Made by a program: the position numbers and the translations under genes. DNA of 64,000 nt from Alphaproteobacteria bacterium (GTDB taxonomy: Bacteria > Pseudomonadota > Alphaproteobacteria > Rs-D84), in contig JAFVOS010000004.1 of the NCBI GenBank assembly GCA_017505705.1, positions 1 to 64,000 on the forward strand, read 5' to 3'. A model generated the notes under the pieces. It did not search any database and was not told where the DNA came from. It saw only the letters and a program-made list of their open reading frames with translations. Shown in pieces: positions 1-64,000 of the stretch. Every line of letters starts with the position of its first letter. Position 1 is the first letter of the stretch.

Positions 1-21
1 CCCCTTTGCTCGAGTTATTTA

Positions 22-47
22 AAAAACCACCCTTCCGGGTGGTTTTA
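22..47. terminator. Bidirectional intrinsic terminator
   Basis: A perfect 10-bp stem (AAAACCACCC paired with GGGTGGTTTT, 4-base loop) lies just past the 3' end of the minus-strand tRNA-Gly. It has A and T tracts on both sides, so it can act in either direction. Confidence 0.7.
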
Positions 48-54
48 AAATAAC

Positions 55-131
55 TGGTGCGAGCAAAGGGGCTCGAACCCTCGACCTCAACCTTGGCAAG
101 GTTGCGCTCTAGCCAACTGAGCTACGCTCGC
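55..131 (-). tRNA. tRNA-Gly (GCC)
   Basis: The minus strand folds into a full cloverleaf with a 7-bp acceptor stem that includes one G-U pair. The anticodon loop is CTTGCCAA, giving anticodon GCC. The 3' CCA is encoded at 57-55. Confidence 0.95.
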
Positions 132-190
132 ATTGCGTGGTATATATTGACATATATTTTTTTACTTTGCAAGTATTTTTTTTACTTAGT

Positions 191-218
191 TAAAAACCCC
201 ACTTTTGTGGGGCTTTTA
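191..218 (-). terminator. alaS terminator
   Basis: A CCCCAC/GTGGGG stem with a 4-base loop at 197-212 directly follows the alaS stop codon. The plus-strand A run at 192-196 becomes a T run on the minus strand. This supports the early stop of alaS as a real gene end. Confidence 0.75.
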
Positions 219-2300
219 TTATTCTGCCAGTGTTCCAACAGACATTGTGATACGACGAATACCACTGCTGATGGATTTTTCTTTGTTAATCTTGGCCTTT
301 AATATTTCGCCTGTGTGATAAATGTGTGTTCCACCACACAGTTCACACGAAACATCGCCAGCGGTGATAACCTTGACTGTATCACCATATTTTTCACCAA
401 ACAATGCCATAGCACCCTTTTTAACAGCTTCATCCATTGTCATTTCTGCATGTTCAACAGGCATATCTGATGCAATCCATTGGTTTACCAAATCTTCAAC
501 AGCTTGTTTTTCTTCGGCGGTCATTGCACGACCAAAAGAAAAGTCAAAGCGAACAGAATCTGGGCTGACCTTAGACCCACGTTGTTCAACATCTTCGTTC
601 AAAACATGGCGTAATGCCGCCTGCAACAGGTGGGTAGCCGTATGCGCACGTGCTGTTTGCTGGCGCACAGCCGAATTAATCACAGGCAAAACAACGTCCC
701 CTACATGTAAATCAGATTTTAAAACACCCTTGTGAATAACAACATTGTCAACACGACCAGCTTCTGTCACGACCATAACAGCGCCACCATCCGCAGTCTG
801 TAATTCACCACTGTCACCAACCTGGCCACCCTGGGTACCATAAAACGTTGTTTTATCCAACGCAACTTCTACTTCGTCACCAGCAGATGCGTTTTCTATA
901 AATTCACCATTGCGCAAAATCGACAAAACACGTGATTCCATTGATACAGGGGCATACTTGGCACTGTCGTCGGTTGCCGCTAAATCTGTTTGTGATTCCC
1001 AGAATATACGTGTCCCCTTGGTATTCGCACGTGAGCGCTCCTTTTGCTCGGCCATTGATTTTTCAAAACCAGACACATCAACGTCTATGTTTCTGTCACG
1101 CAAAATCATCTGGGTCAAATCCAATGGGAATCCATAGGTGTCAAATAATTTGAAAGCAACATCCCCAGGCAAAACATTGTTATTCAATTTCGGCAATTCG
1201 CTTTCCAGTAATTTCATGCCGTTTTGCAGCATATCTGCAAATGCATTTTCTTCATTCTGGATAATTTCAACAACACGTGCCTGGTTCGCTGCCAATTCAG
1301 GATATGCCGCACCCATTTCTGTTATCAATGCCGGATATAGCTTAGACAGCAATGCACCCTTGTGCCCCAAGATTTGCCCATGACGCATTGCACGACGCAA
1401 AATTCGACGAATTACGTATCCACGATCTGTGTTCGATGGAATCACGCCATCTGCAATTGCAAAACCAACAGAACGCAGGTGGTCTGTGATAACCTTGAAG
1501 CTGGCGATATTTTCAGACGTTTCCGCAACACCTGTTATATCAGACACCGCACGCTTCAAATTTACAAACAAATCTGTGTCATAGTTATCTGTTTTGCCCT
1601 GTAATATTGATGCAAAGCGTTCCAGACCAGCACCAGTATCAACATTCTGCTTTGGCAGAGGGGTCAAATTTCCGTTTGCATCCCGATCAAACTGCATAAA
1701 TACGTCATTCCAAATTTCAACAAAGCGACCGCCATCTTCGTTGCTTGACCCCGGCAACCCACCAGGTAAATCAGCACCCATGTCATAATGCATTTCTGTA
1801 CATGGCCCACATGGCCCAGTATCACCCGCAGACCACCAATTGTCTTTGTCACCCAAACGAATAGCATCTTTGCCAGTAATCTTTTTCCATATCGCTGTTG
1901 CTTCTTCGTCGCTGTGATGGGTTGTGACAACAATGCGTTCTGGGTCCAACCCAAATACCTTGGTCAGTAATTCCCAAGACATTTCTATTGCGCCTTCTTT
2001 AAAGTAGTCGCCAAAAGACCAATTGCCCAACATTTCAAAAAATGTATGATGACGACCATCAAAACCAACGTCTTCCAGGTCATTATGCTTGCCACCGGCA
2101 CGAATACACTTCTGGACGTCTGCCACACGTGGTGCAAATGCAGGTTCGGTACCCTGTAAAATACCCTTCCATGGGACCATGCCCGCAACAGTAAATAACA
2201 ATGTCGGATCATTCGGTATCAATGATGCAGATGGAACAATCGTGTGACCATGTGATTCAAAATATTGTAAAAAAGCCTTTCTAATATCATTATATGTCAT
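219..2300 (-). CDS. alaS: Alanyl-tRNA synthetase lacking the C-Ala domain
   Basis: Charges tRNA-Ala in the cytoplasm and hydrolyses mischarged Ser/Gly-tRNA. The 693-residue protein has the class II catalytic core (start MTYNDIRKAFLQYFESHGH, with GNWSFGDYFK and GGRFVEIWNDVFMQF) and the editing domain with its zinc-type residues, HTATHLL followed by CELCGGTH. It stops right after the editing motif SSGIRRI, about 175 residues short of the usual 870. The coiled coil and C-terminal C-Ala domain, which promotes dimerisation and helps tRNA binding, are absent. An intrinsic terminator follows the stop at once, so this looks like the natural end and not a frameshift. The upstream neighbour is a glycosyltransferase-like gene. 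Confidence 0.95.
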   Translation of the reverse strand: MTYNDIRKAFLQYFESHGHTIVPSASLIPNDPTLLFTVAGMVPWKGILQGTEPAFAPRVADVQKCIRAGGKHNDLEDVGFDGRHHTFFEMLGNWSFGDYFKEGAIEMSWELLTKVFGLDPERIVVTTHHSDEEATAIWKKITGKDAIRLGDKDNWWSAGDTGPCGPCTEMHYDMGADLPGGLPGSSNEDGGRFVEIWNDVFMQFDRDANGNLTPLPKQNVDTGAGLERFASILQGKTDNYDTDLFVNLKRAVSDITGVAETSENIASFKVITDHLRSVGFAIADGVIPSNTDRGYVIRRILRRAMRHGQILGHKGALLSKLYPALITEMGAAYPELAANQARVVEIIQNEENAFADMLQNGMKLLESELPKLNNNVLPGDVAFKLFDTYGFPLDLTQMILRDRNIDVDVSGFEKSMAEQKERSRANTKGTRIFWESQTDLAATDDSAKYAPVSMESRVLSILRNGEFIENASAGDEVEVALDKTTFYGTQGGQVGDSGELQTADGGAVMVVTEAGRVDNVVIHKGVLKSDLHVGDVVLPVINSAVRQQTARAHTATHLLQAALRHVLNEDVEQRGSKVSPDSVRFDFSFGRAMTAEEKQAVEDLVNQWIASDMPVEHAEMTMDEAVKKGAMALFGEKYGDTVKVITAGDVSCELCGGTHIYHTGEILKAKINKEKSISSGIRRITMSVGTLAE

Positions 2301-2383
2301 GTCTTTAATCCTTTATTTCAGGGGGCATTGTATAAATATTCCCCTTATGTTTCAATCAGATATTTACAAAATTATAAAGTTTT

Positions 2384-3160
2384 TTATTCGTTGCCCCGCA
2401 GGGCTGCATTAATCACAGACATAACACGCCCAATCATTGCATCAGACTGGTTCGAACTGGCACGACGGGTCTTGTTTAATTTTATCATCAGATAATTTGT
2501 CTGATTCATATATATTGGGGTCATTAATGCGTGTTTGGCACGCATGTATTCAACAAATGTATTCCACATTATTAAATCAATCGGTGGCATAAATGGTGTA
2601 TCCGAAACAATACTAACTATTTCATCAATTATTCCAGACATAAATTCTGCATATTCCAGAATATACAAAGTTCGAACAAACGTACCAGACATGCCAACAT
2701 ATGGTGCCACCAATGTATTATCTGCACCGTCGATGATATAATCATTTGGATTAGTCATAACACGCAAAGCATCCAGCAAACACGAACGCAACAAAACAGC
2801 ATTGCCCATAACAGCATAAGTATTATCATTCACATATGGCACAGATACATTCAGAACAATATCATCATCATTTGCAAACATAAACCATGGCGCACTGATT
2901 TTCTTTGCACGTATATATTGCAGAATTGCGAAACGCCCAGCAAGCATACCACGATTTTCTTCTGCATTTATTATATGTAAATGTCCACGATATCCAATGC
3001 GTCTAATATGTCGCACTGTTAAATTTTTACATGGGTTATCATTGTGTATAACCAGTAAAGTATTTTTACCAATGCGTCCCAACCCCGAAACTGATAATCT
3101 CAGGAATTCATGATTGAATGTTGTCAACCCAACAATAAGGTCATATTTGGTACGCAACAT
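2384..3160 (-). CDS. GT-A fold glycosyltransferase-like protein
   Basis: Probably transfers a sugar from a nucleotide donor. This is inferred from a family 2-like pattern: a beta strand and loop DLIVGLTTFN near the start, IINAEENRGMLAGR at about residues 75-90, and an acidic DxD-like FANDDD that would bind the metal and donor. The acceptor is unknown and there is no membrane segment. I chose the ATG at 3160 (start MLRTKYDLIV) because an upstream start at 3250 would overlap the divergent gene and its promoter. A TTGCAA-17-TACAAT promoter ends seven bases before this ATG, so the mRNA is probably leaderless. The product is 258 residues. Confidence 0.6.
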   Translation of the reverse strand: MLRTKYDLIVGLTTFNHEFLRLSVSGLGRIGKNTLLVIHNDNPCKNLTVRHIRRIGYRGHLHIINAEENRGMLAGRFAILQYIRAKKISAPWFMFANDDDIVLNVSVPYVNDNTYAVMGNAVLLRSCLLDALRVMTNPNDYIIDGADNTLVAPYVGMSGTFVRTLYILEYAEFMSGIIDEIVSIVSDTPFMPPIDLIMWNTFVEYMRAKHALMTPIYMNQTNYLMIKLNKTRRASSNQSDAMIGRVMSVINAALRGNE

Positions 3161-3167
3161 ACCAGGA

Positions 3168-3220
3168 ATTGTAAATAAAAGTTTATAAAATTGCAATGCA
3201 ATACTGATTTGTGATATAAT
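3168..3220. promoter_or_regulatory. Divergent promoters sharing one palindromic -35 box
   Basis: The palindrome TTGCAA (3191-3196) can serve both strands. On plus it is followed 18 bp later by TATAAT (3215-3220), driving the membrane protein at 3249. On minus it is followed 17 bp later by TACAAT (3173-3168), driving the glycosyltransferase at 3160. Confidence 0.6.
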
Positions 3221-3248
3221 GAGTGGTGAAAAAGGGGAAATACAGCAC

Positions 3249-3728
3249 ATGAAATCAACAATGCTGACAGCAATCTGTTTATTGACGGCGATTATAATAG
3301 TGTCGTCGTTTAATTTGCAGCTGGATCCAGTTGATGTTGCGTCTAAGATACCAGAATCTGTATCTGGGGGGGTGCTGTATGTTTGCCCAGCAACCAGTTC
3401 AATATGGGATCCAATTGCCGCAGGTTTTGGTCAGTTTTCCAGATTTTTTAAAGTACTGTTTGCTTTTTGCCTGATTGTGTTATCTTTTTCATGGGGATGG
3501 GCGTTGTACCAGAATCTGTTGAAAGATAAATTTGATGGGGACAAATATAAACAACCATGGGGATTAACAAAACTGATATTCTGGGGGGTTGTTATTATAT
3601 ATATGATGACGATGTCACCAAATTATTTTAGAACAGTACATATAAACGGGATTGATACCCCATACGTTCTGTGTGAAGTGGGCGAAGAAAACGCACGTGC
3701 AGTGCGGGCAGACGTTATAAAACACTAA
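3249..3728 (+). CDS. Unknown inner-membrane protein with three membrane segments
   Basis: Function not recognised. The 159-residue product has a hydrophobic N-terminus (MKSTMLTAICLLTAIIIVSS) that could be a signal or anchor. A periplasmic loop with one Cys follows, then two more membrane helices (VLFAFCLIVLSFSWGWALYQ and a later FWGVVIIYMMTM stretch) separated by a short basic loop, and a C-terminal tail with another Cys. The start at 3249 follows AAAAGGGGAAAT, a reasonable ribosome site. It is divergent from the glycosyltransferase. The layout of helix, Cys-bearing loop and two helices is loosely like small type IV secretion membrane subunits, but no motif proves that. Confidence 0.55.
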   Translation: MKSTMLTAICLLTAIIIVSSFNLQLDPVDVASKIPESVSGGVLYVCPATSSIWDPIAAGFGQFSRFFKVLFAFCLIVLSFSWGWALYQNLLKDKFDGDKYKQPWGLTKLIFWGVVIIYMMTMSPNYFRTVHINGIDTPYVLCEVGEENARAVRADVIKH

Positions 3729-3774
3729 AAAAATTGTCAATTCACATTTTTTTTGAATATTTTTAAATATGCAC

Positions 3775-3803
3775 TTGACATAAAGGGCGGATTTCTCTAG
3801 GAT
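3775..3803 (+). promoter_or_regulatory. Strong sigma70-like promoter upstream of HU
   Basis: TTGACA (3775-3780), a 17-bp spacer and TAGGAT (3798-3803). The expected transcript start near 3810 leaves a leader of about 150 bases before the HU start codon. Confidence 0.7.
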
Positions 3804-3809
3804 TTGAGT

Positions 3810-3925
3810 AAGCAGGACAGGCAATGTCCATATAATTCAAGACTTTGGGGCAACACAACGACAAAAAATGCTGGAAAGATGCCCACTTTGGATTTTATTG
3901 GCATTGCCTATATACTGCGGGACAC
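3810..3925 (+). ncRNA. Structured leader or independent small RNA ahead of HU
   Basis: The region between promoter and HU holds an 8-bp long-range stem (AGGCAATG 3819-3826 with CATTGCCT 3902-3909), extended by GCAG/CTGC (3812-3815, 3915-3918). It encloses GGGCA/TGCCC (3848-3852, 3880-3884). A competing local hairpin, GGACA/TGTCC, lies at the 5' end. No obvious terminator separates it from HU, so it may be a regulatory 5' UTR. I tried 6S and SRP RNA and saw no convincing match. Confidence 0.45.
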
Positions 3926-3960
3926 CTTATGTTATAAAAAATCTATGAAAGGAGAAACAC

Positions 3961-4233
3961 ATGAACAAAGCTCAATTGATTGAAGCAATCGCAAATGATG
4001 TAGATATCACAAAAGCAGCTGCTGCTGCATGCGTAGATGCATTCATCAACAACGTTACAAAAGTTCTGAAGAAGAAAGGCGAAGTTCGCTTGGTTGGTTT
4101 CGGTACATTTGCAACAGCAAAACGTAAAGCAACAACAGGCCGCAACCCACAGACTGGCGAAGCTATCAAAATCCCAGCTTCTGTTCAGCCAAAATTCAAA
4201 CCAGGTAAAGCATTGAAAGAAGCTTTGAACTAA
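3961..4233 (+). CDS. hup: HU family histone-like DNA-binding protein
   Basis: A 90-residue nucleoid protein that bends and compacts DNA as a dimer. The N-terminus MNKAQLIEAIA, the arm motif GFGTFATAKRKATTGRNPQ with the conserved RNP tip, and the C-terminal KFKPGKALKEALN are classic HU. The start is fixed by GAAAGGAG seven bases upstream. It has its own strong promoter, a long structured leader and a terminator, so it is a single-gene unit. Nothing points to an IHF subunit. Confidence 0.97.
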   Translation: MNKAQLIEAIANDVDITKAAAAACVDAFINNVTKVLKKKGEVRLVGFGTFATAKRKATTGRNPQTGEAIKIPASVQPKFKPGKALKEALN

Positions 4234-4254
4234 AGAACAGTTTGATTTTGAATA

Positions 4255-4278
4255 AAATCCCCCGATTGGGGGATTTTT
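4255..4278 (+). terminator. HU terminator
   Basis: AATCCCCC/GGGGGATT stem with a 4-base loop (GATT), followed by TTTTT, 20 bases past the HU stop. Confidence 0.85.
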
Positions 4279-4323
4279 GTTTGGATACTTTTCTAAATAA
4301 TTTTAAATTTTAATGTGGAAACT

Positions 4324-4408
4324 TGGTGCGGGTAAGGAGACTCGAACTCCTATGGGTTGCCCCACTGGAACCTAAATCCAGCGCGTCTACCAGTTTCGCC
4401 ATACCCGC
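4324..4408 (-). tRNA. tRNA-Leu (TAG)
   Basis: Minus-strand cloverleaf with a long variable arm typical of tRNA-Leu. The acceptor GCGGGTA pairs perfectly with the 3' strand, the anticodon loop TTTAGGT gives TAG, and CCA is encoded at 4326-4324. Confidence 0.95.
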
Positions 4409-4491
4409 ATTCTGCGGGTATGGCGGCATTTCATAGTCGCCAACCCGCTCTCTATTTTTCGGGATGGCGGCATTTCATAGTCGCCAACCCG
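4398..4491. repeat. tRNA-Leu-derived tandem palindromic repeats
   Basis: The 13 bases at the tRNA 5' end (CGCCATACCCGCA) are followed after 3 bases by their exact inverse. That inverse starts a hairpin, GCGGGT-A-TGGCG with CGCCA-ACCCGC (4414-4447). A second near-identical hairpin follows at about 4459-4491; both copies contain the loop GCATTTCATAGT. This is the main content of the HU-rpmG gap. Confidence 0.7.
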
Positions 4492-4552
4492 CTCTTTATT
4501 AGTTTTTTTCAGTCTAAAAAGCACTGTTTTTACATTGTATGATAATTTTTAC

Positions 4553-4581
4553 TTGATTTCCAGTAAAATTTAACCTAAAAT
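4553..4581 (+). promoter_or_regulatory. rpmG promoter
   Basis: TTGATT (4553-4558), 17-bp spacer, TAAAAT (4576-4581), with rpmG starting 31 bases further on. Confidence 0.55.
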
Positions 4582-4611
4582 CAGGCGCAGAATAATTAAA
4601 AGGCGAATAAA

Positions 4612-4791
4612 ATGGCATCAAAAAAAGGCAGTAAAGAAGTTGTAAAGCTGGAAAACAAAGAAACTGGCTTCTTTTACACAACTACAAAAAATACCAAGTC
4701 GGAAAGAACAGCCGGCAAGATGAAATTCCGTAAGTATGACCCAAAATTACGTAAACACGTGGTCTTTACAGAAGCGAAAATGCCTCATTAA
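4612..4791 (+). CDS. rpmG: 50S ribosomal protein L33
   Basis: A 59-residue large-subunit ribosomal protein. The translation runs MASKKGSKEVVKLENK, then GFFYTTTKN, then KMKFRKYDPKLRKHVVFTEAK, which is the L33 signature. It lacks the paired Cys of zinc-type L33, so it is the zinc-independent form. AAAAGGCG lies upstream of the ATG. It has its own promoter and a terminator. Confidence 0.95.
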   Translation: MASKKGSKEVVKLENKETGFFYTTTKNTKSERTAGKMKFRKYDPKLRKHVVFTEAKMPH

Positions 4792-4805
4792 TATTGGTAT
4801 TAGTA

Positions 4806-4832
4806 AAAAATCCCCCAATTGGGGGATTTTTT
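4806..4832. terminator. Bidirectional terminator between rpmG and the phage-like cluster
   Basis: CCCCC(AATT)GGGGG (4812-4825) flanked by A6 on the left and T6 on the right. It can end both rpmG (plus) and the phage-like operon (minus), whose last gene stops at 4831. Confidence 0.8.
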
Positions 4833-5088
4833 ATTTGATAACGGCCCCCTTAATCAGATTCAGATCTTCTTTGATGTCGTCAATTTTTATTTGAATTTGC
4901 CCTATTCCGGTTTCAAGAACAGTTGTACGATTTTCCAGTGCAGTTATACGGCTGTCTGCACGCTGGATTTCTGCCAAGGACGAATCTTGACGTGCAACCC
5001 AGTATATAACACCAGCCACAAATGCAATCAAAAACCAACTGTCACGCAATACGTCCAGAATACCGGCGGCACTGGGTTGCATGGTCAT
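4831..5088 (-). CDS. Phage-cluster small membrane/coiled-coil protein (spanin- or holin-like)
   Basis: Exact function unknown. The 85 residues contain one membrane helix (about 15-33, SWFLIAFVAGVIYWVA) and then a coiled coil (about 36-80) with regular hydrophobic spacing (ITALENRTTVLETGIGQIQIKIDDIKEDL). One helix plus a long coil resembles i-spanin/Rz or small phage membrane proteins. GGGGGG precedes the ATG, and the gene is three bases from the Bbp19-like gene, so it is the last gene of the minus-strand late operon. In this context a lysis or tail-associated role is plausible but unproven. Confidence 0.5.
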   Translation of the reverse strand: MTMQPSAAGILDVLRDSWFLIAFVAGVIYWVARQDSSLAEIQRADSRITALENRTTVLETGIGQIQIKIDDIKEDLNLIKGAVIK

Positions 5089-5091
5089 TAT

Positions 5092-5289
5092 TTATTCCCC
5101 CCGCTGTATTAATTGTTCAATCTGATGAACCAGCGTGCGTTGGCCTTCGATGGTGCGCAACAGTGCATCAGATGCATCTGCGCCCAACACACGTTCAATC
5201 GTAATTTGGCGCAGGTGCGACAATACAATTTTGCCATCAGGACTTTTGAAAACACGTGCATAATATTTTTCTATATCAGGCGTCGGCAT
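5092..5289 (-). CDS. Bbp19-like small phage protein
   Basis: A 65-residue soluble protein. The pattern RVFKSPDGKIVLSHLRQ, then a helical stretch ending in RTIEGQRTLVHQIEQLI, resembles the small Bbp19-type proteins found beside podovirus portals. I assign this by pattern only. The ATG at 5289 sits one base after the portal stop (TAATATG on the minus strand), so translation is probably coupled to the portal. An upstream in-frame start would run into the portal coding sequence. A connector or packaging role is possible; I saw no helix-turn-helix of the kind expected for a small terminase. Confidence 0.5.
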   Translation of the reverse strand: MPTPDIEKYYARVFKSPDGKIVLSHLRQITIERVLGADASDALLRTIEGQRTLVHQIEQLIQRGE

Positions 5290-5290
5290 A

Positions 5291-6520
5291 TTACACCCCC
5301 ACAAATGCTTCGGATGCGACCATTTGGGCAATTGGGGCAATGTATTTCAATTCTGCATCACTGTGCAAAGATATTGAATCAATCAGACCACGACGGGCTA
5401 AAATCTGTAATCCACGCTGACACAACGGACGTATAAATTCATGCAGCAGACGTCCATATGTCGCCCCCAGAATACGCATCATATCTGAATTACGAGCCAT
5501 GATTTCAGTGGCAGTCATTTCTTTCTCGCTTAACAGGCCAAGTCTGTCTGCCAACAATGTGTGGCGAATTCGTTCACGCAGGTCTTTTAAAACAATTTGT
5601 GAAACGTCAAAATTTGCGCCACTGGTCAGTGGGGTCAAACCTGATGAACCAACCGCTTTTGGAATTATTGCGCCAGGCGTCAAATTAATATTATTCAAAT
5701 TTATTACACCATCATCATCGGCCATCCAGATGCCAGACACCGCAATTGTTGCGTTTTTCAAAACCAGTTCTACGACCTTGTTCGCTGTTTTTATATCTGG
5801 CAACGCCGATAAAACAGGACTGCGTCCATATGTTTCGCCACTGGAAACAGACCAACGAAATATTATGTACGGATTCGTTTCAAATGTGCCACGACTGACA
5901 ATATTGTTTTCAATATCGCCACCGACATCCAGCCATGCGGTAAATTCGGTATCGACCAAACTTTGAACCAATCTGATTGGCATATCGGGGTCTTGTTTAA
6001 TTGCGTCTTGGATATTTTTTGGTGGTGTCCACGTTGGATATTTTTCCAATGCATCACGCAGCGACATTGACGTTGTATGAAATACTGCATTTGGTAAAAT
6101 CGCAATGTCTGACATTGGAATCGCTGTGAATGAAAATGCAGATGATTCACCAATTGGATTTTCTGACATAAACAGACACGCTGTACCCAACACAACCAAA
6201 TCCATATAGCATTGATGAATTGTGGTATAGAAATTTGAATCATTTAAATGTGAACGCAACACATTTGTTGCATGTGTGGCATCGGGTGATTCTGGACTTT
6301 CAGGAACCAGACTTAGCCATAATGATTCTGGTGGGGTCAACAGTGTGTATAGCGACGAAGCCAGATTATCAACCGCATCTGATGCGGTTGAATCAAACAA
6401 GGATGCGCATTCTTCATCGGACGTTGGCATCGTATAACGACGGGCATTATCCCAACGATTTAACCATGATTGACGCATATCTAATGCGCGTTTATATAAT
6501 TGTTGCAGATTTGATTGCAT
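5291..6520 (-). CDS. Podovirus-type portal / head-tail connector protein
   Basis: Forms the dodecameric ring through which DNA enters the capsid. The 409-residue product matches T7 gp8-like connectors in layout: N-terminal helix RQSWLNRWDNARRYTMP, the conserved TASDAVDNLASSLYTLLTPPESLW, the central NPYIIFRWSVSSGETYGRSPV, and the C-terminal ATEIMARNSDMMRILGATYGRL. It is shorter than T7 gp8 (536), mainly at the C-terminus. The start at 6520 is set by TAGGAG seven bases upstream. Its own promoter lies upstream, with an intrinsic terminator in between. It follows the terminase nuclease gene on the same strand. Confidence 0.85.
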   Translation of the reverse strand: MQSNLQQLYKRALDMRQSWLNRWDNARRYTMPTSDEECASLFDSTASDAVDNLASSLYTLLTPPESLWLSLVPESPESPDATHATNVLRSHLNDSNFYTTIHQCYMDLVVLGTACLFMSENPIGESSAFSFTAIPMSDIAILPNAVFHTTSMSLRDALEKYPTWTPPKNIQDAIKQDPDMPIRLVQSLVDTEFTAWLDVGGDIENNIVSRGTFETNPYIIFRWSVSSGETYGRSPVLSALPDIKTANKVVELVLKNATIAVSGIWMADDDGVINLNNINLTPGAIIPKAVGSSGLTPLTSGANFDVSQIVLKDLRERIRHTLLADRLGLLSEKEMTATEIMARNSDMMRILGATYGRLLHEFIRPLCQRGLQILARRGLIDSISLHSDAELKYIAPIAQMVASEAFVGV

Positions 6521-6533
6521 TAAAAGACTCCTA

Positions 6534-6560
6534 TTAAAAAAAAGCACCCAAAGGGTGCTT
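6534..6560 (-). terminator. Intrinsic terminator in the portal leader
   Basis: AAGCACCC/GGGTGCTT stem with a 3-base loop (6542-6560), followed on the minus strand by T8. It sits between the terminase nuclease gene and the portal ribosome site, so it would stop readthrough and also attenuate portal mRNA. Confidence 0.7.
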
Positions 6561-6574
6561 GTTGAGAGAAGGTT

Positions 6575-6603
6575 AAATTAAGTTTTCTAGTTTAGTTTAT
6601 CAA
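6575..6603 (-). promoter_or_regulatory. Candidate portal promoter
   Basis: Minus-strand TTGATA (6603-6598), 17-bp spacer, TAATTT (6580-6575). It lies upstream of the leader terminator. The rest of the 6604-6778 gap shows no gene. Confidence 0.4.
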
Positions 6604-6778
6604 GGCTCTAGAACATTAACGACAGTTGTCGCATTCCTGTTCAGTGCCCAGATCTTTTCGCCAGTACCCGGATAAATCGGATTTTCCTTACCAAAAACGG
6701 TCCGTTTTTTTAGGCAATTTTTTTGCGACTTTATCGTTGAAAACACATAAAAGTTATGTATTTTTCTGGAAATTATTT

Positions 6779-7627
6779 TTACAATTTAAAGCTGGTGTTT
6801 GCATGGAATATTTGCCGATTATAGGCGACAGAATGTACGGCAATCGGAACCTGTACAATAGCACCAGATACGGCATCCAGCCCATCATCGTGCCCAGAAC
6901 CACCCAATGGTGACCAGCCAAGCATTTCTGATATAAATGGCGTTTGCTGGACACGTGTATGCGCATACAGGTGACCAGAGGTTAAGACGGGCTCTATGGC
7001 ATCCAGTATTCTGTCGGACTTGTTTTTGTTGTTCACAATCTTGTTTACATAGATATTTGCACCACGCCGGGTTGCAACGTCACGCATAATTTCTGGCAAT
7101 GCATTACCCAATCCATTTGTTTCGATTGATATGCGTGAAACACGATAATGACGCATAAAATCCAACACCATTTCACACTGATGATTTAACGGATGTGTTT
7201 CATTATCTGACACATGCAGATACTTGATATCATGAATGAAAATATTATGATTTTTATCATCACGATACAGTAAAACACAAACACTGTTATCTGATTTGCG
7301 GCGACCACTGGATGGATCCCAGTATACAGAAACACCCGTTATCAAATGGCCCCCCAGTCGTGCAGTATGGCCATCAAAATCATTGGTGTACAAATGAATC
7401 TGGCCCGGATCCAATCGAATACGTTCTGGGGGAACAAATTCCAGCATCATTTGGGCGGAAAAATGTCTGGGGCCAACAATTTGACGCATTTGATTTATTT
7501 TTTCTGTTGGAAAAAGTTCTGGCCATGCTGGTTTTCCGCATTTGTCGACAATTGGTATCTTTAATACACGATATCCAGATAAAAAAGGCGTTGAAAAACC
7601 AAAATTTTTATATACTATATCTGACAT
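6779..7627 (-). CDS. Large terminase, separate nuclease domain (TerL-C)
   Basis: Cuts concatemeric DNA during packaging. The 282 residues correspond to the C-terminal half of a podovirus large terminase: the linker FLSGYRVLKIPI and FSAQMMLEFVPP, then an RNase H-like nuclease with candidate metal ligands Asp104 (VYWDPSSG), Glu169 (ISIETNGLG) and Asp247/248/251 (GHDDGLDA). All are present, so it looks active. The ATPase half is a separate gene 3.3 kb away on the same strand (10926-11528). The ATG at 7627 overlaps the divergent dnaB ATG (shared CATG, 7625-7628). Longer in-frame starts would read through antisense dnaB sequence. Confidence 0.85.
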   Translation of the reverse strand: MSDIVYKNFGFSTPFLSGYRVLKIPIVDKCGKPAWPELFPTEKINQMRQIVGPRHFSAQMMLEFVPPERIRLDPGQIHLYTNDFDGHTARLGGHLITGVSVYWDPSSGRRKSDNSVCVLLYRDDKNHNIFIHDIKYLHVSDNETHPLNHQCEMVLDFMRHYRVSRISIETNGLGNALPEIMRDVATRRGANIYVNKIVNNKNKSDRILDAIEPVLTSGHLYAHTRVQQTPFISEMLGWSPLGGSGHDDGLDAVSGAIVQVPIAVHSVAYNRQIFHANTSFKL

Positions 7628-9185
7628 GGACTTTACTCCCAAAACTTTACCAACAAACCTGGAAGCAGAACAGGCCGTTCTGGCGGCGGTTTTAATGAAC
7701 AATCGTGCATTGGAACGGGTATCAGAATTCCTGAAATTCGAACACTTTTCACATCCTGCACACCAAGAAATATACAAGCTGGCGGAACGTCAATTTGCAG
7801 CTGGCATACCATTTGATATCATTACCGCAAAGACATATTTAGAACAACAGGGTGTGTTGGAATCTGTGGGTGGGGTGGAATACTTGACCCAGTTGTCCAG
7901 TGCAGGTGCAACAGTTGTTAACGTTGAACAGTACGGACGAATCGTTTATGAAAATGCACAAAGGCGTGATTTAATAAATCTGGCCCAATCGATTATGGAC
8001 AGTGCTTTTGTCGAAGATATGGACAATCCCGTTAATCGACAAATTGAGGTTGCAGAACAAAAATTGTTCGACATGGCGACAACAGGCACATCTGAACGTG
8101 ATGTTGTGTCAATTGCAACGGCGTTACAGGCCGCCCTGCGTGAGGCTGAAACAGCATACAAAGCCGATGGACAGCTGTCTGGGTTAACCACAGGATTAAC
8201 AGCCCTGGACAAATCAATCAGTGGTTTGCACCATTCTGACCTGATTATTATTGCAGGCCGTCCAGCAATGGGAAAAACAACACTGGCAATGAATATTGCA
8301 TTTAATGCGGCAAATGCAATCCATTATGGCATGGCGAACAAAAATTATAAGGGGGCTGTGGTATTCTTTAGCTTGGAAATGTCACATTCCCAGTTGGCAG
8401 CACGTGTTCTGTCTTCTCAGTCCAAGGTGCCAGCGTCCGCAATGCGTGAAGGGAACCTGACCGATGAAGATATGCTGAAGATGACACAATACGCCGATGC
8501 AATCAGCAAAATCCCACTGTGTATTGATGACACCCCCGGCATGTCTGTGCCGATGATGCGCACACGTGCACGTCGCTTGGCACGTAAGTACGGAGGCTTG
8601 GCGTTGATTGTTGTCGATTACCTGCAGCTGATGACGTCACCAGGTGGCAAGCGCAGCGACAATCGTGTCCAAGAAATTTCAGAAATAACACGTGGTTTAA
8701 AAATGCTGGCCAAGGAACTGGATGTGCCAGTTATTGCCCTGTCCCAGCTGTCACGTAGTGTTGAACAGCGTGATGACAAACGTCCACAATTGGCAGACTT
8801 GCGTGAATCGGGATCAATTGAACAAGACGCCGACATTGTTATGTTCACGTATCGTGAAGAATACTATCTGGCGAACAGAAATCCATCTGAACGCATTTCA
8901 AATACAACCAACTCTGCGATGGTTGAATCGTGGCAAAAAAGATACGAACAATCACGTGGTAAGGCCGATATTATCATTGGTAAAAACCGTCATGGACGTC
9001 CAGAAACTGTGCGTACAGCATTCTTGGGTGATTACAGTTTGTTCGACAATTTGCCAGACGAATTCGAAATTCGTGGTGAAACAACAACCAGCGTTGTGTC
9101 CAGTGCACCAATCCCATTGGACGGTTCTGAATTTGCACCAACACCAATTGATATTGATGCAATTCCAGATGACATGCCATTGTAA
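7626..9185 (+). CDS. dnaB: Replicative DNA helicase DnaB
   Basis: Hexameric fork helicase. The 519-residue product has the N-terminal primase-interacting domain (LPTNLEAEQAVLAAVLMNN), Walker A GRPAMGKTT near residues 215-223, Walker B ALIVVDYLQLM, and the C-terminal LADLRESGSIEQDADIV of replicative DnaB. The true ATG is at 7626; an upstream in-frame start would run antisense into the terminase gene. No ribosome site is visible. TTGAAA (7591) and TATACT-like bases (7611-7616) lie just upstream, so a leaderless transcript is possible, though spacing is imperfect. Located inside the split terminase. Confidence 0.95.
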   Translation: MDFTPKTLPTNLEAEQAVLAAVLMNNRALERVSEFLKFEHFSHPAHQEIYKLAERQFAAGIPFDIITAKTYLEQQGVLESVGGVEYLTQLSSAGATVVNVEQYGRIVYENAQRRDLINLAQSIMDSAFVEDMDNPVNRQIEVAEQKLFDMATTGTSERDVVSIATALQAALREAETAYKADGQLSGLTTGLTALDKSISGLHHSDLIIIAGRPAMGKTTLAMNIAFNAANAIHYGMANKNYKGAVVFFSLEMSHSQLAARVLSSQSKVPASAMREGNLTDEDMLKMTQYADAISKIPLCIDDTPGMSVPMMRTRARRLARKYGGLALIVVDYLQLMTSPGGKRSDNRVQEISEITRGLKMLAKELDVPVIALSQLSRSVEQRDDKRPQLADLRESGSIEQDADIVMFTYREEYYLANRNPSERISNTTNSAMVESWQKRYEQSRGKADIIIGKNRHGRPETVRTAFLGDYSLFDNLPDEFEIRGETTTSVVSSAPIPLDGSEFAPTPIDIDAIPDDMPL

Positions 9186-9256
9186 TTATTTTACTTGCCA
9201 AGTTCTTTAAAATTGACTATTATTTTGTCAAGGTTTTATTTTTAAGGGGTGGCGCA

Positions 9257-10264
9257 ATGGCACAAGAAGAAATCATATTTCCAAATAATATCAGAAACAT
9301 CCGTTTGGCTAGTGGCATGAAGATGACAGAACTGGCACGACGCGCAGGGTTATCTTTGTCAGCAGTTTCAAAAATCGAAAAGGGTGTACGCCGTTTGAAC
9401 CAAAAACAGTTGCTGAACATCTGCAATATCTTGGGATGTAAATTGTCTGATATTTTCATCAAGGAATCTGATGAAGTTGCACAACAATGGCAGACAGAAA
9501 TTAAACGTCGCCTGAATGACAACGAAGACGGTGGTCTGAAAATATTTGGCAGTGGTTTACGCAAAATTCGTCAGCAGACAGGAAAAACAATTGCCCAAGC
9601 CGCCAAGGAAGCAGGAATGACACTGTCTGTTTATCACAAGATTGAAGTTGGTCAACGTGAAATTTATGAAACAGAAATTGAACCATTGGCAAAATCTTTT
9701 GCACTGAGTGTTGAAGATATGTTCGGAAAAATCGCAAACATGTACAAAAGTGGCGAACTGAACAAGCAGATTAACAAGGTCAAAGAACGTGTAAAATCTG
9801 TACTGGAACCGGGCAACCCATTGTCTGGTATTGATATGCATGGTGGGTTATATGGCGCAAAACTGTATGACAGTGCACGTAAAAAATTGGTTCCTGTGTT
9901 CGGGACACCTGCGGGCAAGGCAATCGTATTCAAAAAATCCGACAAAACAATGATTGTTGCCCCAATGTCACTGGAAGGCAGAAATGGAATATATGCTGTT
10001 ATGCCAAACACAAAAAGACTGGGTGGGTTTATACCAGAAAAATCATATGTGTTTGCAGATGTTGACGCACCTGTCTTGCCGGGTGACATGGCAATATGTA
10101 TCGATGCAGATTTTGCAACATTGGATTCAGACACAACTGTTTCTGCCCAAATTGTAAACGTTCGTCAGGATTCAAAGGGCAAGATATACGGACAAATTGT
10201 TGCACCAGATGAAAAAATCACAACACAGACAATGCACAAGGTTGTCATGATAGTTATGGAGTAA
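9257..10264 (+). CDS. XRE regulator with two HTH domains and an S24-like C-terminus
   Basis: A probable DNA-binding repressor of 335 residues. Two lambda-type helix-turn-helix domains are visible, at about 10-65 (ELARRAGLSLSAVSKIEKG) and 97-155 (TIAQAAKEAGMTLSVYHKIEVG). The C-terminal 125 residues resemble the LexA/S24 fold (GIYAVMPNTKRL, then SYVFADVDAPVLPGD), but the usual nucleophile GDSM is replaced by MPNTKRL. It therefore probably does not self-cleave. A GGGTGG site precedes the ATG at 9257. It sits between dnaB and an unknown gene inside the terminase interruption, so it is a candidate regulator of the phage-like cluster or of dnaB; no target site was identified. Confidence 0.75.
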   Translation: MAQEEIIFPNNIRNIRLASGMKMTELARRAGLSLSAVSKIEKGVRRLNQKQLLNICNILGCKLSDIFIKESDEVAQQWQTEIKRRLNDNEDGGLKIFGSGLRKIRQQTGKTIAQAAKEAGMTLSVYHKIEVGQREIYETEIEPLAKSFALSVEDMFGKIANMYKSGELNKQINKVKERVKSVLEPGNPLSGIDMHGGLYGAKLYDSARKKLVPVFGTPAGKAIVFKKSDKTMIVAPMSLEGRNGIYAVMPNTKRLGGFIPEKSYVFADVDAPVLPGDMAICIDADFATLDSDTTVSAQIVNVRQDSKGKIYGQIVAPDEKITTQTMHKVVMIVME

Positions 10265-10290
10265 TCTTTACCACAGGAGAGAGCAATATC

Positions 10291-10929
10291 ATGAAAGCAA
10301 AAGCCAGCCAAACAGCACAAAGATTATTAAATCTGTATCGCCAAGAGCACGTTATTATTGGTGGATGGGCAGTTATAAATCCTGTGTTTATTAATGATGC
10401 AGATTCATCTGTCATAGAAGAACTGAAAGATATGCCAACTGGGAAAATGCTGATTCAGCACATTGAAAATCTGCGTAGCGGAAAAACCCCAATAGATTCG
10501 ATTGAACCAGAATTGTTGCCGTATGGTGGCATGATGACAGAATCTGTGCTGACCAATGTGACATTAACTGGGCCAGAAATGAAAACACTGGTAGATGCGT
10601 TGGATGAATTTACCCCAGATCAAAATGGGCTGAATTCTATTCTAGGCTTGAATTCTGTGCGTAAATTTGGCGAAGAGTGGCAATCTGCAATACGTGGTGC
10701 CCTGGCATCAAATCCAGATGCACAAAACAAATGGGAAATTGTTATCAAAACATATCGTGCATATCAGTTGTGGGATATGGCAACAGACATAATTAACCAA
10801 CCAATTGATGATCGGGTTCGTGCAGAAATCCAAGCTGATATGCCAGAATATGAAACATATCTGCCAATGTTTGGCGATGCCGGGAATGAACTGCTGTCAA
10901 GATTGCGCACATTCATCAGTTCGCTTTAA
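10291..10929 (+). CDS. Unknown soluble protein in the terminase interruption
   Basis: Function not recognised. The 212 residues are mostly helical with no membrane segment or signal peptide. Phrases such as HVIIGGWAVINPVFI and NGLNSILGLNSVRKFGEEW show an ordered globular protein. CAGGAGAGAG precedes the ATG, 27 bases after the XRE gene, so the two are probably co-transcribed. Its TAA overlaps the terminase ATPase stop on the other strand (shared TTAA, 10926-10929). Confidence 0.6.
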   Translation: MKAKASQTAQRLLNLYRQEHVIIGGWAVINPVFINDADSSVIEELKDMPTGKMLIQHIENLRSGKTPIDSIEPELLPYGGMMTESVLTNVTLTGPEMKTLVDALDEFTPDQNGLNSILGLNSVRKFGEEWQSAIRGALASNPDAQNKWEIVIKTYRAYQLWDMATDIINQPIDDRVRAEIQADMPEYETYLPMFGDAGNELLSRLRTFISSL

Positions 10930-11528
10930 TCGATATCTGTTCGATATATAGTATCCATTGTGTGTGGCGTGCCGATATAAATCATTACACCAGATGGCGA
11001 CAGGATAAAATCCAATTCTCGCAGGCGTTCTCGCAGGGTTTCTCGCTTTTGAGCAGTGTTAGATGTATTTGGTACCTCTACGTCGTCACAGATGATTAAA
11101 TCTGCACGCATACCGGTTATATTACCATGTATCCCCTGGCATATGACAGACGGTTCACGAATGCCGACTGGGCGGTTGACGGTTATGCGACCCGCCGCCC
11201 AGTCTTTGCGTGATGTGGGTATTAAATCTGCACACCATGGATGATTTTCAAGTATATGACGAATATGTGTCACCATACGTGTGGCCAATCCTGTTTCTGC
11301 AGACAATATCAAAATACGTGTTTGTGGGCGCAAAAACAGGGTGCACGCCGCAAAAATCCCAACAACAGTTGATTTGCCCGAATGTCGAAATGCCATCAGC
11401 AGACCACGATGCATATCGTCATCCAAGATGCTGACCAGGAAATTCATTATTTGACGATGATGTTGCGGCGTAGTAAAGCCCAGCATCTTGTTCCAAGCAT
11501 CTAAAAAGCTACAGTATTCCGTAAACAT
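10926..11528 (-). CDS. Large terminase, separate ATPase domain (TerL-N)
   Basis: The motor half of the DNA-packaging terminase, 200 residues. It has a Walker A-type loop FRHSGKST (about 47-54), Walker B DLIICDDVE (143-151) and the coupling motif YIGTPHT (184-190). It ends at MDTIYRTDID, exactly where an intact podovirus terminase would pass to the GYRVLKIP linker, which instead starts the separate nuclease gene at 7627. Little appears lost between the halves. The start is ATG at 11528 or GTG at 11534; ribosome sites are weak. It is only a few bases after the preceding small gene. Confidence 0.85.
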   Translation of the reverse strand: MFTEYCSFLDAWNKMLGFTTPQHHRQIMNFLVSILDDDMHRGLLMAFRHSGKSTVVGIFAACTLFLRPQTRILILSAETGLATRMVTHIRHILENHPWCADLIPTSRKDWAAGRITVNRPVGIREPSVICQGIHGNITGMRADLIICDDVEVPNTSNTAQKRETLRERLRELDFILSPSGVMIYIGTPHTMDTIYRTDID

Positions 11529-11539
11529 TTTCACATACT

Positions 11540-11887
11540 TCAGCCAACCAAATTATCAAAACGACTTAAAATTGATTTAAGTAAATTAGGTTTTGATACA
11601 CGTGTGGCTTTTAGTTTTTCCAGATTTGATTGGCGTTTTTTCTTATACGGTTCTTCGGTTTCTGATTTTAGGCGTGTTAATACTGCGCCGGCTGTTTGAC
11701 CACGCAAAGACATTCCAGATGCGCCATATTTCGCACGTTGCGATGCCAGTGCTTTATTCACTAGGTTTTTTTTATCTTTTTCATCCGATGCCATTTGTTG
11801 CAAAATTGCGTTACGCTGTGTTTTTGCCTGTTTTTTATTATCCTTGTAGTCCAGGATTTCTGTGACGTCTGATACAAGCTGTGCCAT
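11540..11887 (-). CDS. Small phage protein with internal-virion (gp14-like) motif
   Basis: A basic, helical, 115-residue protein. The central ASQRAKYGASGMSLRG closely resembles the QRA-x-(Y/F)GASG element of podovirus internal virion proteins such as T7 gp14, but the protein is much shorter. AAAGGAAAA precedes the ATG. It lies between the tail nozzle gene and the terminase ATPase gene, matching the gp12-to-gp14 order. A role in the ejection apparatus is inferred from this motif and position only. Confidence 0.55.
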   Translation of the reverse strand: MAQLVSDVTEILDYKDNKKQAKTQRNAILQQMASDEKDKKNLVNKALASQRAKYGASGMSLRGQTAGAVLTRLKSETEEPYKKKRQSNLEKLKATRVSKPNLLKSILSRFDNLVG

Positions 11888-11916
11888 AAGTTTTCCTTTT
11901 TTTGTTTTGTATTAAT

Positions 11917-13635
11917 TTAAACAGAATACCAACCACTGATATTTATAGATAAAACAGTTGCTGGGAATGCTTCGTTGCCATGAATTGTCCAAATTGGGCT
12001 TGTTATATCATGATTTGTTCCCAAGACATTTATTGATAAATCGCCCGAGAATCCAGGAGAGTTATCTGAATAGATGTCGTCGGGCAAATCCGCCCTGGTG
12101 CCATTTATAAATATTGATTTTGTATCCCATACACGTGCGGTTATCTTTCTGATTCTGGTGCGGGTTGAATTATGCCCAGACGCCCGAAATGGCAGCGCAG
12201 ATGCACGCCATGTAAAATCATACGAATCTGCATCACGCATGGAATTTTGTGAAAAATTTTCCAGGGAATACTTGCCACCTCGTTCGACAACAACATATGT
12301 TACGTTATCAACAACAGACACCGATTTAAATTTACCATTTGTTTTATATCGTCCCCATGCATTTATGGCAAGCGATGAATTCTTGGTCAAAACAGCCATA
12401 TTGCCATCTGTCATAACGACAAACAGTCTGTGTTCTGTTGCATTATATGCAATATCAATTGGGGATAGCATAAGGTGCTTTGCAAACGCACACAAATCAG
12501 TGGCGTTATATCGTTCTCCCAGTTCGTCTAATGATAATTCACGTATATCTTTTAAATTGTTGGATATAAATACAGTCGCCCCCTCTATCTTTTGTGGTGG
12601 CAGATAATATCCGCTAAAAGATCCGACAGATGTATGTTGTTTTATATCGACGGACGATGGGGTTAATGGTTTGTTAGAAATAGACCATTCACCAACAGAT
12701 GTTAAAATTTGCAAATTATCACTGCTGACGACTGTGCATATTTGTTGACGCTGTTGCGACAGCAATGTTATAAATATTGCCTCGTCATCCAAGCCAGTGC
12801 CAATATCAAAGTTTTTATGACGTCCAACCTTGGACATCCATACACCAGATGGATATGAGCGAGATCCACCAAAAATCAATCTGTCTTGATGAAAGGTTAT
12901 ACTGCATGGCCAACCACGAACAGGATTAAATGTTTCTTCGGCCCAATCAGAGACAGATTTTGTTGGCAGTGTATATCCACCATTAACATATGCAACCACT
13001 TTTGTAGAATCGATATATGATGTAATAACCCATTGCTGGCCATTCAACAGAATTCTTGTACCAACATAATCTGGTCGCCAGAAATTCTGGCTGGTTGAAA
13101 ATACTGCATAATTATTACCTTGGTCACTGGTTGATACGCTGATACTGATATCTTTTGCATCATCATATCGCATAAAAGGCGCAAACACATTCATATTTGA
13201 ATCATCACGTTCAAATACAAAGTTATTTAACTGAAAACCACTTGATGTTTTTTGTAAAATTTTTGGGGCCTGATCAGGATGTACGAACACCATTGTTCCA
13301 AAACGCTGGGCATATTGCAACTGGGGCAGCATTTCAGCAGACCACACAGTATTCAACGTTGCCAAGCGTGTACCAGATGGATTAAAAATCCACATACCAC
13401 CAGGTATCATGGCCAATATATAATTTTCCGTTTCACTGACAGAAAATGGTATCAGTCGTGAATTGCTGGGTAATTGGGCAATGCGCGCCAAACCATATCG
13501 ACGGGTTAATCCGCCACTGGCCAAAACATCCATATTTTCCAGATAAGATAATGCATTTATATCATCATGCGAATAGAATTCTGGGGCGACTTCGCCATAT
13601 GAAAAAGAGTTTTGTGTTTTTGTAAAATTTGCCAT
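11917..13635 (-). CDS. Podovirus tail nozzle / tail tubular protein B-like
   Basis: A 572-residue structural protein. Features typical of T7 gp12-like nozzles include the start NSFSYGEVAPEFYSHDD and SGGLTRRYGL. A central block follows: RGWPCSITFHQDRLIFGG, GVWMSKVGRHKNFD and DDEAIFITLLSQQRQQI. Strong beta content and the lack of a signal peptide fit a virion component. The frame is open throughout with no repeats or breaks. No separate tail fibre or spike gene is visible nearby, so this protein may be the most distal tail component. Confidence 0.8.
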   Translation of the reverse strand: MANFTKTQNSFSYGEVAPEFYSHDDINALSYLENMDVLASGGLTRRYGLARIAQLPSNSRLIPFSVSETENYILAMIPGGMWIFNPSGTRLATLNTVWSAEMLPQLQYAQRFGTMVFVHPDQAPKILQKTSSGFQLNNFVFERDDSNMNVFAPFMRYDDAKDISISVSTSDQGNNYAVFSTSQNFWRPDYVGTRILLNGQQWVITSYIDSTKVVAYVNGGYTLPTKSVSDWAEETFNPVRGWPCSITFHQDRLIFGGSRSYPSGVWMSKVGRHKNFDIGTGLDDEAIFITLLSQQRQQICTVVSSDNLQILTSVGEWSISNKPLTPSSVDIKQHTSVGSFSGYYLPPQKIEGATVFISNNLKDIRELSLDELGERYNATDLCAFAKHLMLSPIDIAYNATEHRLFVVMTDGNMAVLTKNSSLAINAWGRYKTNGKFKSVSVVDNVTYVVVERGGKYSLENFSQNSMRDADSYDFTWRASALPFRASGHNSTRTRIRKITARVWDTKSIFINGTRADLPDDIYSDNSPGFSGDLSINVLGTNHDITSPIWTIHGNEAFPATVLSINISGWYSV

Positions 13636-13656
13636 TGTATATTTCCATTAAAAGAA

Positions 13657-14175
13657 TTAAAAACGTGCATTTATCAAAGAAAAAGTTTCTATATTCGGAC
13701 TGGGGGCCGTTGTGCTGTCTATGAATTTTGCAGATTGTAATTCTGTTTCATATAAAGCCGCCAGCATCCTGAAAACTGTTTGATCGCCAGACAACGGGAT
13801 ACAAAATTCCATTGCTAATTTTGTCGCAGCCAGTGAAACAAAATAGCCTGGCATATTTTTTGGCCCAGTGCGAACAATCGCAATAACTTTCAGCGTCTTG
13901 CCAGGTGCAACTATTTTATTTCCAACAATTCGACCAGTTGTCTTTAATATGCGCAGCACATTCGTTGGAATTAAAAATTCACCATCTGTATTTGCAGTCA
14001 ATGTTATTTCTTGGGTTGCAAAACGCCATGGGTGCAATGACAACAACGCATCAATAACAGGATCAAACAGTGTTCGTGCCAATTGGGCAGATGGACAATC
14101 TTCATTTAAAGATTGTATAGATTTTTCACCAAATTTTAATAATGCCATAGAGCATAAATCTAGTTTCGTAAGCAT
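13657..14175 (-). CDS. Tail tubular protein A-like (gp11-type adaptor)
   Basis: A 172-residue protein that probably joins portal and nozzle. The start MLTKLDLCSMALLKFGEKSI, the ARTLFDPVIDALLSLHPWRFA helix with its HPW motif, and the FVSLAATKLAMEFC region are typical of gp11-like adaptors. I chose the ATG at 14175 because GGTGGAAAA precedes it; a longer in-frame start adds a poorly supported leader. It is directly upstream of the nozzle gene, in the same order as in T7-like phages. Confidence 0.75.
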   Translation of the reverse strand: MLTKLDLCSMALLKFGEKSIQSLNEDCPSAQLARTLFDPVIDALLSLHPWRFATQEITLTANTDGEFLIPTNVLRILKTTGRIVGNKIVAPGKTLKVIAIVRTGPKNMPGYFVSLAATKLAMEFCIPLSGDQTVFRMLAALYETELQSAKFIDSTTAPSPNIETFSLINARF

Positions 14176-14252
14176 TTTTCCACCACTTATTATAAAGATT
14201 TGGTGGTGCACGACGCACCACCATTATAATTAAACAAACAAAACAAATTATA

Positions 14253-14486
14253 TTATGCCATTGCTGCTGTTGTTACATTGCTGGCTGTAATATTAATTTT
14301 CTTGATTGCGGTATTATCAGATGCGTTAATAATTACAACGTCGCCGATATTCATCAATGTTTTCACATCATTGAAATAACCTGTGGCTGTAATTGTCGCA
14401 ATCGTTTCTGATGTCGATGCATAATGCCACAACGTAAAACCATTTGCGTATGCAATAACAGATAAATTTTTATTTTGAAATGCCAT
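14253..14486 (-). CDS. Small capsid-associated phage protein
   Basis: A 77-residue protein of mainly beta character (MAFQNKNLSVIAYANGFTLW, then ATGYFNDVKTLMNIGDVVII). Small proteins with this AYANGFTLWHY pattern often follow major capsid genes in podoviruses, which suggests a decoration or head-stabilising role. That recognition is by memory of the pattern, not a search. It starts 36 bases after the capsid gene, with AAGGGGAAAA as its ribosome site. Confidence 0.6.
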   Translation of the reverse strand: MAFQNKNLSVIAYANGFTLWHYASTSETIATITATGYFNDVKTLMNIGDVVIINASDNTAIKKINITASNVTTAAMA

Positions 14487-14521
14487 ATGTTTTCCCCTTG
14501 GTTAGAAGTTTAATCTTTGCA

Positions 14522-15349
14522 TTAAGCAGATTGTCCATCAGAACATTTGACACGAACAATTCCGCCATTATCAATCAGAACTGCACCCTGGGACATGCTG
14601 TTGCTGATAAAGTGCGCAGCACGTTCGCCATGCCATGAAATATCTGTTTTAACTTCTTGGCCGCATGCATGACCAATGCTGGACGCATGATAGATAAAGC
14701 AATCACGATTTGTACCTGATACAGGTAAGCCATTATGCAAAACCCATGTAATACCCAACCATTTTTTTGCTTCAAACCCATTTACCAATGGCGTTGCATT
14801 ACCAACATAGTCGGACGATACAAATTCTTCTAGTGACAACAGTTCATTCCACTGACGTACGCCGATAACGGCAAAGCGACGCCCATCATCAGGAACATCG
14901 TTTGTGTTCAATACTTCAACGGCAGACAAAATTAAGTCCTTGGTTAAACCTGTTGTATAATCACCAACAGATGCCGTTGATGTGTTCATGGCTTCAATGA
15001 TTAATTCATCTGTTTTACGGCCCAATGCATATGCACCAGCAGACGCAACAACACGACGTTCATCAACATTTGTTTTTAATTCATCCAATGCATCAACCCA
15101 GTCACCTGCATAATAATCTTGTAGCATGCATTCAATTGGTTCATGATTCAAATTCATAACAGGCACAATGCCATGACGTGATTTAGTGCTGGCAACACCT
15201 TTGCCTATTTTCTGGAATGTAGTAGATGCACCAACAACCCCTGTTTTGCTGCGAATTGTTGAACGCAATTTTGTGCCCATCTGTTGATAGGCAAGATGTA
15301 CATCGGCTTCGAATTGTTTTACGAAAACCTGATCTATTGAAACGGACAT
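14522..15349 (-). CDS. Major capsid protein (podovirus type)
   Basis: A 275-residue HK97-fold-like coat protein that would form the head shell. The N-terminal FVKQFEADVHLAYQQMGTKL helix, the ECMLQDYYAGDWVDALDELK region, and RRFAVIGVRQWNELLSLEEF with the C-terminal TDISWHGERAAHFISNSMSQ match phage capsid proteins of the Bordetella BPP-1/T7-like kind. AAGGAAATAAAA precedes the ATG. No N-terminal protease target or fused scaffold is seen, which agrees with a separate scaffold gene upstream. Confidence 0.85.
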   Translation of the reverse strand: MSVSIDQVFVKQFEADVHLAYQQMGTKLRSTIRSKTGVVGASTTFQKIGKGVASTKSRHGIVPVMNLNHEPIECMLQDYYAGDWVDALDELKTNVDERRVVASAGAYALGRKTDELIIEAMNTSTASVGDYTTGLTKDLILSAVEVLNTNDVPDDGRRFAVIGVRQWNELLSLEEFVSSDYVGNATPLVNGFEAKKWLGITWVLHNGLPVSGTNRDCFIYHASSIGHACGQEVKTDISWHGERAAHFISNSMSQGAVLIDNGGIVRVKCSDGQSA

Positions 15350-15474
15350 ATTTTTATTTCCTTGGTTTAGTTAATATTAAAAAGACATGGAAAATTTGTG
15401 TATTGTGGTTGTGCAAAATGCGCCACTATAACAAATTAAACGGCGGGGTCGATGTGACTTGTCCGCAACAAAAA

Positions 15475-15545
15475 ATTCAGTCAGACTGTTTATATCTGAC
15501 TGAATTTTTTTTTAAAAAAAGCCCGAACAATTGTCCGGGCCAGAA
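15475..15545. terminator. Tandem terminators between the H1-like and capsid genes
   Basis: A perfect 11-bp hairpin, ATTCAGTCAGA/TCTGACTGAAT (15475-15505), has A and T tracts on either side. The near-palindrome GCCCGAACAATTGTCCGGGC (15521-15540) lies next to it and is followed on minus by T7. The second ends the H1-like gene. The capsid gene therefore needs its own promoter in 15360-15470, where I found no clear box. Confidence 0.75.
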
Positions 15546-15558
15546 AGAAAAATTTATA

Positions 15559-16050
15559 TTATTTCTTTTTTGCACATGCTTTTTTAGCACAAGGCTTTTT
15601 CGCACATGGTTTTTTAACAGCTACCTTTTTTACAGGTGCTTTCTTTGCAACTGGTTTCGCAACTACTTTTTTAGCTGCTGGTTTTTTAACAGCTACTTTT
15701 TTTGCAGGTGCTTTCTTTGCAACTGGTTTTGCAACTACTTTTTTAGCTGCTGGTTTTTTAACAGCTACTTTTTTTGCAGGTGCTTTTTTCGCAACTGGTT
15801 TCGCAACTACTTTTTTAGCTGCTGGTTTTTTAACAGCTACTTTTTTTGCAGGCGCTTTCTTTGCAACTGGTTTCGCAACTACTTTTTTAGCTGCTGGTTT
15901 TTTAACAGCTACTTTTTTTGCAGGTGCTTTTTTCGCAACTGGTTTTGCGACTACTTTTTTAGCTGCTGGTTTTTTAACAGCTACTTTTTTTGCAACCGGT
16001 TTTTCAACTGGTTTTGCAGCCGCTTTTCTTTTAAACAAGCCGAATGCCAT
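15559..16050 (-). CDS. Histone H1-like Lys/Ala-rich repeat protein
   Basis: A very basic 163-residue protein likely to neutralise and condense DNA. A short start, [14 protein letters not shown], is followed by about five copies of a 24-residue Lys/Ala/Val/Pro unit (for example [19 protein letters not shown]). The tail has three Cys in a CAKK pattern, which could cross-link or bind metal. AAGGAGAGGAAG sets the start. It lies between scaffold and capsid genes but has its own terminator, so it may be a host H1-like gene or a cargo-condensing particle protein. Confidence 0.8.
15617..15995. repeat. 72-bp tandem repeats in the H1-like gene
   Basis: The phrase ACAGCTAC recurs at about 15617, 15689, 15761, 15833, 15905 and 15977, an exact 72-bp period equal to 24 codons. 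Copies differ only at a few third positions. Copy number may vary between strains. Confidence 0.85.
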
Positions 16051-16158
16051 CTTCCTCTCCTTCTATCTTATGTTTTGGACGAACAAATTCTTTTTTGTTC
16101 TTACTGTATATTTTATCTGAATATCATAAAATAGTAAAGTGGAAAGTGATTTTTTTTC

Positions 16159-16815
16159 TTATGAATATAATTTTTTAAATCCATTTTCAATTTTGCGAAC
16201 GTATTCTGGATCACTATCACGCCAATATTTTGGATCACGCATCATGCGTCGCAATTGTTCATCTGTTAAATTTTTTGTTTCATTTTTTTCTGTTTGAACA
16301 GCTGGTTCCATCGATTGCATCATTCGATAAATGCTTTGGATTCCCTGGGGTGTAGAGCACAGTTCTTCAAACGCATCGTTTGGTAAAAACTTTTCACCAA
16401 ACGTTTTTATTGCATTTAATGCATCATTCATTTTTTCTGTTGTGCCAAAAAAATTTTTTAGTTCTGCAATCGCATCGGCTTCGTTCTGCTTTGAAAATAA
16501 TTCAGATACAACAGGTGATAAAAATTCAGTCGCAATAGAATATATTTTTTCAACCTGGGTTGTTGTTAATCCAATTTCATGAAATTTTTTTCGGATATTT
16601 TCATCACCAAAAATTTCATTTTCTGGATATTCGTCCGCAGTTTCGGGCACACCGATTGCACGATTAAATCGTTGCTTGGTGTTATCATCACTGTCTGATG
16701 TTGGAACAGTTATCATTGATCCAATTTTGCGTTCTAATTCAGAATATGATTTCATCAACGCTTCCGTATTTAATGTACCATCTTCGTTTAAAAATTTTTC
16801 TGGAATTTTATCCAT
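16159..16815 (-). CDS. Capsid scaffolding/assembly protein
   Basis: An acidic, helical 218-residue protein expected to guide capsid assembly and then leave. The start DKIPEKFLNEDGTLNTEALM and a following YSELERKIGS helix are typical of phage scaffolds (KFLNEDGSvN-like opening). The C-terminus is charged (RRMMRDPKYWRDSDPEYVRK). The ATG at 16815 follows AAAGGAAAA and overlaps the end of the holin-like gene by eight bases. It is upstream of the capsid gene, as expected, with the H1-like gene in between. Confidence 0.75.
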   Translation of the reverse strand: MDKIPEKFLNEDGTLNTEALMKSYSELERKIGSMITVPTSDSDDNTKQRFNRAIGVPETADEYPENEIFGDENIRKKFHEIGLTTTQVEKIYSIATEFLSPVVSELFSKQNEADAIAELKNFFGTTEKMNDALNAIKTFGEKFLPNDAFEELCSTPQGIQSIYRMMQSMEPAVQTEKNETKNLTDEQLRRMMRDPKYWRDSDPEYVRKIENGFKKLYS

Positions 16816-16978
16816 TGTTTTTTCCTTTGTCTTCGTTTGATTTGCGCAGAAAATAAATTCCACCCAATGTAAAAATGCTTTGCAGTGTTATAAATATATC
16901 GTTATCACCAACAACATATGCACAAATGGCCGATACAATCCCCAGCCCAGAAATTATATATGTGCGGTGTCCCGACAT
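16808..16978 (-). CDS. Small two-helix membrane protein (holin-like)
   Basis: A 56-residue protein (start MSGHRTYIISGLGIVSAICA) with two short membrane helices, one at about 6-22 and one at about 28-44 (IFITLQSIFTLGGIYFL), and a charged tail (RKSNEDKGKNNG). Size, helix pair and position right after an endolysin-like gene fit a class II holin. The ATG at 16978 has AAAGGGTGG upstream; longer in-frame starts (a TTG at 17017, an ATG at 17005) are less well supported. Confidence 0.5.
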   Translation of the reverse strand: MSGHRTYIISGLGIVSAICAYVVGDNDIFITLQSIFTLGGIYFLRKSNEDKGKNNG

Positions 16979-17017
16979 GAAACCACCCTTTATAATTTTA
17001 TTCATATCTTTTTCCAA

Positions 17018-17428
17018 TTATAAATAGAACAACACTTCATCTATGTCCAAAATATACCCACGTGCACGTGCCCATTCTGGCAAAACATCACCATGATGAA
17101 AACGTATCGCACCACGACACATATCAGGCAATGTGCCAGACAACATGCGCCCTGCTACACGCAGACACATTTGAAACCCACGATTGATGGGGGGAACATT
17201 TAATAATGAATGTCGCACCGAATCTTGATTCAGTGAATCAAAAATTCTTTTATCCGATACAATGGCTGATATTTCTTGGCCGGTGACATGTGATATATTA
17301 TTTATCATCGAAGTCATTGCTTCGACCACCGCCAGTGAAGACGCAGATGTTTCTGCATAAACAACACGTGCAACCTGATACAATATTTTTTTGGATATAT
17401 CTGGATTTTTGATTAATTGTAATTTCAT
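17018..17428 (-). CDS. Cell-wall hydrolase / endolysin (SleB/CwlJ-like)
   Basis: A 136-residue enzyme likely to cleave peptidoglycan for lysis or entry. ARVVYAETSASSLAVVEAM holds the Glu expected at the active site of the hydrolase-2 fold, and the C-terminal RGAIRFHHGDVLPEWARARG matches its conserved His/Trp region. There is no signal peptide, so export would depend on the neighbouring holin-like protein. TTAGGAT precedes the ATG. It is the first gene of the minus-strand late cluster. Confidence 0.7.
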   Translation of the reverse strand: MKLQLIKNPDISKKILYQVARVVYAETSASSLAVVEAMTSMINNISHVTGQEISAIVSDKRIFDSLNQDSVRHSLLNVPPINRGFQMCLRVAGRMLSGTLPDMCRGAIRFHHGDVLPEWARARGYILDIDEVLFYL

Positions 17429-17463
17429 ATCCTAACATCCCCCCATGTATTCTTATAAAAAAA

Positions 17464-17521
17464 ATCCCGCATGAAGCATGCGGGATAAAAAGCAAAAAAA
17501 AATCACAACAAAATGTTGTGC
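17464..17521 (-). terminator. Two tandem terminators isolating birA from the phage-like cluster
   Basis: CACAACA/TGTTGTG (17504-17520), then CCCGCATG/CATGCGGG (17466-17484), each followed by an A run on plus, that is a T run on minus. They sit between birA and the endolysin gene. Confidence 0.8.
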
Positions 17522-17573
17522 GTACTATTTCTGCTGTTGTTGGTTGATATTATATCACAAAAACAGGACAAAG

Positions 17574-18278
17574 TCAATATGTTTTTTTTGATGACATCGT
17601 TATCTCGTCACCATAGACCAATAAATACCTGGTGTCACGACGTAAAACCAATGCACCGTTTTCGTTTATACCGATCAACTCTGCTGGTTCACCACGATAT
17701 ATAACATCTTTATGTAATCCAACAACTAAATCCAACCAGCGTTTGCGAACAACAGAAAATTCTGTGGTACGCCACACATCCAGATTTATCATCAACCGCC
17801 CCAGCAGTTCATTAGCAGATACAGATATATAATTATCCAGTTTATCTGTCTTGTATTCTGGTACGGTTGGATTGGTTTTTATATTTATTCCAATTCCAAC
17901 AATCACATAGTCACCAGAATACTCAATTAATATGCCACAAACTTTTTTCCCATCTATCAAAATGTCGTTTGGCCATTTAATTGACGGCGTTATCCCAAAT
18001 GACATCAGTGTTTCGGCAACTGCAACCGCAACAGAATATGACAAACGACCATCACGAATATCTGAATCGTATATAAAACTGACATATAAATTCCCATGAT
18101 GTGATACCCAGCGTCGCCGATGCCGTCCACGCCCCGCACTTTGCGCCAGGGCCACAACCGCTGTTTTATTTGTCGCCTTGGATGCAGCAATTAAATCATG
18201 CGCCATATCCTGGGTGCTGGGGATTTTATCAAATGAAAAAACCTTATATCCGGCCAAGTCTGTAAACCCCATTGTCAT
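17574..18278 (-). CDS. birA: Biotin-protein ligase
   Basis: Attaches biotin to carboxylase carrier proteins through biotinyl-AMP. The 234 residues start with the catalytic domain (STQDMAHDLI), contain the ligase loop GRGRHRRRW and the KWPNDIL motif, and end in a small beta-barrel (AELIGINENGALVL). The N-terminal repressor HTH of E. coli BirA is missing, so this is a non-regulatory ligase. The start overlaps the preceding wHTH gene by about 35 bases, implying coupled translation. Confidence 0.93.
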   Translation of the reverse strand: MTMGFTDLAGYKVFSFDKIPSTQDMAHDLIAASKATNKTAVVALAQSAGRGRHRRRWVSHHGNLYVSFIYDSDIRDGRLSYSVAVAVAETLMSFGITPSIKWPNDILIDGKKVCGILIEYSGDYVIVGIGINIKTNPTVPEYKTDKLDNYISVSANELLGRLMINLDVWRTTEFSVVRKRWLDLVVGLHKDVIYRGEPAELIGINENGALVLRRDTRYLLVYGDEITMSSKKTY

Positions 18279-18693
18279 TTATGATAAATTCATGTCCAAA
18301 CATCTTGCGCAGTTGATAAATCGCTGTATCAACAGCATGTGTTGATGTGTCCGGGGCATACCCCAGTGCACTTTTTAAATGCGACAAAGATAATCCGCCC
18401 GTATTGTACAAGGTGGCAATAATCTGGGATTGCAGATTCGACAAAGAAACAGGTCGCCCAAATACAGTATTTAAAATACCTGTGTTATCCCCTGCCCTGA
18501 TAAGCAATGCCTTTAATTCTTGGGCAGATATTGGCGTGGGTATATCAACATTATCCAGATTTATATCTGTGGCACTGGGCATATCCAAGACCACAGCATT
18601 CAGATCAGACAATATCTGACGCCATACTAAATCCGATGAAAAAACCCTGATTCCCGATAGCATATTGTTATATATACCCGATACCAGCCCCAT
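18244..18693 (-). CDS. Winged-helix domain protein upstream of birA
   Basis: A 149-residue protein. The C-terminal half (SLSNLQSQIIATL, then LSLSHLKSALGYA, THAVDTAIYQLRKMFG and NDNGVYRLGRI) has the helix-turn-helix plus wing pattern of OmpR-type C-terminal domains. The N-terminal half is not a clear receiver domain: it has an aspartate near VVLDMPSA but lacks the usual acidic cluster. The ATG at 18693 (MGLVSGIYNN) was preferred over the ORF start. It overlaps birA, so the two may act together, perhaps as a fission of an HTH-containing regulator. Confidence 0.55.
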   Translation of the reverse strand: MGLVSGIYNNMLSGIRVFSSDLVWRQILSDLNAVVLDMPSATDINLDNVDIPTPISAQELKALLIRAGDNTGILNTVFGRPVSLSNLQSQIIATLYNTGGLSLSHLKSALGYAPDTSTHAVDTAIYQLRKMFGHEFIINDNGVYRLGRI

Positions 18694-18700
18694 TGTCCAA

Positions 18701-18730
18701 TAAAAAACCACATGCGATTGCCTGTGGCTT
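18701..18730 (-). terminator. Terminator after the small HTH gene
   Basis: CCACA/TGTGG stem (18708-18727), extended by flanking A/T pairs and followed on minus by T6. It ends the 81-residue HTH gene before the wHTH-birA pair. Confidence 0.6.
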
Positions 18731-18761
18731 TGAAGTTTTAGGATCCCAATTCCCTAATTAG

Positions 18762-19007
18762 TTATTCACGTACTTGGTCTGGGGTTTCAATAAATTTGGT
18801 AAAATCCTGAATTTTTGCACCCGTAGACGACAAAATCTTTGAAATGCTGTTTGTAGAAGGCCATCTTGGCTGCCCTTCTTTGGACCAGCGTTTGCTTTTG
18901 TTAAAAGTTGTTGGATCTAGTCCACTGCATTTCGCCAGACCTGAACAAGACATGCCATGTTCGGTCGCAAAGCGTTCTATTGCCCGCCATACATCTTCAT
19001 GGGTCAT
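18762..19007 (-). CDS. Small HTH protein resembling the N-terminus of S24 regulators
   Basis: An 81-residue DNA-binding protein. The sequence MTHEDVWRAIERFATEHGMS, then CSGLDPTTFNKSKRW and RWPSTNSISKILSSTG, is the opening HTH of alphaproteobacterial LexA/CI-like S24 regulators. Those usually continue for about 130 more residues into a self-cleaving peptidase. Here it stops after the HTH and a terminator follows, so the peptidase part is gone. GGAGAG precedes the ATG. It would act as a constitutive repressor or a dominant-negative partner; targets are unknown. Confidence 0.7.
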   Translation of the reverse strand: MTHEDVWRAIERFATEHGMSCSGLAKCSGLDPTTFNKSKRWSKEGQPRWPSTNSISKILSSTGAKIQDFTKFIETPDQVRE

Positions 19008-19178
19008 TTTCTCTCTCCTTTTAATGATTCACCGGAATTTACAAATTCTTTCCAGCACGTATAAATTTTATTAAATGGTGTCTTTTCTTACAAGGTGTTC
19101 CATTTCCTAGGTTTTCCAGCATAAAATAAGAATTTACAGAAAAAATTGTTTACACAAAAAATTTTTTTGACAAAACAC

Positions 19179-19207
19179 TTGACAAATTGTTTTATCTGTA
19201 TTATATT
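19179..19207 (+). promoter_or_regulatory. Strong promoter for the candidate small RNA
   Basis: TTGACA (19179-19184), 17-bp spacer, TATATT (19202-19207). Expected transcript start near 19214; no ORF begins for over 200 bases. Confidence 0.7.
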
Positions 19208-19213
19208 TCGATT

Positions 19214-19406
19214 CGTCAAAGGAAGCAAAGCCGATGACCAGGTGTGAAAACATCTGTGGGGTCCAGGGATTCAGACTCCCTCCTACATTCTCTCTCCTCT
19301 GGACCATGGACCCCAGAACATTTTTTTAGAATGCCCAATTTCTTTTTCTCCTTTCCTTCCTTTCGGGGCATTCGGAAATACCGCCGGCAACGGCGGTGTT
19401 TTTTTA
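19214..19406 (+). ncRNA. Candidate small RNA with pyrimidine-rich anti-SD segments
   Basis: Downstream of the promoter are three hairpins and a terminator. First, AGGTGT-GAAA-ACATCT (19240-19255). Second, TGGGGTCC/GGACCCCA (19257-19315), enclosing a CCCTCCTACATTCTCTCTCC stretch and followed by T7. Third, AATGCCC/GGGCATT (19330-19372), with a 29-base pyrimidine-rich loop. Last is ACCGCC/GGCGGT with a T run (19380-19406). In the second, GGTCCAG can instead pair with CTGGACC. The CU-rich single strands resemble Shine-Dalgarno-blocking sRNAs. It may be one 190-base RNA, or end at the first T7. It fills most of the gap before dacA. Confidence 0.6.
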
Positions 19407-19446
19407 TAATTGACCAAGCACAACAAATTTTACTAAACTGCGTTTG

Positions 19447-20619
19447 ATGAGAGTGCTTTTTCTGTTTTTTACCGCTTTTTTCTTGTGCTTGCCGGTTTTT
19501 GGTGCCCAGTATCGTGCTGCTATGGTCGCTGATATGGATTCTGGGCGGGTGCTGTACCAGGAAAACGCAAATGAATTAAACTATCCAGCCAGTCTGACAA
19601 AGATAATGACGCTGTATTTGACATTTGATGCGTTGGAACATGGGCGATTGAATTTAAACGACTATCTAATTGTGTCCCAGGCCGCCGCAAACGCAGAACC
19701 TGTTAAACTGGGGCTGGCAGCAGGGTCGAAGATACGGGTCGAAGATGCAATCAAGGCTGTTGCTGTACACAGCGCAAACGATGTGGCACGTGTGCTGGCA
19801 GAGAACCTGAAAGGTGGCCAGGAAGAATCTTTTGCAGATTTGATGACACGTGTTGCACGTGAAATTGGATTAACACGAACTAATTTTGAAAATTCATCTG
19901 GGTTGCCAAATGATGACCATATGTCTACGGCACGTGATATCGCACTGTTATCTATGGCGGTGTACAAGCATTTCCCACAGTACTGGAAATATTTTGGGAT
20001 TAAATCGTGGACATATAATGGCAAAACATACACAAACGGCAACCGATTACTGACGTCATACAACGGATGTGACGGCATGAAAACAGGATACACAAAAAAA
20101 TCTAAGTATTCATTGGTGGCAACAGCACACAGGGGCGATGTACATTTGATGTCTGTTGTTCTGGGGGCAGAAAGCAAGGACGTTCGTGCAAATGTGGCGG
20201 CGCAAATGCTGAACAAAGGGTTCGCATTAATGGGCGCATCCCCATCATCAATTGCGTCAACACCACCAACACCGACCTATTCGGCGCCTGCACAAAAAGA
20301 ATCTGCGTCTGTCAGTACATTTAATGCGGCATATAATGCAGCAACATCGGCTGCAGCACCAGCATATCATGCACCAGTGGCTGCGGTTTCTGGCACAGCA
20401 ACAGGAACCAGCGGTGTTCAATTTGGGGCATTTTCGTCACGTGACGCAGCCATGGGTCAGGTAAATAATGTAAAAAACAAACTGGGGGTTGATACAGTTA
20501 TTGAACCAGCGCCCAATGGAATGTATCGTGTTCGTGCAAACGGACTGTCAGAAAACCAAGCACAAAATATAAAATCGGCTGCAACAACACATGGGATTGA
20601 CAGCTATGTTTTTCATTAG
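19447..20619 (+). CDS. dacA: D-alanyl-D-alanine carboxypeptidase with SPOR domain
   Basis: A periplasmic penicillin-binding protein that trims peptidoglycan pentapeptides. A signal peptide (MRVLFLFFTAFFLCLPVFGA) is followed by the three active-site boxes: SLTK (PASLTKIM), SAN (HSANDVARV) and KTG (GMKTGYTKKS). After a Pro/Ala/Ser-rich linker, the C-terminal 75 residues (VQFGAFSSRDAAMGQVNNVK) form a SPOR domain that binds denuded glycans at the septum, so it probably acts in division. Start ATG at 19447; no strong ribosome site. The recR-rsmA genes follow at once. Confidence 0.93.
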   Translation: MRVLFLFFTAFFLCLPVFGAQYRAAMVADMDSGRVLYQENANELNYPASLTKIMTLYLTFDALEHGRLNLNDYLIVSQAAANAEPVKLGLAAGSKIRVEDAIKAVAVHSANDVARVLAENLKGGQEESFADLMTRVAREIGLTRTNFENSSGLPNDDHMSTARDIALLSMAVYKHFPQYWKYFGIKSWTYNGKTYTNGNRLLTSYNGCDGMKTGYTKKSKYSLVATAHRGDVHLMSVVLGAESKDVRANVAAQMLNKGFALMGASPSSIASTPPTPTYSAPAQKESASVSTFNAAYNAATSAAAPAYHAPVAAVSGTATGTSGVQFGAFSSRDAAMGQVNNVKNKLGVDTVIEPAPNGMYRVRANGLSENQAQNIKSAATTHGIDSYVFH

Positions 20620-20625
20620 TATTGT

Positions 20626-21231
20626 ATGCGTATCATGAATCCAAAAATAGATAAATTAATTAAATTGTTTGCAAAACTGCCACGTGTGGGCAGTCGTGGG
20701 GGTCAACGTATTGCATTGGCATTGCTTCAGGACAAAACAGGTCGGGCTGAAAATCTGGCAGCAGCGCTGATGGATGCATATGACACAATTGCACCATGCG
20801 CATGTTGCGGTGTGTTAACTGATCGTGGAATGCTGTGCGAATTTTGTCGTGATGAAAACCGTAACAATGGCCAGATGTGTATTGTTCGTGATATGGCTGA
20901 TGTATGGACACTGGAAAAATCTGCGGTCTTTAATGGCAGATATCATATTATCGGCGGTCTGTTATCTGGGGCTGGTGGGGTATTGCCCGAAGATTTGAAC
21001 ATAAAAAACCTGGCAGACCGTATACAAAATGAAAATATTACCGAGATTATTTTCGCTTTGCCAAACACAGTCGAAGGAAAAACAACACAACATTATATCA
21101 TATCGGTAATTGGTGACATGGATGGGGTGACATTTTCTGAACTGGCATCGGGGGTTCCGCTGGGCGGTGATTTGGATTATATTGACGACGGAACATTGAC
21201 ATTGGCATTCGGAGGACGCAAGGCGTTATGA
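20626..21231 (+). CDS. recR: Recombination mediator RecR
   Basis: Works with RecO/RecF to load RecA at gaps. The 201 residues include the helix-hairpin-helix start (KLIKLFAKLPRVGSRGGQRI), a zinc finger with four Cys (CACCGVLTDRGMLCEFC), and a TOPRIM domain (CIVRDMADVWTLEKS, ISVIGDMDGVTFSELASGVP). An alternative ATG lies three codons downstream (20635). It starts six bases after dacA and overlaps rsmA by four bases (ATGA), so it is part of an operon. The upstream dnaX-ybaB pair found in many bacteria is absent. Confidence 0.95.
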   Translation: MRIMNPKIDKLIKLFAKLPRVGSRGGQRIALALLQDKTGRAENLAAALMDAYDTIAPCACCGVLTDRGMLCEFCRDENRNNGQMCIVRDMADVWTLEKSAVFNGRYHIIGGLLSGAGGVLPEDLNIKNLADRIQNENITEIIFALPNTVEGKTTQHYIISVIGDMDGVTFSELASGVPLGGDLDYIDDGTLTLAFGGRKAL

Positions 21232-22052
21232 CAGACAAAATTTCATCTTTGCCACCTGTATCATCAATGATGCGTGAAACCGGTTTAGAACCCAAGAAAC
21301 AATTTGGACAGAATTTCTTGTTTGATTTAAATTTAACTGGCCGGATTGCACGCAGTGTGCCAGATATACAAAATACCACCATAATAGAAGTTGGGCCAGG
21401 CCCCGCAGGATTAACACGTGCAATTCTGATGGCGGGGGCAAGGCATGTTATCGCAATTGAAAAAGACAAAACAACACAGCCAATACTGAACCAAGTCATT
21501 GATGCGTCTGATGGGCGATTGAGTGTCATATACGACGATGCTTTGCGTGTTAATTTTTCTGAACTGGGGATAGATGAATATGCAATATGTGCAAATTTAC
21601 CTTATAACGTTGGAACACAGCTGTTGATTGGTTGGTTGCATAAAATGGCAAATGGCGAAAAAATAAAATCTATGACGCTAATGTTCCAGCGAGAGGTGGC
21701 GTATCGCATAACTGCAAAGCCGGGCGATGAACATTATGGTCGGTTGGCGGTTTTGACCGCACTGATTGCAGATGCGAATATTCTGTTTGATGTTCCAAAC
21801 ACTGCGTTTGTGCCACGACCACGTGTACAAAGTGCGGTTGTGCAAATCATTCCAAACAAGGATAAAATTTCACGATTATCTGGTCTGGAAAAAGTTGAGC
21901 AAATTACAGCAAAACTGTTTGGGCAACGTCGAAAAATGATACGTGCAATTATGCCAGGGGTCAATTGGGAAAAGTACGGTTTAACAGGGACAGAACGTGC
22001 TGAAAACATTTCGCCAGAAATATTTGCATTGATGGCGAATGATTTGCTATAG
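21228..22052 (+). CDS. rsmA: 16S rRNA dimethyladenosine transferase
   Basis: Dimethylates two adjacent adenines near the 3' end of 16S rRNA during small-subunit assembly. The 274-residue protein has the KKQFGQNFLFD opening, the SAM-binding EVGPGPAGLTRAIL, and the catalytic motif NLPYNVGTQLL (NLPY). The C-terminal PRPRVQSAVVQI and FGQRRKMIRAIM are also standard. Its ATG overlaps the recR stop. Also called ksgA. Confidence 0.95.
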   Translation: MTDKISSLPPVSSMMRETGLEPKKQFGQNFLFDLNLTGRIARSVPDIQNTTIIEVGPGPAGLTRAILMAGARHVIAIEKDKTTQPILNQVIDASDGRLSVIYDDALRVNFSELGIDEYAICANLPYNVGTQLLIGWLHKMANGEKIKSMTLMFQREVAYRITAKPGDEHYGRLAVLTALIADANILFDVPNTAFVPRPRVQSAVVQIIPNKDKISRLSGLEKVEQITAKLFGQRRKMIRAIMPGVNWEKYGLTGTERAENISPEIFALMANDLL

Positions 22053-22085
22053 TCAAAATATATCTGTTGTGTAGGGGGGGAATAT

Positions 22086-23792
22086 ATGCCAATATCAGCA
22101 TTAATCTTTTTAGCAGTTATTTTTGTTTTGGTATATTCACTGCGCATGGCACGTATAAGCGCACTGGTGGCGTTTTTACTGGCGGGCGTGCTGTCGGGGC
22201 CACACGCATTTAATTTATTTGAACTAAATCAAACATGGCAGTTTTTAGGCGATATTGGCATTTTGTTTTTATGGTTTACAATTGGGCTAGAAATCAATAT
22301 GCGCCGTTTGTGGAGTCTGCGCCACACAATTTTTGGTTTTGGCGCAGCCCAGGTTTTAATGGTGGCTGTTATGCTGTTCCCGATGCTGTTTGGTATGACA
22401 GCCTGGTCAGTCATGGGATGCGTGATGGTGGCACTGATGTTGGCAATGTCCAGTACATCATCTGCGATGGATATGTTGGCATCACGCAATCAGCTGAACA
22501 CAAACATGGGACGACAAGCATTCTCAATTTTGCTGTTCCAGGATTTATTGTCCATTCCGCTGCTGGCCATGTTGCCAATATTTGCCGGCAAAGGATTCAA
22601 TTTAGGTGCCAGTGCGATTGATGTTATTGTTATATCAGGTGCATTACTTATCAGCGTGGCCGTTATTGGAAGATTTGTGTTAAACCCATTACTGAAGTTG
22701 GTTGCAAAACTAAAATCAAAGGAAGCATTTTTATTAGCGGTTGTTTTAAATATCGCAATATGGGCTGTTCTGTTGGATTTAATGGGATTACCAACAGGAT
22801 TGGGTGCATTCTTGGCCGGTATGTTGATGTCTGAAACAATTTATCGGCATCAAATTGACGCACAAATAGAACCGTATGCAACATTATTCTTGGCCCTGTT
22901 CTTTATTGTATTGGGTATGGGATTGGATTTGAGAATGCTGGCAGAAAACTGGTATATTGTTTTGGGTGGATTGGTGGCACTGGTTTCTGTAAAATTTATT
23001 GCGATATTTATTGTCGCACGTGTACGAAATGTTGACATTCCAGACGCAACGATGATTGCACTGTTGTTGGCCCAGGGTGGAGAATTTGGGTTATTAATGT
23101 TACAAACGCTAAAGACAGCAAATATCAACGCAATACCAATGGCACACCAGGAAATTTTGTCTGCAATAATCATACTGTCAATTATGACAACCCCAATACT
23201 GATGTTTGGATACGATCAACTGCGGCGCAAGGGATTGCTGATGTCACAACGAATTTCTAGAACAGTTGACACAACAAATCCCGACATCAAGCCAGCGGTC
23301 ATGATTTGTGGCTTTGGTCGTGTGGGACAAATTATTGCACAGATGCTGGAAAATCAAAAAATCCCATACATTGCGATTGATTTAGATCTGGGGGCGGTGA
23401 TGATTGGCCAAGAACGTGGATTTAATGTTGTATATGGGGATGCAACAAACGACGCTGTTTTGCGTGAATTTGGACTGGGGAAACGAAAATTACGCACAGT
23501 GGTTGTGGCATTAGATAATGCGGTGACAGCACGTAAATCTGTACTGGCTGTTCGATCTGTATCAAAGCAATTAAAAATATTTGCACGTGCAAGAAATCTG
23601 GCGGAATCCCAAACGCTAATACGGGATGGTGCATACATTTCGATGCCAGAAACGATTGAATCCTCATTCTTTTTGGGGCGCAGTGTACTGAGCCATTTTG
23701 GAAAATCTGATGGCACAATACAGCACATGCTGGCCGAAATGCGAAAAAACAATTATGCCCAACTGGAAAAGCAAATATCAGACAAGCAATGA
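22086..23792 (+). CDS. CPA2 family cation:proton antiporter with RCK domain
   Basis: A 568-residue inner-membrane antiporter of the KefB/KefC/YbaL type. About 12 membrane helices occupy residues 1-380 (including FLWFTIGLEINMRRL and LLLAQGGEFGLLMLQ). A cytosolic Rossmann RCK/TrkA-N domain follows (MICGFGRVGQIIAQML, then GDATNDAVLREFGL) that senses nucleotide or thiol ligands. GGGGGGG precedes the ATG. No KefF-like partner is adjacent. It is most likely involved in K+ or Na+/H+ homeostasis. Confidence 0.88.
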   Translation: MPISALIFLAVIFVLVYSLRMARISALVAFLLAGVLSGPHAFNLFELNQTWQFLGDIGILFLWFTIGLEINMRRLWSLRHTIFGFGAAQVLMVAVMLFPMLFGMTAWSVMGCVMVALMLAMSSTSSAMDMLASRNQLNTNMGRQAFSILLFQDLLSIPLLAMLPIFAGKGFNLGASAIDVIVISGALLISVAVIGRFVLNPLLKLVAKLKSKEAFLLAVVLNIAIWAVLLDLMGLPTGLGAFLAGMLMSETIYRHQIDAQIEPYATLFLALFFIVLGMGLDLRMLAENWYIVLGGLVALVSVKFIAIFIVARVRNVDIPDATMIALLLAQGGEFGLLMLQTLKTANINAIPMAHQEILSAIIILSIMTTPILMFGYDQLRRKGLLMSQRISRTVDTTNPDIKPAVMICGFGRVGQIIAQMLENQKIPYIAIDLDLGAVMIGQERGFNVVYGDATNDAVLREFGLGKRKLRTVVVALDNAVTARKSVLAVRSVSKQLKIFARARNLAESQTLIRDGAYISMPETIESSFFLGRSVLSHFGKSDGTIQHMLAEMRKNNYAQLEKQISDKQ

Positions 23793-23810
23793 TAATTGTC
23801 GTACATATAA

Positions 23811-23835
23811 ACGTCCCCAATTGGGGACATTTTAT
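23811..23835 (+). terminator. Terminator after the antiporter gene
   Basis: GTCCCC(AATT)GGGGAC stem at 23813-23828 followed by a T-rich tail. Confidence 0.75.
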
Positions 23836-23886
23836 TTGCATTTATAATGCGTGCTTGCTATATTTTATCGGTACAAGGTCAAGGAT

Positions 23887-24426
23887 ATGAAAAAGATATT
23901 AAAAATACTGTCAATTATTATTGGTGTTATTGCACTGGATTTAGTAACCAAGGGAATATTGCTGTATATGATAACGGGATATATTCCTGTGGTGGGGGCT
24001 GCATGGAATTTGGTGCCAAACCCATATCTGATGGCATACGTGACAGGATTTTTTAATATTGTATTCACATGGAATTTTGGCACTGCTTTTTCATTGTTTA
24101 ACAGCATGGGTGAATATGCACCGATAATATTGGTTATAATGACAGGCTTTTTAATTGGTGTGATTTTATATTATCTGTTTGCACGTGCAAAAAAATATGA
24201 AATCGTACCCCTGGCATTAATCGCAGGTGGCGCAATTGGAAACCTGATTGACAGAATTCGTTTTGGCGCAGTGGTTGATTTCTTGGATTTTCATATCGGC
24301 GGATATCATTGGCCTGCATTTAATGTTGCAGATATATGTATTGTCTTTGGTGTGGGTTTGTATATTCTTAACTGGTATACGGCACGCCAACGTTGTTTGA
24401 AAAGCATAAAAAAGGATGGTAAATAA
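23887..24426 (+). CDS. lspA: Prolipoprotein signal peptidase (signal peptidase II)
   Basis: Cleaves the signal peptide of prolipoproteins after lipidation in the inner membrane. The 179 residues hold four membrane helices and the conserved blocks WNFGTAFSLF, GGAIGNLIDRIRFGAVVDFLD and WPAFNVADICI, with the two catalytic Asp in NLIDR and NVAD. The ATG at 23887 is preceded by AAGG. The next gene, yidC, starts after the stop with almost no gap. The many lipobox proteins in the window (FKBP, LptE, LptM and others) are its expected substrates. Confidence 0.93.
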   Translation: MKKILKILSIIIGVIALDLVTKGILLYMITGYIPVVGAAWNLVPNPYLMAYVTGFFNIVFTWNFGTAFSLFNSMGEYAPIILVIMTGFLIGVILYYLFARAKKYEIVPLALIAGGAIGNLIDRIRFGAVVDFLDFHIGGYHWPAFNVADICIVFGVGLYILNWYTARQRCLKSIKKDGK

Positions 24427-24428
24427 AC

Positions 24429-25988
24429 ATGGTTCAATATATGGATAAAAATTCTGGATTTGCCCAGTGGAATGCAAACAAGAACGCATCTGAAAAAAAA
24501 TCTCCGTTTTCTGGTTTTTTATGGTGGTTCATGATTTTTGTTGGCGTATGGTGGATACTGGGGGTATTAATGGCCCCAAAGACAACAGAAATTGCCAACG
24601 ATGCAACACCCCAGGTTGATATATCTGCTGTTCCGGTGGTTAATCTGGAAAATGAAGATATTAAATTTCAGGTTCAGGGTTTGCGCATATCAGACATTGA
24701 ACTGAAAAAATTTAATGTATCTGCATCAGATAAAGTTCCTGTGACACTGTTGGCGGACAAATCGTATGCAGAATTTGGATTGGTTGCCAATGGAACAACG
24801 GCCCCAAACACAGCAACGATATGGACAGAAAAAAATGGCGCAATGACATGGCGCAATTCTGATGGCGTAGAATTTACACGTACGATAACCACAGACCAAT
24901 ATACAATTCAAGTATCTGATACTATAAAAAATAATACTGGACGTGATTTATCTTTTGCACCATATGGTCGTATTGCAAGAACAAACGATGTACAAAATTC
25001 TGCAGGCGTATCTGTTGGGGCAATTGCATACGAAAACAACGATTTAGAGCGCATAGATTGGCGCAAAATGGATAAGCGTTCGTTCGCATACACAACAACA
25101 ACTGGATTTATTGGGTTTGCAGACCAATACTGGGAAACTGTTTTGGCACTGAACGTTCCAGATCAGACAATGACACTGAAAAAAACATCTGATATTTACG
25201 GTGCAGATGTTGTTGCACACGCCCAAACGATTGCCCCTGGCGCAACAGGCAATATATCATATGTAATTTATACAGGCCCCCTGGAACCAAGTGCCCTGGA
25301 CACAGCAAACAAGTATATTAATGGTATCGACAACACAATTGATTATGGGTGGTTTGGATTCTTGGCACGACCAATGCTGTGGTTTATTAATGCACTGAAC
25401 AGCCTGGTTTTAAATTATGGTGTGGCAATAATCTTAATGACACTGATATTGCGCATGCTGATGTGGCCGTTGACACGTAAATCATATACATCTATGATTG
25501 CGATGCAGAAAATGCAACCAGAAATGCAGCGCATTCAAAAACTGTATGCAAATGATAAAATGCGTCTGCAGATGGAAATGATGAAACTGTATCAAACACA
25601 CAAGACGTCTCCAATGTCTGGGTGTTTGCCAATGCTGATTCAGATTCCTATTTTCTTTGCCCTGTACAAGGCCCTGTTGGTATCCGTACAGATGCGCAGT
25701 GCGAATTTCCTGTGGATATCTGATTTAGCGGTAATGGATCCCTATTTTATCTTACCAATATTGATGGGGGCGACAATGTGGCTGCAACAATACCTGCAAA
25801 GCCCGTCACGTGGCAAAGCGTTCAATAAAAACGATATTACAGCACAGACACAAAAAATGATGCGCTGGATGCCAGTTCTGTTTACAATAATGTTTGCGTG
25901 GATGCCAGCAGGCCTGGTGTTGTACTGGACAGTATCCAACATTTTTGGAATCGTGCAAATGTATGCAATCAAAAAAGCAGGAAAATAA
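24429..25988 (+). CDS. yidC: Membrane protein insertase YidC
   Basis: Inserts and folds inner-membrane proteins alone or with Sec. The 519 residues start with a membrane helix (about 25-50, WWFMIFVGVWWILGVLMAP), then the large periplasmic beta-domain of Gram-negative YidC. The conserved insertase core follows, with RMLMWPLTRKSYTSMIAMQK, IQKLYANDKMRLQMEMMKLY, SPMSGCLPMLIQIPIFFALY and AWMPAGLVLYW. It follows lspA directly; AAGGATGG serves as its ribosome site. The rpmH-rnpA neighbours usual for yidC are not here. Confidence 0.95.
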   Translation: MVQYMDKNSGFAQWNANKNASEKKSPFSGFLWWFMIFVGVWWILGVLMAPKTTEIANDATPQVDISAVPVVNLENEDIKFQVQGLRISDIELKKFNVSASDKVPVTLLADKSYAEFGLVANGTTAPNTATIWTEKNGAMTWRNSDGVEFTRTITTDQYTIQVSDTIKNNTGRDLSFAPYGRIARTNDVQNSAGVSVGAIAYENNDLERIDWRKMDKRSFAYTTTTGFIGFADQYWETVLALNVPDQTMTLKKTSDIYGADVVAHAQTIAPGATGNISYVIYTGPLEPSALDTANKYINGIDNTIDYGWFGFLARPMLWFINALNSLVLNYGVAIILMTLILRMLMWPLTRKSYTSMIAMQKMQPEMQRIQKLYANDKMRLQMEMMKLYQTHKTSPMSGCLPMLIQIPIFFALYKALLVSVQMRSANFLWISDLAVMDPYFILPILMGATMWLQQYLQSPSRGKAFNKNDITAQTQKMMRWMPVLFTIMFAWMPAGLVLYWTVSNIFGIVQMYAIKKAGK

Positions 25989-26016
25989 AAAACCCGCCAA
26001 TGGCGGGATTTTTTAT
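25988..26016. terminator. Bidirectional terminator between yidC and the FKBP gene
   Basis: CCCGCC(AATG-type loop)GGCGGG at 25993-26007 with A6 before and T6 after; it serves both convergent genes. Confidence 0.8.
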
Positions 26017-26028
26017 TTTCAGATTAAA

Positions 26029-26355
26029 TTATTCTGCCTCAACTATATCGACAACTGTCACCTTAAACACAACATCCTTGCCAGCCAATTCTGGAACATA
26101 ATCTGTTGGGAATGTAATATTTACATCACGTGATTCACCCTTAACCGCACCGATTAATTGATCTTCAAATCCTGGAACGAATTGACCGCTGCCTAATTTT
26201 AATGGGAAAGCTTCGGCGGTACCACCTGGGAACTGAACACCATCCAAGAACCCTGCAAAATTAATAACCACTGTATCACCATTCTGGGCACCAGCATTAC
26301 TGTCACACGCACCCAAAACACCACACAACCCCAAAGCAATCATCAGTTTTTTCAT
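26029..26355 (-). CDS. FKBP-type peptidyl-prolyl isomerase lipoprotein
   Basis: A 108-residue periplasmic prolyl isomerase anchored by lipid. The signal [17 protein letters not shown] ends in the lipobox LGAC. The short FKBP core follows ([17 protein letters not shown], then [20 protein letters not shown] and VFKVTVVDI), with the GFE(D/E) motif of the domain. It lacks the dimerisation arm of FkpA and is close in size to the trigger-factor PPIase domain. It probably helps fold envelope proteins. Confidence 0.8.
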
Positions 26356-26385
26356 ATGTATTCCCTTTTATTTGTTAAGTTAGTT

Positions 26386-26943
26386 CTAATTGTTATATAT
26401 GCACCGGAAACCGTATTCACGCATTGTTGAACCCTCAGCTTCGATGCGATAATCAAAATATGGCGTCGGACGCATTACATCGAACGAAGGTTTATCATAA
26501 ACCATAACGATGCTGGATGCATTACGACCACAAATTCGTTTCATCTCATAATCAGCGACAGCAGCCAATACGGTACGACTGTCACCATTAATGTCCATGC
26601 CATCTGCATTCTGCATCAGACGCAGACGCATCTCACGCAAATCGGAATTCCCCAGTAAGATTTGTACACGAACCATTGCGCCATGATATTCTTGCCAGCG
26701 TGTTTCCATACGTGACGTATTCCAACGATTGGCTGTCTGTTCCTTTTCAGCCGGTGTTTTCGGTTTATACGAATCAATGTTCGCAAACTGGTTATCAGCC
26801 TGCATAAAGCCACTGGTACGTTCGTTATACAATGGGGCATCTTCGCCACCCTGGGCAAAATCTTTTTCGTTGTAAGGCGCATTTCCGCCACAACCAGCCA
26901 GAATCAATCCAGAGCACAGCGCAAAAAGAATTGTTTTTTTCAT
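26386..26943 (-). CDS. Uncharacterised lipoprotein
   Basis: No function recognised. The 185-residue product begins with a lipoprotein signal (MKKTILFALCSGLILAGC) with lipobox LAGC, then a polar region. A conserved-looking C-terminal domain has Cys residues (MKRICGRNASSIVMVYD, then EYGFRCIYN) that could form a disulphide in the periplasm. The ATG at 26943 has AAAAAGATATG context; an upstream in-frame start adds five residues. It is 30 bases upstream of the FKBP gene on the same strand. Confidence 0.6.
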   Translation of the reverse strand: MKKTILFALCSGLILAGCGGNAPYNEKDFAQGGEDAPLYNERTSGFMQADNQFANIDSYKPKTPAEKEQTANRWNTSRMETRWQEYHGAMVRVQILLGNSDLREMRLRLMQNADGMDINGDSRTVLAAVADYEMKRICGRNASSIVMVYDKPSFDVMRPTPYFDYRIEAEGSTMREYGFRCIYNN

Positions 26944-26987
26944 ATCTTTTTCTCTCACTTTTTTTTAATTTTATCAAATAAACCTTT

Positions 26988-27016
26988 TTGATTCAAGTCA
27001 CGATTTATGATAAAAT
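26988..27016 (+). promoter_or_regulatory. virB11-like gene promoter, predicted leaderless
   Basis: TTGATT (26988-26993), 17-bp spacer, TAAAAT (27011-27016). The ATG follows at 27025, so the predicted transcript start falls within about two bases of it. Confidence 0.6.
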
Positions 27017-27024
27017 GATGTTGT

Positions 27025-27984
27025 ATGTCTAATATAGTCTTGGAATCTTTATTGGCCCCGCTAAAAGAATTCTATACACCGTCATTCGTGGAAGAAATTG
27101 CAATAAACCACGCAGGCGAAGTATGGATGCGGTTGCATGGTGCACGTGTACCATGGGTGTCGTACCAGGCCGAAACACTTAGCAAACAGTACCTGATTGA
27201 TTTAATTCACACTGTTGCAAATATTTACGAACGCCCGTTTGATCCGATTCATGGGATGCCGGTGGTGTATGCCACCCTGCCCGGCAACCATCGATTTACT
27301 GCAATTGCTGGGCCAAACGTTCAATATGATGAACGTGATGTGACAGGTGGGGTTGCGATGAATATTCGTGGTGGTGGCGCATCTGATACCAGTTTTGAAA
27401 ACTATCATTTAAAACGTGGCCAGGCATTATTAAAAGTAAAACCACGTGAAAATGTTCGCCCAGACGATCCATACGACAGATTGATGGGCGCCATTAACGA
27501 TGGCAGTCCTATATTAATCAGCGGCGCAACAGCCACTGGGAAAACAACCTTTTTAAACCACTTGCTGACGCTGATCGATCAAAACAGTCGTGTTATCACC
27601 GTCGAAGACGCACATGAAATACGTGTCCCCCAGGCAAATCGTGTTCATTTTGTACTATCCAGGACAGAACAAACAAATGATATGAACTATGCCAGATTGC
27701 TGGATTTGGTGGTACGCATGACCCCAGACGTTATAATTGGCGGGGAAATTTCAACTGATAATGCGGCAGTACTGTGGGAAATGCTGGGGACGGGTCACGA
27801 TCATTTCTATACAACGATTCACGCCGAAAGCGCTGAGGCTGCATACGCAGCATTTGCGGATCGCATTTTACATACCCAGCCTGCATATAATCGAACCGAT
27901 TTGATTGCGGAAATGAAAAAGAAAATTCGTGTTGTACAGCTGTCGCGCGATGGGGCATTGCGTGCTGTGACAGAAGTGGTTTAA
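27025..27984 (+). CDS. VirB11-like secretion ATPase
   Basis: A hexameric ATPase of type IV secretion/conjugation systems, 319 residues. The N-terminal domain (FVEEIAINHAGEVWMRLHG) is followed by the RecA-like domain with Walker A SGATATGKTT, the Asp box TVEDAHEIRV, Walker B MTPDVIIGGEIS and the His box YTTIHAES. All catalytic motifs are intact. No other clear VirB genes are adjacent. The small highly charged gene at 28005 follows and may be co-transcribed. The rest of the apparatus may be elsewhere, or the ATPase may serve several dispersed membrane proteins. Confidence 0.9.
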   Translation: MSNIVLESLLAPLKEFYTPSFVEEIAINHAGEVWMRLHGARVPWVSYQAETLSKQYLIDLIHTVANIYERPFDPIHGMPVVYATLPGNHRFTAIAGPNVQYDERDVTGGVAMNIRGGGASDTSFENYHLKRGQALLKVKPRENVRPDDPYDRLMGAINDGSPILISGATATGKTTFLNHLLTLIDQNSRVITVEDAHEIRVPQANRVHFVLSRTEQTNDMNYARLLDLVVRMTPDVIIGGEISTDNAAVLWEMLGTGHDHFYTTIHAESAEAAYAAFADRILHTQPAYNRTDLIAEMKKKIRVVQLSRDGALRAVTEVV

Positions 27985-28004
27985 AAAACTAAGGAGAAAA
28001 AGCA

Positions 28005-28262
28005 ATGGATGACGAAGGAATAACAATTACAGACCCAAACTATCGGGTGCCAGTTGACGGAACTATGGAACAGGAACTGAAAAGACACGAAGCAGAAAAT
28101 CTGCGTCGTGCCGAAGAAAAAGAAACCCAAATGTTGGAGGCGTCTTGGCAACGCTCGTTAAAACGGGCAGAAAGACGCAAAAAATTCATGAACGGAATAA
28201 AGAAGATCTTTGCTCGTAAAAGTAATGAAATGTCGAATTCAGGCAACCAGATACAAAGATGA
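28005..28262 (+). CDS. Small charged helical protein after the VirB11-like gene
   Basis: Function not recognised. The 85-residue product has an acidic start (MDDEGITITDPNYRVPVDG), then a long highly charged helix (EQELKRHEAENLRRAEEKET) and a very basic tail (RSLKRAERRKKFMNGIKKIF). AAGGAGAAAAAG gives a strong ribosome site, 20 bases after the VirB11-like gene. It could be a cytoplasmic partner of the ATPase; that is positional inference only. Confidence 0.6.
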   Translation: MDDEGITITDPNYRVPVDGTMEQELKRHEAENLRRAEEKETQMLEASWQRSLKRAERRKKFMNGIKKIFARKSNEMSNSGNQIQR

Positions 28263-28263
28263 A

Positions 28264-28287
28264 AAATCCCCGATTGGGGATTTTTAT
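28264..28287 (+). terminator. Terminator of the VirB11-like operon
   Basis: AATCCCC(GATT)GGGGATT at 28265-28282 followed by T-rich sequence, right after the stop of the small charged gene. Confidence 0.75.
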
Positions 28288-28305
28288 TTTTTTCAAAAAA
28301 AGTAC

Positions 28306-28334
28306 TTGCATTTATTTCCGCAACAATATATTAT
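28306..28334 (+). promoter_or_regulatory. tRNA-Asp promoter
   Basis: TTGCAT (28306-28311), 17-bp spacer, TATTAT (28329-28334), 15 bases before the tRNA. Confidence 0.6.
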
Positions 28335-28348
28335 ACATAACGCTTTAA

Positions 28349-28425
28349 GGGGTTGTAGCTCAGCTGGTTAGAGCGTCTGCCTGTCACGCAGAAGGTCGCG
28401 GGTTCGAGCCCCGTCAATCCCGCCA
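28349..28425 (+). tRNA. tRNA-Asp (GTC)
   Basis: Full cloverleaf with acceptor GGGGTTG, anticodon loop CTGTCAC (anticodon GTC), T-loop GGTTCGAGCC and encoded CCA. It has its own promoter and terminator. Confidence 0.96.
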
Positions 28426-28432
28426 GCTATTC

Positions 28433-28458
28433 ACACCGTCGTACGACGGTGTTTTTTC
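28433..28458 (+). terminator. tRNA-Asp terminator
   Basis: CACCGTC(GTAC)GACGGTG at 28434-28451 followed by T6. Confidence 0.85.
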
Positions 28459-28519
28459 TTATTAACTAGCGAAGAATATTGTTTATAATAAAGACTGTAA
28501 TCAAAGAAAGGAGAAATAA

Positions 28520-28939
28520 ATGAAATTCAAAATATTTGCAATTGGCGCATGCGCATTCGCACTGGCAGCATGTGATACAACCGCACAAAACCCAGAAATG
28601 TTAAAGGGTGCGAACTTTGTTGCCAACCAGCCAGGCGCAACAATAGTTCTGTCTTTTGCACCAGACGAAATGCGTGTAAATGGCAAGGTTGTAAACCTGT
28701 ATAACGGTACATATACCGCAGACGGCAACAAAATCAAATTTGATGGATTTGCATCAACCATGATGATGGGCGAACCAGCCGCAATGCAGACCGAAACAGA
28801 ATATTTCCAATTCATGCCAACCGTCGAGACATATGAACTGGAAGATGGTGTTTTAACATTAACATCTGGCGACGGAACCGAAATTATCTTTACCCAGGTC
28901 GAAGAAGTTCCAGCACCAGCCGATACAACAGCAGAATAA
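28520..28939 (+). CDS. META/HslJ-like lipoprotein
   Basis: A 139-residue outer-envelope lipoprotein. The signal MKFKIFAIGACAFALAAC ends in lipobox LAAC. The body resembles a META-type beta domain (FVANQPGATIVLSFAPDEMR, NLYNGTYTADGNKIKFDGFA, METxE-like region, YELEDGVLTLTSGDGTEIIF), where small beta hairpins repeat. Members of this family are linked to heat or antibiotic tolerance, but the exact role is unknown. GAAAGGAG precedes the ATG. Confidence 0.65.
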   Translation: MKFKIFAIGACAFALAACDTTAQNPEMLKGANFVANQPGATIVLSFAPDEMRVNGKVVNLYNGTYTADGNKIKFDGFASTMMMGEPAAMQTETEYFQFMPTVETYELEDGVLTLTSGDGTEIIFTQVEEVPAPADTTAE

Positions 28940-29010
28940 AATCGGCTATATTTACTTGACATGGGGTAAAAATACATGTATAATTTGCCAGCGTTCGATA
29001 TGAACATGGC

Positions 29011-29027
29011 AGTTTTGGCCCCATCGT
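29011..29027. repeat. Partial tRNA-Glu 5' end duplication (upstream copy)
   Basis: The 17 bases AGTTTTGGCCCCATCGT recur at 29083-29099, where they form the start of the real tRNA-Glu. The upstream copy is a fragment left by duplication or an element. Confidence 0.75.
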
Positions 29028-29048
29028 TCCTGCCTGCGCAGGAATGAC
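29024..29048. repeat. Dispersed palindromic element (VIPAQAG type)
   Basis: TTCCTGC(CTGC)GCAGGAA with flanking CG and TGAC. Read on the minus strand it encodes VIPAQAG, the well-known false-translation signature of small palindromic repeats scattered in proteobacterial genomes. Confidence 0.6.
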
Positions 29049-29088
29049 AAAGGCCATGGGATATACAAGTAGTATATTTCCAAGTTTT

Positions 29089-29164
29089 GGCCCCATCGTC
29101 TAGAGGCCTAGGACACCGCCCTTTCAAGGCGAGAACACCGGTTCGAATCCGGTTGGGGCTGCCA
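29089..29164 (+). tRNA. tRNA-Glu (TTC)
   Basis: Cloverleaf with acceptor GGCCCCA paired to TGGGGCT (one G-U), anticodon loop CTTTCAA giving TTC, and encoded CCA. Parts of it are duplicated on both sides. Confidence 0.95.
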
Positions 29165-29349
29165 AAATTACAACCGACCCTTGTGGTCGGTTTTAATTTT
29201 GCCTGTTTCCACCGAGATGAGAACCGCAGGTTCGGAGCGTCAGTTGGCGAAAACAAGTATCAACGAAGTTTGAGCCTTACGTAGCGAAAGGGGCCCATGG
29301 AGTGAAAACGAACATGGGAATCAGACAATCCGGTTGGGGCTGCCAAAAT
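29146..29349. repeat. 23-bp direct repeats of the tRNA-Glu 3' end (att-like)
   Basis: The 23 bases covering the tRNA 3' end and four more (29146-29168, starting AATCCGGTTGGGGCTGCC) recur exactly at 29327-29349. This is the pattern left by integration at a tRNA 3' end. The 158 bases between hold a tRNA terminator and no gene, so an element may have been lost. The accessory toxin locus starts 140 bases further on. Confidence 0.7.
29172..29200 (+). terminator. tRNA-Glu terminator
   Basis: AACCGACC/GGTCGGTT at 29172-29192 followed by TTAATTTT. Confidence 0.7.
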
Positions 29350-29379
29350 AAACAAAACCGCATTTTTGAGGATTTTTTA

Positions 29380-29408
29380 TTGAAAAAATTTGCGTTTTAT
29401 GATACAAT
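29380..29408 (+). promoter_or_regulatory. Toxin gene promoter
   Basis: TTGAAA (29380-29385), 17-bp spacer, TACAAT (29403-29408), upstream of two terminator hairpins and the toxin ATG. Confidence 0.55.
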
Positions 29409-29422
29409 AAGCACATTCAGCG

Positions 29423-29474
29423 GACGACATTTGGTCGTCTTTTTTTATTGCCCGCAATTGCGGGTATTTTTTTA
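29423..29474 (+). terminator. Two intrinsic terminators in the toxin leader
   Basis: GACGAC(ATTTG)GTCGTC with T8 (29423-29447), then CCCGC(AATT)GCGGG with T7 (29451-29472). Both lie between the promoter and the toxin ATG at 29489, so full transcription would need antitermination or readthrough. Confidence 0.7.
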
Positions 29475-29488
29475 CCAAAGGATTAAAT

Positions 29489-30496
29489 ATGTCAATCAAA
29501 GAATACACATCTATGCGAAACAAAGATTGGGTTCAGGCCGCAGGCACACTGGCCAATATATACGCAAAACTAAAAGGACAACAAGGTGCAAACAATGGTC
29601 GTGATTCAACCGAACAATGCGATGGAATCGTTCAAGTATCCGGATACACACGTGCCGACGGTACCGAGGTCGCCCCATACGAGCGTATTTGCCCATATCA
29701 CTATAACGGGCAAAAACCAGAAAATAAGGACAAAAAAGAAGATAAGAACAAAGAAAAAGATTTCAGCCTGAGTGGCACAGTATCGGCCAATAACACAACA
29801 AATGAAGACGATGTTATAAAACTGAAAAAGAACCTGTATAAAATGAATTACTATAAGCCCAATGAACGCAGTGAACCAGATGAAATGTTTCACAAATATG
29901 CAAATACAGAACTGATTACAGCGATTAAGGATTTTCAACGTGATAACAATTTACCCATAACCGGGCGCATATCATCGGGTGATGAAACAGAACGTGTGTT
30001 GAATACGAAGTTTGAATCACATGGCGCAAAATTTGAATATCCGGTCAATACAAACAAAAATCAAGTTGCAGTGTTTGATGGCAAGAAATTTACACTGTAC
30101 GAAAAAGACAAGCCAATTATGTCGTGGGACGCAGTATCTGGAAACAAAGGCTATCAAACACCAGAATTTCAATCTATGAAAGACAAAGGAACAATCCCAG
30201 AAGGAACATATGTCGCAAGACAACAAAGCTTACAAGGAATAACAATATACGGGTCAACAGTGGGACTTGTTGGTGTTGGGACTTGGCCTGGCGGTCAGCC
30301 ATCATGGGGCAAATCAAGAATAGCGTTAGAGGCATCTACAACAACCAATACGTACAGCAGAGGAGGGTTTTATGTACATGGTGGTTGGACTGCCGGTTCT
30401 AATGGTTGTATTGATTTGACAGAAAATTTGGCAGATTTTACACAGTGGCTAAAAAAACATGGACAAGATTTGATTGTCAAAGTATCATACAGATGA
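29489..30496 (+). CDS. Tlde1-type L,D-transpeptidase-fold peptidoglycan toxin
   Basis: Likely damages peptidoglycan in rival cells. Of 335 residues, the N-terminal part (to about 100) carries VSGYTRADGTEVAPYERIC and a charged linker. A peptidoglycan-binding-1 domain follows at about 108-175 (DVIKLKKNLYKMNYY, AIKDFQRDNNLPITGRIS). The C-terminal DUF2778/Tlde1 domain (about 195-335) has FDGKKFTLYEKDKP and the catalytic HGGWTAGSNGCIDL with its His and Cys. There is no signal peptide, so delivery by a secretion system is expected; none is seen in this window. The stop overlaps the ATG of the next gene (ATGA). Confidence 0.8.
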   Translation: MSIKEYTSMRNKDWVQAAGTLANIYAKLKGQQGANNGRDSTEQCDGIVQVSGYTRADGTEVAPYERICPYHYNGQKPENKDKKEDKNKEKDFSLSGTVSANNTTNEDDVIKLKKNLYKMNYYKPNERSEPDEMFHKYANTELITAIKDFQRDNNLPITGRISSGDETERVLNTKFESHGAKFEYPVNTNKNQVAVFDGKKFTLYEKDKPIMSWDAVSGNKGYQTPEFQSMKDKGTIPEGTYVARQQSLQGITIYGSTVGLVGVGTWPGGQPSWGKSRIALEASTTTNTYSRGGFYVHGGWTAGSNGCIDLTENLADFTQWLKKHGQDLIVKVSYR

Positions 30497-30795
30497 TGAG
30501 TTTCATAGCAGGCGTTTTATCTTTTAGTATACTATTATTCTTTATGAATGATTTGCGTGGACTTTTAAGTGTCAGCAAATGGGATGGCTTGCTATATTTT
30601 CTTTGTAATCAAAGCTGTTTAATACTTATCGACCAGATTTGTATAATCTTATTCGGTATAACGTTTGTGCTGATTGCTAGTCACACAATCAAACGATATA
30701 AATGGAAATTCCTGTTTGTTCCAATATTAGGAATGATTGTGTGGCTTATTTTAACATTGGCATACATTCTGGTTATGGATACGTTTTTTATGTGA
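30493..30795 (+). CDS. Putative immunity membrane protein A
   Basis: A 100-residue protein with three or four membrane helices (SFIAGVLSFSILLFFMND, then CLILIDQICIILFGITFVLI and a C-terminal FVPILGMIVWLILTLAYILV). The ATG at 30493 overlaps the toxin stop, so production is coupled to the toxin, as expected for cognate immunity. Inner-membrane location fits protection against a periplasm-acting wall enzyme. No sequence family was recognised and it does not resemble the two later membrane proteins. Confidence 0.6.
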   Translation: MMSFIAGVLSFSILLFFMNDLRGLLSVSKWDGLLYFLCNQSCLILIDQICIILFGITFVLIASHTIKRYKWKFLFVPILGMIVWLILTLAYILVMDTFFM

Positions 30796-30810
30796 CCACA
30801 ATTGCTATGA

Positions 30811-31011
30811 CACGAGCTTTCTTGGGGCAATTCACGTGTATGGTTGGAACCATCAAATAAAACAAATACATACGGTCGTGACAATTTTAGCATACATGGC
30901 GGGTGGTGGCCAGGTTCCGCCGGTTGTATTGATTTGACAGGACAAATAAATGCTTTTACATCTTGGCTAAAAAGTACTGGAAACGACCTGATTGTACATG
31001 TAAAATACTAG
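30811..31011 (+). pseudogene. Orphan toxin C-terminal cassette 1 (no start codon)
   Basis: From about 30820 the frame reads SWGNSRVWLEPSN, then NFSIHGGWWPGSAGCIDL, and ends in DLIVHVKY-stop. This is about 63 residues homologous to the last part of the toxin and keeps the His and Cys catalytic motif. A TGA (30808-30810) sits just upstream in frame and no start codon exists, so it is silent unless recombined onto the full gene. Its sequence has diverged but stays open, which argues against simple decay. Confidence 0.75.
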
Positions 31012-31026
31012 TAAAAAGGGTTATGT

Positions 31027-31380
31027 ATGCAAAAATGGAAACGGGTCGCAATTATCCTAAACTGTTTAAATGTGTTTTTGTTATTCGTAGGCCTTTACGA
31101 TTACTATGACTTTTTTATCAAAGAATGTCGTGATGCGTTTCCGTTTAATTATTGTCCATGGGGCGGTGAATCTATGGGCTGGGCATGGCGCAGTGCAGAT
31201 GTATATTTAACAAATCTGGTATCTTCTTGTGCCGAGTTGTTATTCTTTATTCCAGTATCATTGTATTTTTTGTATAAGAAAAACTATAAAGCAGCTTTCT
31301 GGATCGCATTAAGCCCGACCATAATATCTTGGACTGATTCTTTGCTTAGCACCCTGCTATATCATTATGCAAAATTTTAG
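31027..31380 (+). CDS. Putative immunity membrane protein B
   Basis: A 117-residue protein with about three membrane helices (VAIILNCLNVFLLFVGLYDY, then LVSSCAELLFFIPVSLYFLY and FWIALSPTIISWTDSLL) and a Cys-bearing loop (ECRDAFPFNYCPWGGE). AAAAAGGG precedes the ATG. It follows orphan cassette 1 by 15 bases, so it is the likely immunity partner of that cassette. It is not similar in sequence to protein A or C. Confidence 0.55.
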   Translation: MQKWKRVAIILNCLNVFLLFVGLYDYYDFFIKECRDAFPFNYCPWGGESMGWAWRSADVYLTNLVSSCAELLFFIPVSLYFLYKKNYKAAFWIALSPTIISWTDSLLSTLLYHYAKF

Positions 31381-31394
31381 TTGTTCAAAAATAA

Positions 31395-31550
31395 ACCCAA
31401 ACATATGGTCGTGACAATTTTAGTATACATGGTGGTATTGAACCGGGTTCCGCCGGATGTATCGATTTAACAAATTATATCGACAACTTTACAAATTGGT
31501 TTGAAAATAATGGACTGGATTTGATTTTAAGTGTAAAATACAACCAATGA
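31395..31550 (+). pseudogene. Orphan toxin C-terminal cassette 2 (no start codon)
   Basis: The frame reads TYGRDNFSIHGGIEPGSAGC and then IDLTNYIDNFTNW, ending in a stop at 31548-31550. It matches the last 50 or so residues of the toxin and is closest to cassette 1 (shared TYGRDNFSIHGG). An in-frame TAA lies at 31392-31394, so there is no independent start. The catalytic His and Cys are kept. Confidence 0.75.
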
Positions 31551-31900
31551 AACACATGAAGTCTATATTATATGTTTTGGCACTACTGATATTACTGGGC
31601 TTATCAGCTCTTGCAATGCTGGTGCCAATCTCTGAACTTCACTATATTTCTGTTATGGCACCATACCCATATATACTAGATGGTGAATGTTGTAAATATA
31701 TCGAATTTATGGGCTTAGAAATACGCACCATATATTATGTGGCCTTGTTGGTAATATATACAATTGCACAATTGGTATTTGTGTGTTTTGGGATATATAA
31801 AGCCTTCATGAAAAAGTACTTTGTTGCACTGGCATATCTGTTTGTCCCTGTTGCGATGGAAATATTTATGAGTTTGCTGCACTTACTGATATATAGCTAA
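31547..31900 (+). CDS. Putative immunity membrane protein C
   Basis: A 117-residue membrane protein with helices at about 5-27 (SILYVLALLILLGLSALAML), 63-83 (YYVALLVIYTIAQLVFVCFG) and the C-terminus (YFVALAYLFVPVAMEIFMSL). Its ATG overlaps the stop of cassette 2 (ATGA), the same coupling as at the first toxin-immunity junction. An alternative ATG lies three codons in. Likely immunity partner of cassette 2. Confidence 0.55.
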   Translation: MKHMKSILYVLALLILLGLSALAMLVPISELHYISVMAPYPYILDGECCKYIEFMGLEIRTIYYVALLVIYTIAQLVFVCFGIYKAFMKKYFVALAYLFVPVAMEIFMSLLHLLIYS

Positions 31901-31910
31901 GCAAGACTTA

Positions 31911-32009
31911 TCATTTGTTATTTTCAATTCTTCTTATGCTGCTTGGCTTTATCTGGGTGATAATATAATCATTCAATGGGCGTTCTTCTAGAAGATTAAA
32001 TACAGGCAT
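31911..32009 (-). CDS. Possible 32-residue small protein
   Basis: A short minus-strand frame (MPVFNLLEERPLNDYIITQI, then KPSSIRRIENNK) preceded by GGAGGAAATAAA, an excellent ribosome site at ideal spacing. It could be a genuine small protein or the 5' remnant of a longer lost gene. No function can be assigned. Between here and 32250 I see AT-rich sequence without a gene. Confidence 0.35.
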   Translation of the reverse strand: MPVFNLLEERPLNDYIITQIKPSSIRRIENNK

Positions 32010-32269
32010 TTTATTTCCTCCATTCTGGCGTATTATATCATAAATTTCTCAAATATTATAAATATTCTTAACATAAAATGGCAAAGCAGATAATAAAAAA
32101 TCAATATCAATTGCCTTTGTACAATATATTTTTTCATAATTGACACCTGTTAGGCATAGCAACCTAATACATATAGATGACTAGAAATGCGCATTTTTTA
32201 TATACATTTTCCCGACACCGAAATCGTGCATTTGTAAAAAAACGATTTTCGCCCCCCGAAACACCGCCC

Positions 32270-32297
32270 TTGATTTTTGTGGGAAATGGTGTAGAAT
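32270..32297 (+). promoter_or_regulatory. Promoter of the PLD-gene leader RNA
   Basis: TTGATT (32270-32275), 16-bp spacer, TAGAAT (32292-32297). An inverted repeat (AAATCGT with ACGATTT, 32221-32247) lies just upstream and may be an operator. Confidence 0.55.
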
Positions 32298-32303
32298 ATG
32301 TGT

Positions 32304-32479
32304 GTGCAAGTAATTGCACAAGACATTAAAAGTGAGAACGGGTTTGATCACCCACATACCACAACTTCTAATGTCCCGACCCTTGGTCGGGATGCCGTTG
32401 TTATAAGACTTGTCAAAGGCAACGGGGTTCTGTATGTGAACTGATCAACTCCCGACCACTCTTGTTTGAGTGGTCTTTT
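32304..32479 (+). ncRNA. Switch-like structured leader with terminator/antiterminator
   Basis: Nested stems: TTGATCA/TGATCAA (32344-32350, 32442-32448) encloses CACATAC/GTATGTG (32353-32359, 32432-32438). Inside are TCCCGACC/GGTCGGGA (32374-32392) and CCGTTG/CAACGG (32395-32425). A terminator, GACCACTC/GAGTGGTC plus T4, follows at 32454-32479. The sequence TCCCGACC occurs again at 32450-32457, overlapping the terminator arm. GGTCGGGA can therefore pair with either copy, forming or breaking the terminator. It fits a riboswitch or attenuator controlling the PLD gene 13 bases downstream. Confidence 0.65.
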
Positions 32480-32491
32480 GTTTGGGGTTGC

Positions 32492-33016
32492 ATGTTTGTC
32501 AGACAATGGACTTTTGTTATTGGGATTGCGTTTGCCATTGGGGTTGGCGTTGGGGCGCAATTGCCCACACAACATGCAACTATACCGCAAAACATGGTGG
32601 TTTATTTCACCCCCGGCACCGAATGCGAAGACCGCATAATTGCCGAGCTGGGTCGGGCCGATAAAATCGACATTGCCGTCTATTCCATAACCAATCCTAA
32701 AATTGCCGATGCCATTATTGCCGCCCACCGTCGGGGCGCCCATGTCCGCATCGTCACAGACCGAGTTATGGCCGGACATAAATCATCCATGATTGATGAA
32801 TTGGCGGCCACTGGCATAGCCGTCCGCACCAACCGCCGGCACAAGATTGAACATAATAAATTTGCAGTCTTTGATAATCGGCGCATGGTGACGGGTTCCT
32901 ATAACTGGACCACCGCCGCCACAAAATACAACAGTGAAAACTGCATCTTTCTGACCCACCCAGCGCAAGAATACACCAAACGGTTTGAGTATTTATGGAA
33001 TGCATATAAAAAATAA
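32492..33016 (+). CDS. PLD-family endonuclease (Nuc-like), secreted
   Basis: A 174-residue phospholipase D superfamily nuclease. A signal peptide (MFVRQWTFVIGIAFAIGVGV) is followed by one HKD motif region: HKIEHNKFAVFD, with HxK(x4)D as HNKFAVFD, and then RRMVTGSYNWT. This is the signature of the single-HKD Nuc/BfiI-type dimeric enzymes that cut DNA without metal. The codon use is visibly richer in GC (many GCC and CCG codons) than neighbouring genes, suggesting recent transfer. Its leader RNA ends in a terminator just before the start. It may degrade DNA in the periplasm or outside the cell. Confidence 0.8.
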   Translation: MFVRQWTFVIGIAFAIGVGVGAQLPTQHATIPQNMVVYFTPGTECEDRIIAELGRADKIDIAVYSITNPKIADAIIAAHRRGAHVRIVTDRVMAGHKSSMIDELAATGIAVRTNRRHKIEHNKFAVFDNRRMVTGSYNWTTAATKYNSENCIFLTHPAQEYTKRFEYLWNAYKK

Positions 33017-33078
33017 CCCGCCCACACAGGGCGGCGGAACAGACAAACAAAAAAACCCGCTGAAATCAGCAGGTTATC

Positions 33079-33099
33079 GTGGTGGAGACACAGGGACTC
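33079..33099. repeat. Partial tRNA-Lys 3' end duplication
   Basis: TGGTGGAGACACAGGGACTC matches the minus-strand 3' end of tRNA-Lys (33269 onward) at 19 of 20 positions, about 190 bases away. It is a candidate att remnant. The bases between hold a terminator-like hairpin (ACCACCC/GGGTGGT type, about 33240-33260) and no gene. Confidence 0.6.
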
Positions 33100-33268
33100 C
33101 CTCGCACGGTGCAAAGCACCGGCTGCGGGGCATTCCTGACAAATCGCCTGCGCTGCGCTTGGCTCTTTTACTCATTGTCGACCCTACGCCATTAGCATGG
33201 CTTTTACGGGTTCTTCGTCCCGTGTCCGCAGAAATAAAAAAACCACCCTGCGGTGGTTTTCTTATTTC

Positions 33269-33344
33269 TGGTGGGGACACAGGGACTCGAACCCTGGACC
33301 CAATGATTAAAAGTCATTTGCTCTACCAACTGAGCTATGTCCCC
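33269..33344 (-). tRNA. tRNA-Lys (TTT)
   Basis: Minus-strand cloverleaf with acceptor GGGGACA, anticodon loop CTTTTAA (anticodon TTT), T-loop GGTTCGAGTCC and encoded CCA. Confidence 0.96.
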
Positions 33345-33447
33345 AAAACCGGACCTGGAAAGGGAGAACGCAAGGTTCTGTTTCCAAGGTACGGGGGCAA
33401 TTTTGACATATAAAAAAACAAATTGCAAGAAAAAATCACAAAAATTC

Positions 33448-34122
33448 TTATTTTTTATTTTCTGAGACAATTTCTGGTGCATTTATATGCTGTGCCAGGT
33501 TTAGGGCCGCAACACTGTCCGCATCCAACCAATCCAGAATTCGTACCATTATGTTTTCTATATATTTCGCAGAAACATGACGGCTTTTATGAAATTTGCT
33601 TTCTGTTATCAGGTGCGCCATATCACGTGCCATAGATGACAATATCTGGGATTGTTCTGGGGACAAAATATTTGTTTGACTGTTACGAAACAGCAATGTG
33701 TCCAGGTCATTGTGACATGAATGTAACCGCTCTAAAACCCGAGAAGTAATGTTCAACCTGCGAGAAATTTCCGAAACACGCCACGACAACATTCTGTTTA
33801 AACTGTCTGTCGTCAATTTAGAACGAACATTCATGGCGTCACGCAACATAAATATTGTATTTACCAGCACTGTATTTAATTTATCTGTCATGCTGTGGGC
33901 AACTGATTTCTTCATCTGGCTGGCGACACGTGAATTGGTATAATCGTACAGCAAAAACACCAATGGTATCGACAGCAGTGACGCAGATACGTTTATTACT
34001 AAATCCCTGATATTTGCATTGGGCGCATTATCAATGGCACCAGTATACAAAATAATACCACCAGCAATTGACATCAGATACGGCAAAGACTTTAAAAAAA
34101 TTGTGCGGACATGAATCTTCAT
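33448..34122 (-). CDS. Unknown membrane-anchored helical protein
   Basis: Function not recognised. The 224 residues have two N-terminal membrane helices (PYLMSIAGGIILYTG and VINVSASLLSIPLVFLLYDY), then a long mostly helical cytoplasmic part with no enzyme motif. The rest looks like coiled or bundled helices (KKSVAHSMTDKLNTVLVNTI, MLSWRVSEISRRLNITSRVL). It lies just upstream of tRNA-Lys, 46 bases from the first MFS transporter on the same strand, so it may be in the transporter operon. Confidence 0.55.
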   Translation of the reverse strand: MKIHVRTIFLKSLPYLMSIAGGIILYTGAIDNAPNANIRDLVINVSASLLSIPLVFLLYDYTNSRVASQMKKSVAHSMTDKLNTVLVNTIFMLRDAMNVRSKLTTDSLNRMLSWRVSEISRRLNITSRVLERLHSCHNDLDTLLFRNSQTNILSPEQSQILSSMARDMAHLITESKFHKSRHVSAKYIENIMVRILDWLDADSVAALNLAQHINAPEIVSENKK

Positions 34123-34168
34123 ACCCGCATTTTATACTGTTTTCTTAACAATATACACAGGAACAATA

Positions 34169-35410
34169 TCAAACAATATCATCGCCAGTGGGACGTGTTG
34201 TTTTTATAACACGCAAATTTGGATTATATTGAGCAGCACATCGATTTTTAATAAACAGCAATGCCCACATTCCAATCAGAACAATTATCGAACCAAGAAA
34301 AAATATACTGAAACGCCAACTGCCCATTGTGCCGCCCAGCCCAATCAGCAAACATGTAATAATGTAGACTACATTATCGCCAATACTGTAAAGAGATAAG
34401 ATAACCGAGCGATAGCCCGTTGGCAAAAAGTCTTGAAATCTTGAATACAGCAAAATATAAATCGCCGCAAACAGCGCATATGCCGCACCCAACGCCCACA
34501 ATCCTGAAACAGAATAAAACACAGAAAATAAAATGTACAACCCGCCAGCCAAACATATTGATGAATATAAAATCCAATCGGGAACAGCCTTAAAACGATG
34601 GGCAAATGTCTGGCCCAGAACACTGCACCCCAAGGCAAAAAACTGAACCAAGCCGACATACACAACCGGCAAACCGATTTCGATGCCAATGGGGCTCAGG
34701 TAATCATCCAGATAGCAAATATTGCTGACAAGCAATGTCAGCATCAGCATCAAAAATATACATGGCGTCTTAATACATATTTTTGTCCCGGTACGAAACA
34801 GTTTCATAAAATTTGTTTTTCGTACACGAGACTTGATATTCTTAGTACGTCTGCGCAATTGGATTCTGTTGATACATATCATGGAAATTGCAACAGACAA
34901 CAATGAAGCTAATGTTATCCATTCATACCCAGCAAACATTAACAATGAACCAAATGCAGATAATGCCACCGCAACAGCAGATACATTGTATCTGACACCC
35001 AAAACACGTGTATAGATATCATGGTGACGACGGGCACGTAATTCATCGTACAACATTCCTTCAAATGCAACGTTGAAAAAGGCAGACTGAATTCCCCATA
35101 AAAACATCCCAATGGCAAATCCTGCATACGTTGGCCACAGCAGCCACAGTGCAAATGCAAATGCTTTTAACACCTGGCCCAGATTGATTGCATTTTTGAC
35201 CCCAAGTTTGTTCGTAATCCAGGTGACTGGTATCTGGGTCATAAATGTACCAACCGACAAAATAATAAACAGCGAAGACAACTGCATGTCCGTCATTCCA
35301 TGCGACTGCATAAATACCGCATAGACAGGGGATAACAACAACAGTTTATTAAAAAATATGAAACCGTATATATTTGCTAAAAAACGACGAAGAGAATTCC
35401 CTTTTCTCAT
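34169..35410 (-). CDS. MFS transporter (paralogue 1)
   Basis: A 413-residue inner-membrane major facilitator transporter with about 12 helices. The region between helices 2 and 3 (TNKLGVKNAINLGQVLKAFA) is a weak version of the MFS signature. A basic central loop (RRRTKNIKSRVRKTNF) separates the two halves. It is clearly homologous to the next gene (shared FINKxLLLxPVYAxFMQ start and the SRFQxxxPxxYRSVxLSLY block), so the pair arose by tandem duplication. AAGGG precedes the ATG. The substrate is unknown. Confidence 0.8.
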   Translation of the reverse strand: MRKGNSLRRFLANIYGFIFFNKLLLLSPVYAVFMQSHGMTDMQLSSLFIILSVGTFMTQIPVTWITNKLGVKNAINLGQVLKAFAFALWLLWPTYAGFAIGMFLWGIQSAFFNVAFEGMLYDELRARRHHDIYTRVLGVRYNVSAVAVALSAFGSLLMFAGYEWITLASLLSVAISMICINRIQLRRRTKNIKSRVRKTNFMKLFRTGTKICIKTPCIFLMLMLTLLVSNICYLDDYLSPIGIEIGLPVVYVGLVQFFALGCSVLGQTFAHRFKAVPDWILYSSICLAGGLYILFSVFYSVSGLWALGAAYALFAAIYILLYSRFQDFLPTGYRSVILSLYSIGDNVVYIITCLLIGLGGTMGSWRFSIFFLGSIIVLIGMWALLFIKNRCAAQYNPNLRVIKTTRPTGDDIV

Positions 35411-35470
35411 AACCCTTATCCTGTTAAAACTAATAAGGATTATAGTCCTTTTTCTGTTGATTGCATAGTA

Positions 35471-36649
35471 CTAAATTTGACGTCCTGTCAAAACAGAGCA
35501 GTGACGGCGCAAAAATAAAATCGCCCAAACACACAGACACAACATCAAGCCGCCCAGAATAATTATACTGAAACGCCAACTGCCCAACGTTGCACCCAAA
35601 CCAACAATACCGCACACAATCATGTACAAAACATAGTTAACAGTTGTGTATAACGACAATACAACAGAACGATATCGTGATGGTATCATGTGCTGGAACC
35701 TGGAATATAGCAACGTATAAATCCCATAAAAAAGCATATATGCCATTCCCATCAACCACAATGCAGATATGTTATATTGAACACCAAAGAATATAAATAA
35801 CAGTCCAACCAACCCAATCAATATATACAACAGCATATCTGATATTTTTGTAAATTTGTATGCAAAACGCTGGCCAATTGTTGCACACCCCAGTAAGAAC
35901 AGTGGCACAATTCCAATATATTCGGTTGGTATACCGATTTGCAGACCAATGGGACTTAAAAAATCGTCCAGAAATGGGATATTTATGACAAACAGTGTTA
36001 ACAGCATTGTCGACATTAAACATGGTGTTTGCATACAAATGCGCAGGCCTGTACGCAATAATTTACTGGGGCGTGTTACATTATTGGTTGATTGGACACT
36101 AACTGATTTATACGGTATTATGATTAAACACAACATAGATATTAAAATTGCCACAACAGATGCCCATGTCACCCAATCATATCCCATAAACATCAGCAGC
36201 GAACCAAATGCAGACATGGCTGTTCCAACAGATTCATATGTTGATTTTCGCCCCAGAATACGTGAATATTCACGTTGCATACCATATGCTGAAACAGAAT
36301 CATATACCAGACCTTCGAATGCGACACTGCGAAAACCTGCCTGGACACCCCACAAAAACATTCCCGTTGCAAATCCTGGATAGTTAGGGGCAACCAACCA
36401 TAATAAAATCGCAAGGGCTTTTAAAACCTGGCCGACAATCATAGATCCACGCTGACCAATACGATTTGTAATGTGGGTTATTGGGGCCTGGCCCAGAATG
36501 GTTCCCAATGCAGACACAATAAACATTGTTGACAACTGAATATCCGACAGACCATTTTGCTGCATAAAAATGGCATAAACGGGTGTCAGTAATAAAAATT
36601 TATTAAAAAACGCAAATCCATATATTCCCAATAACAAACGGCGCATCAA
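35471..36649 (-). CDS. MFS transporter (paralogue 2)
   Basis: A 392-residue 12-helix transporter, paralogue of the gene at 34169. Features include FFNKFLLLTPVYAIFMQQNG at the start, THITNRIGQRGSMIVGQVLK as the MFS loop, and SRFQHMIPSRYRSVVLSLYT late. AGGGGATTTTG precedes the ATG. The transporter next door differs mainly in loops, which hints at different substrates. A third, more distant MFS protein is at 40563. Confidence 0.8.
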   Translation of the reverse strand: MMRRLLLGIYGFAFFNKFLLLTPVYAIFMQQNGLSDIQLSTMFIVSALGTILGQAPITHITNRIGQRGSMIVGQVLKALAILLWLVAPNYPGFATGMFLWGVQAGFRSVAFEGLVYDSVSAYGMQREYSRILGRKSTYESVGTAMSAFGSLLMFMGYDWVTWASVVAILISMLCLIIIPYKSVSVQSTNNVTRPSKLLRTGLRICMQTPCLMSTMLLTLFVINIPFLDDFLSPIGLQIGIPTEYIGIVPLFLLGCATIGQRFAYKFTKISDMLLYILIGLVGLLFIFFGVQYNISALWLMGMAYMLFYGIYTLLYSRFQHMIPSRYRSVVLSLYTTVNYVLYMIVCGIVGLGATLGSWRFSIIILGGLMLCLCVWAILFLRRHCSVLTGRQI

Positions 36650-36712
36650 AATCCCCTATACATAATCGATTTTTAGTATATACCTTTTTCAAACAAAAAA
36701 GTACCAAAAATA

Positions 36713-36741
36713 TTGAAATTTTGTCAAATTTGCACTATAAT
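36713..36741 (+). promoter_or_regulatory. Promoter of the 793-residue protein gene
   Basis: TTGAAA (36713-36718), 17-bp spacer, TATAAT (36736-36741). Confidence 0.65.
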
Positions 36742-36768
36742 AGGCATGATAAGAATAAGGGCACAAAT

Positions 36769-39150
36769 ATGGCTAACATGAAAGATTTTTTGACGGCTTA
36801 CTATAACAGGCTTATCTTTCGAGAAATGTCACATGAGCAGTTTGTTCAATTCTGTGGATATATCAAGGACAAAAAAGCTACCGACAATCAAAAAATCTGG
36901 GCAGAAGAGCTATTAAAAAAAGATCCCGCAACTGGTGCATTTGAAACTGTACCAGGAACAAATATATACATAAGAAAAGAATTGCCAAATCCACAAGATC
37001 CAGCTGACGAAATGTATCTGGGGGCAGATGATAAAGAATGGAAAAAATTATTTAAAGCATTCCAAACCGCTTTTCAATCTATGGATGGGGCAAGAGGTAG
37101 CTTTAAGTACAACGATAAAGCCACCAAGTTTTTAGAAAAGTATTTTGGTTCACATACTGTTGGAACAACCGCTGTCCAGCATATGTTTCAATACACCAAG
37201 GCGACAACAGCAGCCAAAGCAAAAATTGGCCCAGCCCCAGCAGGAACAGCAACCGTAACACTGCATGGTTTTTTGACTAAGTACAGAAACAGATTAGAAT
37301 TACAACTAAAAAACTGGGGGGTATTAAACGACGATTTTTCATATGATGATTTATTGTCTGGGATTGCTTCTGAAAAATACAACAAGAATCCAAAATTCAG
37401 AAGAAGAATGGAAGGTGTCGCCCAGGTAATTGATGGTTATATCGCTGGTGACACAACGATGCAATCTAGATTAGGAATAACATCTCCAAACGACATCCCA
37501 GATTGTAGTGATATCTCACAATGGTTTGACGACGACAATATTCCTGCTTTTCGTTTACAACAGTTCAAAAACGAATACCCAATACTGTTAAACACATTGC
37601 GCAAGGAATCAAAAATACGTGAAGTATTTGAGCAGCATGATGAAGGAAAAATATCGGGACCATTAAATAAAGCAATCGCTAATCAATCATACGATAACCC
37701 CAATAGCGACGATTATGTTCAGCCAAAACGTGAAGACACCCTTACAATTCCAGAGCGTCTTTCTGAATGGTGGGGGGACACATATTCGGATTGTTTGGAA
37801 AAATACATAACACTGAAGGGCGATAGATTATATTTTTCTCCACAGGCCAAAGCAATTGCAGGAAAGCTGCCCAAGAACTTAAAAAAAACAGATGGACTGG
37901 ACGGTGTTTTAAAACATACAGCTGATATAAAAAACAAACTGAAAGCGGCACGTGATTTCGATTCTGCAAAACACGTCGAATGGTTTGAAAAAACATTAAA
38001 GGCATTGCAAGCCGATAAAAAATTATCCAAGGTTTGGGCCGGCGCACTAAAGAATGGAACACATATGCAGGCACTGGTCAAAGAAATCATGATTCTTGCC
38101 ATAAAAGAAGGCAAAGTGAAAGAAGCAAAAACTGCACTGGAACTGATTTCTGTTCTGCATTATGGGTATACAACCAGTAAGGTAATGGACACATTGGCAA
38201 AAACTGATTTGACTATATTTTCTGACAAAGGTTTGTCTTTCAACAAAACAGATGGAGTAAAATTTGTTACAAATGCCCTGGACAAAAGTATAAAAACTGC
38301 CTTTATGGGGATTGGATACGGGGTGACGATGATTGGAAATGCCATTAAACTGTCGGGTCGCAAAATAAAACATTTTTCTGATAAAAACGGTAACTTTAAG
38401 TCAGAACACAATCAATATCTGCAGAATCAGCAGCAAGAGAAACAAGCATTGGAAAGTCTGCTTACCAGTGAACAGACACAAAAGGCGACAACAGAAACAA
38501 CAATTAATGCAATCACTGCAGGACGAACAGTCGCCCAGACACAAACAGATCTGACAAACGATATCAGCGCCCTGGAAGCTACTATAAATAATTTTTGCAC
38601 AACAGAAATTCAGGAATTACAACAAGCCATAAACCAAACAATTTATAATGTTAATTCAACGGGCACATGGACACCAATTGCAAGCAACACTGAATTAGCA
38701 GCAGTCGGAGATTTTCTGGAATCTATATCAAAAGACAGATTGACCCCAACCCCGATCCTTACAGGTACTGCGCCCAGTATCGCAACACTACAAAATCATT
38801 TGAATACAATTGCAGCCCAGCATGCACTGCTGGTTACAACCAGGGGACAATTGGCAACTAAACAGCAAAATTTAGACGATATTATAAATGGGACCGAATT
38901 GCTGGCACAATTAAACACTCAGATTGCAGACCACGAAAGAGAATTGAATAATTGGGGTACAAATCATATAGACGAACTAGAAGATCTGGTTAAATATTGG
39001 AATATGCTGGAAACGGGCAGAAACACAAAGACAGGGCCTATGTATAACTGGTTCCGTAATCTTAGCAAGAAAAATGCGCAAAAACGCTTCAACACACAAA
39101 TTCCAGCAATAATTTCGGCTTATAATCAATCTCACACCATTGCGGCTTGA
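36769..39150 (+). CDS. Large unknown cytosolic protein, coiled-coil C-terminal half
   Basis: Function not recognised. The 793-residue product has no signal peptide or strong membrane segment. The N-terminal half contains two related-looking openings (FLTAYYNRLIF and FLTKYRNRLEL, about 145 residues apart), suggesting internal duplication. Residues of about 540-745 are Gln/Thr/Leu-rich and helical (QNQQQEKQALESLLTSEQTQ, HLNTIAAQHALLVTTRGQLA), typical of coiled coil. AATAAGGGCAC precedes the ATG at 36769. It has its own promoter and terminator. Structural or effector roles are both possible. Confidence 0.65.
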   Translation: MANMKDFLTAYYNRLIFREMSHEQFVQFCGYIKDKKATDNQKIWAEELLKKDPATGAFETVPGTNIYIRKELPNPQDPADEMYLGADDKEWKKLFKAFQTAFQSMDGARGSFKYNDKATKFLEKYFGSHTVGTTAVQHMFQYTKATTAAKAKIGPAPAGTATVTLHGFLTKYRNRLELQLKNWGVLNDDFSYDDLLSGIASEKYNKNPKFRRRMEGVAQVIDGYIAGDTTMQSRLGITSPNDIPDCSDISQWFDDDNIPAFRLQQFKNEYPILLNTLRKESKIREVFEQHDEGKISGPLNKAIANQSYDNPNSDDYVQPKREDTLTIPERLSEWWGDTYSDCLEKYITLKGDRLYFSPQAKAIAGKLPKNLKKTDGLDGVLKHTADIKNKLKAARDFDSAKHVEWFEKTLKALQADKKLSKVWAGALKNGTHMQALVKEIMILAIKEGKVKEAKTALELISVLHYGYTTSKVMDTLAKTDLTIFSDKGLSFNKTDGVKFVTNALDKSIKTAFMGIGYGVTMIGNAIKLSGRKIKHFSDKNGNFKSEHNQYLQNQQQEKQALESLLTSEQTQKATTETTINAITAGRTVAQTQTDLTNDISALEATINNFCTTEIQELQQAINQTIYNVNSTGTWTPIASNTELAAVGDFLESISKDRLTPTPILTGTAPSIATLQNHLNTIAAQHALLVTTRGQLATKQQNLDDIINGTELLAQLNTQIADHERELNNWGTNHIDELEDLVKYWNMLETGRNTKTGPMYNWFRNLSKKNAQKRFNTQIPAIISAYNQSHTIAA

Positions 39151-39178
39151 TTTTGGGTTGTCCGGCAATCTAATTGTT

Positions 39179-39205
39179 TGCACTGCCGTTTGGCGGTGTT
39201 TTTTG
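39179..39205 (+). terminator. Terminator after the 793-residue protein gene
   Basis: CACTGCC/GGCGGTG stem (39181-39198, one mismatch) followed by T6. Confidence 0.7.
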
Positions 39206-39238
39206 TTATGGCCCCTGCCCCGTCAGTTTAGTTTGGTG

Positions 39239-39267
39239 TTGAAAAAGTAAAAAACGTTTGCTATGCT
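39239..39267 (+). promoter_or_regulatory. ackA promoter
   Basis: TTGAAA (39239-39244), 17-bp spacer, TATGCT (39262-39267). Confidence 0.6.
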
Positions 39268-39297
39268 GTCCTGCGTTAAATAATCAAAGGGGATAAC

Positions 39298-40539
39298 ATG
39301 TATATACTTGCGCTGAACTGCGGTTCGTCTTCGTTAAAATATCAGGTTTTTGATGCAGATTCTAAACAGGCCATTGTTGGCGGAAATGTCGAAAAAATCG
39401 GATTACCAGATTCTTTTGTCACACAAAAATATCCAGATGGCACAAAACAGAAAAAAGAAACATCTATGAAAAACCATGACGAAGCATTGAATGTCGTTCT
39501 GTTCATGCTGCGCGAGGCGTCAATTGACTTAAATGAAATCAAGGGTGTTGGACATCGTGTTGTTATGGGTGGCGATAAATTCGCTTCATCTGTCGAAATT
39601 AATGACGAAGTTATCAAAACAATTGATGAACTGTCTGCGATTGCACCATTGCACAATCCATCTGCGCTGATGGGTATTGTGACGGCAAAGCAATTGTTGC
39701 CAAACGCAACACAGGTGGCGGTATTTGATACAGCATTCCACCAGACAATGCCTGATTATGCATATCGTTATGCAGTGCCAAGTGCATGGTATCGTGAACT
39801 GGGCGTTCGTCGCTATGGCTTCCATGGGACAAGCCACCTGTACGTTTCAAAACGTGCCGCTAATATGTTGGGCAAGCCAGCAAACGAATGTAATTTAATT
39901 ACACTGCACATCGGTTCAGGCGCATCAGCAACGGCAATTCGTAACGGTGTATCCGTTGACACTTCGTTGGGCATGACACCATTGGCCGGATTAACAATGG
40001 GAACACGTCCAGGCGACTTGGACCCAGGTGTTGTTTTGTATGTTATGAACCGCTTAGGTATCACAGCAGATCAAATGCAAAAACATTTGAACAAAGATTC
40101 TGGGTTAATGGGTATTACAGAATGTTTTGCAGATCGTCGTGATGTCGAAGGAAATAAAGATGAAAATGACCTGTGTCGTTTGGCTATTGAGATGGAAGCG
40201 CACAATGTAAAGAAGTACATCGGCGCATTTATGGCAGAATTGGGACATGTTGACGCATTGGTATTTACAGCAGGCGTTGGTGAAAACGACGATTATCTGC
40301 GTGAAAAATTCTGTGAGGGCCTGGAAGAATTAGGGATTAAGCTGGACAAAGAAAAAAATGCTGCTGCCTTGGCACGCAAGGGCGTCGACCAAGCCGTTAT
40401 CAGCACAGATGACAGTCGTGTAAAAATCTTGATGATTGCAACAAACGAAGAATTAGTAATCGTTGAAGATACACTGGCGATTATGAATGGTACATATAAT
40501 CCAAATCATTTGGAAATGGATTATTCATTCGTAAAGTAA
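39298..40539 (+). CDS. ackA: Acetate kinase
   Basis: Interconverts acetyl phosphate + ADP and acetate + ATP in the cytoplasm. The 413 residues show the ASKHA fold: LALNCGSSSLKYQVFD at the start, VGHRVVMGGDKF, FDTAFHQTMPDYAYRYAVP, RRYGFHGTSHLYVS, LHIGSGASATAI and VFTAGVGENDDYLRE. Length is normal. AAAGGGGAT precedes the ATG. A phosphotransacetylase (pta) gene is not adjacent, so the partner must lie elsewhere or the enzyme works from another acetyl-phosphate source. Confidence 0.95.
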   Translation: MYILALNCGSSSLKYQVFDADSKQAIVGGNVEKIGLPDSFVTQKYPDGTKQKKETSMKNHDEALNVVLFMLREASIDLNEIKGVGHRVVMGGDKFASSVEINDEVIKTIDELSAIAPLHNPSALMGIVTAKQLLPNATQVAVFDTAFHQTMPDYAYRYAVPSAWYRELGVRRYGFHGTSHLYVSKRAANMLGKPANECNLITLHIGSGASATAIRNGVSVDTSLGMTPLAGLTMGTRPGDLDPGVVLYVMNRLGITADQMQKHLNKDSGLMGITECFADRRDVEGNKDENDLCRLAIEMEAHNVKKYIGAFMAELGHVDALVFTAGVGENDDYLREKFCEGLEELGIKLDKEKNAAALARKGVDQAVISTDDSRVKILMIATNEELVIVEDTLAIMNGTYNPNHLEMDYSFVK

Positions 40540-40540
40540 A

Positions 40541-40567
40541 AAGTCCCCCATTTGGGGGATTTTTATT
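40541..40567. terminator. Terminator between convergent ackA and MFS gene
   Basis: TCCCCC(ATTT)GGGGGA at 40544-40559, A run before and T5 after; probably bidirectional. Confidence 0.75.
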
Positions 40568-41783
40568 TCCTGCTTCTTAGATACGGCAGCATACGCATTG
40601 TTAAATATCCAGACATAATCATAGCAAGCGTTATTAGCACCAGATACCAACGCAACCATGGATAACCACCAAATACACCAATATACATCAAACCAACATA
40701 ACCAATCCAGCGACCAATGAACAAAGCAAAATCACGAAAGACAAAGTATTCTATTTTTTGATTTGCGGTCACACACTTTGAATTCGATAATTTAAACATA
40801 TTAACGCTGCACAGCTGATCCAAAACAACAATTGCAGTCGAATATACAAAATTATAAAACAGAAACGTTATTGGGGTCGTGTGCCAGACAAATGCGGATA
40901 TCCCCATGACTATTATAAAAGTACTGATTAATATCATATATGGATAATATCTGGGTCTGCCAAATCGGCCAGTTAACCAGGATGTGATAATAGAAAACAC
41001 AGAAAATAATGTTGTAAATATACCCAAATTTAAATCCGTTTTAAACATAAATACGGTATACATCGTTATAACAGATGCCAATAATCCAGTACCAAATCCA
41101 CGCATTATTTCCATTGTGAACAAATTTCTTATGACAGGAAAACGCATCATACAATGAAAGAAACCACGAAAGTCAACGGGGGCCCGACAACGATGACGCG
41201 ATGGCGACAAAAAAACCATCAACCCCAGCTCTAGAACAGACAACCCAAGCAACACATACGCAACCTGGCTATACGAACCAGTATCAATAAAGAAGCCCAG
41301 CGTTACGGGAACTATTACCTTGACCGCATAATTTGTAGACATCTTGGCGCCCATGTACAAACCAACCGTTTGACGTGTACTTTTCTCGCCGATCATTAAA
41401 TTCATTGGCAGATGATACATTGCGGCACCAATACCATACAAAACACCCAATGGAATCACGTATTCGGCAACACGTGTATCCAATAAAATTATCGACAACA
41501 ACAATGCTATCTTAGGTATTTGATTCAACGCAAACACAACTACTTTGTTATAACGTTTACACCAGTGTGCAAGCATAAAAAATCCTGCACTGGTGGCTGC
41601 ATATTCAAACAACTTGTACGTTGACACTGACACAATTTCATTAGACGATAATTGCATAATAAAAGAGATTAAAAATGTACCCAGAAACAAATCTGTTATA
41701 TTGCGCAATGCAGAAAAAACAACCAATAATCTTAAATCACGTGTCAGGCGTGGCTTGGACATAAAACTATCTCTGGAATACAT
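40563..41783 (-). CDS. MFS transporter (third)
   Basis: A 406-residue transporter with about 12 helices (FLGTFLISFIMQLSSNEIVS early, CKRYNKVVVFALNQIPKIAL in the MFS loop position). It is distant from the tandem pair at 34-36 kb. The start is ATG at 41783 (MYSRDSFMSKPR) or 41762 (MSKPRLTRD). The first has no ribosome site but is placed two bases from the predicted transcript start of a TATAAT promoter, so it may be leaderless. Substrate unknown. Confidence 0.75.
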   Translation of the reverse strand: MYSRDSFMSKPRLTRDLRLLVVFSALRNITDLFLGTFLISFIMQLSSNEIVSVSTYKLFEYAATSAGFFMLAHWCKRYNKVVVFALNQIPKIALLLSIILLDTRVAEYVIPLGVLYGIGAAMYHLPMNLMIGEKSTRQTVGLYMGAKMSTNYAVKVIVPVTLGFFIDTGSYSQVAYVLLGLSVLELGLMVFLSPSRHRCRAPVDFRGFFHCMMRFPVIRNLFTMEIMRGFGTGLLASVITMYTVFMFKTDLNLGIFTTLFSVFSIITSWLTGRFGRPRYYPYMILISTFIIVMGISAFVWHTTPITFLFYNFVYSTAIVVLDQLCSVNMFKLSNSKCVTANQKIEYFVFRDFALFIGRWIGYVGLMYIGVFGGYPWLRWYLVLITLAMIMSGYLTMRMLPYLRSRK

Positions 41784-41791
41784 TACGGTTG

Positions 41792-41820
41792 ATTATATCA
41801 TAATTTAGGTATGAATTGAA
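41792..41820 (-). promoter_or_regulatory. Promoter of the third MFS gene, predicted leaderless
   Basis: Minus-strand TTCAAT (41820-41815), 17-bp spacer, TATAAT (41797-41792). The ATG is at 41783, so little or no leader is expected. Confidence 0.5.
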
Positions 41821-41837
41821 TCACAGATATTAAAAAT

Positions 41838-41866
41838 TTGACACCATAAAATTACGATTGTATAAT
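41838..41866 (+). promoter_or_regulatory. Perfect consensus promoter of lptM, predicted leaderless
   Basis: TTGACA (41838-41843), exactly 17 bp, TATAAT (41861-41866). The start codon A is at 41873, the usual +1 position. Confidence 0.75.
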
Positions 41867-41872
41867 TTGCGT

Positions 41873-41992
41873 ATGAAAAAAATTTTATTTATATTAATCG
41901 CAATTTCGACATTGGCATGCGCAGGATGTGGTGTAAAATCTGAACTGCAACACCCAAATCCAAATTATCCACGCACGTATCCTGTTTATTAA
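41873..41992 (+). CDS. lptM: LptM-like small lipoprotein
   Basis: A 39-residue outer-membrane lipoprotein. The signal MKKILFILIAISTLACAGC has lipobox CAGC followed by GVKSEL, which matches the CG-x-K-x-x-L opening of LptM/YifL. That protein helps disulphide maturation and assembly of the LptD-LptE translocon. The Pro-rich tail (QHPNPNYPRTYPVY) is short. An LptE gene is present at 49974. The promoter has perfect -35 and -10 boxes and predicts a start at the ATG, so no ribosome site is expected. Confidence 0.8.
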   Translation: MKKILFILIAISTLACAGCGVKSELQHPNPNYPRTYPVY

Positions 41993-42018
41993 AAATCCCC
42001 CATTCTGGGGGATTTTAT
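41991..42018. terminator. Terminator between convergent lptM and parC
   Basis: CCCCC(ATTCT)GGGGG at 41997-42011 with A5 before and T4 after. Confidence 0.75.
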
Positions 42019-44249
42019 TATTTACCAAACTTGCCATTACGTGGGAAACCAACAGGGACGGTTCGACCCTGGGACGCACGTTTGGCAACCCATGGTTTCC
42101 AATCAGACATTTTTGTTGTGCCACGTCCAGTCGTCCAGCCAAAACCATCCGCCGCATCAAAGAACATTACATCCAGAACATACGTTCTGTCAGCGTTATA
42201 TTTCTGCAAAATTACACCCTTGCCACGTGACATTTGTGGAATTTCCGACGCTGCAAATATTAACAACTTGTCATTAGATCCAGACATTGCAACCATATCG
42301 CCCGTCACAGGCACGCACATAACCGCAGGATTTTTAGTATCAACATTCATAACCTGCTTTCCATTACGTGTCTGGGCCAGACAATTGTCGCCAGATACAA
42401 TAAACCCAGCCCCATGACGACCAACAACCAAATATTTAGCATTAACATCCAATACAAACGCACACACAATTGTTTCATCTGCCCCAATATCTGCCATCAT
42501 TCGTACAGATTCACCAAAACCACGTGCAGATGGCAATTCATTGGCCGCCAATGTAAACATCTTGCCACCGGATGCAAACAGATTGATTTTATCCGTTGAC
42601 ATTGCATGAAATGCAAATTGTAATTCGTCGCCTTCTTTGAACTTTAAATCCAAAGAATTTAAATCCATGTGACCCTTGGCAGCACGAATCCATCCCATAT
42701 TAGACAAAATAATCGTCAATGGTTCTTTTTCGATAAATTCATCTGCATCAACAACAACTTCTTCGGTTTGTTCTGACCATGTGGTGCGACGACGGCCCAA
42801 TGTTGTTTTTTTATCATAACGTTTTTTAATATCAGCAAACCATGCCTTTAATTGGCCATTCTGCATGTCTTCACTGGCCATCAATTCTTGCAGTTGGCGC
42901 TGCTCTTCACGCAGGGCCGCATCTTCACGCTTGATTTCCATTTCTTCCAGTTTACGCAATGAACGCAGACGAGTGTTCAAGATTGCTTCAACCTGAATTT
43001 CTGTTAAATTAAATTCAGATATCAAAACAGATTTGGCGTCATCTTCGGTACGTATAATTTCAATAACCCTGTCCAGATTCAGATAAACAACCAGCAAACC
43101 ACCCAAAATTTCTAATCGACGTGCAATGTTTGTTAAACGCCAATTCGTTCGACGCAACAAAACACTTTTTTGATGGGCGACAAATTCACGCAACACATCA
43201 CCAATTGGCATCACACGTGGCGCACCGTTTGAATCAATGACGTTAAAGTTCATATTGAATTTGTATTCCAGGTCCGTCATCGCAAACAAATGCGCCATCA
43301 TCTTGTCTGCTGGGATATTACGTGTCTTGGGCGTAATAACGATGCGAACATCCGTCGTTGATTCATCGACAATATCATCAACCAATGGCAATTTTTTGGC
43401 ATCAATCAGGGTTGCAATCTGTTCAACCAACTTAGATTTAACGATACCATATGGAATTTCTGTAATTGCAACCTGGTATGAGCCACGTTCCAACTCTTCT
43501 ATTTCCCAGCGTGCACGAATACGAAACGCACCACGACCTGTATCATAATTTTTTACAATTGTATCAAAAGAATCAATTAAAATGCCCCCTGTTGGAAAAT
43601 CAGGGCCAACCATTTTCTTCATAATCTGGGCAGTGGTTGCATCGGGTCTGTCAACCACCAGGGTTAAGGCATCACAAACCTCAGCCACGTTGTGGGTTGG
43701 AATATTTGTTGCCATACCAACTGCAATACCCATTCCACCATTTGCCAACAAATTCGGAAACGCCCCTGGCATCACAACAGGTTCCATCGTTGTGCCATCA
43801 AAATTCGGCATCATATCAACGCTGTCTTCGTCCAGCCCTTCCATAATCAGCATGGCAGCATCTGTCATTTTTGATTCTGTGTAACGGTATGCCGCCTGGG
43901 GGTCGCCATCGATATTACCAAAATTCCCCTGGCCATCGATTAACGGATAGCGTACCGAGAAATCCTGGGCCAGACGAACCATCGCATCATAAACCGAACT
44001 GTCACCATGGGGATGATAATGGCCCAACACATCACCAACAACGGTTGCGCATTTGCGAAACGCAGCGTTTGGCGACAATTTTTGGCGCAACATAGAATAC
44101 AAAATACGACGATGCACAGGCTTTAACCCGTCACGAACATCTGGCAATGCACGTGAAACAATCGTACTGACCGCATAGGACAAATAACGTTCAGACAAAG
44201 CGTCTGACAGTTGTTGTGAATCAATTCTTTCGACAATTTCTTTTACCAT
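42018..44249 (-). CDS. parC: DNA topoisomerase IV subunit A
   Basis: Cuts and passes DNA to unlink sister chromosomes, with ParE. The 743 residues include [20 protein letters not shown], the winged-helix region [20 protein letters not shown], and the catalytic Tyr in [11 protein letters not shown]. The C-terminal beta-pinwheel is shorter than in GyrA and lacks a clear GyrA box (QRRGGKG-type); the last residues ([10 protein letters not shown]) are typical of ParC. No parE is adjacent. Confidence 0.92.
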
Positions 44250-44289
44250 AGTACCTAAAATTTAGAACATTTGAAAAAAAATAACAACA

Positions 44290-44322
44290 GAAAAAACACC
44301 CGCTTTTTATGCGGGCATTTTT
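44290..44322 (-). terminator. zapA terminator
   Basis: CCCGC/GCGGG at 44299-44315 with an A6 run on plus before it, giving a T run on minus; it lies just after the zapA stop. Confidence 0.7.
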
Positions 44323-44326
44323 ATTT

Positions 44327-44605
44327 CTATTGGGCGATTTTATGCTTAATCTCACGAATACGGGCCAATATTTCTTTTAAATCTTCATCTGTTATGGTCT
44401 GAATGGGCTTTGATCGAACTTCATCCGCCAAAACAATACACAATGTTGCCAACAGCGAACTTTCTGGCAAAGGACCAATCTTGTCCAAAATCTGACGCGC
44501 ACGTGCATCAACCATTTTACCCAAATCAATCAGGCGGGCTTCCTGGCCATCTTCACAGCCCATGGGGTAATTTTTGTTAACAATAGGAATGGAAACGACA
44601 CTCAT
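44327..44605 (-). CDS. zapA: Cell division protein ZapA
   Basis: A 92-residue protein that cross-links FtsZ filaments. The start (MSVVSIPIVNKNYPMGCEDG) and the following LIDLGKMVDARARQILDKIG with LLATLCIVLADEV fit the ZapA N-terminal domain and helix. The coiled-coil C-terminus is short. Its ATG overlaps the stop of the upstream small gene by four bases, so they are coupled, a common alphaproteobacterial arrangement. Confidence 0.85.
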   Translation of the reverse strand: MSVVSIPIVNKNYPMGCEDGQEARLIDLGKMVDARARQILDKIGPLPESSLLATLCIVLADEVRSKPIQTITDEDLKEILARIREIKHKIAQ

Positions 44606-44811
44606 GACAACTTCTTTAGTATATCCAATGATTTATCAATTAAATCTGTTGCACGTGCATTTTTATCACGCAATACACGAACCTGTTCGGTCAGAATTGC
44701 AACCTCTAAATCTGTTTGTTTGCCGGCAGCAACCGCAGTACCACGCAAAGACGTGGCCGCAGATTCAAGTGCCGCCAATTCTTGAAAAATTTGTTGTTTT
44801 ATATCAGCCAT
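44602..44811 (-). CDS. Small coiled-coil partner upstream of zapA
   Basis: A 69-residue helical protein (IKQQIFQELAALESAATSLR, then EVAILTEQVRVLRDKNARAT) with a heptad pattern. It resembles the DUF4164-type coiled-coil proteins next to zapA in alphaproteobacteria. It likely assists the Z-ring; its exact role is unknown. The stop overlaps the zapA start. Confidence 0.65.
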   Translation of the reverse strand: MADIKQQIFQELAALESAATSLRGTAVAAGKQTDLEVAILTEQVRVLRDKNARATDLIDKSLDILKKLS

Positions 44812-44895
44812 AGTATCAGTTTAAGATATTTTTTATATGCGTTCAACCCTAAAATGTGATATAATAAGTTGGTAAATTGTGGGGGACTGGATTCA

Positions 44896-45867
44896 ATGAA
44901 AACTAAAATTATCTATATTTCTGGAAATGAACTGTTTGAAATGGGCGATATTCGTGCGGCATTCGAAGAAGTACGAAATACATTGGGGCTGGATAAAGAT
45001 ACGATATTATTTGGTGTCCCTGTTGATGAAGACAATGCATTGGCACAACCAATTCAGACATGTGACAGCGCAAATACATTCGAACCAGAAGATATAGAGA
45101 TTCCAGTTGTTCAAGATATTATACCAGAACCAATCCACACAGCTGAAACCGTTCAAGAAGATCCACAGCCAGAAGTAATCCCAGAAGTTATTGTGCCAGA
45201 AGAACCAATTTATGATGAAATACCGGTTATTGAAAATATACAGCATGTTGAAAATAATGAAGATACTGTAATTCCTATTTTATCTGTACTGGGGGGGACG
45301 GACACAAATGTTGCCCCAGAAGAAGAACCAGAACAAACACAATATGTCACAGATATTATAACAGAAGCTGTTGAACAGCCAGATGACGAAATCGAAAAAC
45401 AAGCAGAAACACTGCAGATATCAATCGAAGATGTTGTCGCCGATCAGGCACCAGTCGAAGAAGAAGAAAAAGAAAAAACCCTGGAAGAATTATTGGAAAG
45501 CATGACACCGTTGGGCGAAGATATTTTAGAAGATACAGACAATAATGAATCAAGCATTAAAGATATGGCCGATACAGATTCAGATGTTGATTTTTCTGTA
45601 TCAATGAACGATGACGTAACCGATACAGATGCAACGTTGGCGCAACTGGCAAACGAATTTGCGCAAACACAAGATCAGATACCAACAACACAAAAAAATA
45701 CCGGCAATGGAAAAATCAGCAAGCTGAAAAATATATTACCATTTAAAAAAGCCAAGCGTGATGACAGCGGACTGATGGGTGATTTGTTCGGATGGGCCGG
45801 GATTGCTGCAAACGATGAAGATTTTTCAATTCCAGGTTTCTTTACCAGTGCGGGCGGACAAAAATAA
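44896..45867 (+). CDS. Acidic low-complexity protein, first gene of an unknown operon
   Basis: Function not recognised. Of 323 residues, the first 45 (MKTKIIYISGNELFEMGDIR, then AAFEEVRNTLGLDKDTILFG) look like a small folded domain. The next 230 are extremely acidic and Pro/Glu/Val-rich (for example QPEVIPEVIVPEEPIYDEIP), so unfolded. A short basic patch and a Gly-rich end follow (LPFKKAKRDDSGL, GFFTSAGGQK). There is no signal peptide. It is 9 bases from the following membrane-muralytic gene, so they are co-transcribed. Confidence 0.6.
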   Translation: MKTKIIYISGNELFEMGDIRAAFEEVRNTLGLDKDTILFGVPVDEDNALAQPIQTCDSANTFEPEDIEIPVVQDIIPEPIHTAETVQEDPQPEVIPEVIVPEEPIYDEIPVIENIQHVENNEDTVIPILSVLGGTDTNVAPEEEPEQTQYVTDIITEAVEQPDDEIEKQAETLQISIEDVVADQAPVEEEEKEKTLEELLESMTPLGEDILEDTDNNESSIKDMADTDSDVDFSVSMNDDVTDTDATLAQLANEFAQTQDQIPTTQKNTGNGKISKLKNILPFKKAKRDDSGLMGDLFGWAGIAANDEDFSIPGFFTSAGGQK

Positions 45868-45876
45868 TACACGTGA

Positions 45877-46875
45877 ATGAATATAGAAACTGTTTTTAGA
45901 CTGCTTAGTAATGCCGGATTTCGCAATCTGGGGGCTGATGACGCCAATATATACATGGAAGACCCAGCATGCATAATTCGCAGTTTTGAAACATTCCTGG
46001 AATATGCGTGGACAATTCTGATTTTTATTACTGGAATTATGCTGGCAGGATGGGCGTGGGCGATGATACGTGGCTCAAAAAATGCTGAGCTGAAGTCAAT
46101 TACAAATAATTTAAAGAACTTGGTTCTTTTGCTGGGGGTAATCAGTGCGACACCTGTGCTGGTTAATTTTGTATATGGTGGCGACTTAATTGGACGTGGT
46201 TGCAAAACCATTGCGATACCAATTGAAACCGTCGACAAATTGTTGGCACAGCGATATGAAGAACTGGAAAAATACGATGCGTATAATCTGTATGAAAATT
46301 TTGAAATTTATGATTCTGGCGCAACAATCGGGCAAACAACGTATGTCCAACCATCTGTTTCAAATGATGCCCAAGAAATTTTAGAAATATCCCCTGCTCT
46401 GGACAAAATTAACGAAACACCACAAAATGCAACACCTGTTCGGGCAATCGAATCTGGCAAGGACGTTATATTTGTCGCTGCAGATGGTCATGAATACAAG
46501 CACACAGGTGGGACACGAGCATGGCGCAATAATAACCCAGGAAATATTCGTATGACTGAATTTTCAAAACGAATGGGGGCAATTGGGGCTGCTGGGGGAT
46601 TTGCTGTGTTCCCAGACGAACAAACAGGTATGGTGGCGGTAAAAAAACTGTTAAGGACAAAAAATTATGCAAACAAAACAATTGCAGGTGCAATCAGCAG
46701 ATATGCCCCACCATCAGAAAACAATACCGCAGCATATCAGCGCAGTATTGAAAAATTAACCGGCTTAAATATTAACAGAAAAATGTCTGAACTGTCCGAC
46801 CAAGAATTAGACAGGGTGGCAAATGCTATTCGACATATCGAAGGATGGAAGCCTGGAACAGTTGAAAAAATATAA
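45877..46875 (+). CDS. Membrane protein with possible muralytic NNNPGN domain
   Basis: A 332-residue protein with two N-terminal membrane helices (about 42-63, TILIFITGIMLAGWAWAMI; and 84-100, LVLLLGVISATPVLVNF) and a periplasmic C-terminal domain. That domain contains WRNNNPGNIRMTEFSKR, GGFAVFPDEQTGMVAVKKLL and KTIAGAISRYAPPSENNTAA, a pattern known from phage- and secretion-linked peptidoglycan-active proteins. The overall shape suggests a wall-remodelling component of an envelope machine, perhaps secretion-related; this is inference. No ribosome site is strong, so translation may depend on the preceding gene. Confidence 0.55.
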   Translation: MNIETVFRLLSNAGFRNLGADDANIYMEDPACIIRSFETFLEYAWTILIFITGIMLAGWAWAMIRGSKNAELKSITNNLKNLVLLLGVISATPVLVNFVYGGDLIGRGCKTIAIPIETVDKLLAQRYEELEKYDAYNLYENFEIYDSGATIGQTTYVQPSVSNDAQEILEISPALDKINETPQNATPVRAIESGKDVIFVAADGHEYKHTGGTRAWRNNNPGNIRMTEFSKRMGAIGAAGGFAVFPDEQTGMVAVKKLLRTKNYANKTIAGAISRYAPPSENNTAAYQRSIEKLTGLNINRKMSELSDQELDRVANAIRHIEGWKPGTVEKI

Positions 46876-46890
46876 GCAAAGGAATAAATC

Positions 46891-47502
46891 ATGCAAAAAA
46901 CATTAAAATCGCTGGTTGTTATATTAATGCTGGTTGTTATATCTGCGCTGGTGATGATGCTGATTAAAGGGGATTTTAAAAAGACAGGAAAAACAATGGG
47001 GGCAACCAGCCCACAAGTGTCTTTTGACGCAAAAAAATCTGAGGTCAAAAATACAACCGAATTCGATGATGGTTTGGGGACCCCAGACGCTGTGACATAT
47101 GGAACACTGGATGAATTTGGCGAAGGAATTCAAAGTATTGCCGAATTTTATCGTGATATAAACCAAGATGGAACACCTGATAAAATAACACGTACACATG
47201 TTGCCACAGGAAACGACCACGATTACCAAGAATACAAAATAGAACTGAACATAAATGGCGTAATGGTTAACATTACACCAGCTGGGTTTCGCACAACACA
47301 TGGGGCAGACTGTGCACTGCGGCTGATTAAGTTTGGATTTAAGCCTGAATTTAATGCAACGATAATATCCAGACCATTCCAAGACACATGGGATACACCA
47401 TCTGTGGCATCAAAATATACATACAAGTTTCAGCAAAACAAAATCACTAACACCAATACCAGCAAGATTGGAACTGTATGTGACGTGGCAGAATTATTCT
47501 AG
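46891..47502 (+). CDS. Unknown exported protein, third gene of the operon
   Basis: A 203-residue protein with one N-terminal membrane helix (TLKSLVVILMLVVISALVMM) and a periplasmic domain. AEFYRDINQDGTPDKITRTH looks like a short FG-GAP/calcium-binding-type Dx(D/N)xDG stretch. Two Cys lie near the C-terminus (GADCALRL and GTVCDVAELF) and may pair. AAAGGAATAA precedes the ATG. The stop overlaps the convergent radC stop (CTAG). Its role probably belongs with the two upstream genes. Confidence 0.55.
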   Translation: MQKTLKSLVVILMLVVISALVMMLIKGDFKKTGKTMGATSPQVSFDAKKSEVKNTTEFDDGLGTPDAVTYGTLDEFGEGIQSIAEFYRDINQDGTPDKITRTHVATGNDHDYQEYKIELNINGVMVNITPAGFRTTHGADCALRLIKFGFKPEFNATIISRPFQDTWDTPSVASKYTYKFQQNKITNTNTSKIGTVCDVAELF

Positions 47503-48221
47503 GACGTGCGTGACATTTTCAATTCGTATTGTTCCAATTCACCCAATTGACGGGCATTGCGCATACTGTATATTGCGCCATCGGGTCCAACAATGATATG
47601 ATCGTATAATTTGATACGATGATTCAGCAGCATTTTACCAACATGTGTTGTTAATTCAATGTCATCCAGTGATGGTAAAATTCCACCAACTGGATGATTG
47701 TGGCACAAAATCACCATTGATGCACCCTTGGTCAGCGCATCTGCCAAAATCTTGTCAGCATAGACATAAGACATGTTAACAGATCCAATATTGTGCAAAT
47801 CATCACAAATCAGACGAAATTCATGATCCAGATAAAAAACATGCAGTTCTTCTATTTTCTTGTGCGCCAGTTGGGTTCTGCAATAGTTTTCCAGCACAGT
47901 TTGATTGGCCAAAACCTGGGATTCAACCAAGTGGCGTTTATAGCCCTTGGTCACAATACTGCGCAACAAGTTAAAAAACATTGCAACACCGGTTCCAGCA
48001 CCATCAACCGATAAAATATCTGCTGAATCTGCCAGCATCGTATTATATGCCGAACCAAATCGCTTGTGCAACATGCGTGACAGAACACGCACATCACGAC
48101 GTTGAATTATATATGTCAGCAACAATTCTAATTCTTCTTCATCGCTAAGTTTGCCATCTGTGAACTTCTGTCGCAGACGTTCACGATGCCCTGCACGCAA
48201 TAGCGGATCTGGTTTTGCCAT
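47499..48221 (-). CDS. radC: RadC/JAMM-family protein
   Basis: A 240-residue protein with an N-terminal helix-hairpin-helix-like part (PLLRAGHRERLRQKFTDGKL) and a JAMM metal domain. The JAMM motif is EELHVFYLD, then LCHNHPVGGILPSLDDIELT (HxHPxG...SxxD). The family is linked historically to DNA repair but its true function is unsettled. I chose ATG 48221 because it lies five bases after the map stop; a longer start would overlap map. Last gene of the lptE-holA-map-radC operon. Confidence 0.85.
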   Translation of the reverse strand: MAKPDPLLRAGHRERLRQKFTDGKLSDEEELELLLTYIIQRRDVRVLSRMLHKRFGSAYNTMLADSADILSVDGAGTGVAMFFNLLRSIVTKGYKRHLVESQVLANQTVLENYCRTQLAHKKIEELHVFYLDHEFRLICDDLHNIGSVNMSYVYADKILADALTKGASMVILCHNHPVGGILPSLDDIELTTHVGKMLLNHRIKLYDHIIVGPDGAIYSMRNARQLGELEQYELKMSRTS

Positions 48222-48226
48222 ATTGA

Positions 48227-48988
48227 TTAAACCATTTTTTCTGTAAATATAATTGCACCGTCTTCGGTAATGCCAATCGTATGTTCCCACTGGGCGGACA
48301 AGCCGCCATCAATCGTACGTGCCGTCCAACCGTCTGCATCAATCTTGCATTCTGGCGATCCTGTATTAATCATTGGCTCAATCGTAAAGACCAGACCAGG
48401 AACCATTTTCACCTTGTCCCAGCGTTTATCATAAAAATGGTAAATCTGAGGGTCGTCATGCATAACCTTGCCAATGCCATGCCCAACAAAATCACGCGAA
48501 ATCGAAAAACCATGCGGAGTGACAACTTCTTCGATAACCTTGCCGATTTCGGACAATGGAACCCCGGGCGCACATATTGAAATTGCTGCATTTAATGCAT
48601 CTTGGCAAACGGTCACCAATTTACGTGCCTGGGGCGATACATTCCCAATCATAAACATGCGTGACGCATCGCCATGAAACCCCTTGAATTCTGCGGTCAA
48701 ATCAACGTTTACAATATCGCCGTCTTTTAAAATGACCTTGTCACTGGGGATGCCATGAACAATAACATCATTGACAGATGTGCAAATATTTTTGGGATAT
48801 CCCTGGTATCCAAGATCAGATGATCGTGCCCCATTCTCCTTTAAAAATTGGGCAACCATACGATCAATTTCACCTGTGGAAATGCCAGCTTTTATATGTG
48901 GGCTGATAAAATCAAAACAGCGGGCAACCAGGTCCCCAACAACACGCAAACGTTTAAAATCTTTTGGTGCATATACAGATGCTAGCAT
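48227..48988 (-). CDS. map: Methionine aminopeptidase type I
   Basis: Removes the initiator Met from nascent proteins. The 253 residues carry the pita-bread fold with metal ligands in VNVDLTAEFKGFHGDASRMF (two Asp), FVGHGIGKVMHDDP (His), TIEPMINTG (Glu) and QWEHTIGITEDGA (Glu). GAAGGAATTAAAA precedes the ATG. No N-terminal zinc-finger extension, so subtype Ia. Confidence 0.95.
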   Translation of the reverse strand: MLASVYAPKDFKRLRVVGDLVARCFDFISPHIKAGISTGEIDRMVAQFLKENGARSSDLGYQGYPKNICTSVNDVIVHGIPSDKVILKDGDIVNVDLTAEFKGFHGDASRMFMIGNVSPQARKLVTVCQDALNAAISICAPGVPLSEIGKVIEEVVTPHGFSISRDFVGHGIGKVMHDDPQIYHFYDKRWDKVKMVPGLVFTIEPMINTGSPECKIDADGWTARTIDGGLSAQWEHTIGITEDGAIIFTEKMV

Positions 48989-48990
48989 TT

Positions 48991-49977
48991 TTAATTCCTT
49001 CTTTTTATAGCAAGACGTGCCGCACGAACAGACAGCTTTAAGGCAAAATCACGCAATAAAACCTCGCCTGGCATACCTGTGGTGCGCAACTGCTTTTCTA
49101 ATTCGTTCAATCGAACCAAGACAGCCGTTATTTCTGATTCTGGCCACATTTTAACAGCGTTGTTAAATTTTTCTGCGACCTTCCAAAACAGACGGGGCAA
49201 TTGACCATCAACAACAGCCGTCATCAATTTCTTGAAATGGCCATCCAGCATGCGAACCAGCATGTTGGGTTCCGCATTATCATACAATAATCTGTCCAGT
49301 GCCGTCATCGTTTGCCCAACATGACCCGCCGTCAAAGAATACAAAAAATCATCCATGTCAGCAGCCGCAGAATCAGGCAGACATTTTTCAACATCTTCCA
49401 GGTCGACTGTTTTTTTATCATCAACATATAATGATAATTTGGTTAAAAAACCACGTGTTATCCCCCTGTCCCCCCCCAGGTGCGCCGTCATGTACGCCAT
49501 GGCATCAGGATGAATTCGCCCAATCCCAGCAGCGGATAATGTATCCCTGATTAATGGTGTTAATGTGCGTGCGTCGTCTGTATAACATGCCAGCGCAGCT
49601 AAATTTTCACCAGATTCAAACATAGAACGCAATCCACCACCCGCACGCAAATCACCCGCTGCGACAACAACTGTTGCGCACAGGCTGGGGTGCGATATCA
49701 ATTCTTCGATTGCACGTGCAGACGCATCACCAGCATTGGAAATCATAACCATCTTGCGGCCACCAAACATTGATGGGGTACAACTTTCTGCGAACAATGC
49801 ATCTTGTTTTTCACGCAGTTCATCAGAATCCAGCGCAAAAAGATTGTCTTTTTCAATCCCCAGTTTGCTGATTGCACTGTCGCAAAACTCATCAACCTGG
49901 CCAGCGTCTGGCCCATAGATTAATACTGCACGAACTGTTTCAATGCCCGAATTAAAATCTGATTCTTTCCACTTCAT
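48991..49977 (-). CDS. holA: DNA polymerase III delta subunit
   Basis: Opens the beta clamp in the clamp loader. The 328 residues show the AAA+-like start (AVLIYGPDAGQVDEFCDSAI), the sensor-like GGRKMVMISNAGDASARAIE, and the helical C-terminal collar (DFLYSLTAGHVGQTMTALDR, LLRDFALKLSVRAARLA). Its ATG overlaps the lptE TGA (ATGA), the common lptE-holA coupling in Gram-negatives. Confidence 0.92.
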   Translation of the reverse strand: MKWKESDFNSGIETVRAVLIYGPDAGQVDEFCDSAISKLGIEKDNLFALDSDELREKQDALFAESCTPSMFGGRKMVMISNAGDASARAIEELISHPSLCATVVVAAGDLRAGGGLRSMFESGENLAALACYTDDARTLTPLIRDTLSAAGIGRIHPDAMAYMTAHLGGDRGITRGFLTKLSLYVDDKKTVDLEDVEKCLPDSAAADMDDFLYSLTAGHVGQTMTALDRLLYDNAEPNMLVRMLDGHFKKLMTAVVDGQLPRLFWKVAEKFNNAVKMWPESEITAVLVRLNELEKQLRTTGMPGEVLLRDFALKLSVRAARLAIKRRN

Positions 49978-50453
49978 TTACTTGTTTTGTCCCCAGACGT
50001 TAGACTGTGTGTGGCAACAATTGCACGTGTACTTATCTTTTCTGATAATACAGTCAAAGAGTTTTTTATCGCATTGTTATATGATGCGTTTGATGCAACA
50101 AGATATCTGACAAATGTATATGATTCTGATGCAGTGTCACTGCCCCGGGCCAGAACACGTCCAGACTTGGTTTCTGTTAATGTGTAGCGTGCTGTCAAGG
50201 AAACCTCTTGCCAGGTGGCATCACCGGTTAATTCACGTGCCTTGTATTGGGTCACAGGATTGCCCAGCGAAACATTTAGTGTATATTTTGCATTTGTATC
50301 ACGTGCGCCACCAAATTTAGCATTTAAAGAATTGCGCAATTCAATACCATTAATCCCCTTGATAGGAGAGACATATATGTCTGTGTCATTACCAACAAAC
50401 ATTGGTGTAAATCCACAACCCGACAAGCATAACAGTAAAATAATTTTTTTCAT
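49974..50453 (-). CDS. lptE: LPS-assembly lipoprotein LptE
   Basis: Plug lipoprotein of the outer-membrane LptD translocon. The 159 residues start with MKKIILLLCLSGCGFTPMF, with lipobox LSGC and the GFxP(M/L)(F/Y) continuation typical of LptE. The rest is the small alpha/beta domain (YTLNVSLGNPVTQY, YTLTETKSGRVLARGSDTAS). It shows that the organism makes LPS. First gene of the lptE-holA-map-radC operon. Confidence 0.9.
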   Translation of the reverse strand: MKKIILLLCLSGCGFTPMFVGNDTDIYVSPIKGINGIELRNSLNAKFGGARDTNAKYTLNVSLGNPVTQYKARELTGDATWQEVSLTARYTLTETKSGRVLARGSDTASESYTFVRYLVASNASYNNAIKNSLTVLSEKISTRAIVATHSLTSGDKTSK

Positions 50454-50467
50454 AACTAAACTTCCTG

Positions 50468-50496
50468 TTGCAGTTTATACTTATATTAGCTACACT
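50468..50496 (+). promoter_or_regulatory. Promoter of the Cys-rich surface protein gene
   Basis: TTGCAG (50468-50473), 17-bp spacer, TACACT (50491-50496), 24 bases before the ATG. Confidence 0.5.
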
Positions 50497-50520
50497 TTTA
50501 ATAAATCGCAAGGGAGAAAG

Positions 50521-51756
50521 ATGAATATTTTTATCATGCTTTTAATGATATTGTTCATGGGGGGATTTTATCTGATTAACAGCCCCAGCCAACATATCTA
50601 TGAACATGAGACAGAATATGCAATAAATAAAGCAGATATGCGCGCCATCGCCCAATGTGCAGCAGCGGTTCATAATGCACAAATCCGGGGAACTGTTTTT
50701 GAAGACGTTTGCGTTCAACAAAATAATATCATCAGTCAATATATCTGTCTGGACAACAGGATGAAAGTCACCAGCTGTGAAATTGTAAGAAATAAAAAAC
50801 CGGCCTTTTCGTATATAATCACTGCAACGGGTGTGCTGGATTACAATAAATACAATGATATTATGGAGGTTTTAGAACAAGACTTTAGTGATGCCGGTAC
50901 ATTTGGTATATTTGATGAAAATGTAATTATGTCTGGCGGAACAACGACCAAACGTATCGTCCCAGCAACAATTATCGAAGAAATGAAATTAGAACCAGGT
51001 CAGTTGGTATACCTGACGCAGTATGAAATACCCGATACACAAACAGAGTATGTATTTAATGTCGCAGAAGATATTATATGCCCCACAGGAACGATAAAAG
51101 TATATCGATTTGGGCGGTGGCAATGCACTGGATACAACACAAAAACGAACTGTGGCGGTGATATGGTGTGGGATTCCGATTTAATGGAATGTGTCCCGGA
51201 CGAGTCCAGAAAACCACTGTGTACAAATAATCAAACAGCAATTATTGTAGATGATGTATGGGAATGTATCAGCCCATTCCCAGAAAAAACATGTCCAGAT
51301 AAAATGGTGCTGAGGTTGAACTATAATACACTGGAATGGGAATGCGTTATGGATCCACAAAACATACCCAACACAAAAAAATGTGAACATGTACGATACA
51401 GTGCTGTACAGGGGGCGGTTGGAACAACACTGCGTGTACCCCAGACATCATGCACAGATTGTGAAAAAATGATAATTGATAACGAAACATGTATTGCCAA
51501 ATGTGTTCCAGACGAATCCAAGATAACTGATCCACGATGCTATAATGGAAATGCGGCGGAATGCAGCGGTCCGACACGTGCATTCTTTTTTGGATTCCCA
51601 AGCCAGGAATACATAAACCAGACTGGGATGAATATTGAAAATGTACAATTTAGCGCAGGACAATCACAAAACAGACGCTTTAACTGTAAAGATTGCAGCG
51701 AAACAGGAATTAACACAGAATTGTCAAAACCACCATTTGTTGTCGTTTGCAATTAA
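50521..51756 (+). CDS. Cys-rich, pilin-like or adhesin-like exported protein
   Basis: Function not recognised. Of 411 residues, a hydrophobic N-terminal helix (NIFIMLLMILFMGGFYLI) is followed by the helical NKADMRAIAQCAAAVHNAQI, a layout like a type IV (pseudo)pilin or PilV-like protein. A long periplasmic region with about 25 Cys follows. Repeating short blocks are TCPDKMVL, TNCGGDMVWDSDLMECVP and LEWECVMD, each Cys-bracketed and around 40 residues apart. AAGGGAGAAAG precedes the ATG. A related style is seen at the end of the window (62502). Confidence 0.55.
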   Translation: MNIFIMLLMILFMGGFYLINSPSQHIYEHETEYAINKADMRAIAQCAAAVHNAQIRGTVFEDVCVQQNNIISQYICLDNRMKVTSCEIVRNKKPAFSYIITATGVLDYNKYNDIMEVLEQDFSDAGTFGIFDENVIMSGGTTTKRIVPATIIEEMKLEPGQLVYLTQYEIPDTQTEYVFNVAEDIICPTGTIKVYRFGRWQCTGYNTKTNCGGDMVWDSDLMECVPDESRKPLCTNNQTAIIVDDVWECISPFPEKTCPDKMVLRLNYNTLEWECVMDPQNIPNTKKCEHVRYSAVQGAVGTTLRVPQTSCTDCEKMIIDNETCIAKCVPDESKITDPRCYNGNAAECSGPTRAFFFGFPSQEYINQTGMNIENVQFSAGQSQNRRFNCKDCSETGINTELSKPPFVVVCN

Positions 51757-51790
51757 ATATACAAAAACAATATTTTGTCAATCTTTCGCC

Positions 51791-51818
51791 TTGACACATG
51801 GGCTGTTTTTGCTAAACT
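51791..51818 (+). promoter_or_regulatory. Promoter of the OLD-family gene
   Basis: TTGACA (51791-51796), 16-bp spacer, TAAACT (51813-51818). Confidence 0.5.
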
Positions 51819-51850
51819 GATTGGTGTAAGCAACCAAAAGATGTAAAAAC

Positions 51851-53446
51851 ATGCAAATAGAATCTGTGACCATTCATAATTTCCGCTCTATAAAAGATGC
51901 GACTGTTTCATTTCAGGACTATTCCATCATAGTCGGTGAAAACAACGTGGGAAAAAGTAATCTTATTGATGCAATACGGTGTTTTTATGGGGATATAAAA
52001 TTTACAGAAGACGATTTCTGTAAGTCGTGCAATAAATCCGACGCCAAAGACAAGGATGCCTGGATTGAAATAGAATACAATCTGACAGAAAAAGAATATT
52101 TACATCTGCCAAAAAAATACCAAATCAATAAAAATAAACTGCGTGTCCGCAAAGATTTGACCAAAACAGGGTTCTTTCACGCATATACAAAAGACGGTTT
52201 GGACGCATCCTCATTCTGTGGACAACGAAATACTGTCCCGACCAATCTGGGGCATATTATCTATGTACCCGCAGTAGTTGACATTGATGGAAACGCAAAA
52301 ACATCTGGGGCATCTGCACTTAATGGTCTGATTTCATTATTGTCGCAAAATCCAAAGTTTAGAAATGAATTGGAAAAACAATTAATGCCTGCCCTGCAAA
52401 CAATTAATGGCATTACGTCACCACAGCTAAGAAAAATAAGACAATCAATAAACAACGAAATTAGGTCATCTGGTGTTCGTGTGAATATTGGTGCACGCAA
52501 AATCTCAACAGAGGAAATATTAAAGTTTTTGTTAAATATAAATGTCGAAGATGGCGTTGGACCAATGGATATATCTAAAATTGGAACGGGTGTTCAGCGC
52601 AGAATCATTGCAAGTTTGATAAAGTTAAATGCACAATACGCCAGCATGTCCGAAAGACGCAAAGATAAAAAAGCAAATAGATCAGCTGATTTTAAACCTG
52701 CAGCAGCAGACAACGCAATGCACAGATTCAGACCAAGAATGGATGTATTGTTATTTGAAGAACCAGAAGTGTCAATGCACCCGGCTGCAATCGCAGACCT
52801 GGCGCATGATTTGCATGAATTTGCAAACACTGAAAACCAACAGGTAATTGCAACAACTCATTCCAGCCAATTGGTATCAGAAGATATAATGGATATTCGT
52901 GGGCTTATACGTGTTGAAAAACACAATGGATTAACAACAGCATATCAAAACAAAATACCAGATGCAGATTTACAGTTGGCAAAAAATATGGTCTATTTCG
53001 ACAGACCACGCAGCGATATGTTCTTTGCCAAGAAAGTAATTCTGGTCGAAGGGCCAACAGAATATATGTTGTATAACTATTTAAAACGTCGTGGCGATTT
53101 GCCACATAACTTGACACAAAACGTGACATTAATTGAAACAATTGGGAAATGGTCTATGCCATATTTCCAAAAGGTTTTAAATAACTATAACATTCGTCAT
53201 GCTGTCATGTATGACACAGACGGTGATCCAAATCGCCAGGACAACATTGATGTGCGAAATGAATTTTCACATCTGACGGATTATTCATATGGTTTCCCAC
53301 GTGATATCGAAACATTCTGTGGCATCCGCAAAGCAGGAAATCCAGCGATAAATATTATTAACAAATTCGAGGATGGAACTGTTGATGCTGCAACCCAGAC
53401 CGCTGTGGTACAGATATTTAAAGATATGATAACCAAACATAAATAA
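51851..53446 (+). CDS. OLD-family ATP-dependent nuclease (class 1-like)
   Basis: A 531-residue SMC-like ATPase fused to a TOPRIM nuclease. Walker A is in IIVGENNVGKSNLIDAI, signature and Walker B in VLLFEEPEVSMHPAAIADL, the H-loop in VIATTHSSQLVSED, and the TOPRIM Glu/Asp in KKVILVEGPTEYMLYNYL and AVMYDTDGD. No UvrD/GajB helicase gene follows, so it is a stand-alone class 1 type. OLD proteins act in phage exclusion and DNA repair. A convergent terminator follows; no other defence genes are adjacent. Confidence 0.85.
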   Translation: MQIESVTIHNFRSIKDATVSFQDYSIIVGENNVGKSNLIDAIRCFYGDIKFTEDDFCKSCNKSDAKDKDAWIEIEYNLTEKEYLHLPKKYQINKNKLRVRKDLTKTGFFHAYTKDGLDASSFCGQRNTVPTNLGHIIYVPAVVDIDGNAKTSGASALNGLISLLSQNPKFRNELEKQLMPALQTINGITSPQLRKIRQSINNEIRSSGVRVNIGARKISTEEILKFLLNINVEDGVGPMDISKIGTGVQRRIIASLIKLNAQYASMSERRKDKKANRSADFKPAAADNAMHRFRPRMDVLLFEEPEVSMHPAAIADLAHDLHEFANTENQQVIATTHSSQLVSEDIMDIRGLIRVEKHNGLTTAYQNKIPDADLQLAKNMVYFDRPRSDMFFAKKVILVEGPTEYMLYNYLKRRGDLPHNLTQNVTLIETIGKWSMPYFQKVLNNYNIRHAVMYDTDGDPNRQDNIDVRNEFSHLTDYSYGFPRDIETFCGIRKAGNPAINIINKFEDGTVDAATQTAVVQIFKDMITKHK

Positions 53447-53448
53447 AA

Positions 53449-53470
53449 AATCCCCAGAAATGGGGATTCT
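53449..53470. terminator. Terminator between convergent OLD and exchanger genes
   Basis: AATCCCC/GGGGATT-type stem at 53450-53468 with an A run on the left; mainly useful for the minus-strand gene. Confidence 0.6.
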
Positions 53471-53472
53471 TT

Positions 53473-54402
53473 CTATTTACCAATAATTAAATATACAATA
53501 TATGCCAGATACACTAAAACAAAAATTGCCCCTGGGATTTTCGTTAATTGTTTTTTTCGAAATGTGAATATCCACAACATAATCACAGCTAATATTGCAA
53601 TGGCGCCATCGAATAAGAAAGCCTGGTTAAATGGGATTGGCAGTATCACGCCCGCAACACCCAGCACAAACAAAATATTGAAAATATTCGATCCCACAAT
53701 ATTACCAATGGCAATATCAGATTCCCCCTTGCGAGCAGCGATTACACTGGTGACCAGCTCTGGCAAACTGGTGCCAATGGCAACAATGGTCAAACCAATC
53801 ACACGTTCTGACACGCCAATATAACGTGCAATCGAGCATGCAGATTCAACGGTTAAATTACTGCCCAGAACCAATGCAACCAATCCCAAGACGATATATA
53901 ATGTAATTCGGGTCTTGGATAAATTCTTAGCACAATCGATTTCACATGATGTCCCACGTGATATAATATACAAGTACACTAAGAACAACGCAAACAGTCC
54001 CAACAGTACACATGCCCCAGCACGTGAAATTACACCAAAACCAGCACCCATCCAACACAACAACAATGTAATTAATGCAACAAATGGGATTTCATATCGT
54101 ACTGTATTTTTCTGAACCGACAATGCAGATATCATTGCTGTTACACCTAATATAAAAAATACGTTCATAATATTTGACCCAAGAACATTGCCAATGGCAA
54201 TGGCATTAGAACCATGCAAGGCAGAAGAAATACTGACTGCGGCTTCGGGGGCACTGGTTCCCATGGCAACAACAGTCAGACCAATAATGATTGGGGGTAT
54301 ACACATGCGCATTGCCAGACTGGACGCACCATCAACGAAATAGTCGGCCCCCTTGATTAACAATACAAATCCAAAAACCAATAAAAATAAATCTATTAAC
54401 AT
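53473..54402 (-). CDS. CaCA family Ca2+/Na+ exchanger
   Basis: A 309-residue inner-membrane exchanger of the YrbG/CaCA family. Two homologous halves each contain an alpha repeat: LTVVAMGTSAPEAAVSISSA with ALHGSNAIAIGNVLGSNIMN, and LTIVAIGTSLPELVTSVIAA with RKGESDIAIGNIVGSNIFN. These are the conserved ion-binding blocks, with Glu in each. The ATG at 54402 has GGAAGGAAG upstream. It exports Ca2+ or Na+ for ion balance; specificity cannot be told. Confidence 0.88.
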   Translation of the reverse strand: MLIDLFLLVFGFVLLIKGADYFVDGASSLAMRMCIPPIIIGLTVVAMGTSAPEAAVSISSALHGSNAIAIGNVLGSNIMNVFFILGVTAMISALSVQKNTVRYEIPFVALITLLLCWMGAGFGVISRAGACVLLGLFALFLVYLYIISRGTSCEIDCAKNLSKTRITLYIVLGLVALVLGSNLTVESACSIARYIGVSERVIGLTIVAIGTSLPELVTSVIAARKGESDIAIGNIVGSNIFNILFVLGVAGVILPIPFNQAFLFDGAIAILAVIMLWIFTFRKKQLTKIPGAIFVLVYLAYIVYLIIGK

Positions 54403-54617
54403 GCTTCCTTCCTTGCTTAACAAACAAACGATGGGAATTATATCATAGATAAAAAAATTAAATCAATACCACTTTACAAACACATATAATGTGGTATAAT
54501 TACCAGGTGGTATGATGATTCCACAGAATGAAAACCTCCGATTTAACAGAAAAACTGTGCGCATGCGATTGACGCTTGGTGTGTTGTTGTGCGTGCAGTA
54601 CAAAAAAAAGGAAAGAT

Positions 54618-55166
54618 ATGTCAGAAAAAATATTCAGTGCACTGCGATTTGCAACAAATGCGCACAGTGGACAATTCAGAAAATCTACAAAAATACCGTA
54701 TATTGTACACCCCATCGCAGTTACGCAACACTTGATAAAATACAATGCGTCTGATGATGCAGTGGCGGCAGGAATACTGCATGACACATTGGAAGATACG
54801 CCAACGAATGAATCAGACCTGCGCCAGGCGTTTGGCAATCGTATTACTGATTTGGTTATGGGGGCGTCTGAACCAGACAAATCACAATCGTGGGAAAATC
54901 GCAAGGTACATACAATAGAAACATTGCGAACAGTCAATGACACAGAACAATTAATGGTTATATGTGCTGATAAACTTAGCAACCTGTCCAGTATTGCGAT
55001 GGATTTAGCACAATATGGCAACGATGTTTGGACACGATTTAATCGGGGTTATGAACAACAAAAATGGTATTATTGCAGTCTGGCAGAAATATTTGCCAAC
55101 CACACAGATAAATCACAGTTGTTTCGTGATTATATCGATGTGGTTAACAGTGTATTCAATAAATAA
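54618..55166 (+). CDS. Small HD-domain (p)ppGpp hydrolase-like protein
   Basis: A 182-residue HD phosphohydrolase resembling the SpoT hydrolase domain or Mesh1. It has the pattern AHSGQFRKSTKIPYIVHPIA, AAGILHDTLEDTP (the HD pair) and then a late CADKLSNLSSIAMDL Asp. It has no synthetase, TGS or ACT domain, so it would only degrade alarmone or a similar nucleotide. AAAGGAAAG precedes ATG 54618. A TTTACA-16-TATAAT promoter lies at 54473-54500. Its stop directly abuts the convergent glycyl-tRNA synthetase. Confidence 0.75.
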   Translation: MSEKIFSALRFATNAHSGQFRKSTKIPYIVHPIAVTQHLIKYNASDDAVAAGILHDTLEDTPTNESDLRQAFGNRITDLVMGASEPDKSQSWENRKVHTIETLRTVNDTEQLMVICADKLSNLSSIAMDLAQYGNDVWTRFNRGYEQQKWYYCSLAEIFANHTDKSQLFRDYIDVVNSVFNK

Positions 55167-56528
55167 TTACAGGTTTATAATTTCCAGAACACGACGTGGG
55201 ACATCTGTGATTGCAATGCGTTCTTGGGCCATGCTGTCACGATGACGCAATGTGACGGTGTTGTCTTCCATTGTTTGATGATCAACAGTAATGCAAACAG
55301 GTGTTCCAATCTCGTCATGTCTGCGATAATTTTTACCAATATTACCGGAATTTTCCAGTTCGATACGGCCAATTCCCAGTTTGCGCAAATCATTTTCTAC
55401 GTTTGTTGCAATATCTAATAATTCTGGGACGTTGCGTGCCAATGGGATAACAGCCGCCTTGACAGGTGCCAATTTCGGCTTTAATTTCAGCACGACACGT
55501 GATTTTCCATCACCCAAATCTTCTTCGGTGTATGCTTCCAGCATGACGGCCAACATTGCACGATTAACACCCATGGCCGTTTCAATAACATATGGAATAA
55601 AGTTTTCACCAGTTTGTGGATCTGAATACGACAACTTGGTTGTGCTGTCTTTATTTTCCAGAACATTCGCATGAATTTCAAATTCATTTTGTGATTTAGT
55701 ATGTGACCCCAGGTCGAAATCTTGACGATTATGAATGCCTTCGACTTCGTCAAAGCCATCTGGGAATTCATATTCAATATCAACGGCGGCCTTGGCATAA
55801 TGGGCCAATTTTTCGTGTGGCATAAAGCGCAATTTTTCCGCAGGTATTCCCAATTCATTTACCCACCACGCCAGGCGTGTTTCCATCCACATTTTATGAT
55901 ACTGTTCGTCTTGGTCTGGACGAACAAAGTATTGTAATTCAGCCTGTTCGAATTCACGCATACGGAAAACAAATCCACGTGGGGAAATTTCATTGCGGAA
56001 TGCCTTGCCGATTTGGGCAATACCAAACGGCAGTTTGTGTGGTTTCGCATCCAAAACGTTCTTAAAGTTTGTATATGTTGTTGTCGCTGTTTCTGGGCGC
56101 AGGTATGCATTAATCGCACCATCGGCGGTTGCACCAATGGACAATCCCATCATCAATTGATATGCACGTGGTTCTGTAATTTCAGTACTGCCACAGTTAT
56201 CACATTTGCTTTGATCTTTCATTTTATCTTGGCGCATGCGTGTGCCACACTTTTTACATTCAACCAATGGATCTGAAAATCCAGCTTCGTGGCCGGAATA
56301 CTTCCACAACAGACGATTTGAAATTAATGCCGCATCCAGTCCTTCGACGTCGTTACGGGAATAAATCATCGCATTCCACCAGGCATTGCGAATATTTTTC
56401 ATCAATTCAACACCATATGGACCATAATCATATGCGCCCCCCAATCCACCATAGATTTCAGAACCTGTAAAAATAAACCCACGACGTTTGCATAATGCAA
56501 CGATATCATTTACTGTTTTTGCTGGCAT
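55167..56528 (-). CDS. glyQS: Glycyl-tRNA synthetase, dimeric alpha2 type
   Basis: Charges tRNA-Gly. The 453 residues match the single-chain homodimeric class II enzyme: FIFTGSEIYGGLGGAYDYGP (motif 1 region), IGKAFRNEISPRGFVFRMRE (motif 2), ETAMGVNRAMLAVML (motif 3). They also include a zinc-type CKKC...CDNC pair and a C-terminal anticodon domain (VPELLDIATNVENDLRKLGI). Most alphaproteobacteria instead use the alpha2beta2 form (glyQ + glyS), so this gene may have been acquired and replaced the ancestral pair. Confidence 0.93.
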   Translation of the reverse strand: MPAKTVNDIVALCKRRGFIFTGSEIYGGLGGAYDYGPYGVELMKNIRNAWWNAMIYSRNDVEGLDAALISNRLLWKYSGHEAGFSDPLVECKKCGTRMRQDKMKDQSKCDNCGSTEITEPRAYQLMMGLSIGATADGAINAYLRPETATTTYTNFKNVLDAKPHKLPFGIAQIGKAFRNEISPRGFVFRMREFEQAELQYFVRPDQDEQYHKMWMETRLAWWVNELGIPAEKLRFMPHEKLAHYAKAAVDIEYEFPDGFDEVEGIHNRQDFDLGSHTKSQNEFEIHANVLENKDSTTKLSYSDPQTGENFIPYVIETAMGVNRAMLAVMLEAYTEEDLGDGKSRVVLKLKPKLAPVKAAVIPLARNVPELLDIATNVENDLRKLGIGRIELENSGNIGKNYRRHDEIGTPVCITVDHQTMEDNTVTLRHRDSMAQERIAITDVPRRVLEIINL

Positions 56529-56600
56529 TTTTTATCCTTAAAATTTATGTTCGCATATATATTATACTGATTTTGTATTTTTACAATAAAAATTTGTATG

Positions 56601-56628
56601 TTGCAAAATATGTGCACTGCGATATTAT
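56601..56628 (+). promoter_or_regulatory. tatD promoter, predicted leaderless
   Basis: TTGCAA (56601-56606), 16-bp spacer, TATTAT (56623-56628). The ATG at 56637 is within two bases of the expected transcript start. Confidence 0.5.
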
Positions 56629-56636
56629 TTATAATC

Positions 56637-57332
56637 ATGAAGTACGTTGATGCACATTGTCATTTGAATGTTGGGCAAACACTGACACAGGATGTGGATA
56701 TCGCAATTACCAATGCCGCACAGGTGTCTGAATGGCAAAAAATTATAACGCTGGCACAAAATAACAAAATCTGGGGCGCAATCGGTGTTCACCCATGGTA
56801 TATATCAAACCTGGCTGATGGGTGGACAGAAAACATGCAATGTATGCTGGCAAAAAATCCAGAACTGATGGTTGGGGAAATTGGACTGGATAAAAATTAC
56901 CCAGATATGCAAACGCAAATTTTTGTTTTTCAAGAACAATTAAATATCGCCAATGATATGAAGCGAATTGCACATGTTCACTGTGTCGGCGCATGGGATA
57001 AGATATTGGCAACAATATCAAAGATTCAACCATACGCAATTGTGTTTCATGCGTTTGATGCATCCCCAGATATTATACAACAATTATTAAGATATAATTC
57101 CTATTTCTCATTTGGGACGGCTGTGTGTAATCCAAACAGGACACGTGTTCACAACGCATTGCGCAGCATGCCACGAAATCGCATTTTATCTGAATCTGAT
57201 TCTGATAATCCAGCAACAGTTATTGGTGTGGTACAAAAAATGTCTGAAATTTTATCTGTCCCACTTGCAGACATGATAAATACAATTTACAATAATACGG
57301 TGGAATTATTAAAACATGGACAGACTGCATAG
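56637..57332 (+). CDS. tatD: TatD-family metal-dependent hydrolase
   Basis: A 231-residue amidohydrolase-fold DNase-like enzyme. VDAHCHLN gives the HxH metal pair, GVHPWYISNL the next His, MVGEIGLDKNYP the Glu, and VHCVGAWDK, VFHAFDASP and LSESDSDNP the later His/Asp ligands. The spelling is slightly short compared with the usual 255-265 residues. No ribosome site; a promoter predicts a start at the ATG. It overlaps the next gene (tcdA) by 17 bases. Confidence 0.85.
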   Translation: MKYVDAHCHLNVGQTLTQDVDIAITNAAQVSEWQKIITLAQNNKIWGAIGVHPWYISNLADGWTENMQCMLAKNPELMVGEIGLDKNYPDMQTQIFVFQEQLNIANDMKRIAHVHCVGAWDKILATISKIQPYAIVFHAFDASPDIIQQLLRYNSYFSFGTAVCNPNRTRVHNALRSMPRNRILSESDSDNPATVIGVVQKMSEILSVPLADMINTIYNNTVELLKHGQTA

Positions 57333-57990
57333 AACACTTTTATTGTTTGGCAATGACGGCACCCAGAAACTGCGCAATGCATCTGTTATGGTTGTGGGTT
57401 GTGGTGCAGTCGGATCTTTTGCCATAGAAGCGTTGGCACGAACAGGGGTCGGTCATATTATTGTCGTTGATTTTGACAATGTTGAAAAATCTAATATTAA
57501 TCGCCAACTGTTCGCCATGGATTCAACCGTCGGTCTGGCCAAGGTAGACGTCGCCCGATGCAGAATTCATGATATAAATCCAGACACGCATGTTGATGTA
57601 TATAATATTTTTTGGGACGACAACACAGATTTAGATGTACGTCCAGACTTTGTAATCGATGCAATTGATACAGTGCAATCTAAAATTGCAATTTATCGGT
57701 GGTGCACAAAACACACTATCCCATTTATTTCCAGCATGGGGGCTGCGCTGAAAACTGATATTTCGCAAATAAAGATTGCCCCCATTTCTAAGACATCGGT
57801 TTGCCCATTGGCGGGACGTGTTCGCCGGGCAATACGCAACACAGACATACCAGATTTTCCAGTTGTGTTTTCAACGCAATCCCCAGCGCCTGTTGTTGGA
57901 CATGCAAAGAATATGGGATCTGTTATTACGGTGACAGGTACCTTTGGATTAATGTTGGCTGGATATGTCATAGAAAAATTGGCCAAATAA
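57316..57990 (+). CDS. tcdA: tRNA threonylcarbamoyladenosine dehydratase (TcdA-like)
   Basis: An E1-like enzyme that cyclises t6A in tRNA to ct6A. The 224 residues start with MDRLHRTLLLFGNDGTQKLR, then the Rossmann SVMVVGCGAVGSFAIEALAR, VVDFDNVEKSNINRQLFAMD and the FVIDAIDTVQSKIAIYRWC block. The late KTSVCPLAGRVRRAIRN is also typical of TcdA/CsdL. It overlaps tatD, so the two are translationally coupled. Confidence 0.85.
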   Translation: MDRLHRTLLLFGNDGTQKLRNASVMVVGCGAVGSFAIEALARTGVGHIIVVDFDNVEKSNINRQLFAMDSTVGLAKVDVARCRIHDINPDTHVDVYNIFWDDNTDLDVRPDFVIDAIDTVQSKIAIYRWCTKHTIPFISSMGAALKTDISQIKIAPISKTSVCPLAGRVRRAIRNTDIPDFPVVFSTQSPAPVVGHAKNMGSVITVTGTFGLMLAGYVIEKLAK

Positions 57991-58073
57991 AATTCGGCAA
58001 TATGTACATGTATCAATGATATTTTTCCCAGATTTCCGCACATTGGAACCTATTCCTAAACCCTGTATTGTTA

Positions 58074-58102
58074 TTGCACCAGATAAAAAAAGGGGGTATA
58101 AT
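58074..58102 (+). promoter_or_regulatory. Promoter of the DUF378-like gene
   Basis: TTGCAC (58074-58079), 17-bp spacer, TATAAT (58097-58102). Confidence 0.6.
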
Positions 58103-58153
58103 TAGGGTGTCTTGATTGAAGACAGTACAAACCTTGAAAAGGAGAAAAAACAG

Positions 58154-58363
58154 ATGAGAGGACTTACAAACTATGTTTTAAAACCATTAACATTTATCGG
58201 CGCACTGAACTGGGGGCTGATTGGAATATTTGGTTTTGACTTGGTTGCATTTTTATTCGGCCCAGCAACATTGGCCAGCAATATCGTTTATGCAATTATC
58301 GGTATTGCAGCACTGGTATGGCTGATATGGATGTTCGTTGACCGTCCAGTTCGCAACAATTAA
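58154..58363 (+). CDS. DUF378 family small membrane protein
   Basis: A 69-residue protein with two membrane helices (LTFIGALNWGLIGIFGFDLV and IVYAIIGIAALVWLIWMF) and the GALNWGLIG motif that defines DUF378. Its function is unknown. AAAAGGAGAAAAAAC precedes the ATG. It has its own promoter and a terminator, so it is a single-gene unit. Confidence 0.85.
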   Translation: MRGLTNYVLKPLTFIGALNWGLIGIFGFDLVAFLFGPATLASNIVYAIIGIAALVWLIWMFVDRPVRNN

Positions 58364-58393
58364 TAAGTCAATTTAACACACACAGTTTCATGT

Positions 58394-58426
58394 CCACGCC
58401 CCTGTGATTTCGGGGCGTTTTTTTGC
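58394..58426 (+). terminator. Terminator of the DUF378 gene
   Basis: ACGCCCC/GGGGCGT stem at 58396-58418 followed by T7. Confidence 0.85.
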
Positions 58427-58458
58427 AAAAAAAAATGGGGTCGATGCCCCAACAAGTG

Positions 58459-58779
58459 TTAATCTAATAACTTAGATTTTATTTCGTTATACTCTTCACG
58501 TGTGATGGATTTGTTGCGATACAGTTTTGAAACCTTTTCCAGTTTATCCAGGTTCGTTTCACGCATCGCACATTCACCACGCCATACCAACGACAATATC
58601 AATGCAACAATCCATGTTATGCCAAAAAATATGCCCATCCATGATAATATAGATATAGTCGTTTTTTCACCGCCACATATACCACGTGCATTCGCAATCC
58701 ATATCGGTATCAGTAAAAAGCCGACCAAAATCAGCCCCAAGATAAACATTATTCCAAAAACTATTAAAAATTCTGCCAT
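58459..58779 (-). CDS. Small membrane protein with SHOCT-like tail
   Basis: A 106-residue protein with an N-terminal helix pair (LIVFGIMFILGLILVGFLL and ISILSWMGIFFGITWIVALI) and a C-terminal SHOCT-type motif (LDKLEKVSKLYRNKSITREE, ending EYNEIKSKLL), a short oligomerisation helix pair. AAGGGGGGAAACC precedes the ATG at 58779. Its function is unknown. Confidence 0.65.
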   Translation of the reverse strand: MAEFLIVFGIMFILGLILVGFLLIPIWIANARGICGGEKTTISILSWMGIFFGITWIVALILSLVWRGECAMRETNLDKLEKVSKLYRNKSITREEYNEIKSKLLD

Positions 58780-58858
58780 TGGTTTCCCCCCTTGGTTATG
58801 GTTATACAAAGCAACTATACGAAACATTGGGGTGTTAACCAATAGGACAGATTACACA

Positions 58859-61078
58859 CTACATAAAATTAACAGGATTTACATCTATCTTGATGCGGAT
58901 ATTTGCAGGCACCCGAACAGACGACAACCATTTCGAAACAACCGGCTGCAAATTTGCATTGCGTCCCCCAGACACCAGAAAACGCATGCGATACCAAGAA
59001 CGAACCTGGTATATTTGCGCCGCAATGGGGCCCATAATCTTGCCGCCGTTCAATATGGGGGCCGCATTAGATAAGTCATTACAGAATTGTGACAACACTG
59101 ATTCACGTTGCCCTTCGATAATAACGGCAATTAACTGGCCATACGGGGGCATTTGCGCCAATTTGCGACCAGCCATATCAGAATTCATAAAACTGTCCCT
59201 GTCCCCGTCACAGATTGCCAACAATACCGGATGATCCGGCTGATAGGTTTGTAATAATACAGTTCCTGGATGCGAACCACGCCCAGCACGACCCGCAACC
59301 TGGAACAATTGTTGAAATGTGTGTTCGCTGGCACGAAAATCTGTACCAAACAACCCCATATCACTGTCGATTACACCAACCAATGTTAGGTTGGGGAAAT
59401 GGTGCCCCTTGGCCAGGATTTGCGTACCAATTACAATATCAATTTCGCCAGATTCCATCTTGGCAACCAGACGCTCTAATGATTGACGTGATGAAATTGT
59501 GTCACTGGACACCAGGGCCGTTCGGGCGTTGGGAAATCGCACGCTGACTTCTTCTTGGATTTTTTCCAGCCCTGCCCCACGCATCGACACACCGGTGCCA
59601 CACGACGGACATTCTTTCATAAGCGGGGTTGTGCGACCACACATATGGCATAACAATTTTCCCAAACGCTTATGATATGTCATCCCAACGCTGCAATCTG
59701 GACACGTCGCTGTCCAGCCACATTTTTGGCATTGAACAATCGGGGCAAAACCACGACGGTTGATAAATAACATCGCCTGGTGTCCGTTAGACAATGTTTC
59801 CCCAATCGCATCACACAATGGCGCAGATAAAAATCCATTATTCTCGGTTTCGCCAACAATATATGGGCATGGACGGTTTTGACGCAAATCAATTGTTTTT
59901 ATTTCAGGCAATTGCGCACCACCAAATCGAGACGTCAGACGCAAGTGTGTGTATTTACCAAGATTTACATTTTCTAATGTTTCGGCGGCGGGGGTTGCAC
60001 TGGCCAGGACAACGGGAATACCTGAAATATTTGCACGCAAAATGGCCATATCACGTGCATGATAATTCCCCATATCTTCTTGCTTGTAAGAAGTATCGTG
60101 TTCTTCATCAATTACAATCAGTGATAAATCTTGCCATGGTAAAAACAGTGCACTGCGTGTACCAATAACCATTCGGATTTTTCCACTTAACACGCCACGC
60201 CATATTTCACGACGACGGGCAGCGGTCAAATTGCTGTGCCATACAACAGGTGGTGCACCAAAACGTGATGCAAATCGGGCCATAAACTGGGCCGTTAGTG
60301 CAATTTCAGGCATCATTAACAAAACCTGGCCACCACGTGAATATGCACGCCACGCAGAATCAAAATATACCTGGGTTTTACCACTGCCGGTTATACCATC
60401 TAGTAAGTGTACAGAAAAACCACCAGACGCAATTGATGTGCCAATTTTATCCGCAGCAGATTGTTGTTCTGTATTTAATTTGATGTTCCCGACATCACAA
60501 TATTCGTATGTGTATAAATCGTTTTGAATAGGACGCATGGAACATGGTGTTAATGTGCCATTCTTTATCATTGTACGAACGACAGCGGCACTGACATGCG
60601 ATATGTTCTGAATATCTGATACAGACATCGCATCGTTATCATTTGATGCAAATGCATCCGAAACAGCCAACCGATTATCTGTCATGCGCATTGTTGAATC
60701 TGGATTATATGTGTACAATTGTTCTGTGCGGGGTGGCATGAACGCATCAGGCACATTTACAATTAACCGCAAAACCGCCCCCAGTGGCATCAGCGTCCAA
60801 TCTGACATTCGTTTTATCCACTGTAATGTAGTAATTGGAACAGATGTATCATATATATGAACAATATCTTTTATCTTGGATTCTGGCAAACCACTGTCAC
60901 CACAGCCCCAAATAACACCAATATAAGGACGATTCATTACAGTCACACGTACAAATGTCCCAATACTGGCCGGGGCGGTTAATCGATAATCATAACCGTT
61001 GTTTACAGCATTTGGTATCAAGACTTTTACAATTGTGCCAGGGTTAAACATACTGACAAAATACTTGTTTTTTTTCAT
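58859..61078 (-). CDS. priA: Primosomal protein N' (replication restart helicase)
   Basis: Reloads the replisome at stalled forks. The 739 residues include an N-terminal 3' DNA-binding domain, Walker A LDGITGSGKTQVYFDS, the DEEH box LIVIDEEHDTSYKQEDMG, and ATPAAETLENV. Eight zinc-binding Cys (FAPIVQCQKCGWTATCPDCS to KECPSCGTGV) and helicase motif QLFQVAGRAGR follow. It recruits DnaB, whose gene is at 7626. The start is MKKNKYFVSMFN at 61078 or MFNPGTIVK at 61051. Confidence 0.95.
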   Translation of the reverse strand: MKKNKYFVSMFNPGTIVKVLIPNAVNNGYDYRLTAPASIGTFVRVTVMNRPYIGVIWGCGDSGLPESKIKDIVHIYDTSVPITTLQWIKRMSDWTLMPLGAVLRLIVNVPDAFMPPRTEQLYTYNPDSTMRMTDNRLAVSDAFASNDNDAMSVSDIQNISHVSAAVVRTMIKNGTLTPCSMRPIQNDLYTYEYCDVGNIKLNTEQQSAADKIGTSIASGGFSVHLLDGITGSGKTQVYFDSAWRAYSRGGQVLLMMPEIALTAQFMARFASRFGAPPVVWHSNLTAARRREIWRGVLSGKIRMVIGTRSALFLPWQDLSLIVIDEEHDTSYKQEDMGNYHARDMAILRANISGIPVVLASATPAAETLENVNLGKYTHLRLTSRFGGAQLPEIKTIDLRQNRPCPYIVGETENNGFLSAPLCDAIGETLSNGHQAMLFINRRGFAPIVQCQKCGWTATCPDCSVGMTYHKRLGKLLCHMCGRTTPLMKECPSCGTGVSMRGAGLEKIQEEVSVRFPNARTALVSSDTISSRQSLERLVAKMESGEIDIVIGTQILAKGHHFPNLTLVGVIDSDMGLFGTDFRASEHTFQQLFQVAGRAGRGSHPGTVLLQTYQPDHPVLLAICDGDRDSFMNSDMAGRKLAQMPPYGQLIAVIIEGQRESVLSQFCNDLSNAAPILNGGKIMGPIAAQIYQVRSWYRMRFLVSGGRNANLQPVVSKWLSSVRVPANIRIKIDVNPVNFM

Positions 61079-61116
61079 CTTTTCAATATCATTATTTTAA
61101 ACAACGAGGTGATTAT

Positions 61117-61851
61117 ATGTGGAAACCTTTTTTTGAGTTTTTATGGACAATATCGTATCTGATTCCAGGACGACGTATGCGCACATGGTTCAGAACCGAA
61201 AAATGCTTTGATTATAAAAACAAACTGAACGCAATAAAAAACATGTATCCAGATATGAAATGGGAAACAATGCGCCTGGCCAAGGGCGGTGGAAGCCTGG
61301 CATTTATAATAGATGATACTGTGTTTAAAGTGCGTAAATTTCATAAAAAAGACAACAGCGCCGAAAAATTTGAACGTGAAAAACGTATAACAGATGCTGT
61401 GGCACCTGTGTTACCAGTGGCGGTTCCAAATATAGATCTGGTACAGGCAGGCGAATATTTATTCTATAAAACTAAATTTATCCCGGGGCGTGTGCTGATG
61501 GATTTGCCAATGGAAAAAATAATGCAAAATAACGAAAAAATCGGGAAACAAATCGGACAGATAATATACAAGCTGTATAATACTGATTTCAAACAACTGA
61601 AGGATTTAAAATCCCAAAAAGCACAAGAAAACAGCTGGGGGTTAATACATGGCGACATGTGCAGCAACATAATCGTTAACCCCAACACAATGGATGTTGT
61701 TGGCATTATTGATTGGGAATATGCTTCTTTTTACACATTGCAATACGAATTTTTTGGCATATTTCGTGTGCGGCGCAAGATGCGACTGACCGATATCGCC
61801 CCATTTGCAATCTGTGAATATTACAGATTACGTGACGAGAATGCAAAATAA
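61117..61851 (+). CDS. APH/choline-kinase-fold phosphotransferase
   Basis: A 244-residue small-molecule kinase-like protein. LIHGDMCSNIIVNPNTM is the HGDxxxxN catalytic loop, and VVGIIDWEYA gives the metal-binding IDWE (DFG equivalent). SLAFIIDDTVFKVRKFH has the ATP-binding Lys. The basic N-terminus (MWKPFFEFLWTISYLIPGRR) may bind membrane. Substrate unknown; sugar or lipid-head-group kinases share this fold. CGAGGTG precedes the ATG. Confidence 0.75.
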   Translation: MWKPFFEFLWTISYLIPGRRMRTWFRTEKCFDYKNKLNAIKNMYPDMKWETMRLAKGGGSLAFIIDDTVFKVRKFHKKDNSAEKFEREKRITDAVAPVLPVAVPNIDLVQAGEYLFYKTKFIPGRVLMDLPMEKIMQNNEKIGKQIGQIIYKLYNTDFKQLKDLKSQKAQENSWGLIHGDMCSNIIVNPNTMDVVGIIDWEYASFYTLQYEFFGIFRVRRKMRLTDIAPFAICEYYRLRDENAK

Positions 61852-61871
61852 GACAAAAAACATAATATAGA

Positions 61872-61901
61872 TTGACAAACGTTTTTTTTGTATGTTATAA
61901 T
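61872..61901 (+). promoter_or_regulatory. Promoter of the 181-residue protein gene
   Basis: TTGACA (61872-61877), 18-bp spacer, TATAAT (61896-61901), 28 bases before the ATG. Confidence 0.65.
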
Positions 61902-61929
61902 TCCCTGGTCTTAACCCAAGGAAGAGATT

Positions 61930-62475
61930 ATGGCACGTAACAAAAACTGCGCAGCATTCAAAGAATTTTTAGAATACAAGGTATATATTCTGGACAAATT
62001 CTTGGATAAATTTGGCAAATCATACGACAATGTTGAAACACTGCGTGACAGATGGTTTCATGAATACGCATACACCGCTGATCGTGAAGAATTTTTAATC
62101 CAGATTTCTAAGCTGTATTTGCGCATATTTCCAAAAACACGAGATTTAAAGTTTTTAAATGCCCTGACCAATCATATGGCTGATTATTTGTCTGAATACA
62201 CAATGCGTGACAAAGAATATACATCTAAAGAAGATATACGTGCCGCACGCAAGGCAGAAAAAGCTGCATTGAAAAAGGCATTGTACACCGAAAATTCATA
62301 TATTCAAACACTGGTATTTAATAAAAATAAAAAAGGTATATATAATACCAACCAGTCTGACAGTATCACAAAAAGCAAACGCACCAGAATTGAGCATGCA
62401 AAACGTGATCGCTTAATTCATAAACAGGTTCAGGCAGAATTTATCGACGTCAGCCAATATAAAACAAAAATATAA
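61930..62475 (+). CDS. Unknown basic helical protein
   Basis: Function not recognised. The 181 residues are basic, with many Lys and Tyr, and helical (AFKEFLEYKVYILDKFLDKF, SKEDIRAARKAEKAALKKAL) with no membrane segment or enzyme motif. AAGGAAGAG precedes the ATG. It has its own promoter and terminator. A nucleic-acid or ribosome-associated role is possible from charge alone. Confidence 0.55.
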   Translation: MARNKNCAAFKEFLEYKVYILDKFLDKFGKSYDNVETLRDRWFHEYAYTADREEFLIQISKLYLRIFPKTRDLKFLNALTNHMADYLSEYTMRDKEYTSKEDIRAARKAEKAALKKALYTENSYIQTLVFNKNKKGIYNTNQSDSITKSKRTRIEHAKRDRLIHKQVQAEFIDVSQYKTKI

Positions 62476-62502
62476 AAAGACCGCCAAATGGCGGTTTTTT
62501 GT
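62476..62502. terminator. Terminator between convergent genes at the window end
   Basis: ACCGCC(AAAT)GGCGGT at 62480-62495 followed by T6 on plus. Confidence 0.75.
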
Positions 62503-64000
62503 TATTCTGATGCCTTGGGTATTATGACCAAATCATTATAGTGTGTCAGGAAACGTTTCCCAGTTGCACAGTACACCTTTTGCAGGGAATCCTTGTATTC
62601 ACGAACCGCTGCGACCCAACGTTCTTGGATATCGTCCTGGGCACCCTGGTATGCGGTAAACGCCCCCATTGCCCCACCGGCACCAGCGCCAATCAATGTG
62701 CCTTTCAGGCGTGCCTTGTTTCCCAAATCGATTAATCCGCCATCTTCGGCATCAACATACATCGGGTAAAATTCATCAATCGATGGGGTTGGTGTCATTT
62801 CATATGGCTGGCCATCGGTACCACGTCCCATGATAACAAATTTTCCAGAACCTTTTTTCAAATCTGCCCAATCTTTCTTTTTAAATCCAAATGCCTTATC
62901 AGCCACCCCGACAATCACAGCCGGTGTTGATTTATCTGGGATTACACCACTGGCAATTTCAACATAGCTGTTATTCTGATTTGGGGAGACACCCGGATAT
63001 TCAATCAATTGATTGTTTTCCAAACGATAACTAGTCGGCACATCTTTATAAAATTCAGAAGCGATTTTGGCCAAATCATATTCTTGGCCATTACCATTTG
63101 TGTCTTTTTTTATCTGGCCATTTACAATATATCCAGCCGGTATAATGGATATCATTTCCGCAGGTTTACAATCTGTAAGCCCAGCACTGCTGCAAGCAAG
63201 AACTTCTTCGGTTACAGTGTCATAAAAATATCTTTTATCAAATTCACGTTCCTTGGATGAAACAACCATCCCCCATAAACATGATGTTGAATCCCCTTGA
63301 TACATACAATCTTCGATACGGATGACAGAATCCCCAGATGCAGCCATATTCCCAATCAGACCACCCGCCGCTGCATTTACGCCGGCCGACAATATCATAT
63401 CGCCTGCAACCTTGCCGGCATAGACGTTACCAGCCATAATTGCCGCCCCCGTTATGCCCCCAATCGCAGTTGATTGTAATTTTTCCTTGTTCGTACCCAA
63501 AAGAGAATCATGCCCCACAGCGTTATCACCAGCCATATTGCCCGCAACCGCCGCAACCAATGCACCAGCCGCAATCTTCAGGCCAGCATGCTGTTTTTGT
63601 TCCTGGTTCATAACATCAATAACATCTTCGACGGTGGGTTCCGCATCGTTTGGGAATGTTATCTGGCCAGCTGATGGTAGATAAGACGATTCTGGCCATT
63701 CAGAAACATTACACTTAATAGAATCACCCGCCGCCAGATTAATGCGTGCCAATACTAAATCAGATCCGTTTTCACCCATTTGATAGCCACGCATTTCAAC
63801 CACAGATACACACTGGGCCCCAGATGCGTTCTTTGTACCAGCCGTCGGCATATCCCATGCAAATTCACCATTTGGGTAAACAGCGCCACAGTTTTGCAAT
63901 TGTCCAAACGTGACAGATGCAGCATCACCATGTGCAATCTGGGATGCTAATGTCGGATTTGCAACACGTATTGGTAATTGGGCAGTGGGTTCTGAATCCT
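62502..64000 (-). CDS. Cys-rich exported surface protein with Gly/Ala helix block (partial)
   Basis: The frame is open to the window edge, so the N-terminus is missing; at least 499 residues are visible. The upstream part (QLPIRVANPTLASQIAHGDA, then FGQLQNCGAVYPNGEFAWD) has paired Cys and a pilin-like lectin/adhesin feel. The middle is a Gly/Ala-rich stretch (about KIAAGALVAAVAGNMAGDNA, TAIGGITGAAIMAGNVYAGK) that looks like glycine-zipper membrane helices. Further Cys (CMYQGDSTSCLW, CSSAGLTDC) follow. It recalls the protein at 50521. Likely outer-surface or pore-like; function unknown. Confidence 0.5.
   Translation of the reverse strand, partial: DSEPTAQLPIRVANPTLASQIAHGDAASVTFGQLQNCGAVYPNGEFAWDMPTAGTKNASGAQCVSVVEMRGYQMGENGSDLVLARINLAAGDSIKCNVSEWPESSYLPSAGQITFPNDAEPTVEDVIDVMNQEQKQHAGLKIAAGALVAAVAGNMAGDNAVGHDSLLGTNKEKLQSTAIGGITGAAIMAGNVYAGKVAGDMILSAGVNAAAGGLIGNMAASGDSVIRIEDCMYQGDSTSCLWGMVVSSKEREFDKRYFYDTVTEEVLACSSAGLTDCKPAEMISIIPAGYIVNGQIKKDTNGNGQEYDLAKIASEFYKDVPTSYRLENNQLIEYPGVSPNQNNSYVEIASGVIPDKSTPAVIVGVADKAFGFKKKDWADLKKGSGKFVIMGRGTDGQPYEMTPTPSIDEFYPMYVDAEDGGLIDLGNKARLKGTLIGAGAGGAMGAFTAYQGAQDDIQERWVAAVREYKDSLQKVYCATGKRFLTHYNDLVIIPKASE

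Follow-up and report, generated by a model that had tools for sequence, protein, structure and literature searches.

What is the RNA structure that precedes the gene for a PLD-family nuclease in the gut-associated Alphaproteobacteria of the lineage Rs-D84? The window analysed here is a stretch of 64,000 nucleotides (contig JAFVOS010000004.1, assembly GCA_017505705.1, positions 1 to 64,000 of the forward strand). An initial annotation, made from its letters, had proposed that a leader of nested stems acts as a riboswitch or attenuator dedicated to this nuclease gene. We discuss this leader from the points of view of its structure, its relatives and its possible mechanism, and compare it with known RNA switches.

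Organization of the leader and its neighbourhood

The leader and its downstream gene comprise the following parts:

32270..32297, plus strand: sigma-70-like promoter by sequence match, TTGATT 32270-32275, 16 nt spacer, TAGAAT 32292-32297
32303..32320, plus strand: 5' hairpin TGTGCAA-GTAA-TTGCACA, in most PLD leaders, missing from several other members
32323..32333, plus strand: 5' strand of helix Pa (ACATTAAAAGT), partner 32364-32374; 11 pairs, 7 with changes on both sides
32340..32353, plus strand: Px, GGG 32340-32342 with CCC 32351-32353, flanking the lower Pk strand
32344..32359, plus strand: pseudoknot (Pk) 5' strand, lower TTGATCA 32344-32350, upper CACATAC 32353-32359
32364..32374, plus strand: 3' strand of helix Pa (ACTTCTAATGT), from covariation in the 16-leader alignment
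32374..32381, plus strand: strand 1, TCCCGACC, partner of strand 2 in hairpin H1
32385..32392, plus strand: strand 2, GGTCGGGA, partner of strand 1 or strand 3
32395..32425, plus strand: hairpin H2; in homologues a bulged loop (TATACAACAGG..CCCAAAGG) or a short GNRA-capped hairpin
32432..32448, plus strand: Pk 3' strand, upper GTATGTG, lower TGATCAA
32450..32457, plus strand: strand 3, the second TCCCGACC copy, pairing with strand 2 or giving GACC to the terminator
32454..32479, plus strand: intrinsic terminator GACCACTC-TTGTTT-GAGTGGTC-TTTT, 5' arm overlapped by strand 3; helix 7 of the covariation analysis
32492..33016, plus strand: PLD-family nuclease gene, 174 aa, hydrophobic N-terminus, ATG at 32492

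Much of what had been described initially is found again. The two copies of TCCCGACC lie at 32374-32381 and 32450-32457, GGTCGGGA at 32385-32392 is able to pair with either of them, these alternative pairings are kept in homologues, and the terminator stands ahead of the PLD gene with the second copy overlapping its 5' arm. The extent first given to the leader, 32270-32492, includes the folded RNA, but its first part (32270-32299) is a sigma-70-like promoter and not leader; this putative promoter sequence is retained in homologues of the PLD leader. The nested stems exist as well, but a long-range helix joining 32344-32359 to 32432-32448 had been overlooked, and this helix, Pk, forms a pseudoknot with the helix 32323-32333:32364-32374. 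Px reads GGG/CCC, GGC/GCC or TGG/CCA in homologues and has no separate covariation score. The leader folds at -71.8 kcal/mol against -58.6 kcal/mol for shuffled sequences, better than all of 200 dinucleotide shuffles (z -3.25). The start codon of the nuclease gene follows the T run by about a dozen bases, and its product carries a PLDc_2 domain (Pfam PF13091, E 3.8e-28, the query being the longer ORF starting at 32462).

An Rfam 15 scan of the window at the gathering threshold returned tRNAs only, with no match for the leader and no riboswitch model. A 6S RNA identity was rejected, RF00013 having no match in the window's genome.

Other genes of the neighbourhood deserve mention. Upstream, 29489-30496 encodes a YkuD/Tlde1-like L,D-transpeptidase with a peptidoglycan-binding domain, followed by three ORFs of about 117 aa (30445, 31027 and 31547), the last preceded by a catalytic-motif-like IHGG..GCIDL; the region 29489-31900 resembles a tandem array of the toxin/immunity type. 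Downstream, on the minus strand (34169-36649), lie two adjoining and similar membrane-transporter-like genes, MFS-like by reading.

Relatives of the leader and covariation of its helices

With blastn, the leader was recovered in 11 of the 59 genomes searched, the window's own included, mostly ahead of PLD genes and, as divergent copies, ahead of other genes. A covariance model named R1, built from 16 sequences and giving rough E-values, retrieved relatives in 136 of the 156 genomes of the genus, with up to 15 per genome, compared with 7/156 by a strict pattern search. Across the order, relatives were encountered in 144 of 190 genomes and 15 of 22 genera. Four copies occur at E <0.01 in the window's own genome, two of them ahead of PLD genes, the second of these being split by an assembly break. 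Further leaders of this genome precede a possible DNA methyltransferase (L102, C5) and a large exported protein (L103, C1), both named by reading. Judging by PLD homologues, the group belongs with Alphaproteobacteria whose genomes were assembled from gut samples (goat, sheep, deer, horse and others). Among Deferribacterales, the genome MS499-41 contains a PLD relative of 51% identity (L256, 1501-1908), which may reflect transfer between gut bacteria.

The genes that follow the leaders of the order are diverse. In 143 of 152 leaders, an ORF of 50 aa or more that begins with ATG lies within about 155 nt, at a median of 24 nt from the model end; a few copies, such as L018, have no obvious downstream ORF. 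These ORFs form 53 sequence families, including PAP2-like proteins (30), PLD (22), an exported Cys-rich-looking group (18), glycosyltransferases and others. A hydrophobic N-terminal stretch is present in 115/143 of them as opposed to 21/57 window ORFs of at least 150 aa, a rough control. The initial view of an element specific to the PLD gene is not supported: since copies precede at least 53 protein families, the element would be a dispersed cis leader, and that of the window looks like one member of a large family which, in gut bacteria, precedes dozens of genes unrelated to one another.

The helices were evaluated in an alignment of 16 leaders that included the pseudoknot, where 88.6% of the cells are paired, 20 of 46 pairs display changes on both sides, Pk was scored as helices 2-4 and H2 as helix 6. 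The covariation score amounts to 0.234, against 0.124 for shuffled alignments (0/500 as high) and at most 0.081 when the partner is slid by 1-3 columns. Because relatedness inflates shuffle-based controls, those using slides or mismatched partners count for more. The two-part Pk helix was assayed by position-constrained pairing, which replaced a free duplex-energy test that was too noisy; over 152 leaders it scores 35.4 as compared with 20.0 for mismatched partners, and the native pairing tops all controls in 91%.

The two alternative pairings of strand 2 behave differently. A strand 1:2 helix (H1) of at least 6 bp is present in 98% of the 152 leaders but gives no clear excess over mismatched partners in this set because strand 2 is so conserved; near-invariant in the close set, H1 is therefore little informative by itself. 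The strand 2:3 stem covaries in a wider alignment that was not fitted to it (94.5% of cells paired, 5 of 9 pairs changed on both sides) and constitutes the stronger duplex of the two in 95% of leaders. All three strands changed jointly in L067 (CCCAACC / GGTTGGG / TCCCAACC for strands 1/2/3) and in L100 (TTCCTGAC / GTCAGGAA / TTCCTGACC), while in L089 and L009 strand 3 tracks strand 2 and strand 1 does not.

Covariation supports the predicted pseudoknot and alternative pairings. The compensatory changes on which the first proposal depended are present, in the 20 pairs changed on both sides, in a score that none of the 500 shuffles attains and in the strand 2:3 stem, and conservation in homologues likewise favours the mutually exclusive terminator and antiterminator pairings it had put forward. 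Exclusive predicted pairings, one of which involves a terminator arm, conserved with compensation, are the hallmark of a terminator/antiterminator attenuator, and the window leader has them.

Kinship with the RF02221 family

The structure had also been thought to match no known class, and here its divergent members led to a different result: they match RF02221 (sRNA-Xcc1). In relaxed Rfam scans, sRNA-Xcc1 aligned exactly over their strand 2-strand 3 core (L090, 52.7 bits, E 1.2e-6), and no riboswitch class matched the relatives in these scans. When 39 genomes of the genus were searched with RF02221, matches appeared in 29, two of them (57.8 and 55.5 bits) above the gathering threshold of 53 bits; an above-threshold locus (L186, G158:C1:189038) was independently found by R1. 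The window element has no match at this threshold and is therefore termed a relative rather than a member, its kinship being traced via intermediates. The H2 loop is similar to the RF02221 consensus AUACAAuACC; the fuller AUACAAuACC..GGGGAA loop is matched in L089, L090 and L093, and H2 of the window has a shorter GTTATAAGAC version.

Both families appear to share the strand 2:3 stem around H2 with its AUACAA(U/C)A loop. Typed as an sRNA, the RF02221 model spans only 87 nt and leaves out the 5' half, the promoter, the strand that completes the pseudoknot and the mimic of the ribosome site. In the window's order, strand 1 and a terminator are present in addition.

RF02221 is present in 54 of 398 Pseudomonadota genomes, representing 35 of 212 genera, and a blastn comparison with plasmids gave one weak match. 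The leaders considered below are the best-scoring 30 Pseudomonadota loci and four phages (34 in total), which is not a random sample. All four phages carry RF02221 directly ahead of a gene annotated or recognizable as ant or of KilA-N type, or of a similar unnamed gene. The Pseudomonadota genes that follow encode, among others, Bro-N/P22_AR_C, KilA-N, Phage_pRha or SymE proteins, and several have no Pfam match. In integrons of Xanthomonas, too, sRNA-Xcc1 lies upstream of symE according to a published survey (PMC12444791).

Nearly all RF02221 elements possess an unannotated 5' half, in which a first hairpin is followed by the pseudoknot 5' strand, then by a second hairpin, whose loop is CCCGTCAG-like, and by a U-rich stretch; this half carries the same pseudoknot as the window family. 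Among 20 sequences, 30 of 35 pairs of the leader helices changed on both sides (score 0.537 against 0.192 shuffled, 0/500 as high). In 21 of the 34 leaders, the pseudoknot 5' strand is repeated at the start of the next gene, a clear repeat being missing in the other 13; L218, for instance, has CTGAAAGACCCCAACACAAG upstream and CTGAAAGAGGAGACACAAGCCATG at the gene start. A Shine-Dalgarno-like motif lies inside or adjoining this mimic in 20 of the 21. As the ribosome-binding site thus repeats the pseudoknot 5' strand, the 3' strand could pair either upstream or with the start site, which it would mask.

Such a mimic is unsupported in the window's order, where it tops all controls in only 8% (position-constrained test). 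A T run of at least four within 55 nt of strand 3 is found in 97% of the order's leaders as compared with 15% of RF02221 leaders. The putative translational switch of RF02221 leaders appears to be replaced by a terminator switch in the window's order. In L014 (1447-1700, G010), the pseudoknot 5' strand is repeated past the terminator near the next gene, a possible intermediate to the RF02221-type mimic. In L214 (2372-2857), two TwoAYGGAY RNA matches are located close to an RF02221 leader and a Bro-N-like gene. On the best reading, RF02221 corresponds to the 3' half of a two-state leader that is widespread and of which the window would hold a terminator-controlled variant.

A probable two-state leader, its alternatives and its significance

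The window element is very probably a two-state leader RNA that acts in cis, has a promoter of its own and is built on a pseudoknot core common to RF02221-containing leaders, strand 2 being the part that toggles. Comparison among relatives establishes the predicted helices, alternative pairings, terminator, ribosome-site mimic and position ahead of genes. In the OFF state, strand 2 would pair with strand 1 in H1, leaving strand 3 free, and the terminator would form and end transcription ahead of PLD. In the ON state, strand 2 would pair with strand 3, the terminator would be deprived of half its stem and RNA polymerase would continue into PLD. In RF02221-type leaders of phages and other Pseudomonadota, the 3' strand of the pseudoknot would toggle between its upstream partner and the repeat of this partner found at the ribosome-binding site. 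The logic would be common to both: a formed pseudoknotted core (Pk with strand 2:3) would turn the gene ON, and the alternative would mask the ribosome site or free strand 3 for the terminator. Which state corresponds to ON is our inference, and some signal, be it a ligand, a protein or a cell state, would stabilize the pseudoknotted core. Nearest-neighbour energies calculated without pseudoknot terms favour OFF in the window leader (H1+H2+T at -42.7 against P1+H2 at -28.9 kcal/mol), so that ON would need a stabilizing signal or co-transcriptional folding. Pk is compatible with OFF in the window variant and therefore would not set the state alone.

A narrower form of this explanation is a strict riboswitch, in which a small molecule binds the pseudoknot/H2 core and selects the state. 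The compactness of the core, the conservation of the H2 internal loop across many genera and unrelated genes and the presence of two expression platforms, ribosome-site mimic and terminator, on one core make it plausible, yet we hold it to be somewhat short of probable: the genes suggest no ligand, and PLD, PAP2, glycosyltransferases, surface proteins, Ant/KilA-N/Rha and SymE have no common pathway. It is unlikely that the element acts in trans, as Rfam describes sRNA-Xcc1, its terminator being its own 3' end and the genes bystanders. The ORF close downstream in 143/152 leaders and the repetition of the 5' pseudoknot strand at the next gene's ribosome-binding site in 21/34 RF02221 copies, needless for a trans RNA, argue against this possibility, even though Xanthomonas has an RNA of 88 nt whose ends are mapped (PMC2996969), transcription of the EHEC and Xylella copies has been reported (PMC5331693, PMC12189769) and some copies have no ORF nearby.

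Two further readings can be considered. Integron cassettes are reported to carry RF02221 copies (PMC12444791), which could evoke a folded DNA recombination site (attC or similar) taken for RNA; this is extremely improbable in view of the element's own promoter, its terminator or ribosome-site mimic, the short distance to the start codon and the two-helix pseudoknot, and the flanking RYYYAAC/GTTRRRY pair was not seen in homologue sequences inspected by eye. A ribosome-coupled attenuator with a leader peptide would account for the 1:2 / 2:3 / 3:4 layout, similar to that of trp-type attenuators, but is very unlikely, as no conserved leader ORF is apparent by reading, indels occur throughout and the 5' region varies between members.

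The two-state leader can be compared with several known systems. In pseudoknotted translational riboswitches such as preQ1 and SAM-II, pseudoknot pairing competes with ribosome access, as it would in RF02221-type leaders; in the latter, however, the competitor for the 3' strand would be the repeated 5' pseudoknot strand located at the ribosome-binding site, and no Rfam riboswitch matches. Trp-type attenuators and terminator riboswitches combine 1:2, 2:3 and 3:4 pairings with an intrinsic terminator, as the window leader appears to do; unlike transcription attenuators, the window family has no visible leader peptide, its 1:2 pairing lies inside a long-range pseudoknot and its members are spread over dozens of unrelated genes. 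Type III toxin-antitoxin loci (ToxIN) share with the window locus the order of promoter, pseudoknotted RNA, terminator and nuclease gene, but the genes downstream of the window family vary widely and are mostly non-nuclease, and the window element has no short tandem RNA repeats.

On a broader scale, we are inclined to believe, with some reserve, that RF02221 is mis-typed and represents the 3' half of a widespread, horizontally spread, signal-responsive class of leaders that control genes in cis, a decoy of their own pseudoknot strand being placed at the ribosome-binding site. Phages and integrons would employ such leaders upstream of antirepressors and SymE, and in a single order of gut Alphaproteobacteria they would have become a genome-wide terminator switch for mostly exported proteins. 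In the open-access literature, no leader or riboswitch ahead of antirepressors or symE was found, and the element is not described there as a leader class; in Rfam, the known relatives are typed solely as a small RNA that acts freely. If our reading is true, a poorly understood 'virulence sRNA' family becomes a testable regulatory switch, and a signal shared by phage antirepressor and SymE expression would connect cell state to prophage induction. One core with two expression platforms offers a natural experiment in the evolution of RNA switches. In these gut bacteria, with genomes of roughly 1 Mb, a single RNA family would then govern as many as 15 or more loci in a genome, most of them encoding exported proteins.
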